The notes beneath the pieces were generated by a model that saw only the letters and a list, made by a program, of their open reading frames with translations, had not been told where the DNA came from and ran no database searches. This document shows positions 1 to 64,000 of a DNA stretch of 64,000 nt, piece by piece. Every line of letters begins with the position of its first letter. Positions within the stretch are counted from its first letter, which is position 1. Source of the stretch: Micrococcales bacterium (GTDB lineage: Bacteria > Actinomycetota > Actinomycetes > Actinomycetales > Dermatophilaceae). The stretch spans positions 62,001-126,000 of the forward strand of contig JAJTBD010000009.1 in the NCBI GenBank assembly GCA_021287075.1, written 5' to 3'. The position numbers and the translations under genes are program-made.

Positions 1-2
1 TT

Positions 3-689
3 CCCGACCAGGAGCTGCGTCGGGCCTGGCTGGCCGTGTCCTACCTCGTGGAATACCCGACGCAGGAGCTGCTGGAGCGCCTCCCGGCGATCCGCGCCGC
101 TGTGGAGGCGTGCCCCGCAGCGGTGAGCGAGCCCGTGGGCCGCCTCACGGCATACCTCTCCTCCACGCCGCTCCAGGCGCTCCAGGAGGACTTCGTCGAG
201 ACCTTCGACCACACCCGCCGCTGCTGCCTCTACCTGACCTACTTCGCCTGCGGTGACACCCGCAAGCGGGGTGTGGCGCTGGTGCAGTTCAAGCAGGCCT
301 ACCGCAAGGCGGGCCTCGAGTTCGACGGCGCGGAGCTGCCCGACCACCTGGCGGTCGTGCTTGAGTTCGGCGGCACCGGCGACGTCGACGCCGCGTGGAA
401 GCTCCTCAATGACCACCGCGCCGGCATCGAGATGCTGCGGATCGCCCTGCAGGACAGGGAGTCTCCCTGGGCCGACGCAATCCTCGCGCTGTGCGCCACG
501 CTCCCGGAGCTCGAGGGCGAGGAGTCCGAGGCGGTCGCCCGCCTCATCGAGCAGGGGCCGCCCAGCGAGGGTGTCGGCCTGGATGCCTACAGCACCGACC
601 CGAGCATGGACCCGCGCATCAACCCCCACCCCGACGACATCGAGCCGGTCAACCTCGGCATGCACATCCCGGTAGGAGCGAACTCGTGA
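3..689 (+). CDS. narJ: NarJ, nitrate reductase assembly chaperone (5' end outside window)
   Basis: Cytoplasmic chaperone that helps insert the molybdenum cofactor into the nitrate reductase alpha subunit NarG; it is not part of the final enzyme. The visible product has the NarJ core (YLVEYPTQELLERLP near the start, then FVETFDHTRRCCLYLTYF). The frame is open to the left edge, and the residues before the GTG at 36 (RRAWLAVSYLVEYP) resemble family N-termini, so the true start probably lies just outside the window; GTG 36 is an alternative. The stop overlaps the narI start (GTGA), indicating translational coupling in a narGHJI operon whose narGH would lie upstream, unseen. About 217 residues or slightly more, usual for the family. 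Confidence 0.9.
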   Translation, partial: PDQELRRAWLAVSYLVEYPTQELLERLPAIRAAVEACPAAVSEPVGRLTAYLSSTPLQALQEDFVETFDHTRRCCLYLTYFACGDTRKRGVALVQFKQAYRKAGLEFDGAELPDHLAVVLEFGGTGDVDAAWKLLNDHRAGIEMLRIALQDRESPWADAILALCATLPELEGEESEAVARLIEQGPPSEGVGLDAYSTDPSMDPRINPHPDDIEPVNLGMHIPVGANS

Positions 690-1432
690 AGAACTTCCTG
701 TGGGTGATCTTCCCCTACATCTGCCTCGCGATCTTCGTCGTCGGGCACTTCTGGCGCTACAAGTACGACAAGTTCGGCTGGACGACCCGCTCGTCGCAGC
801 TCTATGAGACCGGCCTGCTCCGCTGGGGCAGCCCCCTCTTCCACTTCGGCATGCTCGGCGTCGTCATGGGCCACGTGATGGGCCTGCTCGTGCCGCAGAG
901 CTGGACCGACGCGATCGGCCTGGACCGCCACACCTATCACCTGATCGCGCTCATCGGCGGCATCCCCGCGGGCGTCGCGGCGGTCGTGGGCATGCTGATC
1001 CTGATCTACCGGCGCCGCACGGTCGGCCCGGTCTTCAGCGCGACGACGGTCAACGACAAGGTCATGTATCTGTTCCTGGCCGCGGTCATCCTGCTCGGCA
1101 TCTGGAACACCATCGCCGGCTCGCTGCTCCAGTTCGGCGGCGAGTACAACTACCGCGACGGTGTCTCCCCGTGGTTCCGCAGCATCTTCACCCTCCAGCC
1201 CGACGCCGACCTGATGGCCGGCGCGCCGCTCGGCTTCAAGATCCACGCCCTGCTCGCGTTCACGCTGTTCGCGCTCTGGCCGTTCACCCGGCTCGTGCAC
1301 GTCTTCAGCGCGCCGCTGGGCTACCTCACCCGCCCCTACATCGTCTATCGCTCCAAGGACGAGCGGGTGGGCTCCGGCGTCGGCAGCCGGGCCCCGCAGC
1401 GCGGCTGGGACAAGTCCGAGCTCAAGCGGTGA
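686..1432 (+). CDS. narI: NarI, respiratory nitrate reductase gamma subunit (cytochrome b)
   Basis: Membrane di-heme cytochrome b that takes electrons from quinol and passes them to NarH and NarG. The product is 248 residues with five predicted membrane segments. Four histidines match the E. coli heme ligands: H53 and H63 in the second segment (LFHFGMLGVVMGH), and H187 and H205 in the last (KIHALLAF and RLVHVF). The open frame extends upstream inside narJ, but the GTG at 686 is preceded by GGTAGGAG and overlaps the narJ stop, so it is the chosen start. Its own stop overlaps the moeA start. Expression under low oxygen with nitrate is expected from the family but no such site lies in the window. 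Confidence 0.95.
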   Translation: MKNFLWVIFPYICLAIFVVGHFWRYKYDKFGWTTRSSQLYETGLLRWGSPLFHFGMLGVVMGHVMGLLVPQSWTDAIGLDRHTYHLIALIGGIPAGVAAVVGMLILIYRRRTVGPVFSATTVNDKVMYLFLAAVILLGIWNTIAGSLLQFGGEYNYRDGVSPWFRSIFTLQPDADLMAGAPLGFKIHALLAFTLFALWPFTRLVHVFSAPLGYLTRPYIVYRSKDERVGSGVGSRAPQRGWDKSELKR

Positions 1433-2691
1433 CCGAGCAGGACCACGAGGCGCGGGGCCAGACGGCTCCGCGCCTCGCCCTGTCGGTGGCGGCCTATCGC
1501 GACGAGCTGCTGCGGCTGGTGCGGCCGCTCCCGGCGGTCGAGGCGCCACTGGCCGACGCGCTGGGGCTGACCCTGGCCGCGGATCTGCTTGCGGGAGAGT
1601 CGCTTCCGCGCTGGCCGGCGTCGGCGATGGATGGGTATGCCGTGCGCCAGGCCGACCTCGCAGGTGACACCCCCGGTGGGGTCACCCTCCGGGTCGTGGC
1701 CACCGTGCCCGCCGGCTCCGCGGACGACCCCGCGCTCGCGCCCGGCGAGGCAAGTCGGATCATGACCGGCGCCCCCGTGCCGAGCGACGCCGACACCGTC
1801 GTGCCGGTCGAGCTCACCGACGGCGGCACCGAGACCGTCCGCGTGCTCTCGGCCCCCGTGGCGGGCGAGGGCGCCCACATCCGCCGGCCCGGTGAGGACA
1901 CCAGCGCCGGCCTGCTCGTGAGCGCGACCGGCACCCGACTCGGCCCGCACCACCTGGCCGCCGCGGCAGCCACCGGCTGTGCGAGCGCGACCGTGCACCG
2001 TGCGCCCGTCGTCGCGGTCGTCTCGACCGGTGACGAGCTCGTGCGGCCCGGGAGCAGCCTGCGCCGCGGACAGATCTATGAGTCCAACTCCGCCTATCTG
2101 GCGGGGATGGTGCTGCGGGAGAACGGCATCGCGCTCGCCTCCCCCGCTGCGCCCGATCAGCCGGAGGCGCTCGCGGAACTGCTCGCCGGGCTCGCCTCGG
2201 ACGCCGACCTCGTGGTGCTGACCGGTGGGGTGAGCGTGGGGGCCTTCGACGTCGTGAAGCAGACGCTGTCCGTTCTGCCGCAGTCGTGGTTCGGCCCCGT
2301 CGCGATGAAGCCGGGCAAGCCGCAGGGCTGGGCCCGGTGGCATGACGGCACGCCGCTGCTCGCGCTGCCCGGCAACCCCGTCGCCGCGGCCGTCTCCGCC
2401 GAGGCCTTCCTGCGTCCCATGCTGGCGGCCATGCAGGGCCGGCACTCCACTGCCGCACGGTATGCCGTCGTCGACGTGCCGTGGCCGGCGCGGCCCGGTA
2501 CCACCCACTTCATGCCAGTCGTCTGCCGCGAGACCGACGACGCGCGCACGCACATCTCGCCCGCCCATGCCGGCGGGATGGGCTCCCACCTGGTCACCTC
2601 GCTCGCCCAGGCCGATGCCTTTGCCGTCGTCGATGCCGACATCGTCTCGATCGATCCCGGGATGGTGCTGCCCATCCTCCCGCTGCCATGA
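1429..2691 (+). CDS. moeA: MoeA, molybdopterin molybdenumtransferase
   Basis: Inserts molybdenum into adenylylated molybdopterin, a late step of cofactor synthesis needed by nitrate reductase. The 420-residue product shows the family signatures SAMDGYAV near residue 65, the TGDE of domain III (VVSTGDELV) and TGGVSVGAFD, followed by LPGNPVAAAVSAEAFLRP and the C-terminal beta-barrel domain. The frame is open much further upstream, but GTG 1429 overlaps the narI stop by four bases and gives a normal N-terminus, so I start there. Its position directly after narI ties the cofactor supply to nitrate reductase. Full length, with no missing motif seen. Confidence 0.93.
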   Translation: MTEQDHEARGQTAPRLALSVAAYRDELLRLVRPLPAVEAPLADALGLTLAADLLAGESLPRWPASAMDGYAVRQADLAGDTPGGVTLRVVATVPAGSADDPALAPGEASRIMTGAPVPSDADTVVPVELTDGGTETVRVLSAPVAGEGAHIRRPGEDTSAGLLVSATGTRLGPHHLAAAAATGCASATVHRAPVVAVVSTGDELVRPGSSLRRGQIYESNSAYLAGMVLRENGIALASPAAPDQPEALAELLAGLASDADLVVLTGGVSVGAFDVVKQTLSVLPQSWFGPVAMKPGKPQGWARWHDGTPLLALPGNPVAAAVSAEAFLRPMLAAMQGRHSTAARYAVVDVPWPARPGTTHFMPVVCRETDDARTHISPAHAGGMGSHLVTSLAQADAFAVVDADIVSIDPGMVLPILPLP

Positions 2692-2701
2692 GTCGGCGGT
2701 C

Positions 2702-3370
2702 ATGAACAGCGGCGCCCGGTGGGATGCGGTCGTCCTGGCCGGCGGCCGAGGCAGCCGGCTCGGCGAGGCGACCAAGCCCGCGGTCGTCGTCGGCGGCATA
2801 CCCCTGCTCGACCGCGTCCTGGCCGGGGTCCGCGCCGCCCGGCAGGTCGTGGTGGTCGGGGAGCGCGCCCAGCTCGGCGACACGAGGCTGTCCGAGGGGG
2901 TGGCGCTGACGCGTGAGGAGCCGCCCTTCGGCGGTCCGGCCGCAGGTGTCGCTGCCGCGCTGGCGGCGCTGGCCGCTGGCGGGGACACTGCGCCGTGGAC
3001 CGCGCTGCTCGCCTGCGACCTGCCGCGCGCCCCGGAGGCGCTGGAGGCGCTGCTCGGCGCGCTCGAGGGCACCGACGACCCCAGCGTGGACGGGCTGGCC
3101 CTGGTCGACGACACCGGCCGCACCCAGTGGCTGCTGGGCCTCTATCGCACCGCCTCGCTGCGGCGCGCCCTTGACGAGCTGGGCCCCCCGCAGGACCGGT
3201 CGATGCGGGCCCTGCTCGCCCCGCTGCGGCTGCGCACCGTCGAGGGGTGGGAGCACACCACCGGCGACGTCGACACCTGGGCCGATGTCGCCGCCTGGGA
3301 TGCCGTTCTGGCCCAAGGACATCCGACACAAGGCGACACGATCACACCCGAGGAGAGGGAGCACCGATGA
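2702..3370 (+). CDS. mobA: MobA-like molybdenum cofactor nucleotidyltransferase
   Basis: Nucleotidyltransferase of the MobA type, which attaches GMP to the molybdenum cofactor to make the dinucleotide form used by nitrate reductase. The 222-residue product begins WDAVVLAGGRGSRLG, the nucleotide-binding signature, followed by a lysine in ATKPAVVV, and has LLACDLPRAP in the middle, the metal-binding aspartate region of this fold. The start is the ATG at 2702, eleven bases after the moeA stop; frames open further upstream are antisense-like noise within moeA. The stop overlaps the next gene. A related NTP transferase with another cofactor substrate cannot be excluded, but the neighbours favour MobA. 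Confidence 0.85.
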   Translation: MNSGARWDAVVLAGGRGSRLGEATKPAVVVGGIPLLDRVLAGVRAARQVVVVGERAQLGDTRLSEGVALTREEPPFGGPAAGVAAALAALAAGGDTAPWTALLACDLPRAPEALEALLGALEGTDDPSVDGLALVDDTGRTQWLLGLYRTASLRRALDELGPPQDRSMRALLAPLRLRTVEGWEHTTGDVDTWADVAAWDAVLAQGHPTQGDTITPEEREHR

Positions 3371-3621
3371 GTGACCTGCACGAGACCGAGGCCCGCTGGC
3401 ACGCATGGGTCAGCGAGGTCTGCGCCGAGCTGGGAGTGGATCCCGCGCTGGTGGACATCGAGCTGATCCACCGGCTCACCAAGGAGGTGGCCCACCGCGG
3501 TGAGCGCCCGATGGCCCCGGTCAGCGCCTACATCCTCGGCATGGCCGTCGGACAGGGCGGGGGCGCGCCCGCGGCCCTGTCCGAGCAGATCATCGCTCGG
3601 CTGCCTGCGGCGCAGGAGTGA
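3367..3621 (+). CDS. DUF6457 small protein of molybdenum-cofactor loci
   Basis: An 84-residue protein of unknown molecular function. It starts MSDLHETEARWHAWVSEVC and contains LIHRLTKEVAHRGERPMAPVSAY, which I recognise as the DUF6457 pattern that in actinobacteria often follows molybdenum-cofactor genes. It is predicted helical and cytoplasmic, without a signal peptide or membrane segment. The ATG overlaps the mobA stop by four bases, so it is the last gene of the nar-moe-mob transcription unit. Its 3' end overlaps the convergent hemerythrin gene by about 32 bases. A role in handling or storing the cofactor is a guess from position only. Confidence 0.8.
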   Translation: MSDLHETEARWHAWVSEVCAELGVDPALVDIELIHRLTKEVAHRGERPMAPVSAYILGMAVGQGGGAPAALSEQIIARLPAAQE

Positions 3622-4039
3622 GCTCGGCGGCCTCCTCCCAGTCGGCACCGGTCAGCTGGACCGCTGCTGCTGGGAAGAGGCCGTTCTCCTCTTTGTCGAT
3701 GTGAGCCCGCAGGTCCTCGATGAACTGGTCGAGCTGGCCGAGATCCCCATCGGCCAGGGCCAGCAGTTGCGCGTCGAGCGTGCCGTGCTCGGTGCAGAGG
3801 GTCTGGATGTGCTCGGCGAACTCCTCCTCGCGGGCGAGGATGTGGAAGATGCCCTTCTCCTCGGCCTCGGCGTGCGGGAAGAGCAGGCCCTTGAGGACCA
3901 GTGCGGTGCGCCGCACCTCCGGGAGGTCGCCGGCCTCGCAGGCGCGGCGCAGGTCACCGGAGGCGTTGATGATGTCGACGTGCTCCTCGGTGAAGCGACC
4001 GATGAGGGTGATCGACTGGCAGCCGCAGTAGGAGCACAT
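3590..4039 (-). CDS. Hemerythrin HHE-domain protein
   Basis: A 149-residue four-helix protein that would bind a non-heme di-iron centre. Candidate ligands are visible in order: EEHVDII, LLFPHAEAEEKGIF, TEHGTLDAQ and LRAHIDKEENGLFP, matching the histidine and carboxylate spacing of hemerythrins. It begins MCSYCGC, a short cysteine-rich start seen in some relatives. Members of this family sense or carry oxygen or nitric oxide or help repair iron-sulfur centres; which applies here is unknown. Its start overlaps the DUF2249 stop, so the two are made as one unit, placed between nitrate reductase and a nitrite-reductase-like gene. That makes defence against nitric oxide a reasonable inference. Confidence 0.85.
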   Translation of the reverse strand: MCSYCGCQSITLIGRFTEEHVDIINASGDLRRACEAGDLPEVRRTALVLKGLLFPHAEAEEKGIFHILAREEEFAEHIQTLCTEHGTLDAQLLALADGDLGQLDQFIEDLRAHIDKEENGLFPAAAVQLTGADWEEAAELTPAPQAAER

Positions 4040-4362
4040 CAGGCGCGTCGGGCCAGCTTGAGGCGCCAGACCTCGGGGCCCTCCTGGAGATAGGTCACCT
4101 CGACATTGTCGCCCTCGCGCTCGGCCAGCTGGGCCAGCAGCGGCTTGGGGTCGTGCGGCGCGACGAGCACCATCGCGGCACCCGGGCGGACCTGGGCGAG
4201 CGCACCGAAGATGGCGCCGTGCCGCACGGCATGCGGGATGGCGCGGGCATCGAGCTCGGGCAGGGACTCGTCGACACAGCCGCAGGCGCAGCCCGAGGAC
4301 TTCTCCTGGATCGGCAGCGAGGGGCGGGCGTCGGCGGGCGAGGTGTTTTCCACGGTGTCCAT
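4039..4362 (-). CDS. DUF2249 domain protein
   Basis: A 107-residue cytoplasmic protein with an N-terminal cysteine cluster (GCACGCV) followed by the DUF2249 core: LPELDARAIPHAVRHGAIFGAL, then MVLVAPHDPKPLLAQL and a C-terminal EVWRLKL strand. DUF2249 domains are TusA-like small folds and often sit with hemerythrins and nitric-oxide genes. The ATG at 4362 is chosen because upstream frame extension has no homology and crosses the divergent regulator. The stop overlaps the hemerythrin start. It is transcribed divergently from the winged-helix regulator across a 78-bp gap that holds a repeated 13-bp motif, so it is a probable target of that regulator. Confidence 0.8.
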   Translation of the reverse strand: MDTVENTSPADARPSLPIQEKSSGCACGCVDESLPELDARAIPHAVRHGAIFGALAQVRPGAAMVLVAPHDPKPLLAQLAEREGDNVEVTYLQEGPEVWRLKLARRA

Positions 4363-4449
4363 GTGAAAAATGTATCCCCGCGAAGTCCCTTGGGCCAAAC
4401 CCGGATTGAGTGTGCCTGGCACCTTAACTACAGTGGCCATGTGAATAAT
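4359..4449. promoter_or_regulatory. Divergent promoter with two direct repeats CCATGTGAAWAAT
   Basis: The region between the DUF2249 gene and the divergent regulator carries CCATGTGAAAAAT at 4359-4371 and CCATGTGAATAAT at 4437-4449. The copies agree at 12 of 13 positions and lie 78 bp apart in the same orientation, each overlapping a start codon. They are the AT-richest stretches nearby. The placement suggests operator sites through which the regulator controls itself and the DUF2249/hemerythrin pair. No strong -10/-35 pair stands out by eye. The operator role is an inference. Confidence 0.45.
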
Positions 4450-5100
4450 CTCGAGTCCGGCACGACGGGCCCCCGCGTCGCCGACGGCGGCTCCACTCGT
4501 GAGGTGGTCCTCGACCTCGTGGCACAGGCCGACACGCCCCTGACCATCGAGCAGGTGGCCACCCGGCTCGGCCGCCACGCCAACACCGTGCGGGTCCACC
4601 TCGAGGCCCTCGTGGCCTCGGGCCAGCTGACCCGCCAGCCCCTCGAGAAGGCCGGTCGCGGCCGCCCCGCCTGGACCTATGCCCCCGCACCGGATGCCCT
4701 GCCGCCGGCGGACTACCGTCACCTCGCGGTCGTCCTCGCCGACGCGGTCCGCGCCACAGCAGGCGACCCGGCCGAGGCTGCCCAGCGCATCGGCCGCCAG
4801 TGGGGCGCGCGCATGTGCGCACACCGCGAGTCACCGGCCCAGCCCTCGCGGGATGCCGCCACCGGCCAGGTGATCGCCGATCTCGAGCGCATGGGATTCG
4901 ACCCAGAGCGCTACTCCCACAGCGAGATCCGACTGCGAGCCTGCCCCCTCATCGACGCCGCCCGCGACAACCGCGATGTGGTGTGCGGCATCCACCAGGG
5001 CATGCTCCAGACCATCGCGGAGACCGCGGGGGCCAGTGGCCGGCTCACCCTCGAGCCCTTCGGCGCCCCGAGCGCCTGCGTCGTGCACGTCCCTGCCTGA
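4441..5100 (+). CDS. Winged-helix regulator with four C-terminal cysteines (probable iron-sulfur sensor)
   Basis: A 219-residue DNA-binding regulator. Residues 20-80 form an ArsR/MarR-type winged helix (LTIEQVATRLGRHANTVRVH, then GRGRPAWTY, the wing). The C-terminal half has cysteines C126, C168, C182 and C213; C168 and C182 are separated by 13 residues, similar to the spacing in the iron-sulfur repressor SufR. Binding a redox or nitric-oxide sensitive cluster is therefore likely but unproven. The GTG at 4441 is used because it follows the divergent gap. It overlaps one copy of the 13-bp repeat, consistent with autoregulation. The membrane protein and copper oxidase genes follow with almost no gap, making it the first gene of that unit. 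Confidence 0.8.
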   Translation: MNNLESGTTGPRVADGGSTREVVLDLVAQADTPLTIEQVATRLGRHANTVRVHLEALVASGQLTRQPLEKAGRGRPAWTYAPAPDALPPADYRHLAVVLADAVRATAGDPAEAAQRIGRQWGARMCAHRESPAQPSRDAATGQVIADLERMGFDPERYSHSEIRLRACPLIDAARDNRDVVCGIHQGMLQTIAETAGASGRLTLEPFGAPSACVVHVPA

Positions 5101-5101
5101 C

Positions 5102-6196
5102 GTGGCACCCGAGACCACCCGCACCCGGGGGCTCTTCCTCCTCCCCGCCGGCCTGTCGATGCTTGCCGGGCTCGACGCCGGGCTCCTGCGCGCCGGCCTG
5201 CCGGCCCCCGCCCGCGGCGCGAGCCTCGCCGACCGCCACGGCATGCTCATGGCCCTGGGCTTCCTCGGCACCGTGATCGCGCTCGAGCGGGCGGTGGCCC
5301 TCCGCGAGACCATCGGGTATGCCGCGCCGCTGCTCCTCGGTCTCGGCGGGCTCCTGCTCGCCGCCGGCGCCTCGGCCGACGCGGCCGCCCTGCTCCTCGC
5401 CGAGGGCGCGATCGCCCTCGCCCTGGTCCTCCTCGCGCTCTATCGCCGCTCGAGTGACCCGGTCGTGCTCGCGCAGGGCATCGCCGCGGTCTGCGCGCTC
5501 GTGGCCGTCGTCGCCTGGCACCGCTCGGGGATGCCCGCGGCCGTCCCGGCGCTCGCGGCATACCTCGTCCTGACGATCGCCGCCGAGCGCATCGAGCTCG
5601 CGCGGCTGACGATGCCCGCCTCTGCCGGCACGACCCTGGCGGTCGGCGCCTGCCTCACGCTGGTCGCGCTGCCTCTGGTGTGGCTCTGGCCCGCCACCGT
5701 CCGCGGGCTGGGCCTGGCCGTCATCGTCCTCGTGGCCTGGCTGGTGCGGGCAGATGTGGCCCGACACACCGTCCGCGCGACGGGCCTGCCGCGATACTCC
5801 GCCGCAGCGATGCTCCTCGGCTATGCCTGGCTCGGGCTCGCCGGCGTCCTGTGGGTGCTGCGCGGCCACGTGGGCAGCGGCGGGGCCTATGACGCGATCG
5901 TCCACGCGGTCTTTGTGGGCTTCGGTCTGTCGATGGTGATGGCGCACGCCCCGGTGATCCTGCCCGCGGTCCTGCGACGTCCGCTCCCCTATCGCGCCGT
6001 GCTGTGGCTGCCGCTGGCGGCGCTCCACCTCACCCTCGCCGTCCGCGTCGGGGGCGATCTCCAGCGACTCCTCGACGTTGATCGGATCTCGTTGTGGCGC
6101 AGCGGTGTTGCCGGCACTGCCGTCGCACTCCTGCTCTTTGTCCTCACCGCGGCCGCCGTGGCCGCCACCGCTCCCACCCGGAGGAAGCACCCATGA
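5102..6196 (+). CDS. Polytopic membrane protein, NnrS-like
   Basis: A 364-residue integral membrane protein with about ten to twelve hydrophobic segments. The motif HAVFVGFGLSMVMAHAPVILP with two histidines near residue 270 resembles the heme/copper-linked NnrS family of nitric-oxide response proteins, but overall similarity is judged by eye only. It starts at GTG 5102, one base after the regulator stop, and its stop overlaps the start of the copper oxidase (ATGA), so the two proteins are made together and may form a complex. A role in electron delivery to, or assembly of, the copper oxidase is plausible. Confident as a gene, modest for the family. Confidence 0.7.
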   Translation: MAPETTRTRGLFLLPAGLSMLAGLDAGLLRAGLPAPARGASLADRHGMLMALGFLGTVIALERAVALRETIGYAAPLLLGLGGLLLAAGASADAAALLLAEGAIALALVLLALYRRSSDPVVLAQGIAAVCALVAVVAWHRSGMPAAVPALAAYLVLTIAAERIELARLTMPASAGTTLAVGACLTLVALPLVWLWPATVRGLGLAVIVLVAWLVRADVARHTVRATGLPRYSAAAMLLGYAWLGLAGVLWVLRGHVGSGGAYDAIVHAVFVGFGLSMVMAHAPVILPAVLRRPLPYRAVLWLPLAALHLTLAVRVGGDLQRLLDVDRISLWRSGVAGTAVALLLFVLTAAAVAATAPTRRKHP

Positions 6197-8838
6197 GCGC
6201 CGCCCGCGGCCCCTGGCCCCTGCGCGACCGACCCTCGCTTGTCTGGCTGGTCCTGGTCTCGGCCCTGGTCCTGGTCCACCCCTTCGTGCCCGGGTCGCGC
6301 TGGCTCATGGTGCACCTGGTGGCCCTCGGCGCCGTCACGCACTCGATCATGGTGTGGAGCGCGCACTTCACGCAGGCGCTGCTGCGGACCGACCGGCCGA
6401 CGCGCGAGGACCAGAACCAGCGGCTGGTCGCCCTCATCGCCGGCACCACCCTCGTCCTGGTCGGCGTGCCCACCACCATCTGGCCGCTGACCGTCGCCGG
6501 GGCGACGCTCGTCGTCGGCGCCGTCGGGTGGCATGGCTGGGTCCTGTGGCGGCTGCTGCGCACCGCCCTGCCGAGCCGGTTCGGCGCGACCGTGCGCTAC
6601 TACATCGCCGCCGCGGCCTTCCTGGCGCTCGGCGCCACCCTCGGCGCGATCCTGGGCACCGGTCTCGACGACCCCACCCACGGCCGGGTCCTCGTGGCCC
6701 ACACGATGTCCAATGTCCTCGGATGGGTGGGCCTGACCGTCGCCGGCACGCTGCAGACGCTCTGGCCGACGATGCTGCGCACGCGCATGGACGATGGCGC
6801 CACGCGCGCCCTCCGCCGCAGCCTCCCCTGGCTCGCTGCAGCGGCACTCGTGGTCATCACGGGCGCACTGCTGGGCCACCAGATCGTCTCTGCCGCAGGC
6901 CTGCTGGCGTATGCCGCGGGCTGGCTCGGGATGTGCGTCCCGCTCGCGCGCACGGCCCGTCGCAAGCCGCCCCACAGTGTCGCGACCTGGTCGGCCGCGG
7001 CGGCTGTGGTCTGGCTGGTCGTGGGTCTGCTCGCGCTCGCGGTCCTGCTGCTGCTGCGTCAGGGCACCTGGGCCGGGGTCGCCGACCGCTATGGGCTGGT
7101 GACGGCCAGCCTCGTCGTCGGCTTCGCGCTCCAGCTCGTCCTGGGCGTGCTCACCTATCTCCTGCCGTCTGTGCTGGGCGGCGGCCCCTCGGTGGTGCGG
7201 GCCGGCGCGGCCGAGCTCGAGCGCTGGGGTTTTGGCCGTGTGGTGCTGGTCAACGCCGGTCTCGCGATGAGCCTGCTGCCGGTCCCCTCGGTGCTGCGGG
7301 TCGTGCTCACCACGGTCGTCTTCGCGGCCCTGGCCGCGTCGATCCCACTGATGCTGCGCGGCATTCGCGCCTCCATCGCTGCCAAGCGGGCTCTCGCGGA
7401 GGCGGGGCCGCCCATGGCCTCCCTCGCGGAGCGCCGGGCCGCGGCCGCCCGCCTCGAGGCAGCCGCCCCGCCCAGGGCCCTGCCCTTGGGGCAGCTGGCC
7501 GGCGCGGCAGTCGTGCTGGCCCTGGCCTCCTCGCTGGGCATCGCGCTGGGGGTGCCTGCCGGCACCGGCGGCGGCACCACCCAGGCGGCCGCCGCTCCGG
7601 TCGCCGCCACGGGAGAGACGACACGCGTCACGGTGGAGGCCAAGGACATGGCCTTCACCCCGAGAGACATCTCCGTCCCGGCCGGCAACCGGCTCGTCAT
7701 CACTCTGCGCAACACCGACGCCGCCCAGGTGCACGACCTCGTCCTCGACAACGGGACCGGCACCAAGCGGCTCCTGCCCGGCGCCACGGCCGAGCTCGAC
7801 GCAGGCGTCATCGGTTCGACCGTCGAGGGCTGGTGCTCCATCGTCGGCCACCGCCAGATGGGGATGACGCTGACGATCACCCCCACCGGGCTCGAGGCCC
7901 AGGCGCCATCGGGGTCTGCGACGAGTCCGGCTGCGCCTCAGTCCAAGAGCGTCGATCTCAGCGCGCCGGCAGCGGCCGGCTTCACCGCGCGCGACCCGCG
8001 CCTGCCCACCGTGCCGGCCGCCCGGGTCCACAAGAAGACGCTGACCGTCACGGAGGTCAAGGCAGCGGTGGCGCCCGGAGTCTCGCGCACCCGGTGGACC
8101 TTCAACGGCCAGTCGATGGGCCCCGTGCTGCACGGCAAGGTCGGTGACCGCCTCGAGATCACCCTCGTCAACGACGGCACCATGGGCCACTCGATCGACT
8201 TCCATGCCGGCTCGCTAGCGCCCGACCGCCCCATGCGCACGATCCCGCCGGGCGAGAGCCTGACCTACACCTTCACGGCGACCAGGGCCGGCATCTGGAT
8301 GTATCACTGCTCGACGATGCCCATGTCGAGCCACATCTCGGCCGGCATGTTCGGTGCGGTGATCATCGAGCCCGACGGGCTGCTCGAGGTCGACCGGTCC
8401 TATGTGGTCGTCCAGTCCGAGCTCTATCTGCCCGCCGACCCCGAGGGCGCGGTCGACCCTGACAAGATCGCGGCAGGCAGCCCCGACGGGGTGGTCTTCA
8501 ACGGCGTGGCCAACCAATACGACATCGCACCGCTGACGGCCAAGGTGGGAGAGCGCGTGCGCTTCTGGGTCCTGGACGCCGGCCCCAACCGGCCGCTGTC
8601 CTTCCACATCGTCGGGGGCCAGTTCGACACGGTCTGGTCCGAGGGCGCCTATCAGATCCTACGCGGCAAGGACGCCTTCGGCCAGCCAGGCGGGGGCTCC
8701 CAGGCTCTCGGGTTGCAGCCGGCACAGGGCGGGTTCGTCGAGCTGACCTTCCCCGAGGCGGGCCGATATCCCCTGGTCAACCACGTGATGGCCGATGCCG
8801 AGCGTGGCGCGCACGGCATCGTCCAGGTGAGCAGATAG
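6193..8838 (+). CDS. nirK: Membrane-anchored NirK-like copper oxidase with extra cupredoxin domain
   Basis: An 881-residue fusion. Residues 1 to about 400 form a multi-span membrane domain. Residues 475-560 are a cupredoxin with type-1 copper ligands H514, C548, H553 and M556. Residues 625-881 are a two-domain copper nitrite reductase-like unit: type-1 ligands H666, C706, H714 and M719, type-2 ligands H671, H705 and H805, and the catalytic aspartate D669 in HSIDFH. This should reduce nitrite to nitric oxide outside the membrane, with the extra cupredoxin passing electrons in. One oddity: the stretch after VVFNG (772-783, VANQYDIAPLTA) has no histidine where known enzymes carry the catalytic His255. 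Either the proton path differs or the enzyme has another oxidase role. Confidence 0.85.
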   Translation: MSAARGPWPLRDRPSLVWLVLVSALVLVHPFVPGSRWLMVHLVALGAVTHSIMVWSAHFTQALLRTDRPTREDQNQRLVALIAGTTLVLVGVPTTIWPLTVAGATLVVGAVGWHGWVLWRLLRTALPSRFGATVRYYIAAAAFLALGATLGAILGTGLDDPTHGRVLVAHTMSNVLGWVGLTVAGTLQTLWPTMLRTRMDDGATRALRRSLPWLAAAALVVITGALLGHQIVSAAGLLAYAAGWLGMCVPLARTARRKPPHSVATWSAAAAVVWLVVGLLALAVLLLLRQGTWAGVADRYGLVTASLVVGFALQLVLGVLTYLLPSVLGGGPSVVRAGAAELERWGFGRVVLVNAGLAMSLLPVPSVLRVVLTTVVFAALAASIPLMLRGIRASIAAKRALAEAGPPMASLAERRAAAARLEAAAPPRALPLGQLAGAAVVLALASSLGIALGVPAGTGGGTTQAAAAPVAATGETTRVTVEAKDMAFTPRDISVPAGNRLVITLRNTDAAQVHDLVLDNGTGTKRLLPGATAELDAGVIGSTVEGWCSIVGHRQMGMTLTITPTGLEAQAPSGSATSPAAPQSKSVDLSAPAAAGFTARDPRLPTVPAARVHKKTLTVTEVKAAVAPGVSRTRWTFNGQSMGPVLHGKVGDRLEITLVNDGTMGHSIDFHAGSLAPDRPMRTIPPGESLTYTFTATRAGIWMYHCSTMPMSSHISAGMFGAVIIEPDGLLEVDRSYVVVQSELYLPADPEGAVDPDKIAAGSPDGVVFNGVANQYDIAPLTAKVGERVRFWVLDAGPNRPLSFHIVGGQFDTVWSEGAYQILRGKDAFGQPGGGSQALGLQPAQGGFVELTFPEAGRYPLVNHVMADAERGAHGIVQVSR

Positions 8839-8863
8839 CACCCACCCCGGCTAGCCTGCGGCC

Positions 8864-9604
8864 ATGGCCTTCTTCCACGACCTGGGCGTCGAGAAGGCGC
8901 AGGCCCTGCGCGACCTCCACCACGCCCCCGAGCTGCTCGAGCTCGGGGGCGTCTGGGATGTCGCGTCCGCGCGGGCCGTCGCGGGCCGGCCCGACACCAC
9001 CGCCCTGTCGACCGCGTCGGCGGCGATCGCGGCGAGCCACGGCTATGACGACGGGGAGCAGATCCCGCTCGATCTGCACCTCGCCGCCATCGAGCGCATC
9101 GCCCGCTCCACCGAGCTGCCGGTCACCGCCGACCTCGAGGGCGGCTACGGCGATGTGCACGCCATCGTCGGCTCGGCCATCCACGCGGGAGCCGTCGGCG
9201 CCAACATCGAGGACGCCATGTGCCCTCGCAAGGAGATGGTCCAGCGGGTCCGCGACGCCGTCGCGGCGGGCGCGGCCCGACGGGTCCCGTTGGTGCTCAA
9301 CGCCCGCACCGATGTCTATCTGCGCGACCCCGATGGCGACGAGCGATCCAGGCGGCGCTCCGCGCTCAAGCGGGGCACGGCATTTCTCGAGGCCGGTGCC
9401 GACTGCGTCTTCGTGCCCGGCTGCACAGACGAGGAGTCGATCCGGGCGTTCGTCACCGAGTTCGGCCCCGCTCGCCTCAGCCTGCTGGCCGTGCCCGGCA
9501 CGCCGTCACCCCGCCGGCTCGAGGAGCTCGGCGTGGCCCGCCTCTCCCACGGGCCCTTCCCCCAGCGCGCGGCCATGGCGCGCCTGCGCACCTACCCCTG
9601 CTGA
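8864..9604 (+). CDS. Isocitrate lyase/PEP mutase superfamily enzyme
   Basis: A 246-residue TIM-barrel protein of the PEP mutase/isocitrate lyase superfamily. Visible landmarks are GGVWDVASARAVA, the metal-site region VTADLEGGYG, GANIEDA, and LVLNARTDVYL, where the aspartate and glutamate residues bind magnesium. It lacks the isocitrate lyase KKCGH loop; a C-containing MCPRKEM stretch sits in the place of the gating loop. That fits the broad group of C-C or C-P bond lyases acting on oxaloacetate-like or methylisocitrate-like substrates, but the substrate cannot be read from sequence. It stands alone, 25 bases after the copper oxidase, and ends before a strong two-way terminator. Confidence 0.85.
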   Translation: MAFFHDLGVEKAQALRDLHHAPELLELGGVWDVASARAVAGRPDTTALSTASAAIAASHGYDDGEQIPLDLHLAAIERIARSTELPVTADLEGGYGDVHAIVGSAIHAGAVGANIEDAMCPRKEMVQRVRDAVAAGAARRVPLVLNARTDVYLRDPDGDERSRRRSALKRGTAFLEAGADCVFVPGCTDEESIRAFVTEFGPARLSLLAVPGTPSPRRLEELGVARLSHGPFPQRAAMARLRTYPC

Positions 9605-9618
9605 CCCGGCCCAGACAA

Positions 9619-9660
9619 ACAGGTATGCCGCGCGCTCTGGTGAGCGCGCGGCATACCTGT
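9619..9660. terminator. Bidirectional terminator, 19-bp perfect stem
   Basis: A 19-bp perfect stem (arm ACAGGTATGCCGCGCGCTC at 9619-9637, complement at 9642-9660) closes a TGGT loop. It lies between two convergent genes. The arm shares AGGTATGCCGCG with the hairpins at 11626 and 14175. Confidence 0.85.
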
Positions 9661-9685
9661 CAAAGGCGTTGTGCCAGAGTTGAAC

Positions 9686-10831
9686 TCAGAGACCCAGCTC
9701 CCGGCCGATGAGCTCCTTCATGATCTCGTTGGAGCCGGCCCAGATCTTGTGGACGCGGGCGTCCTTCCAGGCACGGGCGACACGGTACTCGTTCATGAAG
9801 CCGTAGCCGCCGTGCAGCTGCACGCACTCGTCGAGCACGTCGCACTGCACCTGGGAGCTCCACCACTTGGCCTTGGCGGCCTCGACGGGCGAGAGCTTGT
9901 GCTCGGAGTGGGCGGCGACGCAGTCGTCGACATAGGCCTCGGCGACCTCGATGGCGGTGACCATCTCGGCGAGCTTGAACTTGTTGTGCTGGAACTGGCC
10001 GATCGGCTGGCCAAAGGCCTTGCGCTCCTTGGCGTATTCGACCGTCTCGGCGAGGATCTGCTTGGCGTTGGCGACGTTGCCGATCGCGGCGCCGATGCGC
10101 TCCTGCGGCAGGTGCTTCATCATCTCGATGAAGCCCATGCCCTCGGGGCCGAGCAGGTGGTCGGCCGGGACGCGGACGTTCTCGAAGAAGAGCTCGGAGG
10201 TGTCGGACTCGGGCTGGCCGACCTTGTCGAGCTTGTTGCCCTTGCTGAAGCCCTCCATGCCGGCCTCGAGGACGAAGAGCGAGATGCCCTTGGCGCCCTT
10301 GGCCGGGTCGGTGCGGGCCGCGACGATCGCGAGGTCGCACTGGTGGCCGTTGGTGATGAAGGTCTTGGAGCCGTTGAGGACCCAGTCGTCGCCGTCCTTG
10401 ACCGCCGTGGTCTTCAGCGCCGCGAGGTCGGAGCCGCCGGAGGGCTCGGTCATGCCGATGGCGATGATCTTCTCGCCCGAGGCGATGCCGGGCAGCCAGC
10501 GCTGCTTCTGCTCCTCGGTGCCCAGGTGGACGATGTAGGGCGCACAGATGTCGGCGTGGATGCCGAAGCAGGAGCCGACGGCCGCGGTGAACTTGGAGAT
10601 CTCCTCGGCCAGGACCGCGTTGAAGCGGTAGTCGTCGATGCCGGCGCCGCCGAACTCCTCGGGGATGTTGAGCCCGAAGAAGCCCTGCGAGCCGGCCTCG
10701 AGCCAGATGTCGCGGGCGATGACCTTGTCGGCGATCATCTGCTCGCCGCGGGGCTTGAGCGTGCGGTCGACGAACGCACGGACGGACTCGCGGAAGGCCT
10801 CGTGGTCGGGGCCGTACAGATTGCGGGGCAT
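9686..10831 (-). CDS. Acyl-CoA dehydrogenase
   Basis: FAD-dependent enzyme introducing the first double bond in acyl-CoA breakdown. The 381-residue product has the three family domains: N-terminal helices (DHEAFRESVRAFVDRTLKP), the beta-barrel with IAIGMTEPSGGSDLAAL and WVLNGSKTFITNG, which bind FAD and substrate, and the C-terminal helical domain with RKAFGQPIGQFQHNKF and LHGGYGFMNEYRVAR. The glutamate of IWAGSNEIMKELIGREL is the expected catalytic base. Chain-length preference is unknown. It is transcribed divergently from a TetR regulator across a 53-bp gap with a palindromic operator, so induction by an acyl-CoA ligand is likely. Confidence 0.93.
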   Translation of the reverse strand: MPRNLYGPDHEAFRESVRAFVDRTLKPRGEQMIADKVIARDIWLEAGSQGFFGLNIPEEFGGAGIDDYRFNAVLAEEISKFTAAVGSCFGIHADICAPYIVHLGTEEQKQRWLPGIASGEKIIAIGMTEPSGGSDLAALKTTAVKDGDDWVLNGSKTFITNGHQCDLAIVAARTDPAKGAKGISLFVLEAGMEGFSKGNKLDKVGQPESDTSELFFENVRVPADHLLGPEGMGFIEMMKHLPQERIGAAIGNVANAKQILAETVEYAKERKAFGQPIGQFQHNKFKLAEMVTAIEVAEAYVDDCVAAHSEHKLSPVEAAKAKWWSSQVQCDVLDECVQLHGGYGFMNEYRVARAWKDARVHKIWAGSNEIMKELIGRELGL

Positions 10832-10850
10832 GGTGGCCTACCTCTCAGTA

Positions 10851-10868
10851 ACTAAGCGCTTGCTTAGT
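10851..10868. promoter_or_regulatory. TetR-type operator ACTAAGC-N4-GCTTAGT
   Basis: The gap between the acyl-CoA dehydrogenase and the TetR gene holds an inverted repeat: ACTAAGC at 10851-10857 and GCTTAGT at 10862-10868, separated by GCTT. This matches the TAAGC-type operators of TetR regulators of fatty-acid genes. Its central position lets one repressor control both directions. Binding is inferred. Confidence 0.75.
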
Positions 10869-10884
10869 CTCATCGAGATGCTGC

Positions 10885-11511
10885 ATGCTGTCAACCGTGT
10901 CCGCCGTCACTGACCAGCGCAGCGCGCAGCCCGAGCCCGGCCCCACCGGCACCGCCCTGCGGCTGATGCTCGCGGCGGCAGAGGCCTTCGCGGACAAGGG
11001 CTTCCACGCCACCACCACCCGGGACATCGCCTCACGGGCCGGTTTGTCCCCTGCCGGCGTCTATGTCCACTTCGCCTCCAAGGAACTGCTGCTCTATCAG
11101 CTGTCCAAGGACGGCCACGAGACCGCCCTGAGCGTGCTCCAAGTGGCCGCGGAGCAGGCCGACGGCCCGCGCGAGGCACTGGCCGAGATGGTCCGTCGCT
11201 TCACGACCTGGCACGCCGAGCACTTCACGGTGGCCCGGATCGTGCAGTACGAGTTCCAGCACCTCACCCCCGAGCACCGGGCCGAGATCGTGACCCTGCG
11301 CAAGCGGATCGAGGGCGCGGTCCACTCCGTCATCGAGGACGGTGTCGCCGCCGGGGAGTTCGAGGTGGCCGATGTCGCCACCACCACCCTGGCCGTGCTC
11401 TCCCTCGCCATCGACGTCGCCCGCTGGTTCGCCCCCGGCAAGCGACGCACGCCCGAGGCGATCGGCGACGCCTACGCCGACCTCGCCCTGCGCCTCGTCG
11501 CTGCCCACTGA
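10885..11511 (+). CDS. TetR/AcrR family regulator
   Basis: A 208-residue one-component repressor. Residues 25-75 form the TetR helix-turn-helix (LRLMLAAAEAFADKGFHATTTRDIASRAG, then SPAGVYVHFASKELLLY). The C-terminal helical domain, with YEFQHLTPEHRAEI, would bind the ligand and dimerise. It is divergent from the acyl-CoA dehydrogenase with a shared palindrome, so it most likely represses that gene and itself and responds to an acyl-CoA, as related KstR or FadR-like proteins do. I take the ATG at 10885; a GTG twelve bases later is possible. It converges on ettA across a hairpin terminator. Confidence 0.88.
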   Translation: MLSTVSAVTDQRSAQPEPGPTGTALRLMLAAAEAFADKGFHATTTRDIASRAGLSPAGVYVHFASKELLLYQLSKDGHETALSVLQVAAEQADGPREALAEMVRRFTTWHAEHFTVARIVQYEFQHLTPEHRAEIVTLRKRIEGAVHSVIEDGVAAGEFEVADVATTTLAVLSLAIDVARWFAPGKRRTPEAIGDAYADLALRLVAAH

Positions 11512-11625
11512 GCCCGCCCGGCTGCGGGGCGATCGTGCCCACGTGGGTGAAAGCTCCGCGGCCATTGCAGGGTGTCCCGGCGCCCGGCGGCCGCGCCCGC
11601 CAGATCTGCGCCCACCTGCATCAAA

Positions 11626-11664
11626 AGGTATGCCGCGCAGCCGAGTTGGCTGCGCGGCATACCT
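11626..11664. terminator. Bidirectional terminator, 17-bp stem
   Basis: A 17-bp perfect stem (AGGTATGCCGCGCAGCC at 11626-11642, complement at 11648-11664) with loop GAGTT lies between the convergent TetR gene and ettA. The arm shares AGGTATGCCGCG with the terminator at 9619. Confidence 0.85.
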
Positions 11665-11686
11665 CATGCGCGGGGTGACGTGAGCG

Positions 11687-13369
<1,683 letters not shown>

Positions 13370-13456
13370 GGGGGCAAGGCTATCGGCCACCCACCCCCAT
13401 GCCCGAATCCGCCTGCCGCTGCTCAGGGGGTGTGCGACGGCAGGGGCCCGCGGTCC

Positions 13457-14038
13457 TCAGCCGGCCGGCTCCATCACACCCGTCTCGGTGTTGACCGTGA
13501 CCTCCTCGCCCTCGACGACGAAGGCCACCGTCTCGGGGTCGGGCAGCCCGAATCCGCCAGGGGTCGGCGGCTCGAACTCCTCCGGCGGCTCACCGATCGG
13601 AGGCAGGCCCTCGCCCGCGTCCATCGCGGCCTGGACGGCCGCATCTGAGAGCCGGTCGTCCGGGTCGAGCATGGCGCGCTCGGGCCGCTCATAGGTGGTC
13701 ACGCCGAGGGTGAGGTCGTGGCCGACGTGATAGGCGTCGATCTCGACCGAGGTGCCGGACGTGCCGTCGTTGCGGGCCCACTGGTTGACGCGCTGGCGCC
13801 CGTGGACGATCACGGGGTCGCCCTTCTTGATCGACTGGCCGACGTTGAGCCCGAGCCGTCGAAAGGCGGCCACGCGATAGAAGCTGGTCCCGCTGTCCTC
13901 GAACTGCCCGGAGCTGGGGTTGAGCTTGCGCACCGTCGAGGCGATGCGGAACGACGCAAAGGGCACGCTGCCCCCCGTGGTCTTCATCTCGACCGGTGCG
14001 ACGACATTGCCGCACACGGTCACATAGGTCTCGTTCAC
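13457..14038 (-). CDS. ssb: Single-stranded DNA-binding protein with acidic C-terminal extension
   Basis: OB-fold protein binding single-stranded DNA in replication or repair. The 193-residue product starts with GTG preceded by GGGAGGATCC, giving NETYVTVCGNVVAPVEMKT, then FASFRIAST and VIVHGRQRVNQWA, the OB-fold strands. The C-terminal part is acidic and proline-rich but does not end in the DDDIPF-like tip of the main replicative SSB, so it may be a secondary paralogue. The chromosome would carry another ssb elsewhere. It lies downstream of the GTPase pair but is separated from it by a hairpin. Confidence 0.88.
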   Translation of the reverse strand: MNETYVTVCGNVVAPVEMKTTGGSVPFASFRIASTVRKLNPSSGQFEDSGTSFYRVAAFRRLGLNVGQSIKKGDPVIVHGRQRVNQWARNDGTSGTSVEIDAYHVGHDLTLGVTTYERPERAMLDPDDRLSDAAVQAAMDAGEGLPPIGEPPEEFEPPTPGGFGLPDPETVAFVVEGEEVTVNTETGVMEPAG

Positions 14039-14174
14039 GGATCCTCCCTGTGTCTGGTCTCCCTTCTGGTCGGGAGATGACCCCAGCCTTGGCCGGCGGG
14101 AGGAGCCGGTGAAGGGGTCCGGCCGCGCCTGTGGACGAGCCCGTCGCGACCGAGGGGGGTGTGGACAACCGAGG

Positions 14175-14206
14175 GGTATGCCGCGCGGCCGGGCCCGCGG
14201 CATACC
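14175..14206. terminator. Hairpin terminator after the GTPase operon
   Basis: Arms GGTATGCCGCG (14175-14185) and CGCGGCATACC (14196-14206) enclose a 10-base G+C loop. It lies after the minus-strand GTPase genes and before ssb, and shares its arm sequence with the terminators at 9619 and 11626. Confidence 0.65.
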
Positions 14207-14220
14207 GCACCTGAGGGCGA

Positions 14221-14280
14221 GGTCAGGTCAGCGGGCGTCGGGTCAGGTCGACGGGGGTCGGGTCAGGTCAGCGGGATCCG
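14221..14280. repeat. Three tandem 20-bp repeats
   Basis: Three head-to-tail 20-bp units each start GGTCAGGTC: 14221-14240, 14241-14260 and 14261-14280. Copies differ at three to five positions. The last unit runs into the 3' end of the GTPase gene (stop at 14268), so the array appears to have grown from coding sequence. No function is evident. Confidence 0.85.
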
Positions 14281-15941
14281 CGCGCGATGTCGAGCTGGCG
14301 ACGGGTCTCGGCGTGGCGGGCCAGGACCTCGCGCACGGGCTCGACGATGTGCTCGCCGGCGACGCCCGCGATGGCCCGGTGCAGGCGCTTGTCGATGGCC
14401 GCGGCCCGACGCTGGGCACCGGCCCTCGCCATGAGGCGGGCCAGCAGCGAGAGGACCAGCCCGAGCAGCAGGCCGGCGGCCACCAGCAGGGTCGGGACCG
14501 GCAGGCCCTGGAACTCGGGGGTGGGCAGCTCGGGCAGCTGGAAGTAGCCCATGACGGCCAGGACGAGCAGCCAGACCAAACCCACGATCAGCGCGACCGC
14601 CCCGAGCAGCTGAAGGGCGCCGAGGACCGTCCACCAGATGGGGTTGCGGGCCCGCAACGAGGTGCCGATGACGGCACGGTCGAGCTCGTCGGCCATCTGC
14701 GGGCCGGGCGGCGAGGCGGCGGCGTGGACCGCCTCGGCCCACCGGTGGGGCAGACCGTTGGCGGCCTTGTCGCCGAGCTGGCGCGTGGCCAGGTCGACGG
14801 CCGAGCGGGCTGCCGGGGTGGGCGGCGGCAGCGACGAGCGGCCGAGCACGGAGCGCACGTCAGCGGCATTGACCGCGAGCGGGTCCTTGTCCTTGTCGAG
14901 GCGCAGCCGGCCGAGCGGGTCGGGACGGAAGGCGCGGATCCACCGGGTGAAGGGCCACCCGGTGCGCGAGACCGACTCGTGGAGGAAGTCGCGCTCGACG
15001 GCGTTGACGACGGTCGGCACGCCGGCCGCGCGCGCGAGTGCGTCCACGAGGTCGTCACCGGCCTTCTCGCCGAGGTCGGCCTCGGTGTCGGCCACTCCCC
15101 CTCGCAGCGAGCCGGCGACCTGGGCGATGTCGCCGGTGAGGCGCTGGCGCGCGGCGTTGTGCCCCTCGACGACGGTGGTCAGGCGCTGCTTGAGCTCCTC
15201 GATCCCCATGCCGGTCTTGGCCGAGGTGGGGATGACCTCGATGTCCTTGATGCCGTCGCGGGCAAAGAGCCGCTTGAGGTCGGCCGAGCACTCCTCGATC
15301 TCGGCGGGGGTGAGCCGGTCGGCCTGGTTGAGCACGACGAGCATGACCGCCTCGTGGGTCGCCAGCGCCGAGACATAGTCGTCGTGTAGGCGGGCGTCGG
15401 CGTATTTCTGCGGGTCGGTGACCCAGCAGAAGACGTCGGTGAGGTCGAGCACCCGCTCTGCCTCGGCGCGGTTGGCACTCTCGCGGGAGTCGAAGTCGGG
15501 CAGGTCGAGCAGGACGAGCCCGTCGAGGTGGTCGCGGCCGTGGCGCGGCTTGGGCACGTGGTGGCGCTTGCCGACCCGCAGCCACTCCAGCATCTCGGCG
15601 ACCGGCTCGTCGCCCCAGATGGCCGCGGCAGCGGTCGAGGTGGTGGGCCGGCGGGCGCCGGTGACGGCGACGTCGTCGGCGACGATCGCGTTGAACAGGG
15701 AGGACTTGCCGCTGCCGGTCGCACCCGAGAGCGCCACGACGGTGTGGCCGCCGACCAGCGCGGTGCGCTGCTCGACCTTGTCGACCACTGTGCGGGCCCG
15801 GTCGGTGTGGCTGCGCTCGAGCTCGTCACCGCCGGCGTGCACCGCCGCCCCGAGGGCGCTGGCCCGGGTCGCCAGCTGCTCGGGTGAGATCGCTTTGGTC
15901 ACAGCGCTTTTGGAGGACATCGTCGCCTTGTCGGGGCTCAC
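14268..15941 (-). CDS. Dynamin-like membrane GTPase, second of a pair
   Basis: A 557-residue GTPase with the G1 loop GATGSGKS (73-80), switch region RRPTTSTAAAA, G3 LLDLPDFDS and G4 NQAD. Near residue 425 lie two closely spaced hydrophobic segments that would form a membrane hairpin (ALIVGLVWLLVLAVM and LVAAGLLLGLVLSLLARL), as in bacterial dynamin-like proteins. The GTG start overlaps the stop of the partner GTPase, so the two are translationally coupled. The arrangement recalls DynA and DynB of Streptomyces, which act in septum formation; that link is by organisation and general similarity only. It may remodel membrane as a heteromer with its partner. Confidence 0.85.
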   Translation of the reverse strand: MSPDKATMSSKSAVTKAISPEQLATRASALGAAVHAGGDELERSHTDRARTVVDKVEQRTALVGGHTVVALSGATGSGKSSLFNAIVADDVAVTGARRPTTSTAAAAIWGDEPVAEMLEWLRVGKRHHVPKPRHGRDHLDGLVLLDLPDFDSRESANRAEAERVLDLTDVFCWVTDPQKYADARLHDDYVSALATHEAVMLVVLNQADRLTPAEIEECSADLKRLFARDGIKDIEVIPTSAKTGMGIEELKQRLTTVVEGHNAARQRLTGDIAQVAGSLRGGVADTEADLGEKAGDDLVDALARAAGVPTVVNAVERDFLHESVSRTGWPFTRWIRAFRPDPLGRLRLDKDKDPLAVNAADVRSVLGRSSLPPPTPAARSAVDLATRQLGDKAANGLPHRWAEAVHAAASPPGPQMADELDRAVIGTSLRARNPIWWTVLGALQLLGAVALIVGLVWLLVLAVMGYFQLPELPTPEFQGLPVPTLLVAAGLLLGLVLSLLARLMARAGAQRRAAAIDKRLHRAIAGVAGEHIVEPVREVLARHAETRRQLDIARGSR

Positions 15942-17650
15942 TGGGCTGCCTTGACGGCGTCGGACGCGGTGCGCAGCTGGCCGGCCTGGTCGGCACCGAC
16001 CTCGACCTCCTCGACCGCGCTGGTGTAGCGCTCGGACTCCTCGGCCAGCAGCTGCTGCACGTGGCCGACCAGCAGCTCACGCGCCTTGCGCGCCATGGTG
16101 CGCACCGCCTGGTCACCGAAGATGGCCTCGAGCAGGCGCTGGGCGAGCACGGACGCGCCACCGGCGATGCCGACCTCGGATCCGCCGAGCATGCCGCCGG
16201 TGTGGGCGAAGGCGACGATCATCAGCACCAGCCCGATGCCGTTGACGCCGTATGCCGCGATGCGCGCGTTGGTGCGCCGGTCCTGCCCCTCGGCGCGGAC
16301 CAGCTCCAGGACCTCGCCCTGCCAGTCGCGCACGACCCGCTCGACCTTGGCCCGGAACTCCGGGGAGGCCTGCTGGAGGCCGGGGTGGCGCTCCAGCAGC
16401 GGCTCACCGCCGGTGAGGCCACGCCAGCGACGGGCGGTCGCGGTCGCCGCGGCCTCGCCCTGGGCGATGACGAGGGAGGCGACACCCGACTGGAGGGCCT
16501 CGTCGAGGCTCTGGGCCGGGGCCGGCTCGCCCTTGACGGCGGCGGTGATGCGGTCGCGCCAGCGGGCGACGGAGGTCTCGACCTTTTTGAAGAACTCGCC
16601 GGTCCCGACGAACTCCTGCCAGCGGGCCAGGACCTCACCGCGCAGCAGCGTGCCGTCGGTCATGCCCTTCTCGATCTCGGCGCGGGCCTCGCCATAGCTG
16701 CTGTCGACGGCGGCGTGCAGGTCACGCGTGGCGGCCTGCTGCTCCTGGCTGGCGGCGATCAGCTCATCGACGCGCGGGGTGAGGGAGGCGATGGCGCCGT
16801 TGAGGGTCTGGCGCACGACGGTGGAGCGGGCCCGGGTGTCGCCGGCGAGGGCCTCCAGCCAGGACTTCATCCGGCGGATGTCGATCTCGGGCAGGAATCC
16901 CTCAGCGGTCAGCTCGGTCTCGGGGATGGCGAAGATCGGCGCGGTGGACAGGCCCTGCTCGCGCAGCATGGACGCCAGGTGCGGGCGCACCTCGCCGATC
17001 GCGTCCTCGGGGACGCGGTCGAGCACGATCGCCACGGCCGTGCCCCGGTCGGAGGCCTGCCGCAGCAGGTCCCACGGGACGGCGTCGGCATAGCGGGCGG
17101 CGGTGGTGGTGAACAGCCACAGGTCGGCGGCCATGAGCAGCTGACGCGACAGGGACCGGTTGGCCTCGACGACGGAGTCGATGTCGGGGGCGTCGAGCAG
17201 GGCCATGCCGGCGGGCAGGCTCTCGGACTCGACCAGGCGCACGGTGCCGGGCTGGCCCTCGCCGGGCTCGTCACCGGAGATGCGCTTCAGGCCCGGCAGG
17301 ACGCGGTTGTCGGTGAACCAGTGGGCGTCCTCAGCGTGGTGCACGAGCACGGGGCTGGTGGTCGTGGGGCGACGCACGCCGGAGCGGGTCACCTGGTGGC
17401 CCACGAGCGAGTTGACGAGGGTGGACTTGCCGGCGCCGGTGGAGCCGCCGACGACCGCGAGCAGCGGCGCGTCGATGGCGGTCAGTCGCGGGATCACATA
17501 GTCGTCGAGCTGCTGCAACAGGGAGGCCCGGTTGGCCTTGGCCTCGGCCGTGGCGGGGATGTCGAGAGGCAGCGCGGCCTCCTCCACCTCCGTCCGGAGA
17601 TCGGTGACGGCACGCAGCAGCGCGTTGTCGGTCGCCTCGGTGACAGTCAC
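15938..17650 (-). CDS. Dynamin-like membrane GTPase, first of a pair
   Basis: A 570-residue GTPase beginning at GTG 17650. It has the G1 loop GSTGAGKS (69-76), RRPTTTSPVLVHH as switch I, G3 LLDAPDIDS, and VLDRVPED in the G4 region, which lacks a classical NKxD. A hydrophobic stretch near residue 465 (GLVLMIVAFAHTGGMLG) and a long helical stalk follow. It is co-transcribed with the downstream GTPase (four-base overlap). Together they form a paralogous pair of the kind that builds mixed oligomers on membranes. It is divergent from vsr across about 70 bases. Confidence 0.85.
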   Translation of the reverse strand: MTVTEATDNALLRAVTDLRTEVEEAALPLDIPATAEAKANRASLLQQLDDYVIPRLTAIDAPLLAVVGGSTGAGKSTLVNSLVGHQVTRSGVRRPTTTSPVLVHHAEDAHWFTDNRVLPGLKRISGDEPGEGQPGTVRLVESESLPAGMALLDAPDIDSVVEANRSLSRQLLMAADLWLFTTTAARYADAVPWDLLRQASDRGTAVAIVLDRVPEDAIGEVRPHLASMLREQGLSTAPIFAIPETELTAEGFLPEIDIRRMKSWLEALAGDTRARSTVVRQTLNGAIASLTPRVDELIAASQEQQAATRDLHAAVDSSYGEARAEIEKGMTDGTLLRGEVLARWQEFVGTGEFFKKVETSVARWRDRITAAVKGEPAPAQSLDEALQSGVASLVIAQGEAAATATARRWRGLTGGEPLLERHPGLQQASPEFRAKVERVVRDWQGEVLELVRAEGQDRRTNARIAAYGVNGIGLVLMIVAFAHTGGMLGGSEVGIAGGASVLAQRLLEAIFGDQAVRTMARKARELLVGHVQQLLAEESERYTSAVEEVEVGADQAGQLRTASDAVKAAQ

Positions 17651-17722
17651 GCGTCACAGAGTAACCGTCGGGCCCGCGTCGCGAGCGCTCACACGCCCGG
17701 CCTGGCTAGCGTTGACCAGGCA

Positions 17723-18190
17723 ATGACAACGACTCCCCCGCCCACCCCGCGCCAGGGCAGCGCGGCATACACCCCATGGGCCTCCAGCCCGGCCGTGCGC
17801 AAGGTGATGCAGTCCAACAAGGGCCGCGACACCGGGCCCGAGCTCGCCGTGCGGCGCCTGGTGCACGCGCGAGGCCTGCGCTACCGCATCTCGACCCGCC
17901 CCGAGCCCACCCTGCGCCGCACCGCCGACCTGGTCTTCACCCGCTCCCGGGTCGCGGTCTTCATCGACGGCTGCTTCTGGCACGGCTGCCCCCAGCACCG
18001 CACCCACCCGCGGACCAATGCCACCTATTGGGCCGACAAGATCGAGACCAATATCGCGCGGGACGCCGACACCAGCGAGCGCCTGAGCGCGGCCGGCTGG
18101 ACCGTCCTGCGCTTCTGGCAGCACGAGGACCCGGTCGCGGTCGCGGCCGCCATCGAGCGCGCCGTCCGGCCGGGCGCCGAGGCAGACTGA
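17723..18190 (+). CDS. vsr: Vsr-type very short patch repair endonuclease (solitary)
   Basis: A 155-residue endonuclease of the Vsr family, which nicks DNA 5' of T:G mismatches made by deamination of 5-methylcytosine. The family core is visible: RKVMQSNKGRDTGPELAVRRLVH, the catalytic aspartate in RTADLVF, then VFIDGCFWHGCPQH with zinc-binding cysteine and histidine, and WTVLRFWQHE at the end. It starts at ATG 17723. Normally vsr sits beside a cytosine methylase; none is within this window's chromosome part. It may act on mismatches generally, or its methylase may lie elsewhere. The next gene follows after four bases. Confidence 0.88.
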   Translation: MTTTPPPTPRQGSAAYTPWASSPAVRKVMQSNKGRDTGPELAVRRLVHARGLRYRISTRPEPTLRRTADLVFTRSRVAVFIDGCFWHGCPQHRTHPRTNATYWADKIETNIARDADTSERLSAAGWTVLRFWQHEDPVAVAAAIERAVRPGAEAD

Positions 18191-18194
18191 GGTC

Positions 18195-18785
18195 ATGCGC
18201 CTGTTTGCAGCGATCATCCCGCCGGAGGAGGCCATCGAGGACCTGGCGCAGTGGCTGGCACCCCGGCGCGAGGCCGGCCGCGACCTGCGCTGGACCGACG
18301 ACTACCAGTGGCATCTCACCCTCGCCTTCATGGCGGACGTGCCCGACCACGCCTATGACGACCTGGCCGAGCGGATGGCGTCCACGGCCGCGCGCCACCC
18401 CGTGGGTCGGCTGGCGCTGGGCGGCGGCGGCGCCTTCCCCTCCCCCTATGAGGCGCGGGTGCTGTGGGCGGGGGTGCGCACGCTGGACGGCGAGGCCGGG
18501 CTCGCGGGGCTGGCACGCGGCATACGCCATGCCGCGGCAGCGGCCGGCTCCGCGCCCGAGGGCGGCCGCTTCCACCCCCACGTCACCCTCGCCCGCACCC
18601 GGCCCATCGAGGCCACCAAGTGGTTGCGCGTGCTCGAGGGGTATGCCGGCCCGTCCTGGCCGGCGCGCGAGGTCGCCCTCGTCGAGTCGCACCTGGGCGA
18701 GGGCCGCGGGCGACGGCCCCGCTATGAGGTGCGCGAGACCTTCGCGCTCGCGGCGCCCCCAGCAGGACTCGAACCTGCGACCTAG
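18195..18785 (+). CDS. thpR: RNA 2',3'-cyclic phosphodiesterase (2H family)
   Basis: A 2H-superfamily phosphoesterase that opens 2',3'-cyclic phosphates on RNA ends. Both catalytic HxTx motifs are present: HLTL near residue 40 and HVTL near residue 136, in a 196-residue product of normal length. It starts MRLFAAIIPPEE. Its last eleven residues (APPAGLEPAT) and stop lie inside the convergent tRNA-Arg gene, so the C-terminus is partly dictated by tRNA sequence. It forms a likely unit with vsr. Similar proteins were first named 2'-5' RNA ligases. Confidence 0.87.
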   Translation: MRLFAAIIPPEEAIEDLAQWLAPRREAGRDLRWTDDYQWHLTLAFMADVPDHAYDDLAERMASTAARHPVGRLALGGGGAFPSPYEARVLWAGVRTLDGEAGLAGLARGIRHAAAAAGSAPEGGRFHPHVTLARTRPIEATKWLRVLEGYAGPSWPAREVALVESHLGEGRGRRPRYEVRETFALAAPPAGLEPAT

Positions 18786-18827
18786 AGATTAGAAGGCTCT
18801 TGCTCTATCCAGCTGAGCTATGGGGGC
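18754..18827 (-). tRNA. tRNA-Arg (anticodon TCT)
   Basis: The minus strand folds as a cloverleaf: acceptor GCCCCCA paired with TGGGGGC, D arm GCTC/GAGC, anticodon loop CTTCTAA giving TCT, and T arm GCAGG-TTCGAGT-CCTGC. The discriminator is G and CCA is not encoded. The anticodon stem AGAGC/TCTCT has a C31-U39 mismatch next to the loop. It overlaps the 3' end of thpR on the other strand. Confidence 0.93.
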
Positions 18828-18889
18828 CGGGCCGATTTGTGGCCGCCGACCAGTGTAGGTGGCCGGGCTGACCTGAGAGGATCGAGCGC

Positions 18890-19570
18890 ATGGCTGCCAC
18901 CGTCGTCGTCCGCTGCGCCCCCCTGCGGGGCGAGGCCTTCGACGACCCGCGCCTGCTGGCGTTGCTCGACACGCATGAGCGGGAGCGGGCCTCCCGCAAA
19001 CGCTCCCCCCTCTTTGTCGTCGCCCACGCGCTGCTGCGCACGACGGTCGGCGAGGTCCTGGAGGTCCACCCGGGCCGGCTGGTGTTTGTGAAGCGCTGCG
19101 ATATCTGTGGCGGTGCGGACCACGGCAAGCCCGCGGTGGCCGACCACGCGGGACTGCACGTGTCACTCAGCTATGCGGGCTCGATGGCCGTCGCGGCGGT
19201 GACCAGGGCCGGACCGATCGGGGTCGATGTCGAGGAGGTCGCGGCTACCGGCTTCGTTGGCTTCCCCGATGTGACACTCGCCCCCGAGGAGAGAGCGGCG
19301 GTCGAGTCCCGCACGGGCACAGACCTGCTCATCGCGCGCGCCCGCACCTGGGCACGCAAGGAGGCCGTCCTCAAAGCCACCGGACATGGGCTCTCGATCG
19401 ACCCGCCGGCCATCCGGGTGGCCGGGCCCGACGAGCCCGCGGCGCTCGTGTCATGGGCCGATGGCGTGCCCTCACCCGGGCCGGTGCAGCTGCTCGACCA
19501 CCAGGTGGACGAGGGTCGGCACGTCGCCTGTCTCGCCGTGCTGACCGACGAGACGCTCGAGGTCGGCTGA
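18890..19570 (+). CDS. 4'-phosphopantetheinyl transferase
   Basis: Sfp-type enzyme that attaches the phosphopantetheine arm from CoA to carrier proteins. The 226-residue product shows the family motifs LHVSLSYAG, the magnesium-binding GVDVEEV and WARKEAVLKATGHGL, in the right order and spacing. A Cys-x2-Cys pair (CDICGG) lies before them. It could activate the carrier domain of the Pls/PosA-type synthetase about 4 kb downstream on the other strand; they are not one operon, so this partnership is inferred from proximity. It stands alone and converges on an M20 hydrolase. Confidence 0.88.
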   Translation: MAATVVVRCAPLRGEAFDDPRLLALLDTHERERASRKRSPLFVVAHALLRTTVGEVLEVHPGRLVFVKRCDICGGADHGKPAVADHAGLHVSLSYAGSMAVAAVTRAGPIGVDVEEVAATGFVGFPDVTLAPEERAAVESRTGTDLLIARARTWARKEAVLKATGHGLSIDPPAIRVAGPDEPAALVSWADGVPSPGPVQLLDHQVDEGRHVACLAVLTDETLEVG

Positions 19571-19589
19571 GCCGGCGGCATACCTCAGG

Positions 19590-20813
19590 TCAGGCGAGCT
19601 CGTCGGCCAGCGAGGCGCAGCGGCGCAGCGCCGCCTCGGCGAGGAATGCCGCGCCGTCAGGCACCCACTGGTCGTCGAAGTCGGCGCGGGGCGAGTGGTT
19701 GTCGGGAGCGCCGACGGGGTCGACGCCGGCCGGGCACGCCGAGAGGTTGAGATAGGCGCTGGGCACCTCGCGGCTGACGAAGGAGAAGTCCTCGGAGCCG
19801 GCCTCCGGGTCGCTCATCTGCGACCAGCGCTCGTCGCCGAAGAGATCGCTGAGGACCTCCCGGGCGCGCTCGAACTCGCCCTCCTCGTTGACGGTCACGG
19901 GATAGCCGCGGCGGTAGTCGATCTCGACCTGCTGCCCGTGAGCGGCGGCAATCCCCTTGAGCAGCTGGAGGATTCGCTCCTTGATGCGGGTGTTGTGCTC
20001 GTCAGAGAAGGTGCGGATCGTCGCTTCGAAGCAGGCGTCGTCGGGGATGATGTTCTCCTTGGTGCCGCCGGCGATCTTGCCGACGGTGACCACCACCGGG
20101 TCCCAGACCGAGAACTGCCGCGTCACCATGGTCTGGAGGGCGAGCACCATCTCGCAGGCGACCGGGATGGGGTCGCGGGTGCGCTCGGGCGCGGAGCCGT
20201 GACCGCCCTCGCCGACCACGCGCACATAGAGCTCATCGCACCCGGCCATGAGCGTGCCCGGCTTGCCGAACCAGGTGCCACCGGGGTGCTCGGAGGAATA
20301 GACATGCAGGCTGTATGCCGCGTCGACCCGCCTGCCGGCCACCTCGAGCAGGCCCTCCCGCACCATGATCTCGGCGCCGCCGGGCCCCTCCTCGCCCGGC
20401 TGGAACATGAAGACGATGTCGCCGGCGAGCTCGTCGCGCCGCTCGTGCAGGATGCGCGCAGCGCCGACCAGCGCGGCCATGTGGAGGTCGTGACCGCAGG
20501 CGTGCATCGCCCCGTCGTGGCGGGAGACGAAGTCTGCGGCGACCTCTTCGCGCACGGGCAGCGCGTCCATGTCGCCGCGCAGCAGGACGACCGGCCTGAC
20601 AGCGTCCGGGTCGCCGCCGCGACCACGCAAGACCGCTGTGACAGAGGAGAGCTCGCGCCCCAGCGTGACCTCGAGGTCGAGGCCCGCGAGCTCGGCGAGG
20701 ATCGCCTGCTGGGTCTGCGGCAGGTCCAGCCCGATCTCCGGGATCTGGTGCAGTCGCCGGCGCAGGGCGATCAGGTCGGGGCCGAGGGCTGCGGCGAGCT
20801 CAAGCGTGCGCAT
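19590..20813 (-). CDS. M20 family amidohydrolase
   Basis: A 407-residue zinc amidohydrolase of the M20D group (hippurate/IAA-amino-acid hydrolase-like). Metal ligands are visible as HACGHDLHMAAL, FQPGEEGPGG and SLHVYSS, with the last ligand in the NHSPRADF segment; the dimerisation domain holds GEGGHGSAPERTRDPI. It would split an N-acyl amino acid into acid and amino acid in the cytoplasm. No signal peptide is seen. The true substrate cannot be read. It is divergent from the nucleotidyltransferase gene and converges on the phosphopantetheinyl transferase. Confidence 0.9.
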   Translation of the reverse strand: MRTLELAAALGPDLIALRRRLHQIPEIGLDLPQTQQAILAELAGLDLEVTLGRELSSVTAVLRGRGGDPDAVRPVVLLRGDMDALPVREEVAADFVSRHDGAMHACGHDLHMAALVGAARILHERRDELAGDIVFMFQPGEEGPGGAEIMVREGLLEVAGRRVDAAYSLHVYSSEHPGGTWFGKPGTLMAGCDELYVRVVGEGGHGSAPERTRDPIPVACEMVLALQTMVTRQFSVWDPVVVTVGKIAGGTKENIIPDDACFEATIRTFSDEHNTRIKERILQLLKGIAAAHGQQVEIDYRRGYPVTVNEEGEFERAREVLSDLFGDERWSQMSDPEAGSEDFSFVSREVPSAYLNLSACPAGVDPVGAPDNHSPRADFDDQWVPDGAAFLAEAALRRCASLADELA

Positions 20814-20893
20814 GCACGCAACCTACCGCCGCGGCATACCGGCTCGTCTGCTCCCCCCGAAGCAGGCGCCCGCGGGGCGCGTAGCCTGCCGGG

Positions 20894-21637
20894 GTGAACA
20901 GCATCCCTGCCGAGATCCGGGACCACCTGGGCGCCGTCGTCGACCACGTCACCAGGGTCATCGGCGCGGATCTGCTCGGGATGTGGCTGATCGGGAGTGC
21001 GGCCCAGGACGCCTACGAGCACGGCGTGAGCGACATCGACGTCATCGCGGTGTCCCGCAGCCGGGCCGACGTGGGCGTCCGCCAGGCACTGGGCGAGTCC
21101 GTCGTCCACCCCGCGCTCCCCTGTCCCGCGGTCGGGCTCGAGCTCGTCTGGTATGCCGCCCCGGATCTGGTCCACCTGGCTGATCCGCTCCAGTTCCAGC
21201 TCAACGTCAATGGCGGGCCGCAGCGCGCCATCGACATCCAGCTCGGCCCCGACGAGTCCCCGAACTGGTGGTCCGTGCTCGATCTCGCGGCCGCTCGACA
21301 CGTCGGCCTCCCACTGGTCGGCACCAGGAGCCCGGCCGACGTCATCCCACCCGTGCCCGAGGAGCGGCTGCGCCAGGCCGTGATCGAGAGCGCCCACTGG
21401 CACGACGGCGCCGACGCAGGCTCCCCCAACCGGGTGCTCAACCAGGCCAGACTCCTCGTCCTCCTCGAGGAGGGCCGCTGGCTGTCCAAGCAGGCGGGCG
21501 CAGAGGCGCTCCGGCAGCAGCAGCCCGCCCTGACGCGGGCGATCGACGAGGCATTCGCCGCCCGGGCCGAGGGACGCTGGATCGACCCGCAGCTGGCCGC
21601 ACCGCTCAGCGGCCTGCTCCGAGACCGCCTCGGCTGA
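20894..21637 (+). CDS. AadA-like nucleotidyltransferase
   Basis: A 247-residue protein of the pol-beta-type nucleotidyltransferase fold with the catalytic signature GSAAQDAYEHGVSDIDVIAV (GS plus two aspartates) and a helical C-terminal half as in the ANT(3'')/DUF4111 group, including PNRVLNQARLLVLLEEG and WLSKQAGAEAL. Enzymes of this type adenylylate aminoglycosides, but chromosomal actinobacterial members are not proven resistance genes, so substrate is open. It starts with GTG 20894. A 31-bp repeat array begins directly after its stop. Confidence 0.8.
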   Translation: MNSIPAEIRDHLGAVVDHVTRVIGADLLGMWLIGSAAQDAYEHGVSDIDVIAVSRSRADVGVRQALGESVVHPALPCPAVGLELVWYAAPDLVHLADPLQFQLNVNGGPQRAIDIQLGPDESPNWWSVLDLAAARHVGLPLVGTRSPADVIPPVPEERLRQAVIESAHWHDGADAGSPNRVLNQARLLVLLEEGRWLSKQAGAEALRQQQPALTRAIDEAFAARAEGRWIDPQLAAPLSGLLRDRLG

Positions 21638-21780
21638 CCGCTGGTGGTACCCCGGCGACCATGTTGAGCCGCTGGTGGTACCACGGCCACCATGTTGAGC
21701 CGCTGGTGGTACCAGATCGCCCTCGGACGGCCGTTCCAGTACCACTAGCGACCTCAGACGGGCGTGCCAGCACCATCAGT
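21638..21780. repeat. Tandem array of about 31-bp units
   Basis: The 174-bp gap between two convergent genes is mostly filled by repeats. Units at 21638-21668 and 21669-21699 start CCGCTGGTGGTACC and end CCATGTTGAG, with a third partial copy from 21700. Two diverged units follow at 21709-21738 and 21739-21769, each starting GTACCA, with GACGGsCGTkCCA near the end. Each early unit holds GTGGTACC; the second holds the palindrome GTGGTACCAC. The array may act as a terminator or a protein-binding cluster, or be an expanding minisatellite. Confidence 0.8.
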
Positions 21781-21811
21781 GAAGGCCAGTGGCTCCTGGA
21801 CCAGCCCGTGG

Positions 21812-23152
21812 TCAGCGGGGCGTGGTGCCCAGACGGGGCAGGGCGGGCAGCTTCTTCTGCCACAGCCACGAGTCGAGCAGGGCGCGCAGCGAGGACTCCG
21901 AGTAGCGCCGCACGTGGTCGACGAACAGCTCGGTCGAGACGTGCCCATGCCGGTGCCCGTCGACCCAGGAGCGGAGCATCTCGAAGAAGCGCTCGTCGCC
22001 GAGGGTGAGGCGGATCGCGTGCAGTGTCAGCGCTCCCCGCTTGTAGACACGGTCGTCGAACATGTCCTTGGGGCCGGGGTCGGCGAGGACCACATCCTGC
22101 GGGAGGGCCGACAGGCGGCGCCAGTGGTGGCCGGCCAGCTCGTCGGCGGTCTGCTCCCCCGCCTCCTCGGCCCACAGCCACTCGGCATAGCAGGCAAATC
22201 CCTCGTTAAGCCAGATGTGCTGCCAGCGCTCCACGGTCAGGCTGTTGCCGAACCACTGGTGCGCCAGCTCGTGGGCGACCAGGCGCTCCTCGGCGCGGCG
22301 CCCGGTCAGCTGGTTGCGGCCGAAGGTGGACATCCCCTGCGCCTCGAGCGGGATCTCGAGGTCGTCCTCGGTGACGACCACGCTGTAGTCGCCGAAGGGG
22401 TAGGGCCCGAAGGTCCTCTCGAACAGCCGCATCATCGCGTCCTGCCGGGCGAGGTCATGAAGTGCGCTCTGCCGCAACGGTGCCGGCACAAGGACTCGCT
22501 GGGCGACTCGCTTGTGGGGCAGCTCCACCGTGTCGTACTGCCCGACGTGGACCGTCGCGAGATAGGTCGCCATCGGCTCGGCCTGCTCGAAGACCCAGGT
22601 GGTCATCGACGAGCGCCGGGTCCGGGAGACGAGCTCCCCGGGCGCGAGCACGGCATACGGGCTGTCGGTGGTGATCTGGATGCGATAGGACGCCTTGGCA
22701 CCCGGGTGGTCATTGCACGGGAACCACGACGGCGCGCCGGTCGGCTGGCTCGCGACGAGCGCACCGTTGGCCAGCTCCTCCCAGCCGACATTGCCCCAGG
22801 TCGAGCGCATCGGCCGCGGGTTGCCGCTGTAGTGGACCTGGATGTCGAGCGCCTCGCCCACGGGCACGGGCGCCGCGAGGGTGACGACGAGCCGCCCCGT
22901 GCGATGGGCGTATTTGGCCGGACGCCGGCCGGAGACAAGGACTTTGGAGACCGACAGCGCGGCACCGAGGTCGATCTCGAGCCGCTCGAGGCGCTCGGTC
23001 GCGACGGCCACCAGCCGTGCCTTGCCGGCCAGCCGGTTGGCGGCGACGCGATAGTCCAGCTCCAGCTCATAGCGGGAGACGCGGTATGTCGCGCTGCCGT
23101 GCCTGGGCGCGTAGGGGTCCAGCTCAGCGTCCGAGGAGAAGAGGGGGCTCAT
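21812..23152 (-). CDS. M1 family metallopeptidase coupled to the synthetase gene
   Basis: A 446-residue zinc aminopeptidase-like protein. The zinc site HELAHQW plus a downstream glutamate (LNEGFACYAEW) is intact. The exopeptidase loop reads EAQGMSTFG instead of GAMEN, as in many actinobacterial M1 relatives. The ATG at 23152 overlaps the stop of the Pls/PosA-type gene by four bases, so this peptidase is made from the same mRNA. Since poly-lysine producers use zinc aminopeptidases to degrade their own polymer, a role in trimming or tolerating the synthetase product is an attractive inference. No signal peptide is apparent. Confidence 0.88.
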   Translation of the reverse strand: MSPLFSSDAELDPYAPRHGSATYRVSRYELELDYRVAANRLAGKARLVAVATERLERLEIDLGAALSVSKVLVSGRRPAKYAHRTGRLVVTLAAPVPVGEALDIQVHYSGNPRPMRSTWGNVGWEELANGALVASQPTGAPSWFPCNDHPGAKASYRIQITTDSPYAVLAPGELVSRTRRSSMTTWVFEQAEPMATYLATVHVGQYDTVELPHKRVAQRVLVPAPLRQSALHDLARQDAMMRLFERTFGPYPFGDYSVVVTEDDLEIPLEAQGMSTFGRNQLTGRRAEERLVAHELAHQWFGNSLTVERWQHIWLNEGFACYAEWLWAEEAGEQTADELAGHHWRRLSALPQDVVLADPGPKDMFDDRVYKRGALTLHAIRLTLGDERFFEMLRSWVDGHRHGHVSTELFVDHVRRYSESSLRALLDSWLWQKKLPALPRLGTTPR

Positions 23153-26100
23153 GGGCTCACGCTCCTGCTGGACTTCCACGGGGCGATGGGGTTGCCGATC
23201 CACCGGGTCGACGCGGGCACGCCCTCGCCGCGCAGGACGAGCGAGGCCGGTCCGACCGTGGCGCCGGCAGCGATCGAGGCGGCCGGGAGGATGACCCCCT
23301 GCGGACCCAGGGTGGCACCCGCCTCGAGGGTGACCTCATCGATGCGCATCACCCGGTCGTGGAAGAGATGGGTCTGCACGACGCACCCGCGGCCGACCGT
23401 GGCACCGTCACCGAGGGTGACAAGGTCGGCCTCGGGCAGCCAATAGCTCTCGCACCACACGCCGCGGCCGATCCGGGCGCCGAGCCCGCGCAGCCACAGG
23501 TTGAGCGCCGGCGAGGCCATCGCCGGGGTCGCGAACCACGGCACCGCGACCATCTCGACAAAGGCGTCGGCCAGCTCGTTGCGCCAGATGAACGCGCTCC
23601 ACAGCGGGTGCTCCCCCGCCCTTAGACGGCCGACGAGCAGCCACTTGGCGAGCACGGCCACCAGGGCGGCGATGACGGCGGCGGCCATCAGCGTGGGCCC
23701 GGCCAGCAGCAGCGCACCGGCCCAGCCGTATGCCGTGGCGGCCGCGATGACGGCCAGCGCGACCCCCAGCGCGAGGCCACAGGAGATCAGGACGGCGAGC
23801 ACACGGCATACCTCCACCGCGGCGCGGGCGATCTTGAGGCGCAGCGGGGGCTCATAGGTCAGCGAGGCGTCGACGTCGTCGGCGTCGCGGCGCAGCTTGA
23901 CCGGCGGCGAGCCCAGATAGGACTGGCCCTTCTTGGACTTCTCGGGGGCGGCCGAGAGCACGGCGACGAGGGCGTTCTTGGGCACCCGGCGGCCGGGCGC
24001 GGCCATGCCGGAGTTGCCGAGGAAGGCACGCTTGCCGATCTTGGCCGGCTCGATGCGCATCCAGCCGCCGCCGAGCTCATAGGAGGCGATCATCGTGTCG
24101 TCGGCGAGGAAGGCGCCGTCGCCGACGGTCGTCATCTTGGGCAGCATGAGGACCGTGGAGGCCTCGACATTGCGCCCGATCTGGGCCCCGAGCAGCCGCA
24201 GCCAGATCGGTGTGAACAGCGAGGCATAGAGCGGATAGAGCCAGGTGCGGGCCATGTCGAGCAGGCGCTCGGTGCCCCACACCTGCCAGCCGACCCGGCT
24301 GCGCACGGGGTGGAATCCGCGGGTGAGGCCCAGGCCGAAGAGCCGCACGATGCCCACGGTCAGCCCGGCGAAGAGCACCCCCGTCACGAGGGTGGCGATC
24401 GGCAGCGCCGACGCGGCCCTGGCCGCCGCGTGGCCGATCGTCGCGCGGTCAGAGGCCCACCGGCCCATCAGCCACAGGCCCGGGACGGCCGCGAGGATCG
24501 GCACCCCCGCGAGGATGACCGAGGCCACGGCATACCCGGCGATCCAGTAGCGGCGCCGCGGCGGCCGCTCCTGCGGCCACTCCATGGCGCTGCCGGAGAC
24601 CTTCACCGCCGGCGAGCCCGACCACACCTGCCCGGCCGGGACGGTGCCGAAGACGCCGGAGCCGGCCGCGATCTCGGCGTCCTTGCCGATGACGGTGCCG
24701 GGCGCGAGGGTGCTGCGGGTGCCCACGGTCGCGCGCGCGCCGATCGAGATGGGGCCGATGTGCACGACATCGCCGTCGACCCAGTAGCCGGACAGGTCGA
24801 CCTCGGGCTCGACGGACGCGCCCTGGCCGATCGTCAGCATGCCCGTCAGCGGCGGCAGGGTGTGCAGGTCGACGCCCGGACGGACGGTCGCGCCAAGAGC
24901 CCTGGCGTAGTAGGCGATCCAGGGCGCGCCGGCCAGGCTGGCCGCCCCGATGGAGTCGCTGAACCGCTCGGCCGCCCACAGCCGCAGGTGCTCCGAGCCG
25001 CCGCGCCGATAGGTGCCCGGCTCGATGCCGCCGAGCAGCGCGCGCGAGACGAGCACCGACAGGATCATCCGCCCGAAGGGGGTGACGAAGACGGCGAGCC
25101 CCGCGAGCACCCACCACCACGAGGCCTGTGGCGCCCAGGCGAAGTCGCCGGGGTCGCCGAGCAGGTGCATGACATTGCCGAGGAGGGCGACACCGGTGAC
25201 CCACTGGACACCGGTGACCATCGCGATCAGCCCCAGGATGAGCAGCTGCACCAGCTGGGACCCGCGCCCCAGGGGCACGACGGTGCGCTGGTCGACCTCG
25301 ACCGCCGGGGCCATCGCGCCGAGCACCGCGGCCTGGTCGCCGAGGCGGGGGTTGGCATAGAGGTCGGCGACGGTGACCTGCGGATAGCGCGCACGCAGGA
25401 CCGAGACCAGCTGGGCCGCCGAGAGCGAGCCGCCGCCATTGAGGAAGAAGTCGTCTGCGGGGCCGGTGATGTGGGCCCCGAGGACATCGGCCCAGCGCTC
25501 GGCCAGCCAGGCCTCGTGGCCGGTGAGCTCCAGCGGCGATGAGGAGCCGTGGCTCATGCCCGACTGCGACGGCAGCGGCCACGGGAGGGCATTGCGGTCG
25601 ACCTTGCCGGACGTCCGGGTGGGCAGCGTGTCGACGACGGCCAGCACGGGCACGAGCGCAGCGGGCAGCACCTCGCGCAGCTGGTTGGAGGCGGCGACCT
25701 GGTCGAAGTCGGAGTCGTCGAGATGGGCGTCGTCGGGCACGACATAGCCGACGAGGATCTGGGTGCCGGAGGCTGTCGTCTTGACCGCGGCCGCGCCGCC
25801 CGAGACATCCGGCAGCGCCTGGAGGGCGGCATCGACCTCGCCGAGCTCGATGCGCCGCCCGCCGAGCTTGATCTGCTCGTCGGCGCGGCCCACGAAGATC
25901 AGCCCGGCGGGGTCGTTGACGACCAGGTCACCGGAGCGATAGGCGCGGTCCCACCCGAGCGTCGGCATCGGGGCGTATTTCTCGGCGTCCTTGGCGGGGT
26001 CGAGATAGCGTGCGAGGCCGACCCCACCGATGATCAGCTCCCCCGACTCCCCCTCGGCGACCGGCAGGCCCTCCTTGTCGACGACGACGAGATCCCAGCC

Positions 26101-27066
26101 GTCGAGCGGGAGCCCGATGCGGATCGGCTCCTCGCCCGTCATCAGGGCGCCGCACGCGACGACGGTCGCCTCGGTCGGGCCATAGGTGTTCCACACCTCG
26201 CGGCCGGGAGTGACCAGACGGGCGGCCAGCTCGGGCGGGCATGCCTCGCCGCCGAAGATCAGCAGGCGGATGCCGTCGAGCGAGCTGGCCGGCCAGAGCG
26301 AGGCGAGCGTCGGCACCGTCGAGACGACCGTCACCGATCGCTCCACCAGCCACGTGCCGAGGTCGACGCCGCTGCGCACGAGCGAGCGCGGCGCCGGCAC
26401 CAGGCAGGCCCCGTGCCCCCAGGCCAGCCACATCTCCTCGCACGAGGCGTCGAAGGCGACCGACAGGCCCGCCAGCACGCGGTCGTCGGGGCCGAGCGGG
26501 GCCCCCTGGAGGAACATCCGCGACTCGGCGTCGACGAATGCCGCGGCGTTGCGGTGGCTGACGGCGACGCCCTTGGGCGTGCCGGTGGAGCCGGAGGTGA
26601 AGATGATCCACGCGTCCTCGGCCGTGCCCGGACCGTCGACCTCACGTGCAGGTCGCGGGTCGCCGGTCACGGTCAGGGTGACGCCCTCGGTGAGCGTTGC
26701 GGCGACCGCAGCCTCGCCGAAGACGAGGGCGGCCCGCTCGTCGGGGTCGTCGACGTCGACGGGGACGTATGCCGCGCCGGCCACGATCGTGCCCAGGATT
26801 CCGACATAGAGGTCGGTGGTGCCGGACGGGATGCGGATGCCGACCCGGTCACCACGCCCCACACCGGCGGCTGCCAGCCGGGCGGCGACCTCGTCGGCGG
26901 CCGAGCGCAGCTCGGCATAGGTGAGCACCACGCCGTCGGCGTCGAGGGCGGCGGCCCCGGGGTGTGCCGCGACGACCTCGTCGAGGATGTCGACGAGGGT
27001 GCGCGGCTGAGGGGCGGCACCGGCCCGGCACAGCTCCGGCAGTGGACTGGTGGCTGTCGCGGTCAC
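23149..27066 (-). CDS. Pls/PosA-type membrane non-ribosomal peptide synthetase
   Basis: A 1305-residue single-module synthetase with the architecture of epsilon-poly-lysine synthetase. Residues 1-510 are an adenylation domain (IIFTSGSTGTPKG, FDASCEEMWLAWGHG, NTYGPTEATV, YRSGDLV, RTSGKVDRNALP). Residues 520-590 are a carrier domain with attachment serine S547 in GGGSLSAAQL. After that come six membrane segments in three pairs, alternating with three hexapeptide-repeat domains (about 745-815, 965-1020 and 1195-1295) that in Pls join monomers into a short homopolymer. There is no classical condensation or thioesterase domain. The GTG start gives TATATSPLPELCR. The monomer is unknown; lysine, diaminobutyrate or another basic amino acid is expected from the family. 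Confidence 0.92.
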   Translation of the reverse strand: MTATATSPLPELCRAGAAPQPRTLVDILDEVVAAHPGAAALDADGVVLTYAELRSAADEVAARLAAAGVGRGDRVGIRIPSGTTDLYVGILGTIVAGAAYVPVDVDDPDERAALVFGEAAVAATLTEGVTLTVTGDPRPAREVDGPGTAEDAWIIFTSGSTGTPKGVAVSHRNAAAFVDAESRMFLQGAPLGPDDRVLAGLSVAFDASCEEMWLAWGHGACLVPAPRSLVRSGVDLGTWLVERSVTVVSTVPTLASLWPASSLDGIRLLIFGGEACPPELAARLVTPGREVWNTYGPTEATVVACGALMTGEEPIRIGLPLDGWDLVVVDKEGLPVAEGESGELIIGGVGLARYLDPAKDAEKYAPMPTLGWDRAYRSGDLVVNDPAGLIFVGRADEQIKLGGRRIELGEVDAALQALPDVSGGAAAVKTTASGTQILVGYVVPDDAHLDDSDFDQVAASNQLREVLPAALVPVLAVVDTLPTRTSGKVDRNALPWPLPSQSGMSHGSSSPLELTGHEAWLAERWADVLGAHITGPADDFFLNGGGSLSAAQLVSVLRARYPQVTVADLYANPRLGDQAAVLGAMAPAVEVDQRTVVPLGRGSQLVQLLILGLIAMVTGVQWVTGVALLGNVMHLLGDPGDFAWAPQASWWWVLAGLAVFVTPFGRMILSVLVSRALLGGIEPGTYRRGGSEHLRLWAAERFSDSIGAASLAGAPWIAYYARALGATVRPGVDLHTLPPLTGMLTIGQGASVEPEVDLSGYWVDGDVVHIGPISIGARATVGTRSTLAPGTVIGKDAEIAAGSGVFGTVPAGQVWSGSPAVKVSGSAMEWPQERPPRRRYWIAGYAVASVILAGVPILAAVPGLWLMGRWASDRATIGHAAARAASALPIATLVTGVLFAGLTVGIVRLFGLGLTRGFHPVRSRVGWQVWGTERLLDMARTWLYPLYASLFTPIWLRLLGAQIGRNVEASTVLMLPKMTTVGDGAFLADDTMIASYELGGGWMRIEPAKIGKRAFLGNSGMAAPGRRVPKNALVAVLSAAPEKSKKGQSYLGSPPVKLRRDADDVDASLTYEPPLRLKIARAAVEVCRVLAVLISCGLALGVALAVIAAATAYGWAGALLLAGPTLMAAAVIAALVAVLAKWLLVGRLRAGEHPLWSAFIWRNELADAFVEMVAVPWFATPAMASPALNLWLRGLGARIGRGVWCESYWLPEADLVTLGDGATVGRGCVVQTHLFHDRVMRIDEVTLEAGATLGPQGVILPAASIAAGATVGPASLVLRGEGVPASTRWIGNPIAPWKSSRSVSP

Positions 27067-27071
27067 GCCGG

Positions 27072-28298
27072 TCAGACCAGGGGACGGCCGAGGAACTCGG
27101 CGCGGCGAGCCACGAGGGTGTCGAGCAGCACGCGCTCGGAGGCGATCGCGTGGGCGTCGGCCGCCGAGTGGTGCATCCGCTGGCGGAGCAGGGCCAGCTC
27201 GCTGGCCGCGTCCTGGAAGGCGCGCATGGACGCCAGCGCCCGCCCGCCGCCGTTGGCCTTGGCCCACACCCGCGCCTCGCGGCGCCGGGGCATCGAGGAG
27301 AGCATGGCCACCTCAGCGGGGGTGAACCAGCCGACCGCGGCATACGGCGAGAGATAGCGCCCGATCAGGCGCCCCTCGCGGCGCCGGGCCCACGCGATCA
27401 GCGCCAGGAAGCCGGCGAAGATCGGCATCTCGATGCCGAGGTAGATCAGCAGCATGCCCTCGCCGCCGGTGACGGCCGCCAGGTTCCACAGGCCGTGGGC
27501 CAGCACCGCGAGCGCATAGCCGGCGAGCGGGGCCAGGACCTTGAGCGCGGTGCTGCGGGTCGAGGCCGCGATTCCGATGCCGATGCCCGTGAGGATCGTG
27601 AACATCGGGTGCGCGAACGGGGTCATCAGGCAGCGGCCGATGAAGGTGCCGGCGAGCATCTCGCCGCCACCCATCTCATAGGCCCGGCCGAGGTACTGGA
27701 TGTTCTCGGTGAAGGCGAAGCCCGAGGCGGCCATCCCCGCATAGACCATGCCGTCAGTGACGCCGTCGAACTCGGGCCGCCGGAACCACACGATCAGCAG
27801 GATCGCGAGCGCCTTGGCGGCCTCCTCGACGGGCGGCGCGACGAACACCGCGGTCGTGGCCATCGCCTCCTCGGGGCTGGTGGCGCCCTGGAAGACGGCC
27901 ATCGCGGTCGTGTTGAGGAAGGCGGCCAGCACGGCCGCCGCGAGCGCTCCCCACAGGAAGGCGAAGACAAGGTGCTTGGTGGGCTCGGCCTCGAAGCGGT
28001 CGAGCCAGAGGAAGGTCGGCACGACGATCCCGAGCGGAAGGATCGCCACGAGCAGGGCCAGCAGCGTGGTCGAGACCCCGAGGGTCGAGCCGTAGTAGAG
28101 CGCGACGATCAAGGCCAGCACGAGGAAGCCGGTGCCGATGACACCGGTGAGCAGCCAGGTGCGCAGGAACGGCCGCGCGGTCGGGTTGCGCTTGCCCGTC
28201 TCGGGCACGAAGCCGCCGGCATAGGGCGCAGGGGCCGCGGCATAGCCGTCACCGACGAGTGGCGGCGCGGCCCCGGTCTCTGGCTGCTGGAGCGTCAT
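27072..28298 (-). CDS. PrsW family intramembrane metalloprotease
   Basis: A 408-residue membrane protein with about eight to nine spans and PrsW motifs: PPVEEAAK (motif 1), [10 protein letters not shown] (motif 2), FAHPMFT (motif 3) and AHGLWN (motif 4). These supply glutamate and histidine residues for a zinc site within the membrane. Family members cleave anti-sigma factors or other membrane proteins. A C-terminal charged helical tail follows the last span. The ATG at 28298 is followed by a proline-rich cytoplasmic leader. It ends five bases before the synthetase start, so the three genes form one unit, suggesting envelope-stress linkage to polymer synthesis. Confidence 0.88.
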
Positions 28299-28377
28299 AC
28301 GCGCAAGGCTAGACCAGAGGGGGGCGGGGACCGGGATGCGGCGCCCGGCAGTGCGCGGGCGCCATATGGTGTATGCC

Positions 28378-29010
28378 GTGAGCACACCAACCGACCGCGC
28401 CCTCACCGACCGCATCGTGTGGATCGACTGCGAGATGACGGGCCTGTCCCTCGAGCACGACGCCCTCATCGAGGTCGCCGCCCTCGTCACCGACTTCGAG
28501 CTCAACCAGCTCGGCGACGGCATCGACCTGGTCATCGCACCCCCCGCCGAGGCGCTGGAGCAGATGGGCGACTTCGTGCGCGAGATGCACACCAGCTCGG
28601 GCCTGCTCGACGTGCTCGACGCGGGCATCACCATGGCCGAGGCCGAGCAGCGGGTGCTGGACTATGTCCGCGAGTTCGTCCCCGAGCCGCGCAAGGCCCC
28701 CCTCGGCGGCAACACCGTCGCCACGGACCGGGCCTTCCTGGCCCGCGACATGCCCGAGCTGGAGGGCTGGCTGCACTACCGCATCGTGGATGTCTCCTCG
28801 ATCAAGGAGCTCTCGCGCCGCTGGTACCCCCGCGCCTACTTCAACGCCCCCGCCAAGCATGGCGGACACCGGGCGCTGGCCGACATCACCGAGTCCATCG
28901 CCGAGCTGCGCTACTACCGCGAGGCGGTCTTCGTCCCCCAGCCAGGCCCCAGCAGCGCCGAGGCCAAGCAGCTGGCGGCCCGCCACGAGATCCTCCCCGA
29001 CCACGGCTGA
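28378..29010 (+). CDS. orn: Oligoribonuclease
   Basis: 3'-5' exoribonuclease of the DEDDh family that degrades two- to five-nucleotide RNAs, including pGpG. Catalytic motifs are complete: [17 protein letters not shown] and [11 protein letters not shown] with the histidine and last aspartate. The product is 210 residues from GTG 28378; an ATG at 28366 would add four. TATGGT at 28365-28370 resembles a -10 box about eight bases before the GTG, and no ribosome-binding site is seen, so a leaderless mRNA is possible. A strong terminator follows. Confidence 0.93.
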
Positions 29011-29065
29011 GGCCGCGGCTTTCGGCCGGCGGTGGCGGCGTCGCCACCGCTGCGGGACAATGAGA

Positions 29066-29096
29066 AAGGGCCGGTCGGATGATCCGACCGGCCCTT
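29066..29096. terminator. Strong hairpin terminator
   Basis: A 15-bp inverted repeat (AAGGGCCGGTCGGAT at 29066-29080, complement at 29082-29096) with a minimal loop, flanked by GAGA and TCTC that lengthen the stem. It lies between orn and the convergent tRNA-Lys and can stop both. Confidence 0.88.
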
Positions 29097-29109
29097 CTCC
29101 CCTGGCAAG

Positions 29110-29182
<73 letters not shown>

Positions 29183-29265
29183 GCGAGGAAGAACACTACA
29201 CCGCTCCTCCCGTGATCGCGAAATCGACGGTGCGGGAGCGCATCCGGGCGCCCCCCGCGAGCCCG

Positions 29266-29940
29266 TCAGGCGCGCTTCTGGGCCTGCCGGACGGCGATCA
29301 GGACCCCGATGACGAGGAAGCCCGCGACGGCGACGAAGCCGGGGATGTGGCTCTTGTCCCAGAAGGGCACGCGCTCGTCGAGCGGCTGGCCGGAGACGCC
29401 GGAGGGCGACGTCGGCGAGGCCGGGGTGGCGGCGGCCGTCGCGCTGCCGGCGCCCGAGCTGGACGGCGTGGTCGTCGGCTCGGATGCGGGGCTGCTGGTC
29501 GAGGGCGACTGGGACCCGGTCGTCGCGGAGGGGGTCTGCGCGCCGGTGCCGCCGGCCATGGCGGTGAAGGTCGTCCGGCCCGCGATCGGGTGCCCGTCCT
29601 TGCTCACCACGCGATAGGTGATCGTGTGCTGGCCCGGAGCGCCGGAGGAGATGGGCTGGGAGACAACCCCGCCCGTGACGGACGGATCGCCGGAGGTCAC
29701 GGAGGTCCCGTCGGCGCCGGAGACCCGCACGACGACGAAGCTGGGGTTGATCTCCTCGTTGAAGGTCAGCTCGACCTTGTCGGGCGGCTGGGTCACCGTG
29801 GCCTTGTCGGCCGGGCTCACCGAGAGCAGCTGCGCATGGGCGCTCGCGAGCGAGGCGCCACTGAGCACGAGCGACATGATGACGGCGAGGGCGAGCAGGA
29901 TGAGGCCGACGCGGATGATGAGCTGACGCACGGCATACAT
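29266..29940 (-). CDS. CopC-domain copper-binding membrane-anchored protein
   Basis: A 224-residue secreted protein: signal peptide to about residue 34 (cleavage after LASA), then a CopC fold starting H35-AQLLSVSPAD with the N-terminal copper-ligand histidine, LTFNEEINPSF, and a second likely ligand in SKDGHPIAG. A low-complexity Ser/Thr/Pro linker and a C-terminal membrane segment (IPGFVAVAGFLVIGVLIAV) anchor it. It would bind Cu(II) outside the membrane, a role that could serve the copper oxidase 20 kb upstream, but nothing links the genes directly. It is divergent from tRNA-His. Confidence 0.88.
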   Translation of the reverse strand: MYAVRQLIIRVGLILLALAVIMSLVLSGASLASAHAQLLSVSPADKATVTQPPDKVELTFNEEINPSFVVVRVSGADGTSVTSGDPSVTGGVVSQPISSGAPGQHTITYRVVSKDGHPIAGRTTFTAMAGGTGAQTPSATTGSQSPSTSSPASEPTTTPSSSGAGSATAAATPASPTSPSGVSGQPLDERVPFWDKSHIPGFVAVAGFLVIGVLIAVRQAQKRA

Positions 29941-30042
29941 CCTCGCATCCGGCGTCAGCGGCGGCCGACGGTGTCACGAGCACCCCGGCGGAGGATGTAG
30001 GATTGTCGTCGCTGCGGCCGGCGCTGCCGGTCGTTTCGCATG

Positions 30043-30118
30043 GTGGGTGTAGCTCAGCTGGTAGAGCACCTGGTTGTGGTCCAGGTGGCCGCGGGTTCAA
30101 GTCCCGTCACTCACCCCA
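30043..30118 (+). tRNA. tRNA-His (anticodon GTG), integration site of the element
   Basis: Cloverleaf with acceptor GTGGGTG/CACTCAC, D arm GCTC/GAGC, anticodon stem CCTGG/CCAGG with loop TTGTGGT giving GTG, and T arm GCGGG-TTCAAGT-CCCGT. G at 30042 (position -1) and discriminator C at 30115 are typical of tRNA-His, and CCA is encoded at 30116-30118. The recombinase gene stop (30111-30113, other strand) lies within the acceptor arm, so the element joins the chromosome here. Confidence 0.95.
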
Positions 30119-31790
30119 AACGGGTCAGGTGTGAACTTGCGACCAAGGGTCCGCCCTTGGTCGCGGTTCGCGCTTGGCCCATTTTCTTCGCCTCGGCGGC
30201 CCAGCTCAGGGCGTCGGCGTGGAGGCCAGGGATGCTCAGCCCGTCGTACGGGTTCCGGTAGCCGACACGCACGTCGTTGTCCTCGTCGATGTAGATCGCC
30301 TTGAACAGAGCCTGATTGATGAGCCGCCGGTTCGCGTCGTCGGCGTGCTCGTAGATGTCGGCGGCGTTGGACAGCAGCTTCAGCGAGTCATCGAGGTTCT
30401 CTCGCGCAGCGGCGTAGTGGCCGTGGTGCGCGGTGATCCGGTGCTCGATCGTCTCCAACGACGCGGTGATCCGGTCCTGCTCGCGCTTGAGGAGGTCGAG
30501 CGGGATCGCTCCGGCGTAGTGGGCTTGGAGCAGCTTCTGCTGCTCGCCTTCGAGCTGGGTTCTCCGGGACGCGAGGTCGGCGAACTCGGCGGCTCCTTCG
30601 GCCATCATCTCGTCGAACCGGGCATGAATCATCGCCGAGACCGCCTCGATCGTTTCCGGGTCGATCTGCACCTTGGTGTAGAAGCGCTCGATGAGTCGTT
30701 CGACCTGCTCGATCAACATCGCCTGCCGGGCGCAGTCGCCCCGGCCGCCATGCCGGCTCGCGCACACGAAGTACGGGTAGATCGTGCCCTGACTGCTCTT
30801 CGCGTTGCACACCAGCAGCCGCGACCCGCACTGCCCACAGAACACGGTGCCCTTCAAGTAGTGCTCATGAACTTGCGTCGCATCCGCGGCCGAGCGGTGC
30901 GTGCCGAGCACGGTCTGCACCTGATCCCACACCTCGTTGGGGACGATCGCCTCGTGCGCTCCCGCGTAGGTGACGCCCTGGTAGCGGACGCTGCCCTTGT
31001 AGTACGGGTTCGTCAGCATCCGATGCACCGACGACTTGCCGATGGGTCGGGATGGTCGCCGCGGCGACGCTGCTGTCGTGAGCCCGCGCGCCACGAGTTC
31101 TTGGTGAAGCTGGCTCGTCGTCCAGTCGCCGGATGCGAACACCTGGAACGCCCACCGCACCAACGGGGCTCGTTCCTCGTCGATCTCGACGGTACGTACC
31201 TCCCGCCCGAACTCGTCGCGCACGCCGACGTTGCGGTAGCCGATGGGTGCCTTCGTCACGGTGCCGCCCTGCGCCGCCTTCTGCGACACACCCTTGACGA
31301 CCTCGGTGGCGAGATTGCGGGAGTAGAACTCGGCAATCGAGGACATGATGCCGTGCAGCAGCATCCCCGATGGTGTCTCGTCGATGTTCTCCGTGGCCGA
31401 CACCAGCGTGACGCCGGCGTCCTTGAGTGCGAGGTGGATGGTCACATCGTCGGCGCGGTTGCGGGCCAGCCGGTCGACCTTGTGGACGATGCAGTAGTTC
31501 GTCTTGTGCTTCGCGACGTACTGGATCATCCGCATCAGCTCGGGCCGGTCGGCCTTGCGAGCGGACTCGCCCGCGTCGACGAACTCCTCGATGATCGTCG
31601 CTCCGAGCTGGTCGGCCTTGCGCTGGTTCGCCTCGCGCTGCGCCGGGATCGAGAAGCCCTCCGCTTGGCCGCCCTTCTCCGCCTGCTCCTTCGTGGAGAC
31701 CCGCAGGTAGGAGACGGCGAACGATCCGGGGAACGGGGTGGGCGCTACGAGGCTGTCTATCGCGGTGCGGTCCGCGTCGATAATCGTCAT
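30111..31790 (-). CDS. Large serine recombinase (integrase)
   Basis: A 559-residue site-specific recombinase. The N-terminal catalytic domain has the nucleophile serine S32 in SYLRVSTKEQ and VDRLARNRADD; the recombinase domain follows (APIGYRN, SSVHRMLTNPYYKG), then a zinc ribbon (FCGQCGSRLLVC to GDCARQ) and a coiled coil around residues 420-470. This is the standard large-serine-integrase layout. It should integrate and excise the element. Its last codons lie in the tRNA-His acceptor region, so the attachment core may be part of the gene. Large serine integrases more often enter protein genes, which makes a tRNA target noteworthy. Confidence 0.93.
   Translation of the reverse strand: MTIIDADRTAIDSLVAPTPFPGSFAVSYLRVSTKEQAEKGGQAEGFSIPAQREANQRKADQLGATIIEEFVDAGESARKADRPELMRMIQYVAKHKTNYCIVHKVDRLARNRADDVTIHLALKDAGVTLVSATENIDETPSGMLLHGIMSSIAEFYSRNLATEVVKGVSQKAAQGGTVTKAPIGYRNVGVRDEFGREVRTVEIDEERAPLVRWAFQVFASGDWTTSQLHQELVARGLTTAASPRRPSRPIGKSSVHRMLTNPYYKGSVRYQGVTYAGAHEAIVPNEVWDQVQTVLGTHRSAADATQVHEHYLKGTVFCGQCGSRLLVCNAKSSQGTIYPYFVCASRHGGRGDCARQAMLIEQVERLIERFYTKVQIDPETIEAVSAMIHARFDEMMAEGAAEFADLASRRTQLEGEQQKLLQAHYAGAIPLDLLKREQDRITASLETIEHRITAHHGHYAAARENLDDSLKLLSNAADIYEHADDANRRLINQALFKAIYIDEDNDVRVGYRNPYDGLSIPGLHADALSWAAEAKKMGQARTATKGGPLVASSHLTRLG
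30139..30164. terminator. Hairpin in the recombinase 3' end, likely tRNA-His terminator
   Basis: A perfect 11-bp stem GCGACCAAGGG / CCCTTGGTCGC with loop TCCG begins 21 bases after the tRNA-His CCA and is followed by a T-rich stretch (CATTTTCTTC at 30179). It encodes recombinase codons on the other strand. It would end tRNA-His transcription and so replace a terminator lost on integration. Confidence 0.6.
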
Positions 31791-31892
31791 GGCTCTTCTC
31801 CACAGTCACTGGTCCTGCCGACGCGGACGGTGTGACGGCGGATGTTGATCGTGAGAAGAGCCCGAAGGCTTTAGGACTAGGCCGAGTCGGCC
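31791..31892. promoter_or_regulatory. Inverted repeat upstream of the recombinase
   Basis: GGCTCTTCTC at 31791-31800, directly before the recombinase start, is the exact complement of GAGAAGAGCC at 31853-31862, 52 bases away. A second small palindrome GGCCGA-G-TCGGCC lies at 31880-31892. The long arm could form a leader hairpin that hides the ribosome-binding region, or be arm sites for recombination proteins. The rest of the gap to 31968 shows no gene. Confidence 0.5.
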
Positions 31893-31968
31893 ACGTTTAC
31901 TTTGCCTCGCCAAGGTGGGCGAAGCGCTAGGACCACAACATCCGCCATCCGCGACGGATGCCTACATT

Positions 31969-32175
31969 CTACGACGACGTGCTCGCCGTGGGACGAGGGC
32001 GCTTCGGTCGCGTCGCATCTTCCGAGCGGCACGAGCCAGACTGCTGGAGCGCCAGGCGGATCAGCAGCTCACAGAGCTTGTCCAGGTCAGGCGGCTCGTG
32101 GAACTCGGCGCGGATCATCAGCTCGCGCTCGCTCTGCTGACGCTGACCGGTCTTCCGTTCATAGCGACGCGCCAC
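31969..32175 (-). CDS. Small basic protein of the element
   Basis: A 68-residue charged protein (GTG start, then ARRYERKTGQRQQSERELMIR) with a helical middle EPPDLDKLCELLIRLALQQSG. I do not recognise a family. It follows the upstream gene by three bases and has a GAGGTG ribosome-binding sequence in that gene's end, so it looks real. Small proteins before the recombinase in such elements may be accessory or directionality factors, but nothing here proves it. Confidence 0.6.
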   Translation of the reverse strand: MARRYERKTGQRQQSERELMIRAEFHEPPDLDKLCELLIRLALQQSGSCRSEDATRPKRPRPTASTSS

Positions 32176-32178
32176 GAT

Positions 32179-32757
32179 TCACACCTCGCCGGTCTCCGGG
32201 TCGACTCCCGCGAAGAAGGCATCCTCCGCCTCCTGGCGCGCGTCCACCATGTCGATCACGAACCGCACGAAGTCCTCATCGCGATCCGTGATCGGTGAGT
32301 CTTCGATGGGCTGAGTGGGGTCTTCACCGGGCCAGCTCGTCTGGCGAGTCGGGCGGTCCCGGTCGAGCCGAGTGCCGCAGGCAGCTACCCAATCGCGAAG
32401 CCGAGCGCGGGCGTCCGCGAAGTCGCGGTGCCAGCCGAGTGGCGCGGACCCGTTCTGCTCGGGGTCGTACGCGCACAGCCAGTGCAGATGCAGCGCGGAC
32501 AGTTCCCAGAGGAGTTCGGGGTGACGGTGCCAGTACGGCGGTACGACGCTTGCAGGGAGTCCGTAGGTGTGGCGGAGCCAGTCCACCCAGCGGTTCAGTT
32601 CGAGCAACTCGGCTTCGAGATCGCTGGCGGTCAGCAGATTCCAGTTGACCGGGTGCGGCGGCTCGGGCACGTCGAATCGAGGTGATGCCGGGCCTGCCTC
32701 GGGGGGCATGTCGTCGTGCTCTGGGAAGAACTGATCGGTCATAGCGAAGTCGCTCAC
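32179..32757 (-). CDS. Accessory protein of the element, DUF4913-like
   Basis: A 192-residue acidic cytoplasmic protein. The segment LPASVVPPYWHRHPELLWELSALHLHWL, then GWHRDFADARARLRDW, resembles the DUF4913 pattern found on actinobacterial plasmids and conjugative elements; the assignment is by recollection. Function unknown. The GTG start overlaps the SSB stop; an ATG at 32742 is an alternative. It lies between the SSB and a small protein in the transfer operon. Confidence 0.65.
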   Translation of the reverse strand: MSDFAMTDQFFPEHDDMPPEAGPASPRFDVPEPPHPVNWNLLTASDLEAELLELNRWVDWLRHTYGLPASVVPPYWHRHPELLWELSALHLHWLCAYDPEQNGSAPLGWHRDFADARARLRDWVAACGTRLDRDRPTRQTSWPGEDPTQPIEDSPITDRDEDFVRFVIDMVDARQEAEDAFFAGVDPETGEV

Positions 32758-33191
32758 ATTCCGATGGCGGTCGCGTTGGACCGCGCAGCCTGCTGCGGAG
32801 CGGCGAAAGCCGTTGCGTCCCGGCCGGAACTGCGTTCGCTGCGGTCCACCTCGTAGCGGGTTCGGGCCAAGTCGTGACCGATGCGCGTCGCGATGAACTC
32901 CTCGCCTTCGTACCGCTGGCCACCTCGCTCGTAGGAGTAGTCGCGCACCCGTCCGTCGGCGATGATGTTGTCGCCCTTGGCGAGCCGCTCGGCTCCCTGC
33001 TCAGCAGCACCGCGATACGCGATGAGATCGTGGAAGGTCGTCTCCAACTGCGTGAAGGTGTTGTCGGGCTCCTTGCGGTAGTGCTCGATGCCGACCTTCA
33101 TGTACAGCCGAGCATCACCGCGCTCGGTGTAGCTGAGCTGCGGGTCCGAGGCGACGAAACCGGAAATGGACTGGTGGGTGCGAATGGCCAT
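32754..33191 (-). CDS. Single-stranded DNA-binding protein of the element
   Basis: A 145-residue OB-fold protein: AIRTHQSISGFVASDPQLSY, then ARLYMKVGIEHYRKE, LIAYRGAAEQGAERLAKGDNI and ADGRVRDYSYERGGQRYEGEEF match the strands and loops of SSB. The C-terminal tail is Ala/Ser-rich without an acidic tip. It would coat the single strand during transfer. A GGAGGACGCC ribosome-binding sequence precedes it, and a motif shared with other element genes (caggcaggtgcgc) lies about 50 bases upstream at 33241. Confidence 0.85.
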   Translation of the reverse strand: MAIRTHQSISGFVASDPQLSYTERGDARLYMKVGIEHYRKEPDNTFTQLETTFHDLIAYRGAAEQGAERLAKGDNIIADGRVRDYSYERGGQRYEGEEFIATRIGHDLARTRYEVDRSERSSGRDATAFAAPQQAARSNATAIGM

Positions 33192-33273
33192 GATGGCGTC
33201 CTCCTGAACTCGGGCGACCAGCCGTGCGTGGCCGCTGTGTCAGGCAGGTGCGCTCCCGCGCCCAGGTCCGCGC

Positions 33274-35052
33274 TCAGGAGGCAGGACGACGGCGCAGCAA
33301 TGCTTCGAGTTCGTCGCGATCGCTGCGGAGCTGCGCGGCGTCGGGCCGGGTCGGCCAGGCGCGTAGGTCGGTGACGATGGGTGGCGCTGAGCGCAGCATG
33401 GTGATGCCGGTGCCGAAGGGCAGGGTGCGGATGCGGTCTGGGGGCAGGATCGGGACGCGGCGGATCGAGCGCTGGTTGGAGCGGGTGCCGTGGTCGCCGA
33501 GGGTGACGCTGTCGGTGTACTCGTCACGTTCGCCGATGAGGGTGGAGAGGTCTTGGAGGTTGCGGCTGTTGGATGCGCCGCCGAGGATGATCTTGACGAT
33601 GCTGGCGTCCCAGATTGCGCCGGCCTGGTGTTCGCTCCACCTGTCGCGCGCTTGGGCGAGGGACTGCAGCACGGGCATGGTCGTGATCCCGGTGCCGCCG
33701 CCTTCGGCCATGAGCGTCGGCAGTGACGGCAGCGGTGCGAGGTTTCCGATCTCGTCGAGCGCGAGCAACAGTGGCGGGTCGAGTCGGGCTCCGGGTGAGC
33801 GGGCGGCGAGTCGTCGGGCGGTTTCGATGAGGTCTTCGACGAACGCCGCGACCAGCGATGCGGAGGCTCCTGCTCCGGCCCCTGTTGCGAGGAGGTAGAG
33901 GGTGCCTTGCTCGGTGAGGAAGGTTTCGGGGTCGAAGTGCTCGTGCGGGCCTGGCGTGACGGCATCGAGCACGCGGGGGTCGGCGAGCGCGGGGAGTGCG
34001 AGGGAGACGCCTTGCCAGATGCTGTCGCGGGTCTTGGGGTCGGCGTCGATCATCGCGCCCAGGGAGTCGTCCCAGCCCATCGCCGCGTTCGGGTGCGAGT
34101 TGAGGATGGCGACGGCCTCGGACGCGGCGCTGGGGTCGAGGGTCCACCGGAACAGCTCGGCCGGCTGGCGGCCGTCGAGCGCGGCGGCGTGCAGCAGGCT
34201 TTGGAGTGCGGTGCGGGTCTTGCCTTCCCAGAACCCGCCGGACTCGACCCCTCCGGCACTGAGGCCGGTGGCGGCGGCGAGTCCGTTGGCGCGGATCATC
34301 GCGGTCAGCGGGTCGTCGCACCCGCGAATGGGTGACCATCGGAGCCCGGCGGGGATGCCTTCGGCGAGGTGTTGGGGGTCGAACACGGCGACCGGTCCGC
34401 CCTTGCGGCGTCGGGCGCGGAGGGTCGCGGTGAGGTTATCGGGCCTCGTGCTGGTGGTGACGACCGCGCCGGGTGCGTCGAGGATCGCGTTGATGACGAC
34501 GTGCAGGCCCTTGCCGGAGCGGGGCGGGCCGATCAGCAGGATCGAGTCTTCGACCGATGCCCAGACCTTCGTGCCACGACTGGCACCGAGCAGGTAGCCG
34601 ACATCCTGCGGCGCGGGCGACTCCAAGGAGGGCCGCAGAGTGGCCGCGCGGCGAAGCAGCGCCTTCGCGGACGCTGCGGTCTTGACCTCATGGCTGGTCG
34701 CGATCCCCGCCAGTCGGTGCGGATCGGTCTCTGTCTTGCGCGTGTGTCGGCGCAGCACGATCCACACCCAGACGATCCCGGCAGCGAGCCCACCCAGAAG
34801 CGCCGTGCTGACAAGCCAATAGACGACCGGGTTGAACCCGTCGGCACCGAGCGCGGTGGCTGGGTCGGCGGGGTTGAACAGCACGGCGAGCCCTGCCGCT
34901 GCGCCGGCGTCGGGCTGCGGTGTGCCGGTGAGGAACGCGGTGACGCTCCCAGCGGCGCGGAGAACGAGAGCGATCCCGAACATGCCGATCAGGCCAACGA
35001 GGGCGGCGTTGGTGAGTTCGTCGCCCATGCCCCCGGCTTGCCGCTGGTTCAT
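33274..35052 (-). CDS. VirD4/TraG-type coupling protein (TcpA/T4CP)
   Basis: A 592-residue membrane-anchored ATPase that brings the DNA-relaxase complex to the secretion channel. Two membrane segments lie in the first 100 residues; the Walker A loop is GPPRSGKG (175-182) and Walker B LLLALDEIGN, followed by GGGTGITTMPVLQSLAQARDRWSE as in TraD/TraG proteins. The ATG at 35052 follows the stop overlap with the upstream gene. About 80 bases without a gene separate it from ssb downstream. Confidence 0.9.
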   Translation of the reverse strand: MNQRQAGGMGDELTNAALVGLIGMFGIALVLRAAGSVTAFLTGTPQPDAGAAAGLAVLFNPADPATALGADGFNPVVYWLVSTALLGGLAAGIVWVWIVLRRHTRKTETDPHRLAGIATSHEVKTAASAKALLRRAATLRPSLESPAPQDVGYLLGASRGTKVWASVEDSILLIGPPRSGKGLHVVINAILDAPGAVVTTSTRPDNLTATLRARRRKGGPVAVFDPQHLAEGIPAGLRWSPIRGCDDPLTAMIRANGLAAATGLSAGGVESGGFWEGKTRTALQSLLHAAALDGRQPAELFRWTLDPSAASEAVAILNSHPNAAMGWDDSLGAMIDADPKTRDSIWQGVSLALPALADPRVLDAVTPGPHEHFDPETFLTEQGTLYLLATGAGAGASASLVAAFVEDLIETARRLAARSPGARLDPPLLLALDEIGNLAPLPSLPTLMAEGGGTGITTMPVLQSLAQARDRWSEHQAGAIWDASIVKIILGGASNSRNLQDLSTLIGERDEYTDSVTLGDHGTRSNQRSIRRVPILPPDRIRTLPFGTGITMLRSAPPIVTDLRAWPTRPDAAQLRSDRDELEALLRRRPAS

Positions 35053-35597
35053 GTCAACCGCCGCACCGCGAACGTGCCCGAGATGCGCCCGAGCAGGATC
35101 ACCTCGTGTGTGCCGTCTGGTAGGTCGTTGAGGTCGATGAGCGCGCGGGCTTCGCCGGTTCCGGTGGCGTCGGTGTGGGAGACGATCGTCGCGACGGCGA
35201 CATCCTCGCCAGGCACGAACCCTTCCGCGGTGACCTCCGCCAGACGCGGCAATCGGCGGGCGTGACGACTCCGACGAGTCTCTGGCACCGGGTCCTCGGA
35301 CGGAGCCCCTGCGCGTCGGGGTTTGCGGGTGCGGAGGATGTCGGTGAAGACGGTCCCGTCGCTCTCGCGCACCTCGACCCGGACCGCGATGGTGCGGTCC
35401 TTGGTGATCGCATCCATGAGCGGCCCGAACGTCGCCCGCGTCCACGCACCCGCGTCCGGCGACGGAAACGGTGCTCCATCGACCGTCGCGGCGAGCGTGC
35501 CGTCTTCGGCAACGGTCACGAGGACGTGCGGCAGCTCGACGGGCGCGGTCGTGTCGTCGTCGTTCGGGCATGGTCGGCGCGTGCCAGCGAGGTTCAT
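35049..35597 (-). CDS. Element protein of unknown function
   Basis: A 182-residue soluble protein placed between the VirB4-like and coupling-protein genes, overlapping both by four bases. Sequence features: an N-terminal half with beta-strand pattern (LPHVLVTVAEDGTLAATVDGAPF), an ITKDRTIAVRVEVRESDGTVFTD segment, a basic linker with RRSRHARRLPRL, and a C-terminal strand-rich part. I do not recognise a family; NTPase motifs, signal and membrane segments are absent. The position suggests a cytoplasmic accessory of the transfer ATPases. Confidence 0.75.
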   Translation of the reverse strand: MNLAGTRRPCPNDDDTTAPVELPHVLVTVAEDGTLAATVDGAPFPSPDAGAWTRATFGPLMDAITKDRTIAVRVEVRESDGTVFTDILRTRKPRRAGAPSEDPVPETRRSRHARRLPRLAEVTAEGFVPGEDVAVATIVSHTDATGTGEARALIDLNDLPDGTHEVILLGRISGTFAVRRLT

Positions 35598-37078
35598 CGG
35601 TGGCCTCCCGCTGCGCGGCTGCTGGTGTCGAATAGAGCGAGTTCGTCGGGGTGGAGCTGGTGCTGGCAGACGAAGCTCCTGGCCTTGATCCGCCACAGGC
35701 CTTGGCCGACGCCGAGGTTCGGCAAGAGCTGCTGCTCGGTGCCGGTCAGGCCGAGCGCGGTCGCGGTCGGCCCGAGCTGGTCGGACTCCTGCCGGTACAC
35801 GATCCGCGTCTCCGCATTCGCGAGCAGCGAGTTGGCCAGGGAGCGCATGGCGGAGCCTTGATCGCCCACGTTATCGAGGTCGGTGAGCTTGTGGAAGATC
35901 AGCATGTTCGCGATCCCGTAGTGCCTGGCGAGTCGCCAGTGCGCATCCATCCGCCGCAACAACGCGGGATGGGACATGAGCCGCCATGCCTCGTCGTAGA
36001 TCACCCACCGCTGCCCGCCGTTCGGGTCGAGCAGCGCGGACTCCATCCACGCCGACGAGCACGTCATCAACACCGAGATGAGCGTCGAGTTCTCGGTGAC
36101 CCGCGAAAGGTCGAGAGAGATCATCGGCAACGACGGATCGAACGCGACCGTCGAAGGCCGATCGAACAAACCGGCCAGGTCACCGGCCACGAGACGGCGC
36201 AGCGCATGGCCGACGAGACGGCCGTCCTCGGCCAACCGGCCGTCGGCATCCGCGCTCGGGGCGAGGATGCGGTCAACGACCATCGGCAGGATCGGCACGT
36301 CGTTCTCCCGCACCGTCTGGATCAGGGCGATGTCGATCGCCGTGTGCTCCAACGGCGACAAGCCGCGTGCGAGCACCGTCTCTGCAAGCGCACCGATCAG
36401 GTCACGCCGTCGCGCCGCAACGGTCGAGGCCCACTGCACATCCGACAGACCGCTGGGCCGGTGGCCTTCATCGAGCGGGTTCAGGCGAGTGTTGAGACCG
36501 TGACCGAGGACGATGGCGCGTCCGCCGACGGCGTTGGCGACAGCGGTGTGTTCACCCTTCGGGTCGCCGGGAACGTACACGCGCCTTCCGAACGGCAGCG
36601 ACCGTGTGTAGAGAGACTTGGCCAGCGAGGACTTGCCTGAGCCGACGATCCCGGCCAGCACCACGTTCGGCGCGGTGATGACCCCGCGCGCGTAGAGCAC
36701 CCACGGGTCGTAGACAAAGCTCCCGCCGGAGTACAGGTCTTGGCCGACGAACACGCCATCGGCACCGAGCCCGCCCTCGGCGACGAACGGGTACGCACCC
36801 GCCAGCGTCGCCGACGTGTCCTGATGCCGCGTCAGATGGAACCGGCCCGGAGTGCGCAGCCGCGCAGCGCCAGGCTCGCCGGCCTTCGGCAGGTAGATCG
36901 TGGCGCGCCGCTCGGCACGTTCCTCCTCGGCCTTCGCCTTCGCGGCGGCGAGCGCGGTCTTCCTCTGCTCGGCGTGGAGCCGGGCCTCTGCTCTGCGGCG
37001 CTGCTTGCGGAGCCTCCGCCGCTCCCTCGACGGTGCCACCAGAACAGCGGTGTGCAGCCGCGCGCGATCCTCGGTCAC
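35594..37078 (-). CDS. VirB4/TraC-like transfer ATPase
   Basis: A 494-residue ATPase of the VirB4 class that powers the secretion channel. It has a basic coiled N-terminus (residues 18-60, RERRRLRKQRRRAEARLHAEQ), the Walker A loop GIVGSGKS (143-150), GDPKGEHTAVANAVGG, Walker B RWVIYDEAWRL and a conserved HKLTDLDNVGDQGS segment. The usual N-terminal VirB4 region is absent and may be supplied by the SCO6880-family protein encoded nearby. The GTG start overlaps the upstream stop. Confidence 0.87.
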   Translation of the reverse strand: MTEDRARLHTAVLVAPSRERRRLRKQRRRAEARLHAEQRKTALAAAKAKAEEERAERRATIYLPKAGEPGAARLRTPGRFHLTRHQDTSATLAGAYPFVAEGGLGADGVFVGQDLYSGGSFVYDPWVLYARGVITAPNVVLAGIVGSGKSSLAKSLYTRSLPFGRRVYVPGDPKGEHTAVANAVGGRAIVLGHGLNTRLNPLDEGHRPSGLSDVQWASTVAARRRDLIGALAETVLARGLSPLEHTAIDIALIQTVRENDVPILPMVVDRILAPSADADGRLAEDGRLVGHALRRLVAGDLAGLFDRPSTVAFDPSLPMISLDLSRVTENSTLISVLMTCSSAWMESALLDPNGGQRWVIYDEAWRLMSHPALLRRMDAHWRLARHYGIANMLIFHKLTDLDNVGDQGSAMRSLANSLLANAETRIVYRQESDQLGPTATALGLTGTEQQLLPNLGVGQGLWRIKARSFVCQHQLHPDELALFDTSSRAAGGHR

Positions 37079-37905
37079 AGCACCAACCCCCGCGACTGCT
37101 TGACCGCCGTGATCCTGGTCGGCTCGAACCACGACCCATCCCGCTTCGCCGCAGGCACATCGGCCCGCTCCGGCGCGCCCGGCGACGAATACGACACCAA
37201 GAGCTCCGGCCCGGCCTGCACCGGAGGGGATTCGACCGGTTCGGCTTCCTGGGGCTCTGCCTCCGGCTCGGTGTAGCGGCGCAGGAGAGAGACGTAGCCG
37301 ACGTGCGGGTTGACGACCAGCGCGTAGTCGCCCGACATCGCCACCCTGTCGTTGGTGCCCTCGCCGGGCTCGTCGTAGACGTAGCCGTTCTCCAACGCGG
37401 CCTGCGTGGTCTCATCGCCGTAGTCCCAATGCGCGAGAAAGTCCACCGCATCGACATGCCCCAGCTCACCGAGGATGCGCAACGGCCGGGCGGCCTCCTC
37501 TCCCTGGAGGAACACCACGCTGACCCACCGCGACGGCGCGGCCTCCTCGACGGCGGGCTCGGGGTGCCAGGCGATCCGGCCCGCAGCGATGAACCCTTCC
37601 GCGAGCCTGTCGTAGGCCCGGTCGACGAGGTTCGCTGCCTGCCGTAGCTCTTCCGCAGTAGTGAGCGCGTCCCGCGCTCCTGCTTCGTGGTTGCCAGCGT
37701 CGTTGAAGGCGTGCGCGGCCTTGCGCTCATGAACGTCGGCGATCTGGTCGAGCGCCTGCCGCAGCGAGCGCATCCCCGAAGACAGATCACCGATCACCCC
37801 ATACATCTCGGCGGGCTGATCGAACCCTCGGCTCGCGTGCGCCAGTGCCCGTAGCGCCTCGGATGCCTCCGCGGCGTCAGCAGTCGAATCGAAGAACGTG
37901 GGCAT
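37075..37905 (-). CDS. Element protein of unknown function
   Basis: A 276-residue acidic protein. The N-terminal 120 residues are helical (ADAAEASEALRALAHASRGF, MRSLRQALDQIADVHERKAAHAF); the rest is mixed and ends in a proline/glutamate-rich linker and a short basic tail. No ATPase, membrane or signal features. I do not recognise a family. The ATG at 37905 has a GGGAGGT ribosome-binding sequence. It overlaps the VirB4-like gene, so it belongs to the transfer operon. Confidence 0.78.
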   Translation of the reverse strand: MPTFFDSTADAAEASEALRALAHASRGFDQPAEMYGVIGDLSSGMRSLRQALDQIADVHERKAAHAFNDAGNHEAGARDALTTAEELRQAANLVDRAYDRLAEGFIAAGRIAWHPEPAVEEAAPSRWVSVVFLQGEEAARPLRILGELGHVDAVDFLAHWDYGDETTQAALENGYVYDEPGEGTNDRVAMSGDYALVVNPHVGYVSLLRRYTEPEAEPQEAEPVESPPVQAGPELLVSYSSPGAPERADVPAAKRDGSWFEPTRITAVKQSRGLVL

Positions 37906-37988
37906 GGTGACCTCCCGTGTCAGGAACCGGACACTGAGTAAGTGCGCGGGATCAGCCCACTGTCGGCGCATCTCGGTAACTTTGAACC

Positions 37989-38669
37989 GTGAGCAGTACG
38001 ACCAACACCAGCGAGCACGACCAGACACTCCGCCTGTTCAAGCGGAGAGCGGACGACCTTTTTGCTTGCGCGCTGGCGCAGCGCGATGACTCGCTTGAAC
38101 TTGGCCAGCAACTCCATATGACGCTGCGCGTCGACAAGGAGACTGGCAACACCTCGGTCACCGAACTACGGCAGGTCATCCCTCCGAAAGAGCAGGTCGC
38201 CTACGCACTGACGCTGCTTCGACCCCTCACTTTGAAGAGCGATCGGCTCGCATGGCCCAAGGTTCTCGACGCACTGGCGCAATCCTCTGCGGACGCCGCA
38301 GGAGCCCACGCCGAGAAGATCACCGAACTGCGAACGGCATGGGGGTCGTACCCCGCCCGCCGGATGCGGATTATGCAAGCGCCCATCCACCCGAGCGGCG
38401 CAGAACCGACTGTAGATGCCTGGGACAACGAGATCGCCCGCAAGTTCTTGTACGGCGATTTGGTCCATGGCGACGACAATGCAGAGCTGCTTGATGCGCT
38501 TGGTGACGATCAGGTCGTCTTCTCCGCCGCCGCGATGGCATCAGACGGGTTCCGGCTCGTGAACAACACGTATCAGGTCATGCACTGGCTCCGGTCCGAC
38601 ATCGCCCCGGAGGAAGCCTTCTTCAGCCTGCGTGACTCGCAACAAGATTCTGCCGAGCAGCCCGAGTAG
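37989..38669 (+). CDS. Unknown protein on the opposite strand inside the transfer operon
   Basis: A 226-residue soluble protein, the only plus-strand gene between 30 and 50 kb. It starts SSTTNTSEHDQTLRLFKRRADDLFACALAQRDDS; the body is helical with TLRVDKETGNTSVTELRQVIPPKEQVAYALTLLRPLTLKSD. No known motif, signal or membrane segment. Its base composition is less G+C-rich than the flanking transfer genes, which fits an insertion of cargo. It is divergent from the unknown transfer gene (83-bp gap) and ends six bases from the convergent SCO6880-family gene. Confidence 0.7.
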   Translation: MSSTTNTSEHDQTLRLFKRRADDLFACALAQRDDSLELGQQLHMTLRVDKETGNTSVTELRQVIPPKEQVAYALTLLRPLTLKSDRLAWPKVLDALAQSSADAAGAHAEKITELRTAWGSYPARRMRIMQAPIHPSGAEPTVDAWDNEIARKFLYGDLVHGDDNAELLDALGDDQVVFSAAAMASDGFRLVNNTYQVMHWLRSDIAPEEAFFSLRDSQQDSAEQPE

Positions 38670-38675
38670 TGCTGA

Positions 38676-40145
38676 TTACACCTTCCGGCAGAGCGGGAGC
38701 GCGGCTGCGGTGAACGCTGCAGCTTGCTGGCCGACGAGGAGCCGGGTCTCGCAGGAGGCTTGGATCGCTGCTTGCTCGATGGCGGCGACGGCGGCGTCGA
38801 GTTCCTCGACGGTGGGTGCGGAGACTGCGATGAGGCCGGTGTAGCGGAGGATGCCGTGGCCGGCGGTGAGGTCGGCTTCTTGCTGGAGCACGTCGTGGTA
38901 CTCGGCGGTCTGGGAGGCGTCTTCGATCTGGCCGATCTTCGCGCGCTGGGCCTGGTCGGAGATGTGCTCGACCTTTTTCTTGCGGATGTCGCGAGCAGCG
39001 GCATCGGAACGCATAGGGGTGCAGATCAGCGAGAACGACCGCTGGATGCCGGTCGAGAGCAGCACCGGCGACAGGAATCCCGGATAGACGAGCGACCGCG
39101 GCCACTCGCTAACCCAGAGCACCGCATGGTGAGCGGAGTCGGTGCGCAGCCTGCCCCAGGTCTCGGTGACCGCGACCGGTCCGGCGGTGGCGAGGGACTG
39201 GCCGAGCCTGCCGTGCCGTTCCAGCGTGGCGGCGATGGCCGGGTCGTAGGCGGAGCGCAGCATCACCGCGATCTGCCCTGGTGTCAGCCATCCCGACGGC
39301 GAGAGGTCGGCGGAGCGGAGCGCCGCGACGAGGGTGTTCATTTCCTGCCGCAGCACGGCGGCAGCACCGCGTATCCCGCCGCCCGCGGTCCTGATCTGCC
39401 GCGCGCTGGCCTTCATGTCCAGTGACAGCGAGAGCGTGGTTGCGTGGCGTTCACCGGCGGGTCCGGCGCGGTCGATGAGTTCGGCGTAGGTGTCGGCCGC
39501 CCACGAGCCGTCCGAGGTGCCGTGGGTAGCCCACCATTCGGCCAGCCCGGTGCCGGAGTCGGGGAGGGTGCGTTCGAGGACTTGCAGCGTCGCGATCCGC
39601 CCGGAGCGGCAGACGGTTGCCAGCACGCGGCCCCACGAGCTGACGCGGCGTTCCTGCTCGCCGGGGTCGAGGAGCACGAACGCGGGATGGGTGACCTCGC
39701 ACATCACGGTCAACGTGGCGGCGTGGGGGTCGTGGATCATTCCGGCGGTGGTTTCGGGGTCGGTGTATTCGCGCAGTCGCGCCATGTCGCCGGGCAGGGC
39801 GAGGGTGCCGACGGGGCGCGGGACGACGATCCTGCGCCGGTACAGCAGTTGCCCGCCGGTGGTGCGCCACAGCCACCAGCAGGCGATGGGCAGCCACTCC
39901 ACGATGGGCCGGCCCGCGATGGGTATCCAGGTCAGCGCGGCGGCGAGTACCCAGATGGGGGCGGTGTAGGCGAGCAGCATCCCGCCGCCGGCGTAGAACG
40001 CGCCGATGAGCGTGGCTCCGCCGATGGCGAGCGTGATGAGCTGGGTGAGTGACAGGCCGAGGAGGACGCCGCGGCGGGTGAGGCGGGAGAACTTCACCGG
40101 CACGAGTTCGCCCGCGGTGGGACGGTCGTGGTTCGTGCTGCTCAT
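38676..40145 (-). CDS. SCO6880-family transfer protein (PrgI-like membrane start plus VirB4-N-like body)
   Basis: A 489-residue protein with two adjacent membrane segments near residues 28-75 (LGLSLTQLITLAIGGATLIGAFYAGGGML and IWVLAAALTWIPI), as in PrgI/VirB3-type subunits, then a long cytoplasmic domain without a Walker motif. I recognise this arrangement as SCO6880 family, common beside VirB4-like ATPases in actinobacterial elements. It may be the missing N-terminal part of the VirB4-like ATPase made as a separate protein. It begins four bases after the VirB6-like gene ends. Confidence 0.8.
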   Translation of the reverse strand: MSSTNHDRPTAGELVPVKFSRLTRRGVLLGLSLTQLITLAIGGATLIGAFYAGGGMLLAYTAPIWVLAAALTWIPIAGRPIVEWLPIACWWLWRTTGGQLLYRRRIVVPRPVGTLALPGDMARLREYTDPETTAGMIHDPHAATLTVMCEVTHPAFVLLDPGEQERRVSSWGRVLATVCRSGRIATLQVLERTLPDSGTGLAEWWATHGTSDGSWAADTYAELIDRAGPAGERHATTLSLSLDMKASARQIRTAGGGIRGAAAVLRQEMNTLVAALRSADLSPSGWLTPGQIAVMLRSAYDPAIAATLERHGRLGQSLATAGPVAVTETWGRLRTDSAHHAVLWVSEWPRSLVYPGFLSPVLLSTGIQRSFSLICTPMRSDAAARDIRKKKVEHISDQAQRAKIGQIEDASQTAEYHDVLQQEADLTAGHGILRYTGLIAVSAPTVEELDAAVAAIEQAAIQASCETRLLVGQQAAAFTAAALPLCRKV

Positions 40146-40148
40146 CGT

Positions 40149-41531
40149 CTACTCCTTCGGTGGGCGTGGCGCGGGCGGCGGGGGCTGCTTCGGCGGCGGT
40201 GACGGGTCGGTGCTCGGCGGTCGTGGTGCCGGGCTCGACGGCGGTGCCGCAGGTGAGGCTGCGGGCGGAGGCGGTGTCTGCGCGGCCGCGTCGGCGGCGA
40301 GCTCGCCCTGGGCTGCCAGCGCGGTTCCTGTCTTCGGCCCGGCGGTCGCGGCCCCCTTGGCGACACTCGCACCGACCACGACGCCTGCCGCGACGGGACC
40401 TGCCGCTGCTGCGCCGCCACCGCCTGCTGCAGCTCCACCACCGGCGGCGCCTCCGCCGCTCGCGGCGGGTGCTGGTGCTGGGGTCTTCGGCGGGGGCGGT
40501 GCGCTGCTTCCACTGCCGGAGCCTCCGCCCGTTTTCCCGCCGCTGTTGGTTCCGTCGAGTACCTTCTTCAGGTCGCCGCCGCCTTGGGGTTTGGTCGGGA
40601 CGGGGATCGGGCGGTTGAGGGCGCTCTTGGCGTCCTGTTCGGAGCCGATCGCGTGGTACATGTCGAACCCGACGAACGCGATGAACTTGTAGGTCAGGTA
40701 CGGGGCGAACGCGGCCATCGCCATCAGCACGATTCCCGCGATGGGGTCGCTGACCGAGGCGAGGTCGGCGTCGATTGGCGCGGAGACCTGTGTGATCGCG
40801 ACGAGGAACATCACGACGAGCACGAGCTTGGAGCAGATCAGCGCGACGACGAACATCGCCCACTTCCCGATCCACCCCCGCGAGGCATCCCACGAGGCGC
40901 CCGAGAACGCCAGAGGCGCGAACACGACCGCGACCAGCAGCAGCGCTTTCCTGACGAGGAGGGACAGCCAGACGATCGCGGCGGCGGTGATTGCGAGGCC
41001 GGCCATGAAGATCGTGATGATCGCTCCGACGCCCGGGGCGGCGATGTTGATGCCGACGAGCCCTGCGGCGAGGAGGGCGATTTTGTCGCCCATCGACTCG
41101 GTGGTTTCGCCGGCGGCCTGCACGATCCCGATGCATAGCTGGTCGACGACTTCCAGCAGCAGCGCCGTCAGTGTGATGACCACGAACGATCCGAGGACGG
41201 ACTTCGCCAGGCCGAGCGCGGCGCGGGTGAGTGCGGTGGGGTCGCGGCGGATCAGGCCGGTGATGAGTTGGAGGCAGAAGAAGATCAGCATCACGAAGAC
41301 CGCGATGCCGAACAGCAGGTTGTAGACGGCGATGTAGCCGGGCTTGGTGACATCCACGAGGGTTGTGGTGTCGAAGACCGACCAGACGGCCTCGAACAGC
41401 CACCCGGCGGCGGCACCCATCGCCTGGGCGAGCCAGTCGAACGGGGCCGCGACCAGAGAGGCGGCTCCTTCGCCGACGGCATCGCAGACCGAGGAGATCA
41501 CGGGAACGTCGCACACGCCCATCACGAACAC
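40149..41531 (-). CDS. VirB6/TrbL-like channel protein
   Basis: A 460-residue protein with five to seven membrane segments in the first 300 residues (FGIAVFVMLIFFCLQLITGLI, VVITLTALLLEVVDQL, ALLLVAVVFAPLAFSGASW, SKLVLVVMFLVAITQV) and a C-terminal tail of about 140 residues made of proline, alanine and glycine. This is the VirB6/TrbL pattern of the inner-membrane channel. An internal ATG nine bases downstream (MGVCDVP) is an alternative start. It lies in the transfer operon between a DUF6112 gene and the SCO6880-family gene. Confidence 0.82.
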   Translation of the reverse strand: MFVMGVCDVPVISSVCDAVGEGAASLVAAPFDWLAQAMGAAAGWLFEAVWSVFDTTTLVDVTKPGYIAVYNLLFGIAVFVMLIFFCLQLITGLIRRDPTALTRAALGLAKSVLGSFVVITLTALLLEVVDQLCIGIVQAAGETTESMGDKIALLAAGLVGINIAAPGVGAIITIFMAGLAITAAAIVWLSLLVRKALLLVAVVFAPLAFSGASWDASRGWIGKWAMFVVALICSKLVLVVMFLVAITQVSAPIDADLASVSDPIAGIVLMAMAAFAPYLTYKFIAFVGFDMYHAIGSEQDAKSALNRPIPVPTKPQGGGDLKKVLDGTNSGGKTGGGSGSGSSAPPPPKTPAPAPAASGGGAAGGGAAAGGGGAAAAGPVAAGVVVGASVAKGAATAGPKTGTALAAQGELAADAAAQTPPPPAASPAAPPSSPAPRPPSTDPSPPPKQPPPPAPRPPKE

Positions 41532-41556
41532 CAGCTCTCGACGACGACAGTCGGGG

Positions 41557-41877
41557 TCAGACGGACTGGCCGACGTTCCAGAAGAAGTTGATGAGCGTCA
41601 CGCTCGCGCCGCAGATCACGGCCGCGCCGCAGGAGACGAGGACGCCGATCTTCCCGCGCGAGGCGAGGTGCGGGTTGGAGGAGTTCGCGCCGAAGCCCCA
41701 CACGATCGCGGACACGATCAGCGCGAGTACCGACAGGATGAGGCCGATGGTCATCACCGCGCCGACGATGGTGCGCAGTTGGTTGATTCCTGGTAGGCCG
41801 TTGGTGTTGGGGTCGATGTTGATGTCCATCGGCACCAGCAGCGGCGCGGACATGACGGTGGTGAGCAGATCGAACAC
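41557..41877 (-). CDS. DUF6112 small membrane protein, copy 2 (pilin-like)
   Basis: A 106-residue protein with two membrane segments: TIVGAVMTIGLILSVLALIVSAIVWGFG and KIGVLVSCGAAVICGASVTLINFFW. The layout resembles VirB2/TrbC pilins and the related gene at 42027, with which it shares LxLIVSAIVW and (R/K)xRIGVLV-type spacing. The GTG start follows AAGGAGACC. A role as pilus or channel subunit is an inference. A stem-loop and about 150 bases separate it from its paralogue. Confidence 0.78.
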   Translation of the reverse strand: MFDLLTTVMSAPLLVPMDINIDPNTNGLPGINQLRTIVGAVMTIGLILSVLALIVSAIVWGFGANSSNPHLASRGKIGVLVSCGAAVICGASVTLINFFWNVGQSV

Positions 41878-41972
41878 GGTAGGTCTCCTTGGCGACGGGC
41901 GGCCCGACCACGGACTCGCAGACGGGGTACACGCGACAGGTGCACCCACAGCCCCTCGGCAGCGGAGACGAC

Positions 41973-42002
41973 GATGCCCACGCCGGTGAGGACGTGGGCA
42001 TC
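41973..42002. promoter_or_regulatory. Stem-loop between the two DUF6112 genes
   Basis: A 10-bp perfect stem GATGCCCACG / CGTGGGCATC with a 10-base loop lies in the 149-bp gap between the two pilin-like genes. There is no U-tract on the transcribed side, so an mRNA processing or stability element is more likely than a full terminator. gacaggtgcaccc at 41935, a motif shared with other element leaders, lies in the same gap. Confidence 0.5.
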
Positions 42003-42026
42003 GAGAGGCTCTGAGTTGTCTTGGCG

Positions 42027-42293
42027 TCAGAGTTGTTGGCCGAGGTTGAGCAGCCAGTTCATCCAGGCCACGCCGCCTCCGGCGAGGGCGGCGACACCGA
42101 CGGCGACGAGCACTCCGATTCGGCCTTTGCTGGCGGTGGCGTAGTTGCCGTGGGCCGTGGCGATGGCCCAGACGATGGCTGAGACGATCAGCATGAGGAC
42201 GGCGACGATGAGGACGAAGGTCAGGAGCGCGCCGACCACGGCGCGCAGGTCTCCGATGCCGCCGAGCCCGTCGAAGTCGGGAAAGACACCCAT
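42027..42293 (-). CDS. DUF6112 small membrane protein, copy 1 (pilin-like)
   Basis: An 88-residue protein with two membrane segments (VVGALLTFVLIVAVLMLIVSAIVWAIA and RIGVLVAVGVAALAGGGVAWMNWLL) and a short acidic start MGVFPDFDGLGG. It is a paralogue of the gene at 41557. It begins six bases after the cell-wall hydrolase gene. The VirB2/TrbC-like topology suggests a structural subunit of the transfer channel. Confidence 0.78.
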   Translation of the reverse strand: MGVFPDFDGLGGIGDLRAVVGALLTFVLIVAVLMLIVSAIVWAIATAHGNYATASKGRIGVLVAVGVAALAGGGVAWMNWLLNLGQQL

Positions 42294-42299
42294 CGCCGA

Positions 42300-43910
42300 T
42301 CACCCTGCTTTCACAGTGACGTGGAGGTGGTCGAAGTGGCCTCCGGTGATGGAGGCGGGGTCGTGCATGCCGCCGCCGTTGTAGGGTCGCCAGCCCTCGG
42401 TGTCGCGGGTGACGGACCAGATTTGGCCTTGCCAGATCAGGTACTCGACGCCGAGTGCGTCGGCGTTGTCCTTCATCCAGTTGGTGACCCTCCAGCCGGT
42501 GTCGAGCTGTGCCGGGGTGGGTCGCTGGCCGATGCGGTTGCCGAAGGTGATGTCACATGCCCGGCCGAGGGGATGCTCCGACTTGGTGCCGGGGCGCGGT
42601 GAGTAGCAGCCCCAGCCGGTGTCGGGGAATGCGGCGAGGGTCTGCTGGTAGAGGTGGAGCATGCGGGCGGTGATCTTGCCTGAGCTGGTGGGATCGTCGA
42701 CGAGCCGGTCGGGATCTCCATCGACGCCGGTCGGCGTGCCCGCGGTGGCGTTGTTGCAGGCGGCAGGAGACCCGCTGGTCGCCGTCGGCAGGTTCGCGGC
42801 CCCGTGCTGGTTGAGCCAGGCGGCGGCGTCGATGGCCTCACCGTTCGTGCCGCCGGGCCGGACCTCGAAGTGCAGATGTGCGCCGGTGCTCATGCCCGAG
42901 GAGCCGACATCGCCGATGTGCTGCCCAGCGCTCACGCGGTCTCCGGGACGGACGTGGATGCCGCTCTGCCACATATGGGCGTAGGCCGTGGCGACGGTCT
43001 TGCCGTCGATGGTGTGCTCGATGACGATGAGGCCGCCGTACCCGCCGGAGAACTCCGCGACGGCGACGGTGCCGTCGGCGGCGGCGAGGATCGGCGTGCC
43101 GTCGGGCGCGGCGAAGTCGGTGCCGGTGTGCATTTTCCGTTCGCCCGTGATCGGGTGCACCCGCATCCCGAACGGCGAGGTCAGCACCCAGGTGCCCTCG
43201 GGCAGCGGGAACACCACACGCGACGACAAGACTGCCGGGCCGCCCGCGCCGCTAGCGGCACTGCCGACGTTGGTGAGTGCGGCGAGGATGCTGTCGGCGA
43301 CGAGCGCATAGTTGCGGTAGCGGTCGGGGAAGGCGGACACCTCGACGGCTTGGGCGGCTTCGCCGGGGTCCATCTGTTGCCAGCCGGGGATGTCGAGCAG
43401 GCCGCGCGGTGAGGGGTAGTTCGGTCCGGTCGGCCCGCCGAAGAACGCCCGCGCCTGATAGTTCGGGTCCATCAACTCGGCGACGGTGCCCCACCCGGAT
43501 TGGGGGCGCATCTGGAACAGGCCGAGGGAGTCGTGGTCGCCGCCGTTGCCGTCGTTCGGGTAGTTCGCCGACTCGGGGTAGGTGCCGGTGTTGGTGAGCA
43601 TGCGCAGCGTGGACTCGGTGAGCGCGGCCATCAGCGCGATCTTGATTCCGGGCCTGCCCACGTCGGTGAGGCCGTTGCCGACGGCGATGATCGTGGCCGC
43701 GTGCGTGAGCCGCTGACGGTTCAGCGTGAAGGTCTCGTCGTTCGCGGTGGTCACGGTGAGCGCGTCCGGGATCGGTCCGAGGTTCACGGTCCCGGCAGGT
43801 GTGGCGCAGTACGCGGCGGCGGGGTTCATCAGCACCCCGATCCCGAGGAGTGCTGCGGTGGGGGCGAAGAACAGCAGTGCCAGGGCTGCGATGGCGGCTT
43901 TGCGGAACAC
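42300..43910 (-). CDS. Three-domain peptidoglycan hydrolase of the transfer apparatus
   Basis: A 536-residue exported enzyme that would open the cell wall for the channel. After a signal/anchor (residues 1-34) comes a transglycosylase-like domain with E99 in AALTEST and SLGLFQMRP (128-136), then an M23 endopeptidase domain with H261 and D265 (HTGTD) and H345/H347 (HLHFEV), and a C-terminal M15-like domain with SEHPLGRACD (H446, D453) and HFDHLHV (525-531). All three sets of active residues look intact. Start: GTG 43910, giving FRKAAIAALALLF. Confidence 0.87.
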   Translation of the reverse strand: MFRKAAIAALALLFFAPTAALLGIGVLMNPAAAYCATPAGTVNLGPIPDALTVTTANDETFTLNRQRLTHAATIIAVGNGLTDVGRPGIKIALMAALTESTLRMLTNTGTYPESANYPNDGNGGDHDSLGLFQMRPQSGWGTVAELMDPNYQARAFFGGPTGPNYPSPRGLLDIPGWQQMDPGEAAQAVEVSAFPDRYRNYALVADSILAALTNVGSAASGAGGPAVLSSRVVFPLPEGTWVLTSPFGMRVHPITGERKMHTGTDFAAPDGTPILAAADGTVAVAEFSGGYGGLIVIEHTIDGKTVATAYAHMWQSGIHVRPGDRVSAGQHIGDVGSSGMSTGAHLHFEVRPGGTNGEAIDAAAWLNQHGAANLPTATSGSPAACNNATAGTPTGVDGDPDRLVDDPTSSGKITARMLHLYQQTLAAFPDTGWGCYSPRPGTKSEHPLGRACDITFGNRIGQRPTPAQLDTGWRVTNWMKDNADALGVEYLIWQGQIWSVTRDTEGWRPYNGGGMHDPASITGGHFDHLHVTVKAG

Positions 43911-43923
43911 GACGCCAACCCCT

Positions 43924-44616
43924 TCAGCGCAGCGGGTTGTCGAGCTGCGACAGCCGCAGCAGATGGCAGGTCGGATAGGTCGGGGCGCAGACGACGAACA
44001 CGGTGAACGCGACCGGATGCTCGCTGGTGACCGGTTGGCCGTTCCAGACCCCGGCACGATGACGGGTGCCCTCGATCGTGACGGCCGTTGTGCCTGCCGC
44101 GAGCTGCCCCGGCTGGGCCTGCGCTACGGCGTCGGCCCAGGCGTCGGGGACGTAGGTGGTGTCGATGGTGAGGTGCTGACGGGTGGCGTACTGCCGCAGC
44201 TCGACCCAGGCGTCCCGGGTCGGCAGGTACGCGGCCACGTCGGAGGCCAGCCCGGCTTGCTCGTCTCCGCTGGGGTCCCCAACCGCGAGGATCGCTGAGG
44301 TGTAGTCCAGCGGCCACAGTCCCGAGGCCGTGTTCCACGCGAACAGCGTGGACGCGACGCCCTGAGCGAAGGTCTCGGGATTGGCCGAACGCGGAACCGC
44401 TGGAACCCGTGGTGGCTGGGGCGTGCTCGGTGCCACGGTCGGCGGTGCCGTCGTGGTCGAGCCGGGCTCCGGGTCATGGTCGGTGCTGGTGCTGTTGCGG
44501 GGGCCGGTGAGGAGTCCGTAGACGCCGGCCCCGGCGAGGAGCAGCAGGACGATGCCGGCGGCGATGAGGGCGACGAGTCGGCGACGGTTCCGAGGATCAG
44601 TAGGTGCAGGGCTCAT
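43924..44616 (-). CDS. Membrane-anchored transfer protein, VirB8/TcpC-like topology
   Basis: A 230-residue protein with one N-terminal membrane segment (residues 18-40, ALIAAGIVLLLLAGAGVYGLL), a Thr/Pro-rich linker, and an extracellular domain of about 130 residues with two cysteines near the end (VVCAPTYPTCHLL) that could form a disulfide. The topology matches VirB8-type scaffold subunits, but I see no sequence proof. The ATG at 44616 is preceded by CTGCACC without a clear ribosome-binding site. It is followed closely by the hydrolase gene. Confidence 0.75.
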   Translation of the reverse strand: MSPAPTDPRNRRRLVALIAAGIVLLLLAGAGVYGLLTGPRNSTSTDHDPEPGSTTTAPPTVAPSTPQPPRVPAVPRSANPETFAQGVASTLFAWNTASGLWPLDYTSAILAVGDPSGDEQAGLASDVAAYLPTRDAWVELRQYATRQHLTIDTTYVPDAWADAVAQAQPGQLAAGTTAVTIEGTRHRAGVWNGQPVTSEHPVAFTVFVVCAPTYPTCHLLRLSQLDNPLR

Positions 44617-44652
44617 GCCGAGCAGGTGCACACCCGACACCCACGTCAACGG

Positions 44653-45651
44653 TCATAGCGCGCGGAGGCGTGGCCGCTCCGTCGTGCCTTCGCGGGCGGC
44701 TCGGAGCGCATCGGCGAACCGGACGGTGCCGTCGGTGGTGGCGAGGAAGTTCTCGAACTGCTCGTCGGTCAACTCGGCGGCGAGCGTGCCGGCGTCGTAG
44801 TGGGTCCACCAGTTGGTCAGCTCGCCCCAGGTCTGGATGAACGCCCGCAGCGGGTAGCGGACGGGCTGGCCGTTGTCGGTGACGAGCGGCAACGGCTTGG
44901 GTGGGGTGCGCTTGCCCTTCTTGATCGACTTCGCGCGGGCCACGGCCGCTTCGGCGCGAGCGTGCAGTTCGGCCTCGCGCCGCTCCCGCGCGGCGGTGTC
45001 GGCGTCGCGGATCGCCTGGTAGATCGGATGCACCGGGTCACCGGCCTCGATCCGTTCCAGCCCGGCCACGGCCTCGGCGCGCAACGTCTCGGGCTGAACG
45101 GGGTTGTTGGCGATGTCTTCGAGGTAGCCGATCTTCTCCAACGTCGTGTGCGACGCGCCACCGGGAATCATCGCCGCCGCCTGCTCCCGTGCATCGCCGA
45201 GAGCGCTTGACGGTCCCGCAAATTTTGCGGGACCGTCGTTTCCCGGCTGGTTCTCGCTGCTGAACTGGGTCGCACTCTTGCGGCGGGCGGCATCCTCGGC
45301 CATGACCTGCTTGATCTCGCGGTAGAGGCCGGCGGCTTCGAGCTGGGTGTAGGGCTTGTGGAGCATGTTGTCGTCCTGCTCGGCGAGGAGCTGCCCGAGC
45401 CGGTCGGACAGGCCACTGCGAACCCACACGTTGACGGTGCGCCAGCCGAGCTTCTTGATCGCTGCCAGGCGTCGTGCCCCGCACACCAGCACGCCGTCGA
45501 TGGTGATCGTGAGCGGTTGCAGCAGGCCGTCGCGCCCGATGGAGGATGCGAGGGCGTCGATGTCGCCGAGGTCGGCGCGGTGCCGGGTGCCGACGAGGAT
45601 CGAATCGACGGTGCGGTCGAGCTGAATGCTGCCGATCTGCGGCTCGGTCAC
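44653..45651 (-). CDS. ParB/RepB/Spo0J-type nuclease-domain protein
   Basis: A 332-residue DNA-binding protein. The ParB N-terminal domain is clear: DLGDIDALASSIGRDGLLQPLTI, then VLVCGARRLAAIKKLGW, the GxRR box that binds CTP in this family. A helical middle and a C-terminal conserved part (RYPLRAFIQTWGELTNWW) follow. No ParA is seen beside it, so it may act in element regulation or stability by itself. It overlaps the upstream gene by four bases. Confidence 0.85.
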   Translation of the reverse strand: MTEPQIGSIQLDRTVDSILVGTRHRADLGDIDALASSIGRDGLLQPLTITIDGVLVCGARRLAAIKKLGWRTVNVWVRSGLSDRLGQLLAEQDDNMLHKPYTQLEAAGLYREIKQVMAEDAARRKSATQFSSENQPGNDGPAKFAGPSSALGDAREQAAAMIPGGASHTTLEKIGYLEDIANNPVQPETLRAEAVAGLERIEAGDPVHPIYQAIRDADTAARERREAELHARAEAAVARAKSIKKGKRTPPKPLPLVTDNGQPVRYPLRAFIQTWGELTNWWTHYDAGTLAAELTDEQFENFLATTDGTVRFADALRAAREGTTERPRLRAL

Positions 45652-46541
45652 GACGACTCACCGCCTCCACCGCCCGGCGCGGCCAGAGCGAGCGCGAGGA
45701 TCAGATCGTCGTCGCGGAGCAGCAGGTCGAGGGTCTCGCCCAGCAGGAGCCGGAGCAGGATGCCGCGACCGCTGGTGGTCGCGACGTAGGCCTGGTGCGG
45801 GTTCCCGAGCAGCGCCTTCAGCAGTGCGGCCCAGGAGCGGCGCGGCAGGTCGAGCAGTGCCCGCGCGTGCCGGTCGCGGCGCAGCGCCTCGTAGGCGGAC
45901 TGGCGGGCGCCCGCCTTCATCAAAGCCCCGCAGACGTGCTCCACGGCGGCCCGTGCCGTGTCGGCTGGCCAGTCGAGCAGGCACAGCATCGCGATGGCGT
46001 CCTCGGCCGCCGATCCGGCGGACATGCACGCCTGCGCCGACCCGAGGCTCTCGCGCGGCTCCGGTTCGAGGTCGCTGGGACGCAGGTCGGTGGTGTGGAA
46101 CGCGGGATGGTAGTCGGCCAGCGCGGCGTCGCGTTCGGAGAACCGTTCGGCATCGTGGAACGCCGAGACGTGCGCGCGGCGGGCCTGGTGCACCGAGCAG
46201 AGCAGCCCTTGGGCGCGTTCCTCGTAGACGCAGGTGATCCGCACGGCGTGGGTGATGATCGCCCAAGGATCGTTGGCCTCACGGGTTGAGCGGTACTGCA
46301 TCGCGTCGAACGCCGCCGTCACTGCCTCCCAGGTGTCGAGCTTGTGCTTCCTCGCCAGAGCGCGGTACTTGTCGGCGGCGAACTCCATCAGGTCGCGAGC
46401 CACCGGGTCGTGAACCCAGGCATCCTCGCCGCCCTCGGCGAGGCGTTTGAGCAAGGAGCGCAGGCCCTCGCCGGTGGTGAAGTCCTCAGCCCCAAAGGCC
46501 GTCGGCTCGGTGCTGGTGCTGGTGCGGGTTGGTGTGGTCAT
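45648..46541 (-). CDS. Element protein of unknown function
   Basis: A 297-residue helical protein starting MTTPTRTSTSTEPTAFG after a Ser/Thr-rich leader. The middle has WEAVTAAFDAMQYRSTREANDPWAII and CVYEERAQGLLCSV; the C-terminal third is helical (SAYEALRRDRHARALLDLP). No catalytic signature, signal or membrane segment is seen. The start is followed upstream, at 46560, by the shared leader motif caggcaggtgcgc. It overlaps the parB-like gene and so is likely needed with it. Confidence 0.72.
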   Translation of the reverse strand: MTTPTRTSTSTEPTAFGAEDFTTGEGLRSLLKRLAEGGEDAWVHDPVARDLMEFAADKYRALARKHKLDTWEAVTAAFDAMQYRSTREANDPWAIITHAVRITCVYEERAQGLLCSVHQARRAHVSAFHDAERFSERDAALADYHPAFHTTDLRPSDLEPEPRESLGSAQACMSAGSAAEDAIAMLCLLDWPADTARAAVEHVCGALMKAGARQSAYEALRRDRHARALLDLPRRSWAALLKALLGNPHQAYVATTSGRGILLRLLLGETLDLLLRDDDLILALALAAPGGGGGESS

Positions 46542-46634
46542 GGTGTCGGCACCTCCTGGCAGGCAGGTGCGCACTCGCTCCCACGCGCGCGTCCTGCATG
46601 CCGATGCCGTCGCAGCCATGACCTCTCACCACCG

Positions 46635-47039
46635 TCAACTCATCGAGGCCCCGGAGCGGGACACCTGCGAGGCAGGTGCGGTGCTGCGCCCGAACGCGGA
46701 GATCGGCGGCAGCCGACGGGCACGGTCCCCGAGACGACGAACGCCGGTCCCTATCGGGGTGCGAGTGCGACGTGTGAGCTCGGCCTGGAAGTCGAGGCCA
46801 CGGCCGGCGGCGTGCGCGGAGTGCCGGGCAATCAGGTCGGTGGGGCGCACCCACTCCACGCCGCGACCGCGAACGAGCGCGTGCTGCTTGTCGTCGCGGG
46901 CGACCTGCGCGGCCCGCACCGCTTCCGGCGTGCTCGTCGCCTCGACCGGTTCGGGGCGCTCTCGCGGCTCCTCGGGCACGAGGAGTGCGGGATCGGGCCT
47001 CGCGGGGTCGTTCTGTTGCGGGTTGTCGGTGGTGTTCAT
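46635..47039 (-). CDS. Small element protein of unknown function
   Basis: A 134-residue hydrophilic protein: disordered acidic start (TTDNPQQNDPARPDPALL), a helical VRAAQVARDDKQHALVRGRGVEWVRPTDLIARHSAHAAGRGLDFQ segment, and a basic end (TRRTRTPIGTGVRRLGDRARRLPP). It overlaps the upstream DUF2637 gene. Near its 3' end CACCTGC-GAG-GCAGGTG (46664-46680) forms a small perfect hairpin. Function unknown; the basic tail may bind nucleic acid. Confidence 0.65.
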   Translation of the reverse strand: MNTTDNPQQNDPARPDPALLVPEEPRERPEPVEATSTPEAVRAAQVARDDKQHALVRGRGVEWVRPTDLIARHSAHAAGRGLDFQAELTRRTRTPIGTGVRRLGDRARRLPPISAFGRSTAPASQVSRSGASMS

Positions 47040-47719
47040 GGGGTCGTCTCCTCCCGCTCGTCGGCGGTGTCGGTGGTGTCAGTGAGGTGCGCGACGGCGA
47101 ACCAGCGGCCCACGGTCGAGGGATGCACCCCGAGTTCGCGGGCGATCCGCTTGTTCGACCAGCCCGCCTCGCGCAGCTCCCACCCCAGCGCCCGCCGATC
47201 CGCCATACCGTCGTCGTGACGGGTCGGCTCTGCCTCGCCAGATGGCAGGGCTGGCATCGTCTCCGCAGTCGCTGTCGAGAACGAGTCGGCGGCGGTAGGT
47301 TCCGCATGGGGGTCGGTAGTGCGGGTGAGGATCACAGTCAGGTGCGTGATGGCCAGCAGCACGACGGGCGGCACCGCTGCGACTGATGCGGCGAGCATCC
47401 GTGGCACGTCGGCGTCTGCGGCGACGACGGCGTGAATGGCGTTCGCTGTCACTGAGACGAGCGCGCCGCCGACCAGCAGCGCCCACGGATACCAGGCCGA
47501 GCGTTGCCCGGCGAGGGCGACGACGGCGACCGTGGCGACGACGATGATGCCGTCCACGATCAGCGGCCACGCCCACGCTTGCCCCGATCCGATCCCGGAG
47601 CGAGCGGCCAGATCGGCCAACGACGTGAACGACAGCCAGAACGCCCCGGCGGCGATGAACACCGTCCCCGCGACCGCCGTCATAGCGGCCCAGCGCCGCC
47701 CCTCCGATTCACGCCTCAC
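47036..47719 (-). CDS. DUF2637 membrane protein with C-terminal helix-turn-helix
   Basis: A 227-residue protein with four membrane segments in the first 125 residues (AVAGTVFIAAGAFWLSF, WPLIVDGIIVVATVAVVALA, WALLVGGALVSVTANAIHAVVA, AASVAAVPPVVLLAITHLTV), the DUF2637 pattern of Streptomyces plasmid spread proteins, then a linker and a helix-turn-helix (RALGWELREAGWSNKRIARELGVHPSTVGRWF). It may link envelope state to DNA or regulation. It overlaps both neighbours by four bases. Confidence 0.8.
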   Translation of the reverse strand: MRRESEGRRWAAMTAVAGTVFIAAGAFWLSFTSLADLAARSGIGSGQAWAWPLIVDGIIVVATVAVVALAGQRSAWYPWALLVGGALVSVTANAIHAVVAADADVPRMLAASVAAVPPVVLLAITHLTVILTRTTDPHAEPTAADSFSTATAETMPALPSGEAEPTRHDDGMADRRALGWELREAGWSNKRIARELGVHPSTVGRWFAVAHLTDTTDTADEREETTP

Positions 47720-48651
47720 AGCCCCGCCCTCCCCAGCGCTGCGGATGGTGGGCTCGCCGAACGACCGAACCAGCGACCCGCGTTCCGGCTCCGGCCGTCT
47801 GACGCGGTCTCGGATGCGGGCTGAATGGCTCGGTAGGCAGAGCGCACGGTCGTGGTTGTCTCGCGATCACCCAGACCCGCCGACTGTGCCGCAGCACCCA
47901 AGGCATCGAGCGCGTCGGCGGGCGAGACGCCGTTCTCGGCGAGGCGACAGGCAGCCCAGAACAGGCCCCGGTTCCGCTCGCCCTCACCCCGCCCGGCGAC
48001 CCACGCAGCCAACCGCTCAGATTCCATATCCATCGAGCCGCTGCTGGGACGTGGTGGGGCGACGGGGCGCGGGTCGAGAAAGTCCCGCAGACGGGCCGCC
48101 TCCACCGCGCCGACCGAGTGCGCGGCGATGTCCGCGACCTCGTAGAGCTTCACATTGCCGTCGATGATTCGCCGGGATGGCGGGGCAATGATGTAGCCGC
48201 CGTCGCCCCGGAAATCGACACCCGCAGCGGCTGCCTGCCACGAACGCTGCTCGCTGCCTGGTGTCGCCGGGAAGTACACGTGCGCGCCACCGGTGGGCGT
48301 GCGCACCAGCAGACCCGCGCCATCGACGAGTCCCGCGTCGGTGGCGCGCTGGTACGCCGCGCGGCCGTCGTGGGGGCCGTGGACATCGACATCGACGACG
48401 ACAACGCCGGATGGAGCGCCGGTCGGGATGCCGATGTTCGCGTTCGGTGTGCGCGACCACCACGCGGCAACCTGTTCCGGGTCGCTGCTCGCGTCGAGGA
48501 ACCCACGGCGGGTCAGCGGACGTTTCCCCTCGACGACGCACGGGAACACGGGCACGCCAGCCGCCGCGAGGCTCCGCGCAGCCAAGGTCAGGCGTGGGGA
48601 GCGATCCACGCGGATGAGCGCCGCCAGGACATCGAATGGCTGGGGCATCAC
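47716..48651 (-). CDS. Bifunctional DNA primase/polymerase (Prim-Pol)
   Basis: A 311-residue protein of the archaeo-eukaryotic primase superfamily. The Prim-Pol core is visible: AGVPVFPCVVEGKRPL, IGIPTGAPSGVVVVDVDVH (catalytic DxD), then TPTGGAHVYFPA and GVDFRGDGGYIIAPPS. A helical C-terminal part with RNRGLFWAACRLAENG follows. It would prime replication of the element after excision or transfer. No fused helicase domain is present, unlike the long plasmid versions. Confidence 0.88.
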   Translation of the reverse strand: MMPQPFDVLAALIRVDRSPRLTLAARSLAAAGVPVFPCVVEGKRPLTRRGFLDASSDPEQVAAWWSRTPNANIGIPTGAPSGVVVVDVDVHGPHDGRAAYQRATDAGLVDGAGLLVRTPTGGAHVYFPATPGSEQRSWQAAAAGVDFRGDGGYIIAPPSRRIIDGNVKLYEVADIAAHSVGAVEAARLRDFLDPRPVAPPRPSSGSMDMESERLAAWVAGRGEGERNRGLFWAACRLAENGVSPADALDALGAAAQSAGLGDRETTTTVRSAYRAIQPASETASDGRSRNAGRWFGRSASPPSAALGRAGL

Positions 48652-49721
48652 AGCCCCCGCCCTGCCAGCACCGGCGCAGCACGCGGAAGATCGGTCTCCA
48701 TCGCAGGCGCTGCCGTGCGGGAGGTGCGCGGACTGGGAGTGTCGCGTTCAAGGCCGGGCGGAGTGCCGTCGCCGACCTGGAGCGTGTCGAGCTGGTCGAG
48801 GATGGCCAGCGCGGTCTTCCGCACCCGTTCACCGGTGGCCTGCACCACCTGGACGGGCTCTTGGCCGTCCACGCGGGCGGCCCAGGTCGAGACGTACGGG
48901 ATCGTGTACCCGGCGGTGTCCATGCCGTGCGCGGCACCGATCATCAGCGCGACGGATTCGGCTTCGACCTCGCGGATGCCGCGATGCTGCCGCGCTTCCT
49001 CGTCGTCGGGATCGTGCATCACCACGTGTGCCAGCTCATGGGCGAGGGTCTTGACCTGCGCGGCAGGGTCCATGTTCTCCCGCACCGCTACCGCCCGCGC
49101 CTCGTAGTCGGTCATGCCGTTCGCGCCGGAGATCATCCCCTCGTGCGGCACTCGCAGTACCTCGAACCCTGCGCCGCGAATCTGCCCGGCCAGCCCGTCC
49201 CACAGCCCCGAGGGTGCTTCACCTTCCAGCAGCGTCGGAGCGGGGGGAACTGGCAGCGGTTCGCCGTCGGTCTGCGAGGCATCCCACACGTAGGCCGGTC
49301 GCGCTCCGACCATCCGCGAGCGCACGACCTCGTTGACCTTGTGCTTCTCGCGCGGCCCCAAGCGACGCCAGGAGTTCGGATCGGCAGGATCGGACGAGGC
49401 GAACCGGCCCGTCACGGGCGCGAAGATCATGTAGCCCGGCTGGCCCTTCATCACCTGCCGCCCGAGCCCCTGCCACTGCCGGTATCCGGCGACCAGGGTC
49501 GGGAAGGGTTCGGGCACGCGACCGGCCTCGAACGCGGCCTCGTGCTGCACCCAGATCAGCATCGTGTTGTTGAACGAGCGCGACCGGAACCGTGCCGCGA
49601 AGGCCAGCGCCTGCCGCCAGTCGTCACCCGAGACCAGCGACTCGACCGCGCCGGTCAGCTTCTCGTGCAGCTCGTCGAGCTTCGCCTCTCGCGCCGCGCG
49701 GGCGTCCTCGTTCGATGCCAT
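48648..49721 (-). CDS. ArdC-like antirestriction/ssDNA-binding protein with metallopeptidase motif
   Basis: A 357-residue protein. The N-terminal half is ArdC-like (DUF1738): KLDELHEKLTGAVESLVSGDDW, SFNNTMLIWVQHEAAF and YRQWQGLGRQVMKGQPGYMIF. The C-terminal half has a zinc-peptidase motif HELAHVVMH with a downstream glutamate helix (REVEAESVALMIG). ArdC proteins protect incoming single-stranded DNA from restriction. As the first gene of the transfer operon it would be expressed early in a recipient. The ATG at 49721 starts ASNEDARAAREAK. Confidence 0.85.
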   Translation of the reverse strand: MASNEDARAAREAKLDELHEKLTGAVESLVSGDDWRQALAFAARFRSRSFNNTMLIWVQHEAAFEAGRVPEPFPTLVAGYRQWQGLGRQVMKGQPGYMIFAPVTGRFASSDPADPNSWRRLGPREKHKVNEVVRSRMVGARPAYVWDASQTDGEPLPVPPAPTLLEGEAPSGLWDGLAGQIRGAGFEVLRVPHEGMISGANGMTDYEARAVAVRENMDPAAQVKTLAHELAHVVMHDPDDEEARQHRGIREVEAESVALMIGAAHGMDTAGYTIPYVSTWAARVDGQEPVQVVQATGERVRKTALAILDQLDTLQVGDGTPPGLERDTPSPRTSRTAAPAMETDLPRAAPVLAGRGL

Positions 49722-49865
49722 GCTCCGGCCTCCTCTTCGGCGGGCCGCGCCAAGGTTGCGCGCGGCGGTACACCTGGCAGGTAGGCGCGAACACCCGCGC
49801 CCGGATCGTGAGCTGGACATCGTTCACCTCCTTGAGGCAGCCCGAGCCGAGACCGGAACCGAACA

Positions 49866-49970
49866 TTGAGCATGCTCAAAATGTCCCGGAGTCCTGTTCT
49901 AACACCGACCTTTGAGCATGCGCAAGCCTTGATTTGTGCATGCTCAACGACTACGGTTGAGCATGCACAA
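49866..49970. promoter_or_regulatory. Four copies of the palindrome TTGWGCATGCNCAA
   Basis: Between the divergent transfer operon and the HTH regulator lie 14-bp near-palindromes at 49866-49879, 49912-49925, 49934-49947 and 49957-49970. Centre spacings are 46, 22 and 23 bp, about two helical turns or twice that, so bound dimers would face the same side. The first copy is a perfect palindrome (TTGAGCATGCTCAA). They are most likely the operator set of the adjacent regulator; an iteron-type origin is the alternative. Confidence 0.8.
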
Positions 49971-50031
49971 CCACCCTCCGGGTGGATCACATGGATGCCT
50001 TGCCCGTCGCGAAGGGAAGGGGGTCACCGTC

Positions 50032-50463
50032 ATGACCGAAGACGAGAGTCAGGCTGCGGCCGAAGACCTCGCCAAGCGTCTGCGGCTCCTGATGGATGTC
50101 GCCGTCGCCGAGTCTGGCACTGAGCCGACCTACTCGCAGATCGCGGACTTCCTCCATGAACGAGGCACCAACCTGTCGCGGTCGCGCTGGACGTACATGG
50201 TCAACGGCCACCGCTACGTCCAAGACCCCGCCGTGTTCGAGGGTCTGGCGGCGTTCTTTGACGTGGACGCCGCTTTCCTGCTCGGCGAGGACTGTGCGGC
50301 CACTCCCGAGAAGGTCTCCGCGCAGCTCGATCTGGTTCGGTCCATGCGGGCAGCGAAGGTGAAGTCCTACGCGGCGCGCACCCTCGGCGACATCTCGCCG
50401 AAAGCACTCCACGCCATCACCAAGTTCCTGGACGAGGAAATGACACATATGCCCGAGCACTGA
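50032..50463 (+). CDS. XRE-like helix-turn-helix regulator of the element
   Basis: A 143-residue DNA-binding protein starting at ATG 50032 after GAAGGGAAGGGGG. Residues 35-80 form a helix-turn-helix of the Cro/C1 kind (YSQIADFLHERGTNLSRSRWTYMVNG, then RYVQDPAVFEGLAAFFDVDAAFLLG). A helical C-terminus may dimerise. It reads away from four palindromic operator copies and is followed by an ImmA/IrrE-like protease gene, so it parallels ImmR of ICEBs1, the repressor of element excision. The role is inferred from layout. Confidence 0.82.
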   Translation: MTEDESQAAAEDLAKRLRLLMDVAVAESGTEPTYSQIADFLHERGTNLSRSRWTYMVNGHRYVQDPAVFEGLAAFFDVDAAFLLGEDCAATPEKVSAQLDLVRSMRAAKVKSYAARTLGDISPKALHAITKFLDEEMTHMPEH

Positions 50464-50523
50464 CCGGTACCGCGCGACACGGAGCCGCCACCGGTCCTGC
50501 TCCCCACAGACAAGGGGCGAACC

Positions 50524-50987
50524 GTGAATATCGAACAGACCGTATCGGCGGCCGTCGCGGGCCTTCAGCTCGGCAGCACCTTCACCTTCGACGACCTCCG
50601 CGACACCGTCCAAGACCGGCGGCGCCGCCGGCTCCGCGTCGTCGAGCTCGCAGACCTCGACGCCCACGACGGCCTCTGTGCGGCCTTGATCTCCACCGAC
50701 GCCGAAGACTTCGTGCTCCATGCCCGCAGCGACTCCGCGCTGCACCGTCAGCAGTTCGTGCTCCACGAGCTTGCCCACATGATCCTTGGCCACTGCGACG
50801 GCGACGACTGCGCTGTCGAGGAAGTCTTGCTGCCCACATCCCGCCGTACACCCGCGCGCGCCTGCTCAGTCGGCAAGACCTCGACAGCGAAACCGAGATC
50901 GCCGCAGAGTCCCTCGCCGACCGGCTCGCCGCCGGCATCCGAGGGGCGGTGTTCGCCGAATCGGCCTACTCGGAGGTCTTCGGATGA
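50524..50987 (+). pseudogene. ImmA/IrrE-like metallopeptidase gene with a one-base frameshift
   Basis: From GTG 50524 the frame encodes a protease start ending HELAHMILGH (zinc motif, about residue 81) and VEEVLLP. Around 50835-50836 the frame then becomes meaningless, while the +2 frame continues sensibly (IPPYTRARLLSRQDLDSETEIAAES ... AYSEVFG) to a stop at 50985-50987 that overlaps the next ATG. One missing base (a G restoring LLPDIPPY) explains everything. Intact length would be about 154 residues. In ICEBs1 the ImmA protease cuts the ImmR repressor to release the element. A real mutation here would cripple induction; a sequencing error is the alternative. Confidence 0.8.
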
Positions 50988-51994
50988 TCCAGACGCTCGT
51001 CGCGACGCTCATGTGGGCGCTCGTGGCGAGCCTGCTCATCTTCCGCCGCAAACGCACCGACCGAAGCGTCACCTACGCCGCCCTCACCATTGCTATCGCG
51101 ATGACGCTGAACGTCGATGGCGTCTACACGGTCGTCGATCCGCTCCTCGGCGGCACGAACATCGCGACGCTGATCGCGGACGCCCTGCTGATGACCGGGC
51201 TGTTCTTCCTCGGGCGCGGCGTCATGAAGTCCGGAGAGTACCGGCCCAGGCTCGTCCGCGCCGTCGTCAGCGCACCCGTCCTGCTCATCGCGCTGCTCGC
51301 GATCACCGCATCGTTCCTGTTCATCGACCGCGGCACCACGACCACGCGATTCATGAGCGACCTCGGCGCACAGCCAGCAGCAGCGGTCTACTCGATCATC
51401 AACTTCAGCTACGGAGCACTCGTCATCGCAACGATGCTCGTCCTCGCCGCGCGGCAGTATCGGCACAGCACCGGCATCCAGCGCCTCCCCGCCGCGCTGC
51501 TCAGCCTGGGATCGGCGTTCGGTGTCACGCTCTGCCTCGCCGTGATCGTCATGGACATCGCCCACACCGCCGGTTACCTCGGCCTCATGCACGCCATCCA
51601 GTCCGCCTACGATCCGCTCTCGGTTCTCACGTTCGCGTTCCTCTGCGCCGGGTTCGCGGTCCAGCCCGCCGTCCGCCGCTCCCAGCACCGCTCCCGGCGT
51701 CGGCACACCATCGCGTACACAGCGCAACTGGAACCGCTATGGCATCGGGCAACGCGTGCACGGCCCGGGCTGAGCCAGGCCGACCCCCTGGCCGCCAACA
51801 ACGAAGACCCCGAAGGGCACCTCCACCGAGTGATCGTCGAAATCCGCGACGCGATGATCGACCCCCGAGTCACCTTCAACATCAGCACCGACGACCGCGA
51901 CCTACTCGACCGCGCCGAGAGCCACCTCGTCGGAAACGACACCGCCGTCACAATGACCTTGCCTGTTCCCAACGTTGAGGAGCGCGGAGCGTGA
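50984..51994 (+). CDS. Polytopic membrane protein, MAB_1171c-like
   Basis: A 336-residue protein with seven predicted membrane segments in the first 225 residues (TLVATLMWALVASLLIF, YAALTIAIAMTL, LIADALLMTGLFFLG, PVLLIALLAITASFLFI, FSYGALVIATMLVLA, LGSAFGVTLCLAVIVM, LSVLTFAFLCAGFA) and a cytoplasmic tail. It resembles the MAB_1171c family of putative transporters that often accompany an XRE regulator and an ImmA/IrrE peptidase in actinobacteria; family by recollection. The ATG overlaps the stop of the restored protease frame, and its stop overlaps the hydrolase start, so four genes act as a unit. Confidence 0.72.
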   Translation: MIQTLVATLMWALVASLLIFRRKRTDRSVTYAALTIAIAMTLNVDGVYTVVDPLLGGTNIATLIADALLMTGLFFLGRGVMKSGEYRPRLVRAVVSAPVLLIALLAITASFLFIDRGTTTTRFMSDLGAQPAAAVYSIINFSYGALVIATMLVLAARQYRHSTGIQRLPAALLSLGSAFGVTLCLAVIVMDIAHTAGYLGLMHAIQSAYDPLSVLTFAFLCAGFAVQPAVRRSQHRSRRRHTIAYTAQLEPLWHRATRARPGLSQADPLAANNEDPEGHLHRVIVEIRDAMIDPRVTFNISTDDRDLLDRAESHLVGNDTAVTMTLPVPNVEERGA

Positions 51995-53127
51995 TCGGCC
52001 GCATCGCTCTCGGCGGCGGGATCGCGGCGGCAGCGACCGCCGGGGTCGGGTGGGTCATCGCGCGACGACTCAACGCACCCGTCGGCCCACGCACGTTCGA
52101 CTTCACCGTCCGCGGAGTCGAGCACGCCGACGACGGCGACCTGATCGTGCTCGATCGAACCGAGCCGACCACCGCGCACGGCATCTACAACCTCTGGTTC
52201 GAGCACGGCGGCTGGGCGCAGCTCTCGCCCGAGACCATCGATCGCGGCCCCACTCGCATCGCCCGCAGGATCACCGGCACCACACCAGACTTCACCCCGA
52301 AGGTCGGCGACCATGCCTCCTGGAGCGGCATCTACTACGCCACCCCAGCTGACGCCGGACTCCACGCACGCGACATCACCATCACGACCCCCGCAGGACC
52401 ATGCCCGGCCTGGCGCATCGACGGCGACCCTTCGACCTGGGCCATCCACATTCACGGTCTTGGCAGCATCCGCGCCGGCACCCTGCGCGGCGTCCTCGCC
52501 GCAACCGAGCTCGGGTACGCCTCCCTCGTCGTCAGCTACCGCAACACCGCAGAAGGCCCACGAGTCGGCACCGGGCGATCAACCCTCGGCGATACGGAGA
52601 TGGCCGACGTTGACGAGGCCATCGGATACGCAGTTCGGCGTGGAGCGCAGCGAATCGTGCTTTTCGGCTGGTCGATGGGTGCCGCGATCGCCCTCCAGCT
52701 TGCCGACCACCCACGACATCAGGGGCTGATCGCCGCGCTCGTGCTCGAATCACCCGTCCTCGACTGGGCCGAGGTCATCAAGACGAACTGTGTTCGCAGC
52801 GGACTGCCCGCAGCAGTCGGGTACCTCGCGATCCCGTGGCTCACCGTCACCCCGCTGGCGCGCGCAGTTGGCTTGCCGGGCAGCATCCCGCTCCGCTCCT
52901 TCAACTGGACCGCACGAACCGCAGACCTCGCGACGCCGACCCTGATCCTCCACGGCACGCGAGACGACTCCGTGCCCGTCCGGCTCTCACAAGCACTCCG
53001 AGACGCACACCCGGACCTCATCAAACTGGAGACCTTCGACGCCGGCCACACCCTCTGCTGGAACACCGACCCTGACCGGTGGCAGGACGCAGTGGCCACC
53101 TGGCTCAAGGCGCGTGTCCCGCGCTGA
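51991..53127 (+). CDS. Alpha/beta hydrolase with membrane anchor
   Basis: A 378-residue serine hydrolase. An N-terminal hydrophobic segment (residues 5-24) is likely a membrane anchor. The catalytic triad is visible: nucleophile elbow GWSMG, aspartate in HGTRDDSVP and histidine in DAGHTLCW. The core begins near WAIHIHGLGSIRAG. Substrate unknown; family members include lipases, esterases and peptidases. The GTG start overlaps the membrane-protein stop. It ends 135 bases before the defence module, so it belongs to the regulator unit rather than to that module. Confidence 0.82.
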   Translation: MIGRIALGGGIAAAATAGVGWVIARRLNAPVGPRTFDFTVRGVEHADDGDLIVLDRTEPTTAHGIYNLWFEHGGWAQLSPETIDRGPTRIARRITGTTPDFTPKVGDHASWSGIYYATPADAGLHARDITITTPAGPCPAWRIDGDPSTWAIHIHGLGSIRAGTLRGVLAATELGYASLVVSYRNTAEGPRVGTGRSTLGDTEMADVDEAIGYAVRRGAQRIVLFGWSMGAAIALQLADHPRHQGLIAALVLESPVLDWAEVIKTNCVRSGLPAAVGYLAIPWLTVTPLARAVGLPGSIPLRSFNWTARTADLATPTLILHGTRDDSVPVRLSQALRDAHPDLIKLETFDAGHTLCWNTDPDRWQDAVATWLKARVPR

Positions 53128-53262
53128 TCGGTCAAGCGGAGCGGCCGCCCTCGGCACCCATCTCGTTCGGCCACGCCCGGAGAAACCCAACTCAAGCCGT
53201 ACCTCCGCCGATATCATCGTGAGTGTTGGCCTGCCTGGGCCATAGAGCGAGGGAGGACCAAC
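53128..53262 (+). promoter_or_regulatory. Leader and likely promoter of the defence module
   Basis: The 135-bp gap before the HTH gene holds TATCAT at 53212-53217, a possible -10 box, within the small palindrome-like CGATATCATCG, and a good ribosome-binding sequence AGGGAGG (53250-53256) before the GTG. No clear -35 box. A transcript from here would cover the HTH protein and the helicase operon. Confidence 0.35.
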
Positions 53263-53463
53263 GTGGCTGAGCCGTGGCTGTCCGCAGACGACATCGCCGC
53301 CCACCTCGGGGTCACCAAAGACACCGTCTACACCTGGATCGCCGAGAAGGCCATGCCCGCCCACAAGGTCGGACGCCTCTGGAAGTTCCAAGCCAGCGAG
53401 ATCGACGACTGGGTGCGACGAGGCGGTGCCGCCGCCGACTCCGAACCCTCCCCGCCAGGGTGA
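53263..53463 (+). CDS. Excisionase/MerR-type small helix-turn-helix protein
   Basis: A 66-residue DNA-binding protein of the excisionase/BldC type: WLSADDIAAHLGVTKDTVYTWIAEKAMPAHKVGRLWKFQASEIDDWV is the complete winged HTH. GTG start with an AGGGAGG ribosome-binding sequence. It lies directly before the helicase gene in the same direction, so it may regulate the defence module; as part of an integrative element it could instead be the excision factor for the serine recombinase. The distance of 23 kb from the recombinase favours the first. Confidence 0.85.
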   Translation: MAEPWLSADDIAAHLGVTKDTVYTWIAEKAMPAHKVGRLWKFQASEIDDWVRRGGAAADSEPSPPG

Positions 53464-53552
53464 GCGCTTCGCTCACTCCGAGCCGCCGCTGACACTTTGT
53501 CGGTGGCACCACATATCCTGATCCACTGCCCAAAATCGGAAGGAGGCACCTC

Positions 53553-56500
53553 GTGACAGAAGCGACGACCGACGCGACATTGACGCTCGCAACGCTGCGT
53601 GCGGGCCAACGCCTCCGTGGCCTGGTGCCCGGGCAGACGGTCACCCTGATCGCCATCGACCCCATCGACACCGAGCTGTTCGAGGTCTTCTACCGCGACG
53701 ACTCCGGCCGCAGCGGCGCACGCGCGATCACCGACGCCGACGCGGCACGCTTCGAGATCGCGGGCGACTTCGACTCCGCTCCCGCCTACGACGCCGACCC
53801 CGACGAGTTCCGACTCGCCGCCGAGGCGCTGCGGATCAAGTACGCAGCGCTGTACGACCCGATGGTCGCGGTCAACAGCTCAGACGTTGACCCCCTGCCG
53901 CACCAGATTCGCGCGGTCTACGAGGAACTGCTGCCGCGCATCCCGCTGCGGTTCCTGCTGGCCGACGACCCCGGCGCGGGCAAGACCATCATGGCCGGGC
54001 TGTACCTGAAGGAGCTGATCCTGCGCTCGGACTGCGAGCGCGCGATCATCGTCGCGCCCGGCGGGCTCGTTGAACAGTGGCGCGAGGAACTGAGCCAGAA
54101 GTTCGACCTGCGCTTCGAAATCTTCAGCCGCCAGATGATCGATGACGCCCAGGGCCGCAACGTCTTCGCCGAGCACCCGTTCCTGATCGCCCGCATGGAC
54201 CAGCTCTCCCGCAGCGAAGACCTGACCGAGCAGCTCAGTGAGGTCACCTGGGATGTTGCCGTCGTTGACGAGGCCCACCGCATGTCCGCCCACTACTCGT
54301 CCTGGGCGGGCGAAGTCGATGAGACCAAGCGATTCAAACTCGGACGCCTGCTGTCGGAGACCGCGCACAACTTCCTGCTGATGACCGCGACCCCACACGC
54401 GGGCAAGGAAGAGGACTTCCAGCTATTCATGTCGCTACTGGATCGCGACCGCTTCGAGGGCCAGTACCGGCAAGGCGTGCACCGCACCGACACCGACGGC
54501 CTGATGCGCCGCATGGTGAAGGAAGACCTGCTCACCTTCGAGGGCAAGCCCCTGTTCCCCGAACGCAAGGCCTACACCGTCGAGTACGAGCTGAGCCCGG
54601 CCGAGCGAGACCTCTACGAACAGGTCACCGACTACGTCCGCACCGAGATGGGACGCGCCGAGCGGATCGCCCAGGCCGGGGACAAGAAGCGCGGCAACAA
54701 CGTCGGGTTCGCCCTCACCGTGCTGCAACGCCGCCTCGCCTCCAGCCCCGAAGCGATCCTGCGATCCCTGGAACGACGCCAGCAGCGCCTCGACACAAAA
54801 CTGCGTGACATGCAGCGCATCACCGACGACGCACGCTTCAGCACCTCCCTCTCGACCCACATCGACGAATGGACCACCGGCAAGACCACCCTCGACTTCG
54901 GAAGCGACGCGCTGCCCGCGTTCTCGGTCGATGACTTCGAGGACTTCGACGAGGAAACGACCGACCAGGAACGCGCCCAGTTCGAGGAACAAGCGGACCA
55001 GGTTGTCGATCTCGCCACGGCCGCGCAGACAATCCCCGAGCTGCGGGCCGAGATCGCGATCCTCGAAGACCTCATCAAAGTAGCCCGGCGCGTCCGGCTG
55101 CAAGACGATGACAAGAAGTGGGTGCAGCTGCGCACCATCCTCGACGAACAGCTCCTGACCCACGACGGCTCCGGCGAGGCTCGCAAGATCATCATCTTCA
55201 CCGAGCACCGCGACACCCTCGACTACCTGCAAGCCAAGATCACCGCCCAGTTCGGCCGCGCCGATTCGGTCATCACCATCCACGGCGGCACCCGACGCGA
55301 AGACCGCAAGCTCGCCCGCGAACGCTTCACCCACAACCCCGACACCGTGGTCCTGCTCGCCACGGACGCCGCCGGGGAAGGTCTGAACCTTCAACGCGCG
55401 CACCTGATGGTGAACTACGACCTGCCCTGGAACCCGAACCGCATCGAGCAGCGCTTCGGCCGCATCCACCGCATCGGCCAGCGCGAGGTCTGCCACCTGT
55501 GGAACATGGTCGCCAGAGACACCCGCGAGGGCGACGTGTTCACCCGGCTGCTGGCGAAGATCGACCAGATGTCGATCGCCTACAACGGCAACCTGTTCAA
55601 CGTGCTCGGCGACGCCGACGCCTTCCAAGAGCGGTCGCTGCGTGACCTGCTGATCGAGGCAATCCGCTACGGCGACCAGCCCCAGGTCAAGGCCAAGCTC
55701 GACCGGATCATCGACGCCGGCGTCTCCCACGGCCTCGACGAGATGCTCGCCGAGCGCGCGCTCCACCCCGAGATGTTCTCCGCCCTCAACCTCGACGAGG
55801 TGCGGGCACGGATGGAGAAGGCCCGCGAACGACGCCTCCAGCCCGGCTACATCGCTGCCTTCTTCCTCCCCGCGCTCACACGGCTCGGCGGGCGCATCCG
55901 CAAGCGAGAGAACGGACGCTACGAGATCACCCGCGTCCCGGCCCGCGTCATCGACACCGCGCGTCGCCTCAATCGGTGGGCACCCGTCGCTGAGCAGTAC
56001 GAGCGCATCACTTTCGAACTCTCACGCATGCACCCCGACGGGCTCGCCGACGCCGCCCTCATCGCACCGGGCCACCCGCTGCTGCACGCCGTGATCGAGG
56101 CAACCATCGACGACCTCGGCCCCACCCTCAAGCAAGGCACGGTGCTGGTCGACCGGCGCACCAAGCAGACCGACGCGCCGATGCTGATGTTCAGCGTCGA
56201 GCAGCGCATCGAGAATACGGCTGCCGATGCCGACACGGTTTCTCATCACTTCGACTACCCGCTCCTCGAACAAGACGGCACCGTCACAGTTTCCGCTGCA
56301 CCCCCGTACCTCGACTATGACCGACCGGACTCGACTGAGACCGAAGCCGTGGCTGAGATCGCGGGCGGCGACTGGGCGCGGCAGAACCACGAGAAGCTCG
56401 TGCGTGCCTGGGCCTACCGCGAGGGGCTCCAGCCCCGGATGGACGAGATCAAGACCCGCCTCGACATCGAGACCGCGCGGACCCGAGCGCAGGTGAAGGA

Positions 56501-57155
56501 TCGCCTGCTGGCCGAGATCAACCACTGGGATCGAGAGCACAACCGCCTCGAAGCCCTCGAACGAGGAGGCACCGTCGGCCGGCTCCGCGCCGAGACCGCG
56601 CTCGTACGTGCCCGGCAGCTCGATGAACGCCTGAGCCACCGGCTCGAACAGCTCGACGAGGCCACCAACCTTGTCGCTGTACCCGCCGTCATCCGCGGCG
56701 CCGCGCTCGTCATTCCGAGCGCTCTCCTCGTGACCGATGCCGAGCCTGAAGCGCAGACCTTCGCACGCCAGACCGAAGAAGTCGAGCGTCGGGCAGTCGG
56801 TGCGGTGCTCGCCGCCGAGCGAGCACTCGGACGCGAACCTGTCGAGATGCCGCGCAATAACCCCGGCTACGACATCCAGTCCACCGACCAGAGCGGCTTC
56901 GTCCACTACATCGAGGTCAAGGGCCGCATCGAGGGCTCCGACACCTTCACCATCACCACCAACGAGATCACGTTCGCCCAGACCCAAGGCGACCGGCACC
57001 GGCTTGCACTGGTCGAGGTCTCGACCAACGGTGCCGCCAACGACCAATTGCGCTACGTGAGCGACGCCTTCACCCACCTTGAGCCATCCGCGACCACCCG
57101 TTCCTACAACGAGGTCTGGCGCGACTACTGGGAGCGCGGAGGACCACCGCGATGA
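53553..57155 (+). CDS. SNF2-family helicase with C-terminal DUF3883 nuclease-like domain (DrmD-like)
   Basis: A 1200-residue SF2 ATPase. An N-terminal small barrel (AGQRLRGLVPGQTVTLIAI) precedes the motor: Walker A DDPGAGKT (138-145), DEAH at 239-242, MTATPHAGKEED, and the C-terminal lobe with ATDAAGEGLNLQ (near 605) and NRIEQRFGRIHRIGQ. Residues about 1060-1180 form DUF3883 with a PD-(D/E)XK-like set: D1107 in GYDIQS and E1121-x-K1123 in YIEVKGR. This matches DrmD-type helicases of DISARM. It should translocate on DNA and may also bind or cut it. It starts at GTG 53553 after GGAAGGAGG and overlaps the methylase start by four bases. Confidence 0.9.
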   Translation: MTEATTDATLTLATLRAGQRLRGLVPGQTVTLIAIDPIDTELFEVFYRDDSGRSGARAITDADAARFEIAGDFDSAPAYDADPDEFRLAAEALRIKYAALYDPMVAVNSSDVDPLPHQIRAVYEELLPRIPLRFLLADDPGAGKTIMAGLYLKELILRSDCERAIIVAPGGLVEQWREELSQKFDLRFEIFSRQMIDDAQGRNVFAEHPFLIARMDQLSRSEDLTEQLSEVTWDVAVVDEAHRMSAHYSSWAGEVDETKRFKLGRLLSETAHNFLLMTATPHAGKEEDFQLFMSLLDRDRFEGQYRQGVHRTDTDGLMRRMVKEDLLTFEGKPLFPERKAYTVEYELSPAERDLYEQVTDYVRTEMGRAERIAQAGDKKRGNNVGFALTVLQRRLASSPEAILRSLERRQQRLDTKLRDMQRITDDARFSTSLSTHIDEWTTGKTTLDFGSDALPAFSVDDFEDFDEETTDQERAQFEEQADQVVDLATAAQTIPELRAEIAILEDLIKVARRVRLQDDDKKWVQLRTILDEQLLTHDGSGEARKIIIFTEHRDTLDYLQAKITAQFGRADSVITIHGGTRREDRKLARERFTHNPDTVVLLATDAAGEGLNLQRAHLMVNYDLPWNPNRIEQRFGRIHRIGQREVCHLWNMVARDTREGDVFTRLLAKIDQMSIAYNGNLFNVLGDADAFQERSLRDLLIEAIRYGDQPQVKAKLDRIIDAGVSHGLDEMLAERALHPEMFSALNLDEVRARMEKARERRLQPGYIAAFFLPALTRLGGRIRKRENGRYEITRVPARVIDTARRLNRWAPVAEQYERITFELSRMHPDGLADAALIAPGHPLLHAVIEATIDDLGPTLKQGTVLVDRRTKQTDAPMLMFSVEQRIENTAADADTVSHHFDYPLLEQDGTVTVSAAPPYLDYDRPDSTETEAVAEIAGGDWARQNHEKLVRAWAYREGLQPRMDEIKTRLDIETARTRAQVKDRLLAEINHWDREHNRLEALERGGTVGRLRAETALVRARQLDERLSHRLEQLDEATNLVAVPAVIRGAALVIPSALLVTDAEPEAQTFARQTEEVERRAVGAVLAAERALGREPVEMPRNNPGYDIQSTDQSGFVHYIEVKGRIEGSDTFTITTNEITFAQTQGDRHRLALVEVSTNGAANDQLRYVSDAFTHLEPSATTRSYNEVWRDYWERGGPPR

Positions 57156-59995
57156 CCCACCCCACCGACAACAACCAGCCCAATGCCAGCGAGAGAAGCC
57201 CCGTGACCACCGCACCCAAGAAGAAGCTCATCGAAGTCTCGCTGCCGCTCGAAGCAATCAACGCAGAGGCTTCGCGTGAGAAGTCGATCCGACATGGACA
57301 CCCCTCGACGCTGCACCTGTACTGGGCACGCCGACCACTCGCTGCCGCGCGGGCCGTGCTTTTCGCGCAGTTGGTTGACGACCCGTCGTCCAGGCCGGAC
57401 GAGTTCCCTACGGTCGAATCACAGGACGCAGAGCGAGCACGCCTCCATGCGTTGATCGAACGACTCGTCGTGTGGGAGAACAGCAACGACGAGACCCTCC
57501 TGCGCCAAGTCAGGGAAGAGATTCGCAAGAGCAACCAGGGCGAGTTACCCGCCGTCGTGGACCCCTTCGCCGGTGGCGGGGCTATCCCTCTGGAGGCCCA
57601 GAGGCTCGGGCTTGGAGCACACGCCAGCGACCTCAACCCGCTCGCTGTCCTTATCAACAAGGCGCTCATCGAGATACCACCCAAGTTTGCCGGTCTCCCG
57701 CCGGTGTTCCCAGGAATCGCTGAGACGCGCAACGGTTGGAGCCACGCCGAAGGACTTGCCGAAGACGTCCGCAACTATGGCGAATGGATGCGCGACCAAG
57801 CGCGCCAACGGATCGGTCACCATTACCCGCAGGTCAAGGCCGCAGACGGCACTAGGCGCACAGTCATCGCCTGGGTCTGGGCACGTACAGTCAAGAGCCC
57901 CAACCCTGCCAACCCCATCGAGGTGCCTCTCGTGCGGTCTTGGTGGCTAAGCAAAAAGAAGGGCAACGAAGCCTGGGTTCACGCCGAGGTTGTCGACGGA
58001 CAAGTCCGCTACGAGGTCCGCAACGACAACGCCGGCCCCACAGGAGACGAGGACGGCACCGTAAGCCGACGAGGCGCCGTAGCCATTGATGATGGCACGC
58101 CAATTGACCTCAAGTACGTCCGCGCTGAAGCGCGTGAGGGGCGCATGGGCGCCCATCTGATAGCGATCGTCGCAGAGGGCGACCGTGGTCGGCTCTACCT
58201 CACTCCACCCATGGAACACCAAGAGGCTGCAAGTGTCCCGCGCCCAGAATCGGCCCCTATGGGCTCGTTGCCGCCGCACGGTCTGCAGCCTGCGAACCCG
58301 CAGACTGTTCGTATCTATGGGTTCAACGAGTGGTCTGACCTGTTCACTAATAGGCAACTCACTGCCCTCACCACCCTTAGCGACATGGTCGGAGAGGTAC
58401 GCGAGAGGGCGCTTCAAGATGCCCTCGCGGCAGGGCGTGACCACGGGGTGAGGCTTGAAGACGGGGGCGTGGGTGCCAAGGCGTACGCCGATGCCATCGC
58501 CACATATATTGGCCTCGCCGTCAGCAGGATGACCGACTACAACTCGTCGTTCACAGGCTGGAATGTTACCCGTGAGGGCACGCGCGGGGTCTTCGCACGG
58601 CAGGCGATACCGATGGTTTGGGACTACGTCGAGGTAAACCCACTGTCCGACTCATCCGGAAACTTCGTCGGGCAGACGGACTGGATCACTCGGGTTCTGC
58701 GACGCCTCCCTGGCGCGCGCGAAGGAATCGCGTTGCAGCAAAACGCGATGGCTCGCGAGTATTCAGGGCTCGTTGTATCGACTGATCCGCCGTACTACGA
58801 CAACATCGGCTATTCGGACCTGTCTGACTACTTCTACGTTTGGCTCCGGCGTTCCCTGCAGGACGTGCAGTCCAGAACGGTCGGGACGATGCTCACCCCG
58901 AAAAGCGAGGAACTGGTCGCCAACCCCCATCGGCACGGCGGCAAGAGCGGCGCGGAAGAGAGGTTCATCCAAGGGTTCAACTCGGTCTTCCACCGGATCC
59001 GAGAAGACGCGAACCAAGTGGTACCCATGACCGTCTACTACGCCTACAAACAACAGGACACCAGAGACACCGGAACATCCTCGACCGGCTGGCACACTCT
59101 CCTCGACGGACTCATCGAAGGAGGCTGGGAGATCACCGCCACGTGGCCCCTGCGGAGCGAACGCGGCGGCCGGATGCTCAGTGTCGGCACCAATGCTCTC
59201 GCATCCTCGATCGTCCTTGCCTGCCGGCCACGGCCGACAAGCGCACCGGCGACGACACGGCGCGCCTTCGTTGCGGCGCTAAAGACCGAACTCCCTGAAG
59301 CGCTACGAACACTTATCCAGGGCTCGATCGCGCCGGTTGACCTTGCGCAGGCAGCGATCGGTCCAGGCATCGCCGTCTTCTCCCGTTACTCACGAGTGAG
59401 GGAGGCCGACGGGTCTGATATGAGCGTGAAGGATGCACTCCTCCTCATCAACTCGACTCTTGATGAGGTGATCGGCGAGCAGGAGTCTGACTTTGATCCC
59501 GACACTCGGTTCGCCGTGAAGTGGTATCGCCAGTACGGGTGGACACAGGAGAACTCGGGCATCGCCGATCAGCTCGCGCGTTCATCCGATACCTCGATTG
59601 GCGCGATGGAACGAGGCGGCATCTTCGAGGCGAAGGGCGGCAAGGCGCGCTTGTTGCCGCCTTCCCGATTGGAGGGAGAGTGGGATGCAGTAGCCGACGA
59701 GCGCGTCAGCGTCTGGGAGGCGACTATGCGTCTGGCCGCGCTGATGGCGAAGGATGGCGCCGACAAGGTGGCAGAGCTTCTGCCATCGGTGCAGACGCGT
59801 GTGAACTTGGATGCGGTGAAGGAGTTGGGCTTCCTGCTGTTCCATGAGGCCGAGAAGAAGAAGGATACGAAGGACGCGATCCTGTTCAACGGTCTGGTGA
59901 GCGCCTGGGGTGATGTGAATGAGCAGGCGCGTAAGTACGCCTCGACTCCGCGCTCTTCGCAGCAGGAGTTCGACTTCGACGAGGACGAGGATTAA
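57152..59995 (+). CDS. DUF1156 DNA methylase (COG1743-like)
   Basis: A 947-residue amino-methyltransferase. DUF1156 at the start (KKKLIEVSLPLEAINAEASREKSIRHGHPSTLHLYWARRPLAAAR); SAM-binding motif I DPFAGGGAIPLEAQRLG (137-153) with ASDLNPLAVLINK; catalytic motif IV DPPYYDN (545-551). This motif order and DPPY suggest adenine-N6 or cytosine-N4 methylation. The family's zinc-ribbon segment appears degraded: ARTVKSPNPANPIEVPL (245-261) has serine 249 and asparagine 254 where relatives, as I remember them, carry cysteines. It probably marks host DNA as self for the helicase/nuclease partners. It is coupled to the helicase gene and followed after three bases by the nuclease gene. Confidence 0.88.
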   Translation: MTHPTDNNQPNASERSPVTTAPKKKLIEVSLPLEAINAEASREKSIRHGHPSTLHLYWARRPLAAARAVLFAQLVDDPSSRPDEFPTVESQDAERARLHALIERLVVWENSNDETLLRQVREEIRKSNQGELPAVVDPFAGGGAIPLEAQRLGLGAHASDLNPLAVLINKALIEIPPKFAGLPPVFPGIAETRNGWSHAEGLAEDVRNYGEWMRDQARQRIGHHYPQVKAADGTRRTVIAWVWARTVKSPNPANPIEVPLVRSWWLSKKKGNEAWVHAEVVDGQVRYEVRNDNAGPTGDEDGTVSRRGAVAIDDGTPIDLKYVRAEAREGRMGAHLIAIVAEGDRGRLYLTPPMEHQEAASVPRPESAPMGSLPPHGLQPANPQTVRIYGFNEWSDLFTNRQLTALTTLSDMVGEVRERALQDALAAGRDHGVRLEDGGVGAKAYADAIATYIGLAVSRMTDYNSSFTGWNVTREGTRGVFARQAIPMVWDYVEVNPLSDSSGNFVGQTDWITRVLRRLPGAREGIALQQNAMAREYSGLVVSTDPPYYDNIGYSDLSDYFYVWLRRSLQDVQSRTVGTMLTPKSEELVANPHRHGGKSGAEERFIQGFNSVFHRIREDANQVVPMTVYYAYKQQDTRDTGTSSTGWHTLLDGLIEGGWEITATWPLRSERGGRMLSVGTNALASSIVLACRPRPTSAPATTRRAFVAALKTELPEALRTLIQGSIAPVDLAQAAIGPGIAVFSRYSRVREADGSDMSVKDALLLINSTLDEVIGEQESDFDPDTRFAVKWYRQYGWTQENSGIADQLARSSDTSIGAMERGGIFEAKGGKARLLPPSRLEGEWDAVADERVSVWEATMRLAALMAKDGADKVAELLPSVQTRVNLDAVKELGFLLFHEAEKKKDTKDAILFNGLVSAWGDVNEQARKYASTPRSSQQEFDFDEDED

Positions 59996-59998
59996 GTC

Positions 59999-61117
59999 AT
60001 GCCCGGAAAGCGAGATCAAGCCCAGAGCCGCGGCGCAGCCGCGCGCCGCTCTGGCGCAGACCTGACTCCGTTCCGGGCCATCGCAGAGTCGGTCAGCGCC
60101 GGTGGTGGTGAGCTCGTCGATCAGGTGTCGGCTCTGATTGAGCAGGCGCAGGCGTTCGCGGCCACTCAGGTGGACGCGACGCTCACTCTCCGGAACTGGT
60201 ACATCGGCCGCTTGATCGACGTGGCCGTGCTGCGCGAAGGACGCGCCGGGCACGACCAGGAACTTGTTGCGTCGCTGGCGCAACAACTGACCTCGCGGTA
60301 CGGCCGAGGCTACGACCGGACCAACCTGTACCGGATGGTGCGGTTCTCCCAGCAGTTCACCGAGCCCGAACTTGTTGCGTCACTGGCGCAACAAGTTAGC
60401 TGGACCCACTTCCGCGAGCTGCTCCCGCTCGCAACCGACGACGCGCGAGCCTTCTACGTGAAGGAGATCATCGACCGCCACCTCAGCGTCCGTGACCTGC
60501 GCTACGCCATCTCCCGCAAGGCGTTTGAGCGCCGAGAGATTGCCGACTCCCAGATTCCCAAGGGATCGGCGGTCCCGCTGGATGCCTTCCGCGACCCGGT
60601 GCTGTTGGACATGCTGGGGCTGGCCGACACCTTCTTGGAGCGCGACCTCGAAGCGGCTCTGCGGCACGACATGGAGGCGTTCCTGTTGGAGGTTGGTCGC
60701 GGGTGGGCGTTCGTCGAACGTCAGAAGCGGATGACGTTCGATGGCGATGACTACTACCTCGACCTGCTGTTCTACTCCCGCCCGCTGCGTCGGCTGATCG
60801 CGGTGGAGTTGAAGGTTGGGAAGTTCAAGCCGAGCTACCAGGGGCAGATGAACTTCTACCTGAAGTGGCTGGACCGGCACGAACGCCAGGCAGACGAGAA
60901 CCCGCCCATCGGCCTCATCCTGTGTACCGAGGCGAGCCGTGACCAGATCGAGCTGCTCGAACTGCACAAGGACGGGATCGTGGTCGCGGAGTATTGGACG
61001 ACGCTCCCGCCGAAGGCGGAGCTCCAGGCCCGTATCCAGACGGTCTACCGGGAGGCGCAGGAGCGGATCGCCCGCAGGCAGCTAACCGCAGCGGCGGAGG
61101 AAGACATTGATGAGTAG
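59999..61117 (+). CDS. DUF1016 PD-(D/E)XK nuclease (YhcG-like)
   Basis: A 372-residue protein. The N-terminal DUF1016 part has RNWYIGRLI, YGRGYDRTNLYRMVRFSQQF and SWTHFRELLPL; the C-terminal nuclease core has YLDLLFYSRPL and LIAVELKVGKFKPSYQGQMNFYL, supplying the D and ExK catalytic residues. It is predicted to cut DNA. Its gene contains two copies of a 27-bp hairpin sequence (60260-60286, 60368-60394), both encoding ELVASLAQQ. It follows the methylase by three bases and precedes the DUF499 ATPase, so it is an integral member of the module. Confidence 0.9.
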   Translation: MPGKRDQAQSRGAAARRSGADLTPFRAIAESVSAGGGELVDQVSALIEQAQAFAATQVDATLTLRNWYIGRLIDVAVLREGRAGHDQELVASLAQQLTSRYGRGYDRTNLYRMVRFSQQFTEPELVASLAQQVSWTHFRELLPLATDDARAFYVKEIIDRHLSVRDLRYAISRKAFERREIADSQIPKGSAVPLDAFRDPVLLDMLGLADTFLERDLEAALRHDMEAFLLEVGRGWAFVERQKRMTFDGDDYYLDLLFYSRPLRRLIAVELKVGKFKPSYQGQMNFYLKWLDRHERQADENPPIGLILCTEASRDQIELLELHKDGIVVAEYWTTLPPKAELQARIQTVYREAQERIARRQLTAAAEEDIDE

Positions 61118-61177
61118 GGATTGGCCGGCGCTGGATGCGGCCTCGGGGCAGTAAGTAGTGGGTTCTAGGAGACAACG

Positions 61178-64000
61178 ATGGCGATGAACAACCGAGATCG
61201 AGTGGGCAAGGCGTTCGACCTGCTCTCCGAAGGGCTCCTGGACGAGGTCGATGAGGTGATGACGCGGGCCTACAAGACTGCTGACTGGCCGGCCGCGTGG
61301 GCGAAGGAGGATGCCCAGCGCCGGGGCGGGACGCTGCGCACGCTGACCAAGCACGACGTGCAGGTCCAGCTCCGCGCGATCACCGAGCAGGGCTACCACT
61401 TCAAGGACGTGCTCTCCCGTGCGCAGCAAGGCTTCGCATCCGAACTGCGCGAGACCCGGAACCTGTGGGCGCACAACGAACCCTTCAGCTCCGACGACGC
61501 ATCGCGTGCCCTGGACACGATTGAGCGGCTGCTGCACGCGGTCGGTGCGGTCGATTCCGCCGAGGACGTGCGCAAGCTGCGCGTCGATCTGCAGCGGACG
61601 GTGTTCGAGGATCAGACCCGCAAGCAGGTCAAGCGTACGAAGGTGTCGCTCGAACCTGGCTCCGGTCTGCGTCCGTGGCGTGAGGTGATCCGTCCCCACG
61701 ATGACGTGGCGCGCGGCGCGTTCACCGCGTCGGAGTTCGCGGCCGACCTGCACTTGGTTCACACGGGGCAGGCAACCAGCCCCGAGTACGGCGATCCGGT
61801 CGAGTTCTTCACCCGCACCTACCTCACCGAGGGCTTGCGTGACCTGCTGTCACGCGCACTGCGCCGCCTGAACGGCGAAGCCGGCGCCAGCCCGGTGGTG
61901 AACCTTCAAACCAACTTCGGTGGCGGGAAGACCCACTCGATGCTGGCCCTCTATCACCTGTTCAGCGGTACTCCGGTCAAGGACTTCCCGCAGGAGCTTC
62001 AGGAACTCATCGCCGCGAACGGCAACACCGACCTCGGCTCACTCGATGTCCGACGGGTCGCCCTCGTCGGCACCTACTTGAAGGCTGGATCGCCGATCGT
62101 CAAGGACGATGGCACCGAGGTGCGCACGCTGTGGGGTGAACTCGCCTGGCAGCTCGGCGGGCGTGAAGCCTATGACCTGATCGCCGAGGACGATCGCGCG
62201 GGCACCAACCCCGGTGAAGCGTTGCGCACTCTGATCGTGCGCTACTCGCCGTCGCTGATCCTGATCGACGAGTGGGTGGCCTACGCCCGCCAGCTCGTGA
62301 CGGACAAGGAACTCCCGTCCGGTTCGTTCGAGACCCAGTTCACCTTCGCGCAGTCCCTGACCGAGATCGTGCGTTCGGTGCCGGGCGTGATGCTCGTGGT
62401 CTCCATCCCGGCATCCGACACTGGCACCGAGGGACGAGGCAGCGACATCGAGATTGGCGGCGCGAACGGGCAGCTTGCGCTGGAGCGCCTCCAGAACGTG
62501 ATCCGTCGCGTCGCGGACCAGTGGCGGCCGTCGAGCAAGGACGAGTCGTTCGAGATCGTCCGCCGACGGTTGTTCCAGGCGCCGAACGCCGACGGACTCA
62601 CGACCATCTCGGCTGTGGCGCGCAGTTTCACGAACCTGTACCGCAACAACACCGCGCTGTTCCCGCGCGATGCGGCATCGCCGAACGACGACTACGAGAA
62701 GCGCATCCGCGCTTCCTACCCGCTGCACCCCGAACTGCTGGACCGGTTGTATGAGGACTGGTCGACGCTCGAACGGTTCCAGCGCACCCGTGGCGTTCTG
62801 AAGCTCGTCTCCTCGATCGTGCACGAGCTGTGGGCATCCAACGACGCCTCGCCACTGATCCTGCCCGGCAACGTGCCACTGGATGCGACGACCGTGAACA
62901 CGGACCTGACGCAGTACCTCGAAGACCAGTGGAAGCCGATCATCGACTCCGACATCGACGGCCCAGGCTCGACCGCGCAGCAGATCGACCTCGACCGCCC
63001 CAACCTCGGCCAGCGGTTCGTCACCCAGCGCATCGCCCGCACGATCTTCATGGGCGCGGCACCTCGGATCAAGAGCACCCGCAAGGGGCTCGACAAGCAG
63101 TACCTCTGGCTCGGCACCGCGGTTCCCGGCGACACCCTCGGGAACTTCGGCAGCGCCGTCGAGCTGCTTGCCCAGCGTTCGACCTACTTCTACGAAGAGC
63201 AGGGCCACTACTGGTTCGACACCCAGCCCTCAGTCACGAAGACGGCGAACGACTACGCCGAACGGCTCCGGGAGGATGTCGAGACCGTCTGGAACGAGAT
63301 CACCCGCCGGCTTCAAGGAGAGGAGCGCGTGCGCGGCGTGTTCGACCGGGTCCACATCGCCCCGTCGTCGTCCGCCGACATCCCTGACCTCGAAGACACG
63401 CGCTTGGTGATCGCGCACCCGCGGCACGCCCGTCGCAAGCAGGACGGTGCTGACTCTGCCGCGCATGCGTGGGTCCGAGAAGCTATCGAGTGCAAGGGCG
63501 CGAGCCAGCGCATCCACCGCAACACGCTGATCTTCCTGCTCGCCGACAAGAGCGAACTGGAGAGCCTCGAAGCCGCCACCCGCAGCTACCTCGGTTGGAA
63601 GCGCGTCCAGGCCACCAGCGACAGCCTCAACCTGTCGGCGCAACAGCGCAAGCAGACCGACGACTGGGTATCCCGGCTCGATCAGACCGTCTCCGACCGC
63701 ATCCGCGACACCTTCGTCTGGGCGGTCTACCCCGAGCAGTTCGACCCGACCAAGCCGTTCGAGCTTGTCGCAGACAGGGTGCCAGATTCCGGCGGACGAT
63801 CCCTGGCGGAGCGCGTCAGCGCCAAACTCGGCCGTGAGGATCAGCTCGTCACCGACTTCGGGGCACCGATCCTCGGAGCCACCCTGCACCAAGAGCTCGG
63901 CGCGCTCTGGCGCGACGCCGGCGAGATCACCGTCGGCGAGTTGTGGGGCTACTTCACCCGCTACACCTACCTGCCCCGCCTCGTCCGACGCGAAGTGCTC
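61178..64000 (+). CDS. DUF499 ATPase with N-terminal Swt1-type HEPN domain (3' end outside window)
   Basis: At least 941 residues, open to the right edge. Residues 5-125 are a HEPN domain of the Swt1 kind (DRVGKAFDLLSEGLLDEV) with the RNase motif R94-N-L-W-A-H99 (Rx4H), followed by EPFSSDDASRALDTIERLL. The AAA-type ATPase domain follows: Walker A NFGGGKTHSM (K251) and Walker B SLILIDEW (D364, E365). ATG 61178 is preceded by AGGAG. DUF499 (COG1483) proteins accompany DUF1156 methylases in putative defence loci. The HEPN domain suggests that ATP hydrolysis may control RNA cleavage on infection. Sixty bases without a gene separate it from the nuclease gene. Confidence 0.88.
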   Translation, partial: MAMNNRDRVGKAFDLLSEGLLDEVDEVMTRAYKTADWPAAWAKEDAQRRGGTLRTLTKHDVQVQLRAITEQGYHFKDVLSRAQQGFASELRETRNLWAHNEPFSSDDASRALDTIERLLHAVGAVDSAEDVRKLRVDLQRTVFEDQTRKQVKRTKVSLEPGSGLRPWREVIRPHDDVARGAFTASEFAADLHLVHTGQATSPEYGDPVEFFTRTYLTEGLRDLLSRALRRLNGEAGASPVVNLQTNFGGGKTHSMLALYHLFSGTPVKDFPQELQELIAANGNTDLGSLDVRRVALVGTYLKAGSPIVKDDGTEVRTLWGELAWQLGGREAYDLIAEDDRAGTNPGEALRTLIVRYSPSLILIDEWVAYARQLVTDKELPSGSFETQFTFAQSLTEIVRSVPGVMLVVSIPASDTGTEGRGSDIEIGGANGQLALERLQNVIRRVADQWRPSSKDESFEIVRRRLFQAPNADGLTTISAVARSFTNLYRNNTALFPRDAASPNDDYEKRIRASYPLHPELLDRLYEDWSTLERFQRTRGVLKLVSSIVHELWASNDASPLILPGNVPLDATTVNTDLTQYLEDQWKPIIDSDIDGPGSTAQQIDLDRPNLGQRFVTQRIARTIFMGAAPRIKSTRKGLDKQYLWLGTAVPGDTLGNFGSAVELLAQRSTYFYEEQGHYWFDTQPSVTKTANDYAERLREDVETVWNEITRRLQGEERVRGVFDRVHIAPSSSADIPDLEDTRLVIAHPRHARRKQDGADSAAHAWVREAIECKGASQRIHRNTLIFLLADKSELESLEAATRSYLGWKRVQATSDSLNLSAQQRKQTDDWVSRLDQTVSDRIRDTFVWAVYPEQFDPTKPFELVADRVPDSGGRSLAERVSAKLGREDQLVTDFGAPILGATLHQELGALWRDAGEITVGELWGYFTRYTYLPRLVRREVL

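Follow-up and report, generated by a model that had tools for sequence, protein, structure and literature searches.

A Swt1-like HEPN domain with an intact Rx4H motif in the DUF499 ATPase of a predicted Hma / Type-1 BREX-related phage defence locus

Introduction

The fusion of a Swt1-like HEPN domain to a DUF499 ATPase (Ava_2192-type) was described in 2013 and predicted to be active; the HEPN domain of eukaryotic Swt1 was described in the same work as inactive (Anantharaman et al., 2013, PMC3710099). A 2026 survey that describes a Type-1 BREX-related (BR) class reports a HEPN-fused ATPase in 1370 of 2446 taxa and proposes a suicide-fallback role for it (PMC12839542). The core system is named Hma by PADLOC (Payne et al., 2021, PMC8565338). 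In the literature searched, we found no experiment on the ATPase component, HmaC, that addressed its RNase activity, a target RNA, dimer formation or growth arrest.

Here we analyze an actinobacterial locus located at the downstream end of a 64,000-nucleotide stretch of DNA (the window). The locus shares with the Ava_2192-type an N-terminal Swt1-like HEPN domain with an Rx4H motif on a DUF499 AAA+ ATPase, and an operon with an SNF2 helicase-DUF3883 nuclease and restriction-modification components; nothing essential differs, and the present locus adds a YhcG gene between methylase and ATPase. The locus shares with Type-1 BR systems the ATPase, a DUF1156 N6-methylase with an internal target-recognition insert, and the helicase-nuclease, but contains YhcG/DUF1016, of which the main text of the survey makes no mention (PMC12839542). 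All three PADLOC models, HmaA, HmaB and HmaC, match the locus strongly, with the HEPN domain located outside the aligned part of the HmaC model. The ATPase has a predicted fold like that of BrxC of BREX (9zll); however, unlike in BREX, no match to PglZ (PF08665) is found anywhere in the genome, and BREX proper is ruled out on this ground. From these sequence comparisons, the locus is an Hma / "Type-1 BREX-related" phage defence system, with its anti-phage role predicted. Because both the fusion and the suicide-fallback idea are in the literature (PMC3710099, PMC12839542), it is not a new system. New here are two observations: a probably repeated loss of the catalytic arginine in intact systems while the HEPN domain stays under purifying selection, and a divergence between otherwise near-identical loci that lies mainly in the target-recognition region of HmaB.

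Results

HmaC is encoded in a predicted defence operon

The operon runs on the plus strand in the order HmaA, HmaB, YhcG nuclease, HEPN-HmaC, followed by Shedu. HmaA (53553..57155; PADLOC E 0; Pfam SNF2, Helicase_C and NOV_C) is an SNF2 helicase with a C-terminal NOV_C (PD-(D/E)XK) nuclease, the nuclease residues of which, D1107, E1121 and K1123, are invariant (53/53). HmaB (57152..59995; PADLOC E 0) is a DUF1156 DNA adenine methyltransferase with a DPPY motif that is present in 66 of 66 sequences. The slot between HmaB and HmaC is occupied by a YhcG/DUF1016 PDDEXK nuclease (59999..61117; Pfam YhcG_C E 1.4e-44, DUF1016_N E 1.6e-32; PADLOC PDC-S02). The locus thus has the helicase, methylase and DUF499 ATPase of Hma / Type-1 BR systems in a single operon, and the PD-(D/E)XK nuclease at the C-terminus of its helicase is intact.

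The HmaC gene, identified from its open reading frame, Pfam matches to HEPN_Swt1 and DUF499, and PADLOC, starts at the ATG at 61178 and occupies 61178..64000 (plus strand) of the window, which truncates it: the window holds 941 of 1133 residues, the remainder is at L004:3001-3579, and the true end is G000:C29:126579. The initial annotation was right about the start of the gene and its motif, with the correction that the gene continues past the window. The protein comprises a HEPN_Swt1 domain (PF18731; residues 11-123, 61208..61546; 107.9 bits against a curated cut-off of 27.5, E 4.8e-31), a flexible linker to the ATPase (residues 152-158, 61631..61651; pLDDT <50 in the full-length model), a Walker A motif, FGGGKTHS (61916..61939), and the Pfam DUF499 region (residues 291-935). 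The Walker A lysine, K251 (codon 61928-61930), lies downstream of the HEPN domain, as the initial annotation had read it, and K251 and the Walker B pair D364-E365 are each kept in 110 of 110 sequences of the ATPase alignment. The PADLOC HmaC model matches with an E of 1.4e-233 from residue 164 on. The genome contains one HEPN_Swt1 match and one DUF499 match, both in HmaC. Scored on the 941 residues inside the window, HmaC reaches 156 bits against a cut-off of 1200 for NCBIfam NF042962 (anti-phage DUF499), and by this score is a relative of that subfamily, not a member.

The Rx4H motif is distinguished from chance by position and conservation

Three Rx4H patterns occur in HmaC (at residues 54, 94 and 742), against 1.6 expected from composition in 1133 residues, and the bare pattern is therefore worth little. 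The pattern singled out by the initial annotation is R94-N-L-W-A-H99 (61457..61474, plus strand), with the R94 codon at 61457-61459 and the H99 codon at 61472-61474, both inside ELRETRNLWAHNEP; the codons and the Pfam match agree with its placement in a Swt1-like helical domain. We assessed conservation in 99 HEPN-bearing relatives, and in a set thinned to 60 at <70% identity, with a mean pairwise HEPN identity of ~41%. R94 and H99 are present together in 95/99 relatives and in 57/60 after thinning; singly, R94 is present in 96/99, N95 in 93/99 and H99 in 98/99, and the residue following R94 is N, D or H in 98/99. R54/H59, a chance Rx4H in the same segment that serves as an internal control, has both residues kept in 8/99, and R742/H747, outside the HEPN domain, in 45/99. 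HEPN domains are expected to conserve an acidic residue close to the active site, in helix 2; by conservation counts alone, acidic residues D60 (98/99) and E89 (92/99) are retained. The relatives cover ~12 phyla (Actinomycetota, Chloroflexota, Cyanobacteriota, Planctomycetota, Pseudomonadota, Deinococcota, Nitrospirota, Chlorobiota, Bacteroidota and Gemmatimonadota among them), and relatives on plasmids are annotated 'Swt1 family HEPN domain-containing protein'. The comparison of 95/99 with 8/99 excludes a chance motif. We conclude that R94/H99 stands above chance because of its position and its conservation, not because of the pattern.

The predicted fold is a HEPN four-helix bundle

An AlphaFold2 model of the HEPN segment, built on 79 aligned relatives, is a helical bundle with a pLDDT of 95 and with predicted helices at residues 5-32, 37-49, (61-75), 81-98, 105-121 and 125-157. 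The model has the four-helix bundle of HEPN domains, in which two alpha-hairpins are packed together and an insert separates helix 2 from helix 3. R94-x4-H99 lies at the end of helix 3 (81-98), with the polar residue N95 following R94 and with H99 opening the next loop, and an Rx4-6H at the end of helix 3 is the published position of the HEPN active site (PMC3710099).

Foldseek, used by itself, returned nothing significant with the HEPN model as query (best E 0.18). A second structural aligner placed the C-terminal domain of yeast Swt1 first (4pqz; Z 7.0, 125 residues, rmsd 3.8), followed by several HepT/HEPN toxins and Csm6 at Z 5-6; for small helical bundles, a Z of ~7 falls in the range about which the aligner itself warns. 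Helical bundles often give middling Z values, and for this reason the structural matches support, but do not prove, a HEPN fold. Taken together with the Pfam match, they make the predicted HEPN assignment safe. Sequence searches of the PDB with the HEPN segment and with the whole protein found no relative; the matches returned were weak, covered part of the query and were to unrelated molecules. In the full-length HmaC model (pLDDT 86, pTM 0.58) the HEPN domain is a separate module joined by a low-confidence linker, and the best PDB match of that model is BrxC 9zll (E 1.7e-4, prob 1.00). The initial annotation had made its reading depend on a HEPN fold and on conservation of R94 and H99 in relatives; the predicted bundle, with its Swt1-led matches, and the counts for the pair bear out both.

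The catalytic arginine is missing from three relatives, and the domain stays constrained between two of them

In comparisons with seven close relatives, the HEPN domain has a dN/dS of 0.02-0.06 for six of them, indicating strong purifying selection. The intact pair is missing in four relatives: L009 and L080 (R to A), L061 (R to G) and L077 (H to R). The HmaA and HmaB genes are full-length in L061 and L080; the flank of L009 is too short to judge them. In the ATPase tree L009 and L080 cluster together and apart from L061, so the arginine was probably lost at least twice. Between L009 and L080, dN/dS computed from dN and dS is ~0.07 for the HEPN domain and ~0.11 for the ATPase, such that the domain is constrained without its arginine. 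Two sequences are thin evidence, but the comparison suggests that either the domain has a second role or catalysis dispenses with the arginine. RNase activity may therefore not be the whole role of the domain.

One way to account for these data is a conserved non-catalytic role of the HmaC HEPN domain, for example in control of ATPase assembly or in RNA sensing, with the RNase a switchable add-on, such that suicide activity can be shed through one arginine while the domain is retained; we put this forward tentatively, as a possibility that we hold to be somewhat doubtful. Another alternative, that the HEPN domain is mainly non-enzymatic, acting in dimerisation or in RNA or partner binding to regulate the ATPase, with a catalytic motif that is a leftover or only sometimes used, would explain the absence of R94 from at least two lineages with complete HmaA and HmaB, the constraint in L009 and L080 as strong as on the ATPase, and the described inactivity of eukaryotic Swt1; however, retention of both catalytic residues in 57 of 60 thinned relatives at a mean HEPN identity of ~41% is hard to explain without catalysis, and we consider this alternative unlikely.

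In the same tree, the HEPN-bearing proteins sampled cluster, with strong support, separately from those without HEPN; because the branches are long, this does not prove a single origin of the fusion. Because DUF499 systems without HEPN exist, the domain is not needed for core function.

Near-identical loci differ in the center of HmaB

The loci of Brevibacterium sp. CS2, Tessaracoccus sp. SD287 and Actinomyces oricola are 84-91% identical in DNA to the present locus over most of ~52-65.9 kb, a comparison limited to the extent of each relative's contig. The only clear break in DNA similarity is at ~57.4-58.8 kb (57450-58770), within HmaB. HmaA is 94-98% identical overall, and HmaC, over the portion compared, shows mostly 90-100% identity per 50 residues, except for a variable stretch near the C-terminus, whereas HmaB falls to 34-68% across much of its center (replaced region ~residues 100-650). 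Methylases of these systems carry an internal target-recognition insert, and the HmaB-centered divergence fits that insert (PMC12839542). The segment 57450-58770 is a probable exchange of the target-recognition region of the methylase. Because the exchange is confined to the center of HmaB, HEPN-HmaC is probably machinery that is neutral to DNA specificity.

Accessory slots vary among relatives

The slot between HmaB and HmaC contains YhcG in L035, L036, L039, L040, L041 and L044 and a GmrSD-type endonuclease in L056, L060 and L067 (by Pfam) and in L070 and L075 (by N-terminal similarity), and is empty in most relatives. YhcG is absent from most HEPN-bearing relatives, and we rejected it as an essential partner or antitoxin. 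In L110, and similarly in L109, the slot between HmaA and HmaB holds an AAA ATPase and, after it, a small protein containing CxxC; the AAA ATPase pair in this slot resembles Septu.

Several further observations concern the surroundings. The Shedu gene SduA lies directly downstream of HmaC (L004:3588-4979), and does so in L036 and L040 too, as in an Hma-YhcG-Shedu cassette that travels. The four-gene row at L004:4979-8536 (a PRA-isomerase-like gene, an unknown gene, PRTase-CE and a gene for a 381-aa protein that matches CARF weakly) is possibly a separate uncharacterised defence module. An ArdC-N / M78 peptidase-like, anti-restriction-type gene lies near the operon on the minus strand (48648-49820). 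The same HEPN segment also matches inside open frames of ~2100-2170 aa (G008:C12:58057-58476 and G038:C1:1040086-1040496), which may correspond to the giant helicase/Vsr HEPN proteins that PMC3710099 describes.

Discussion

The initial annotation proposed an RNase-bearing HEPN domain fused to the DUF499 ATPase of a DNA-modification defence locus, with growth arrest as a fallback. The anatomy in this proposal is right (a HEPN domain of the Swt1-like family whose Rx4H is intact, the DUF499 fusion, and an operon with methylase and helicase), the function is plausible, and neither is new; the proposal is thus partly supported.

Our preferred explanation, toward which we lean with modest confidence on the basis of sequence comparison and structure prediction, is that HEPN-HmaC is a fallback RNase in an Hma / Type-1 BR system. 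HmaB would mark self DNA, with its internal target-recognition region determining the sites, and HmaC would assemble on DNA and, with HmaA, sense and degrade unmarked DNA. Oligomerisation of HmaC would pair two HEPN domains to form an active, metal-independent RNase, which would cut host and/or phage RNA and stop growth once DNA restriction is insufficient; these RNase and arrest steps are modeled on other members of the family. The HEPN domain may also be structural or regulatory, independently of the catalytic arginine. The DNase residues are invariant in 53/53 HmaA sequences, whereas the HEPN arginine is kept in 96/99 and was lost independently, a contrast that fits a primary DNase and an accessory RNase.

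In a different order of roles, the HEPN domain would be the primary effector and cut phage transcripts in place beside restricted DNA rather than as a suicide fallback. The short linker to a DNA-scanning ATPase would place the domain at phage DNA under transcription, but HEPN-less DUF499 systems exist and the invariant helicase-nuclease already supplies an effector, and we regard this order of roles as quite improbable. That the HEPN domain is the toxin of a toxin-antitoxin pair, restrained by HmaB or the YhcG protein, is very improbable: pairs of a HEPN toxin and a nucleotidyltransferase are well known, and such toxins are present among the structural matches, but the neighboring genes scanned include no nucleotidyltransferase, and YhcG, missing from most HEPN-bearing relatives, cannot be a general antitoxin.

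The locus is a clean, intact actinobacterial example of a restriction-like system whose ATPase has a probable built-in RNase. The natural variants without the arginine provide a ready comparison for growth arrest caused by the HEPN domain, and the near-identical loci with differing methylase target regions provide a ready comparison for a link between the HEPN domain and DNA specificity.
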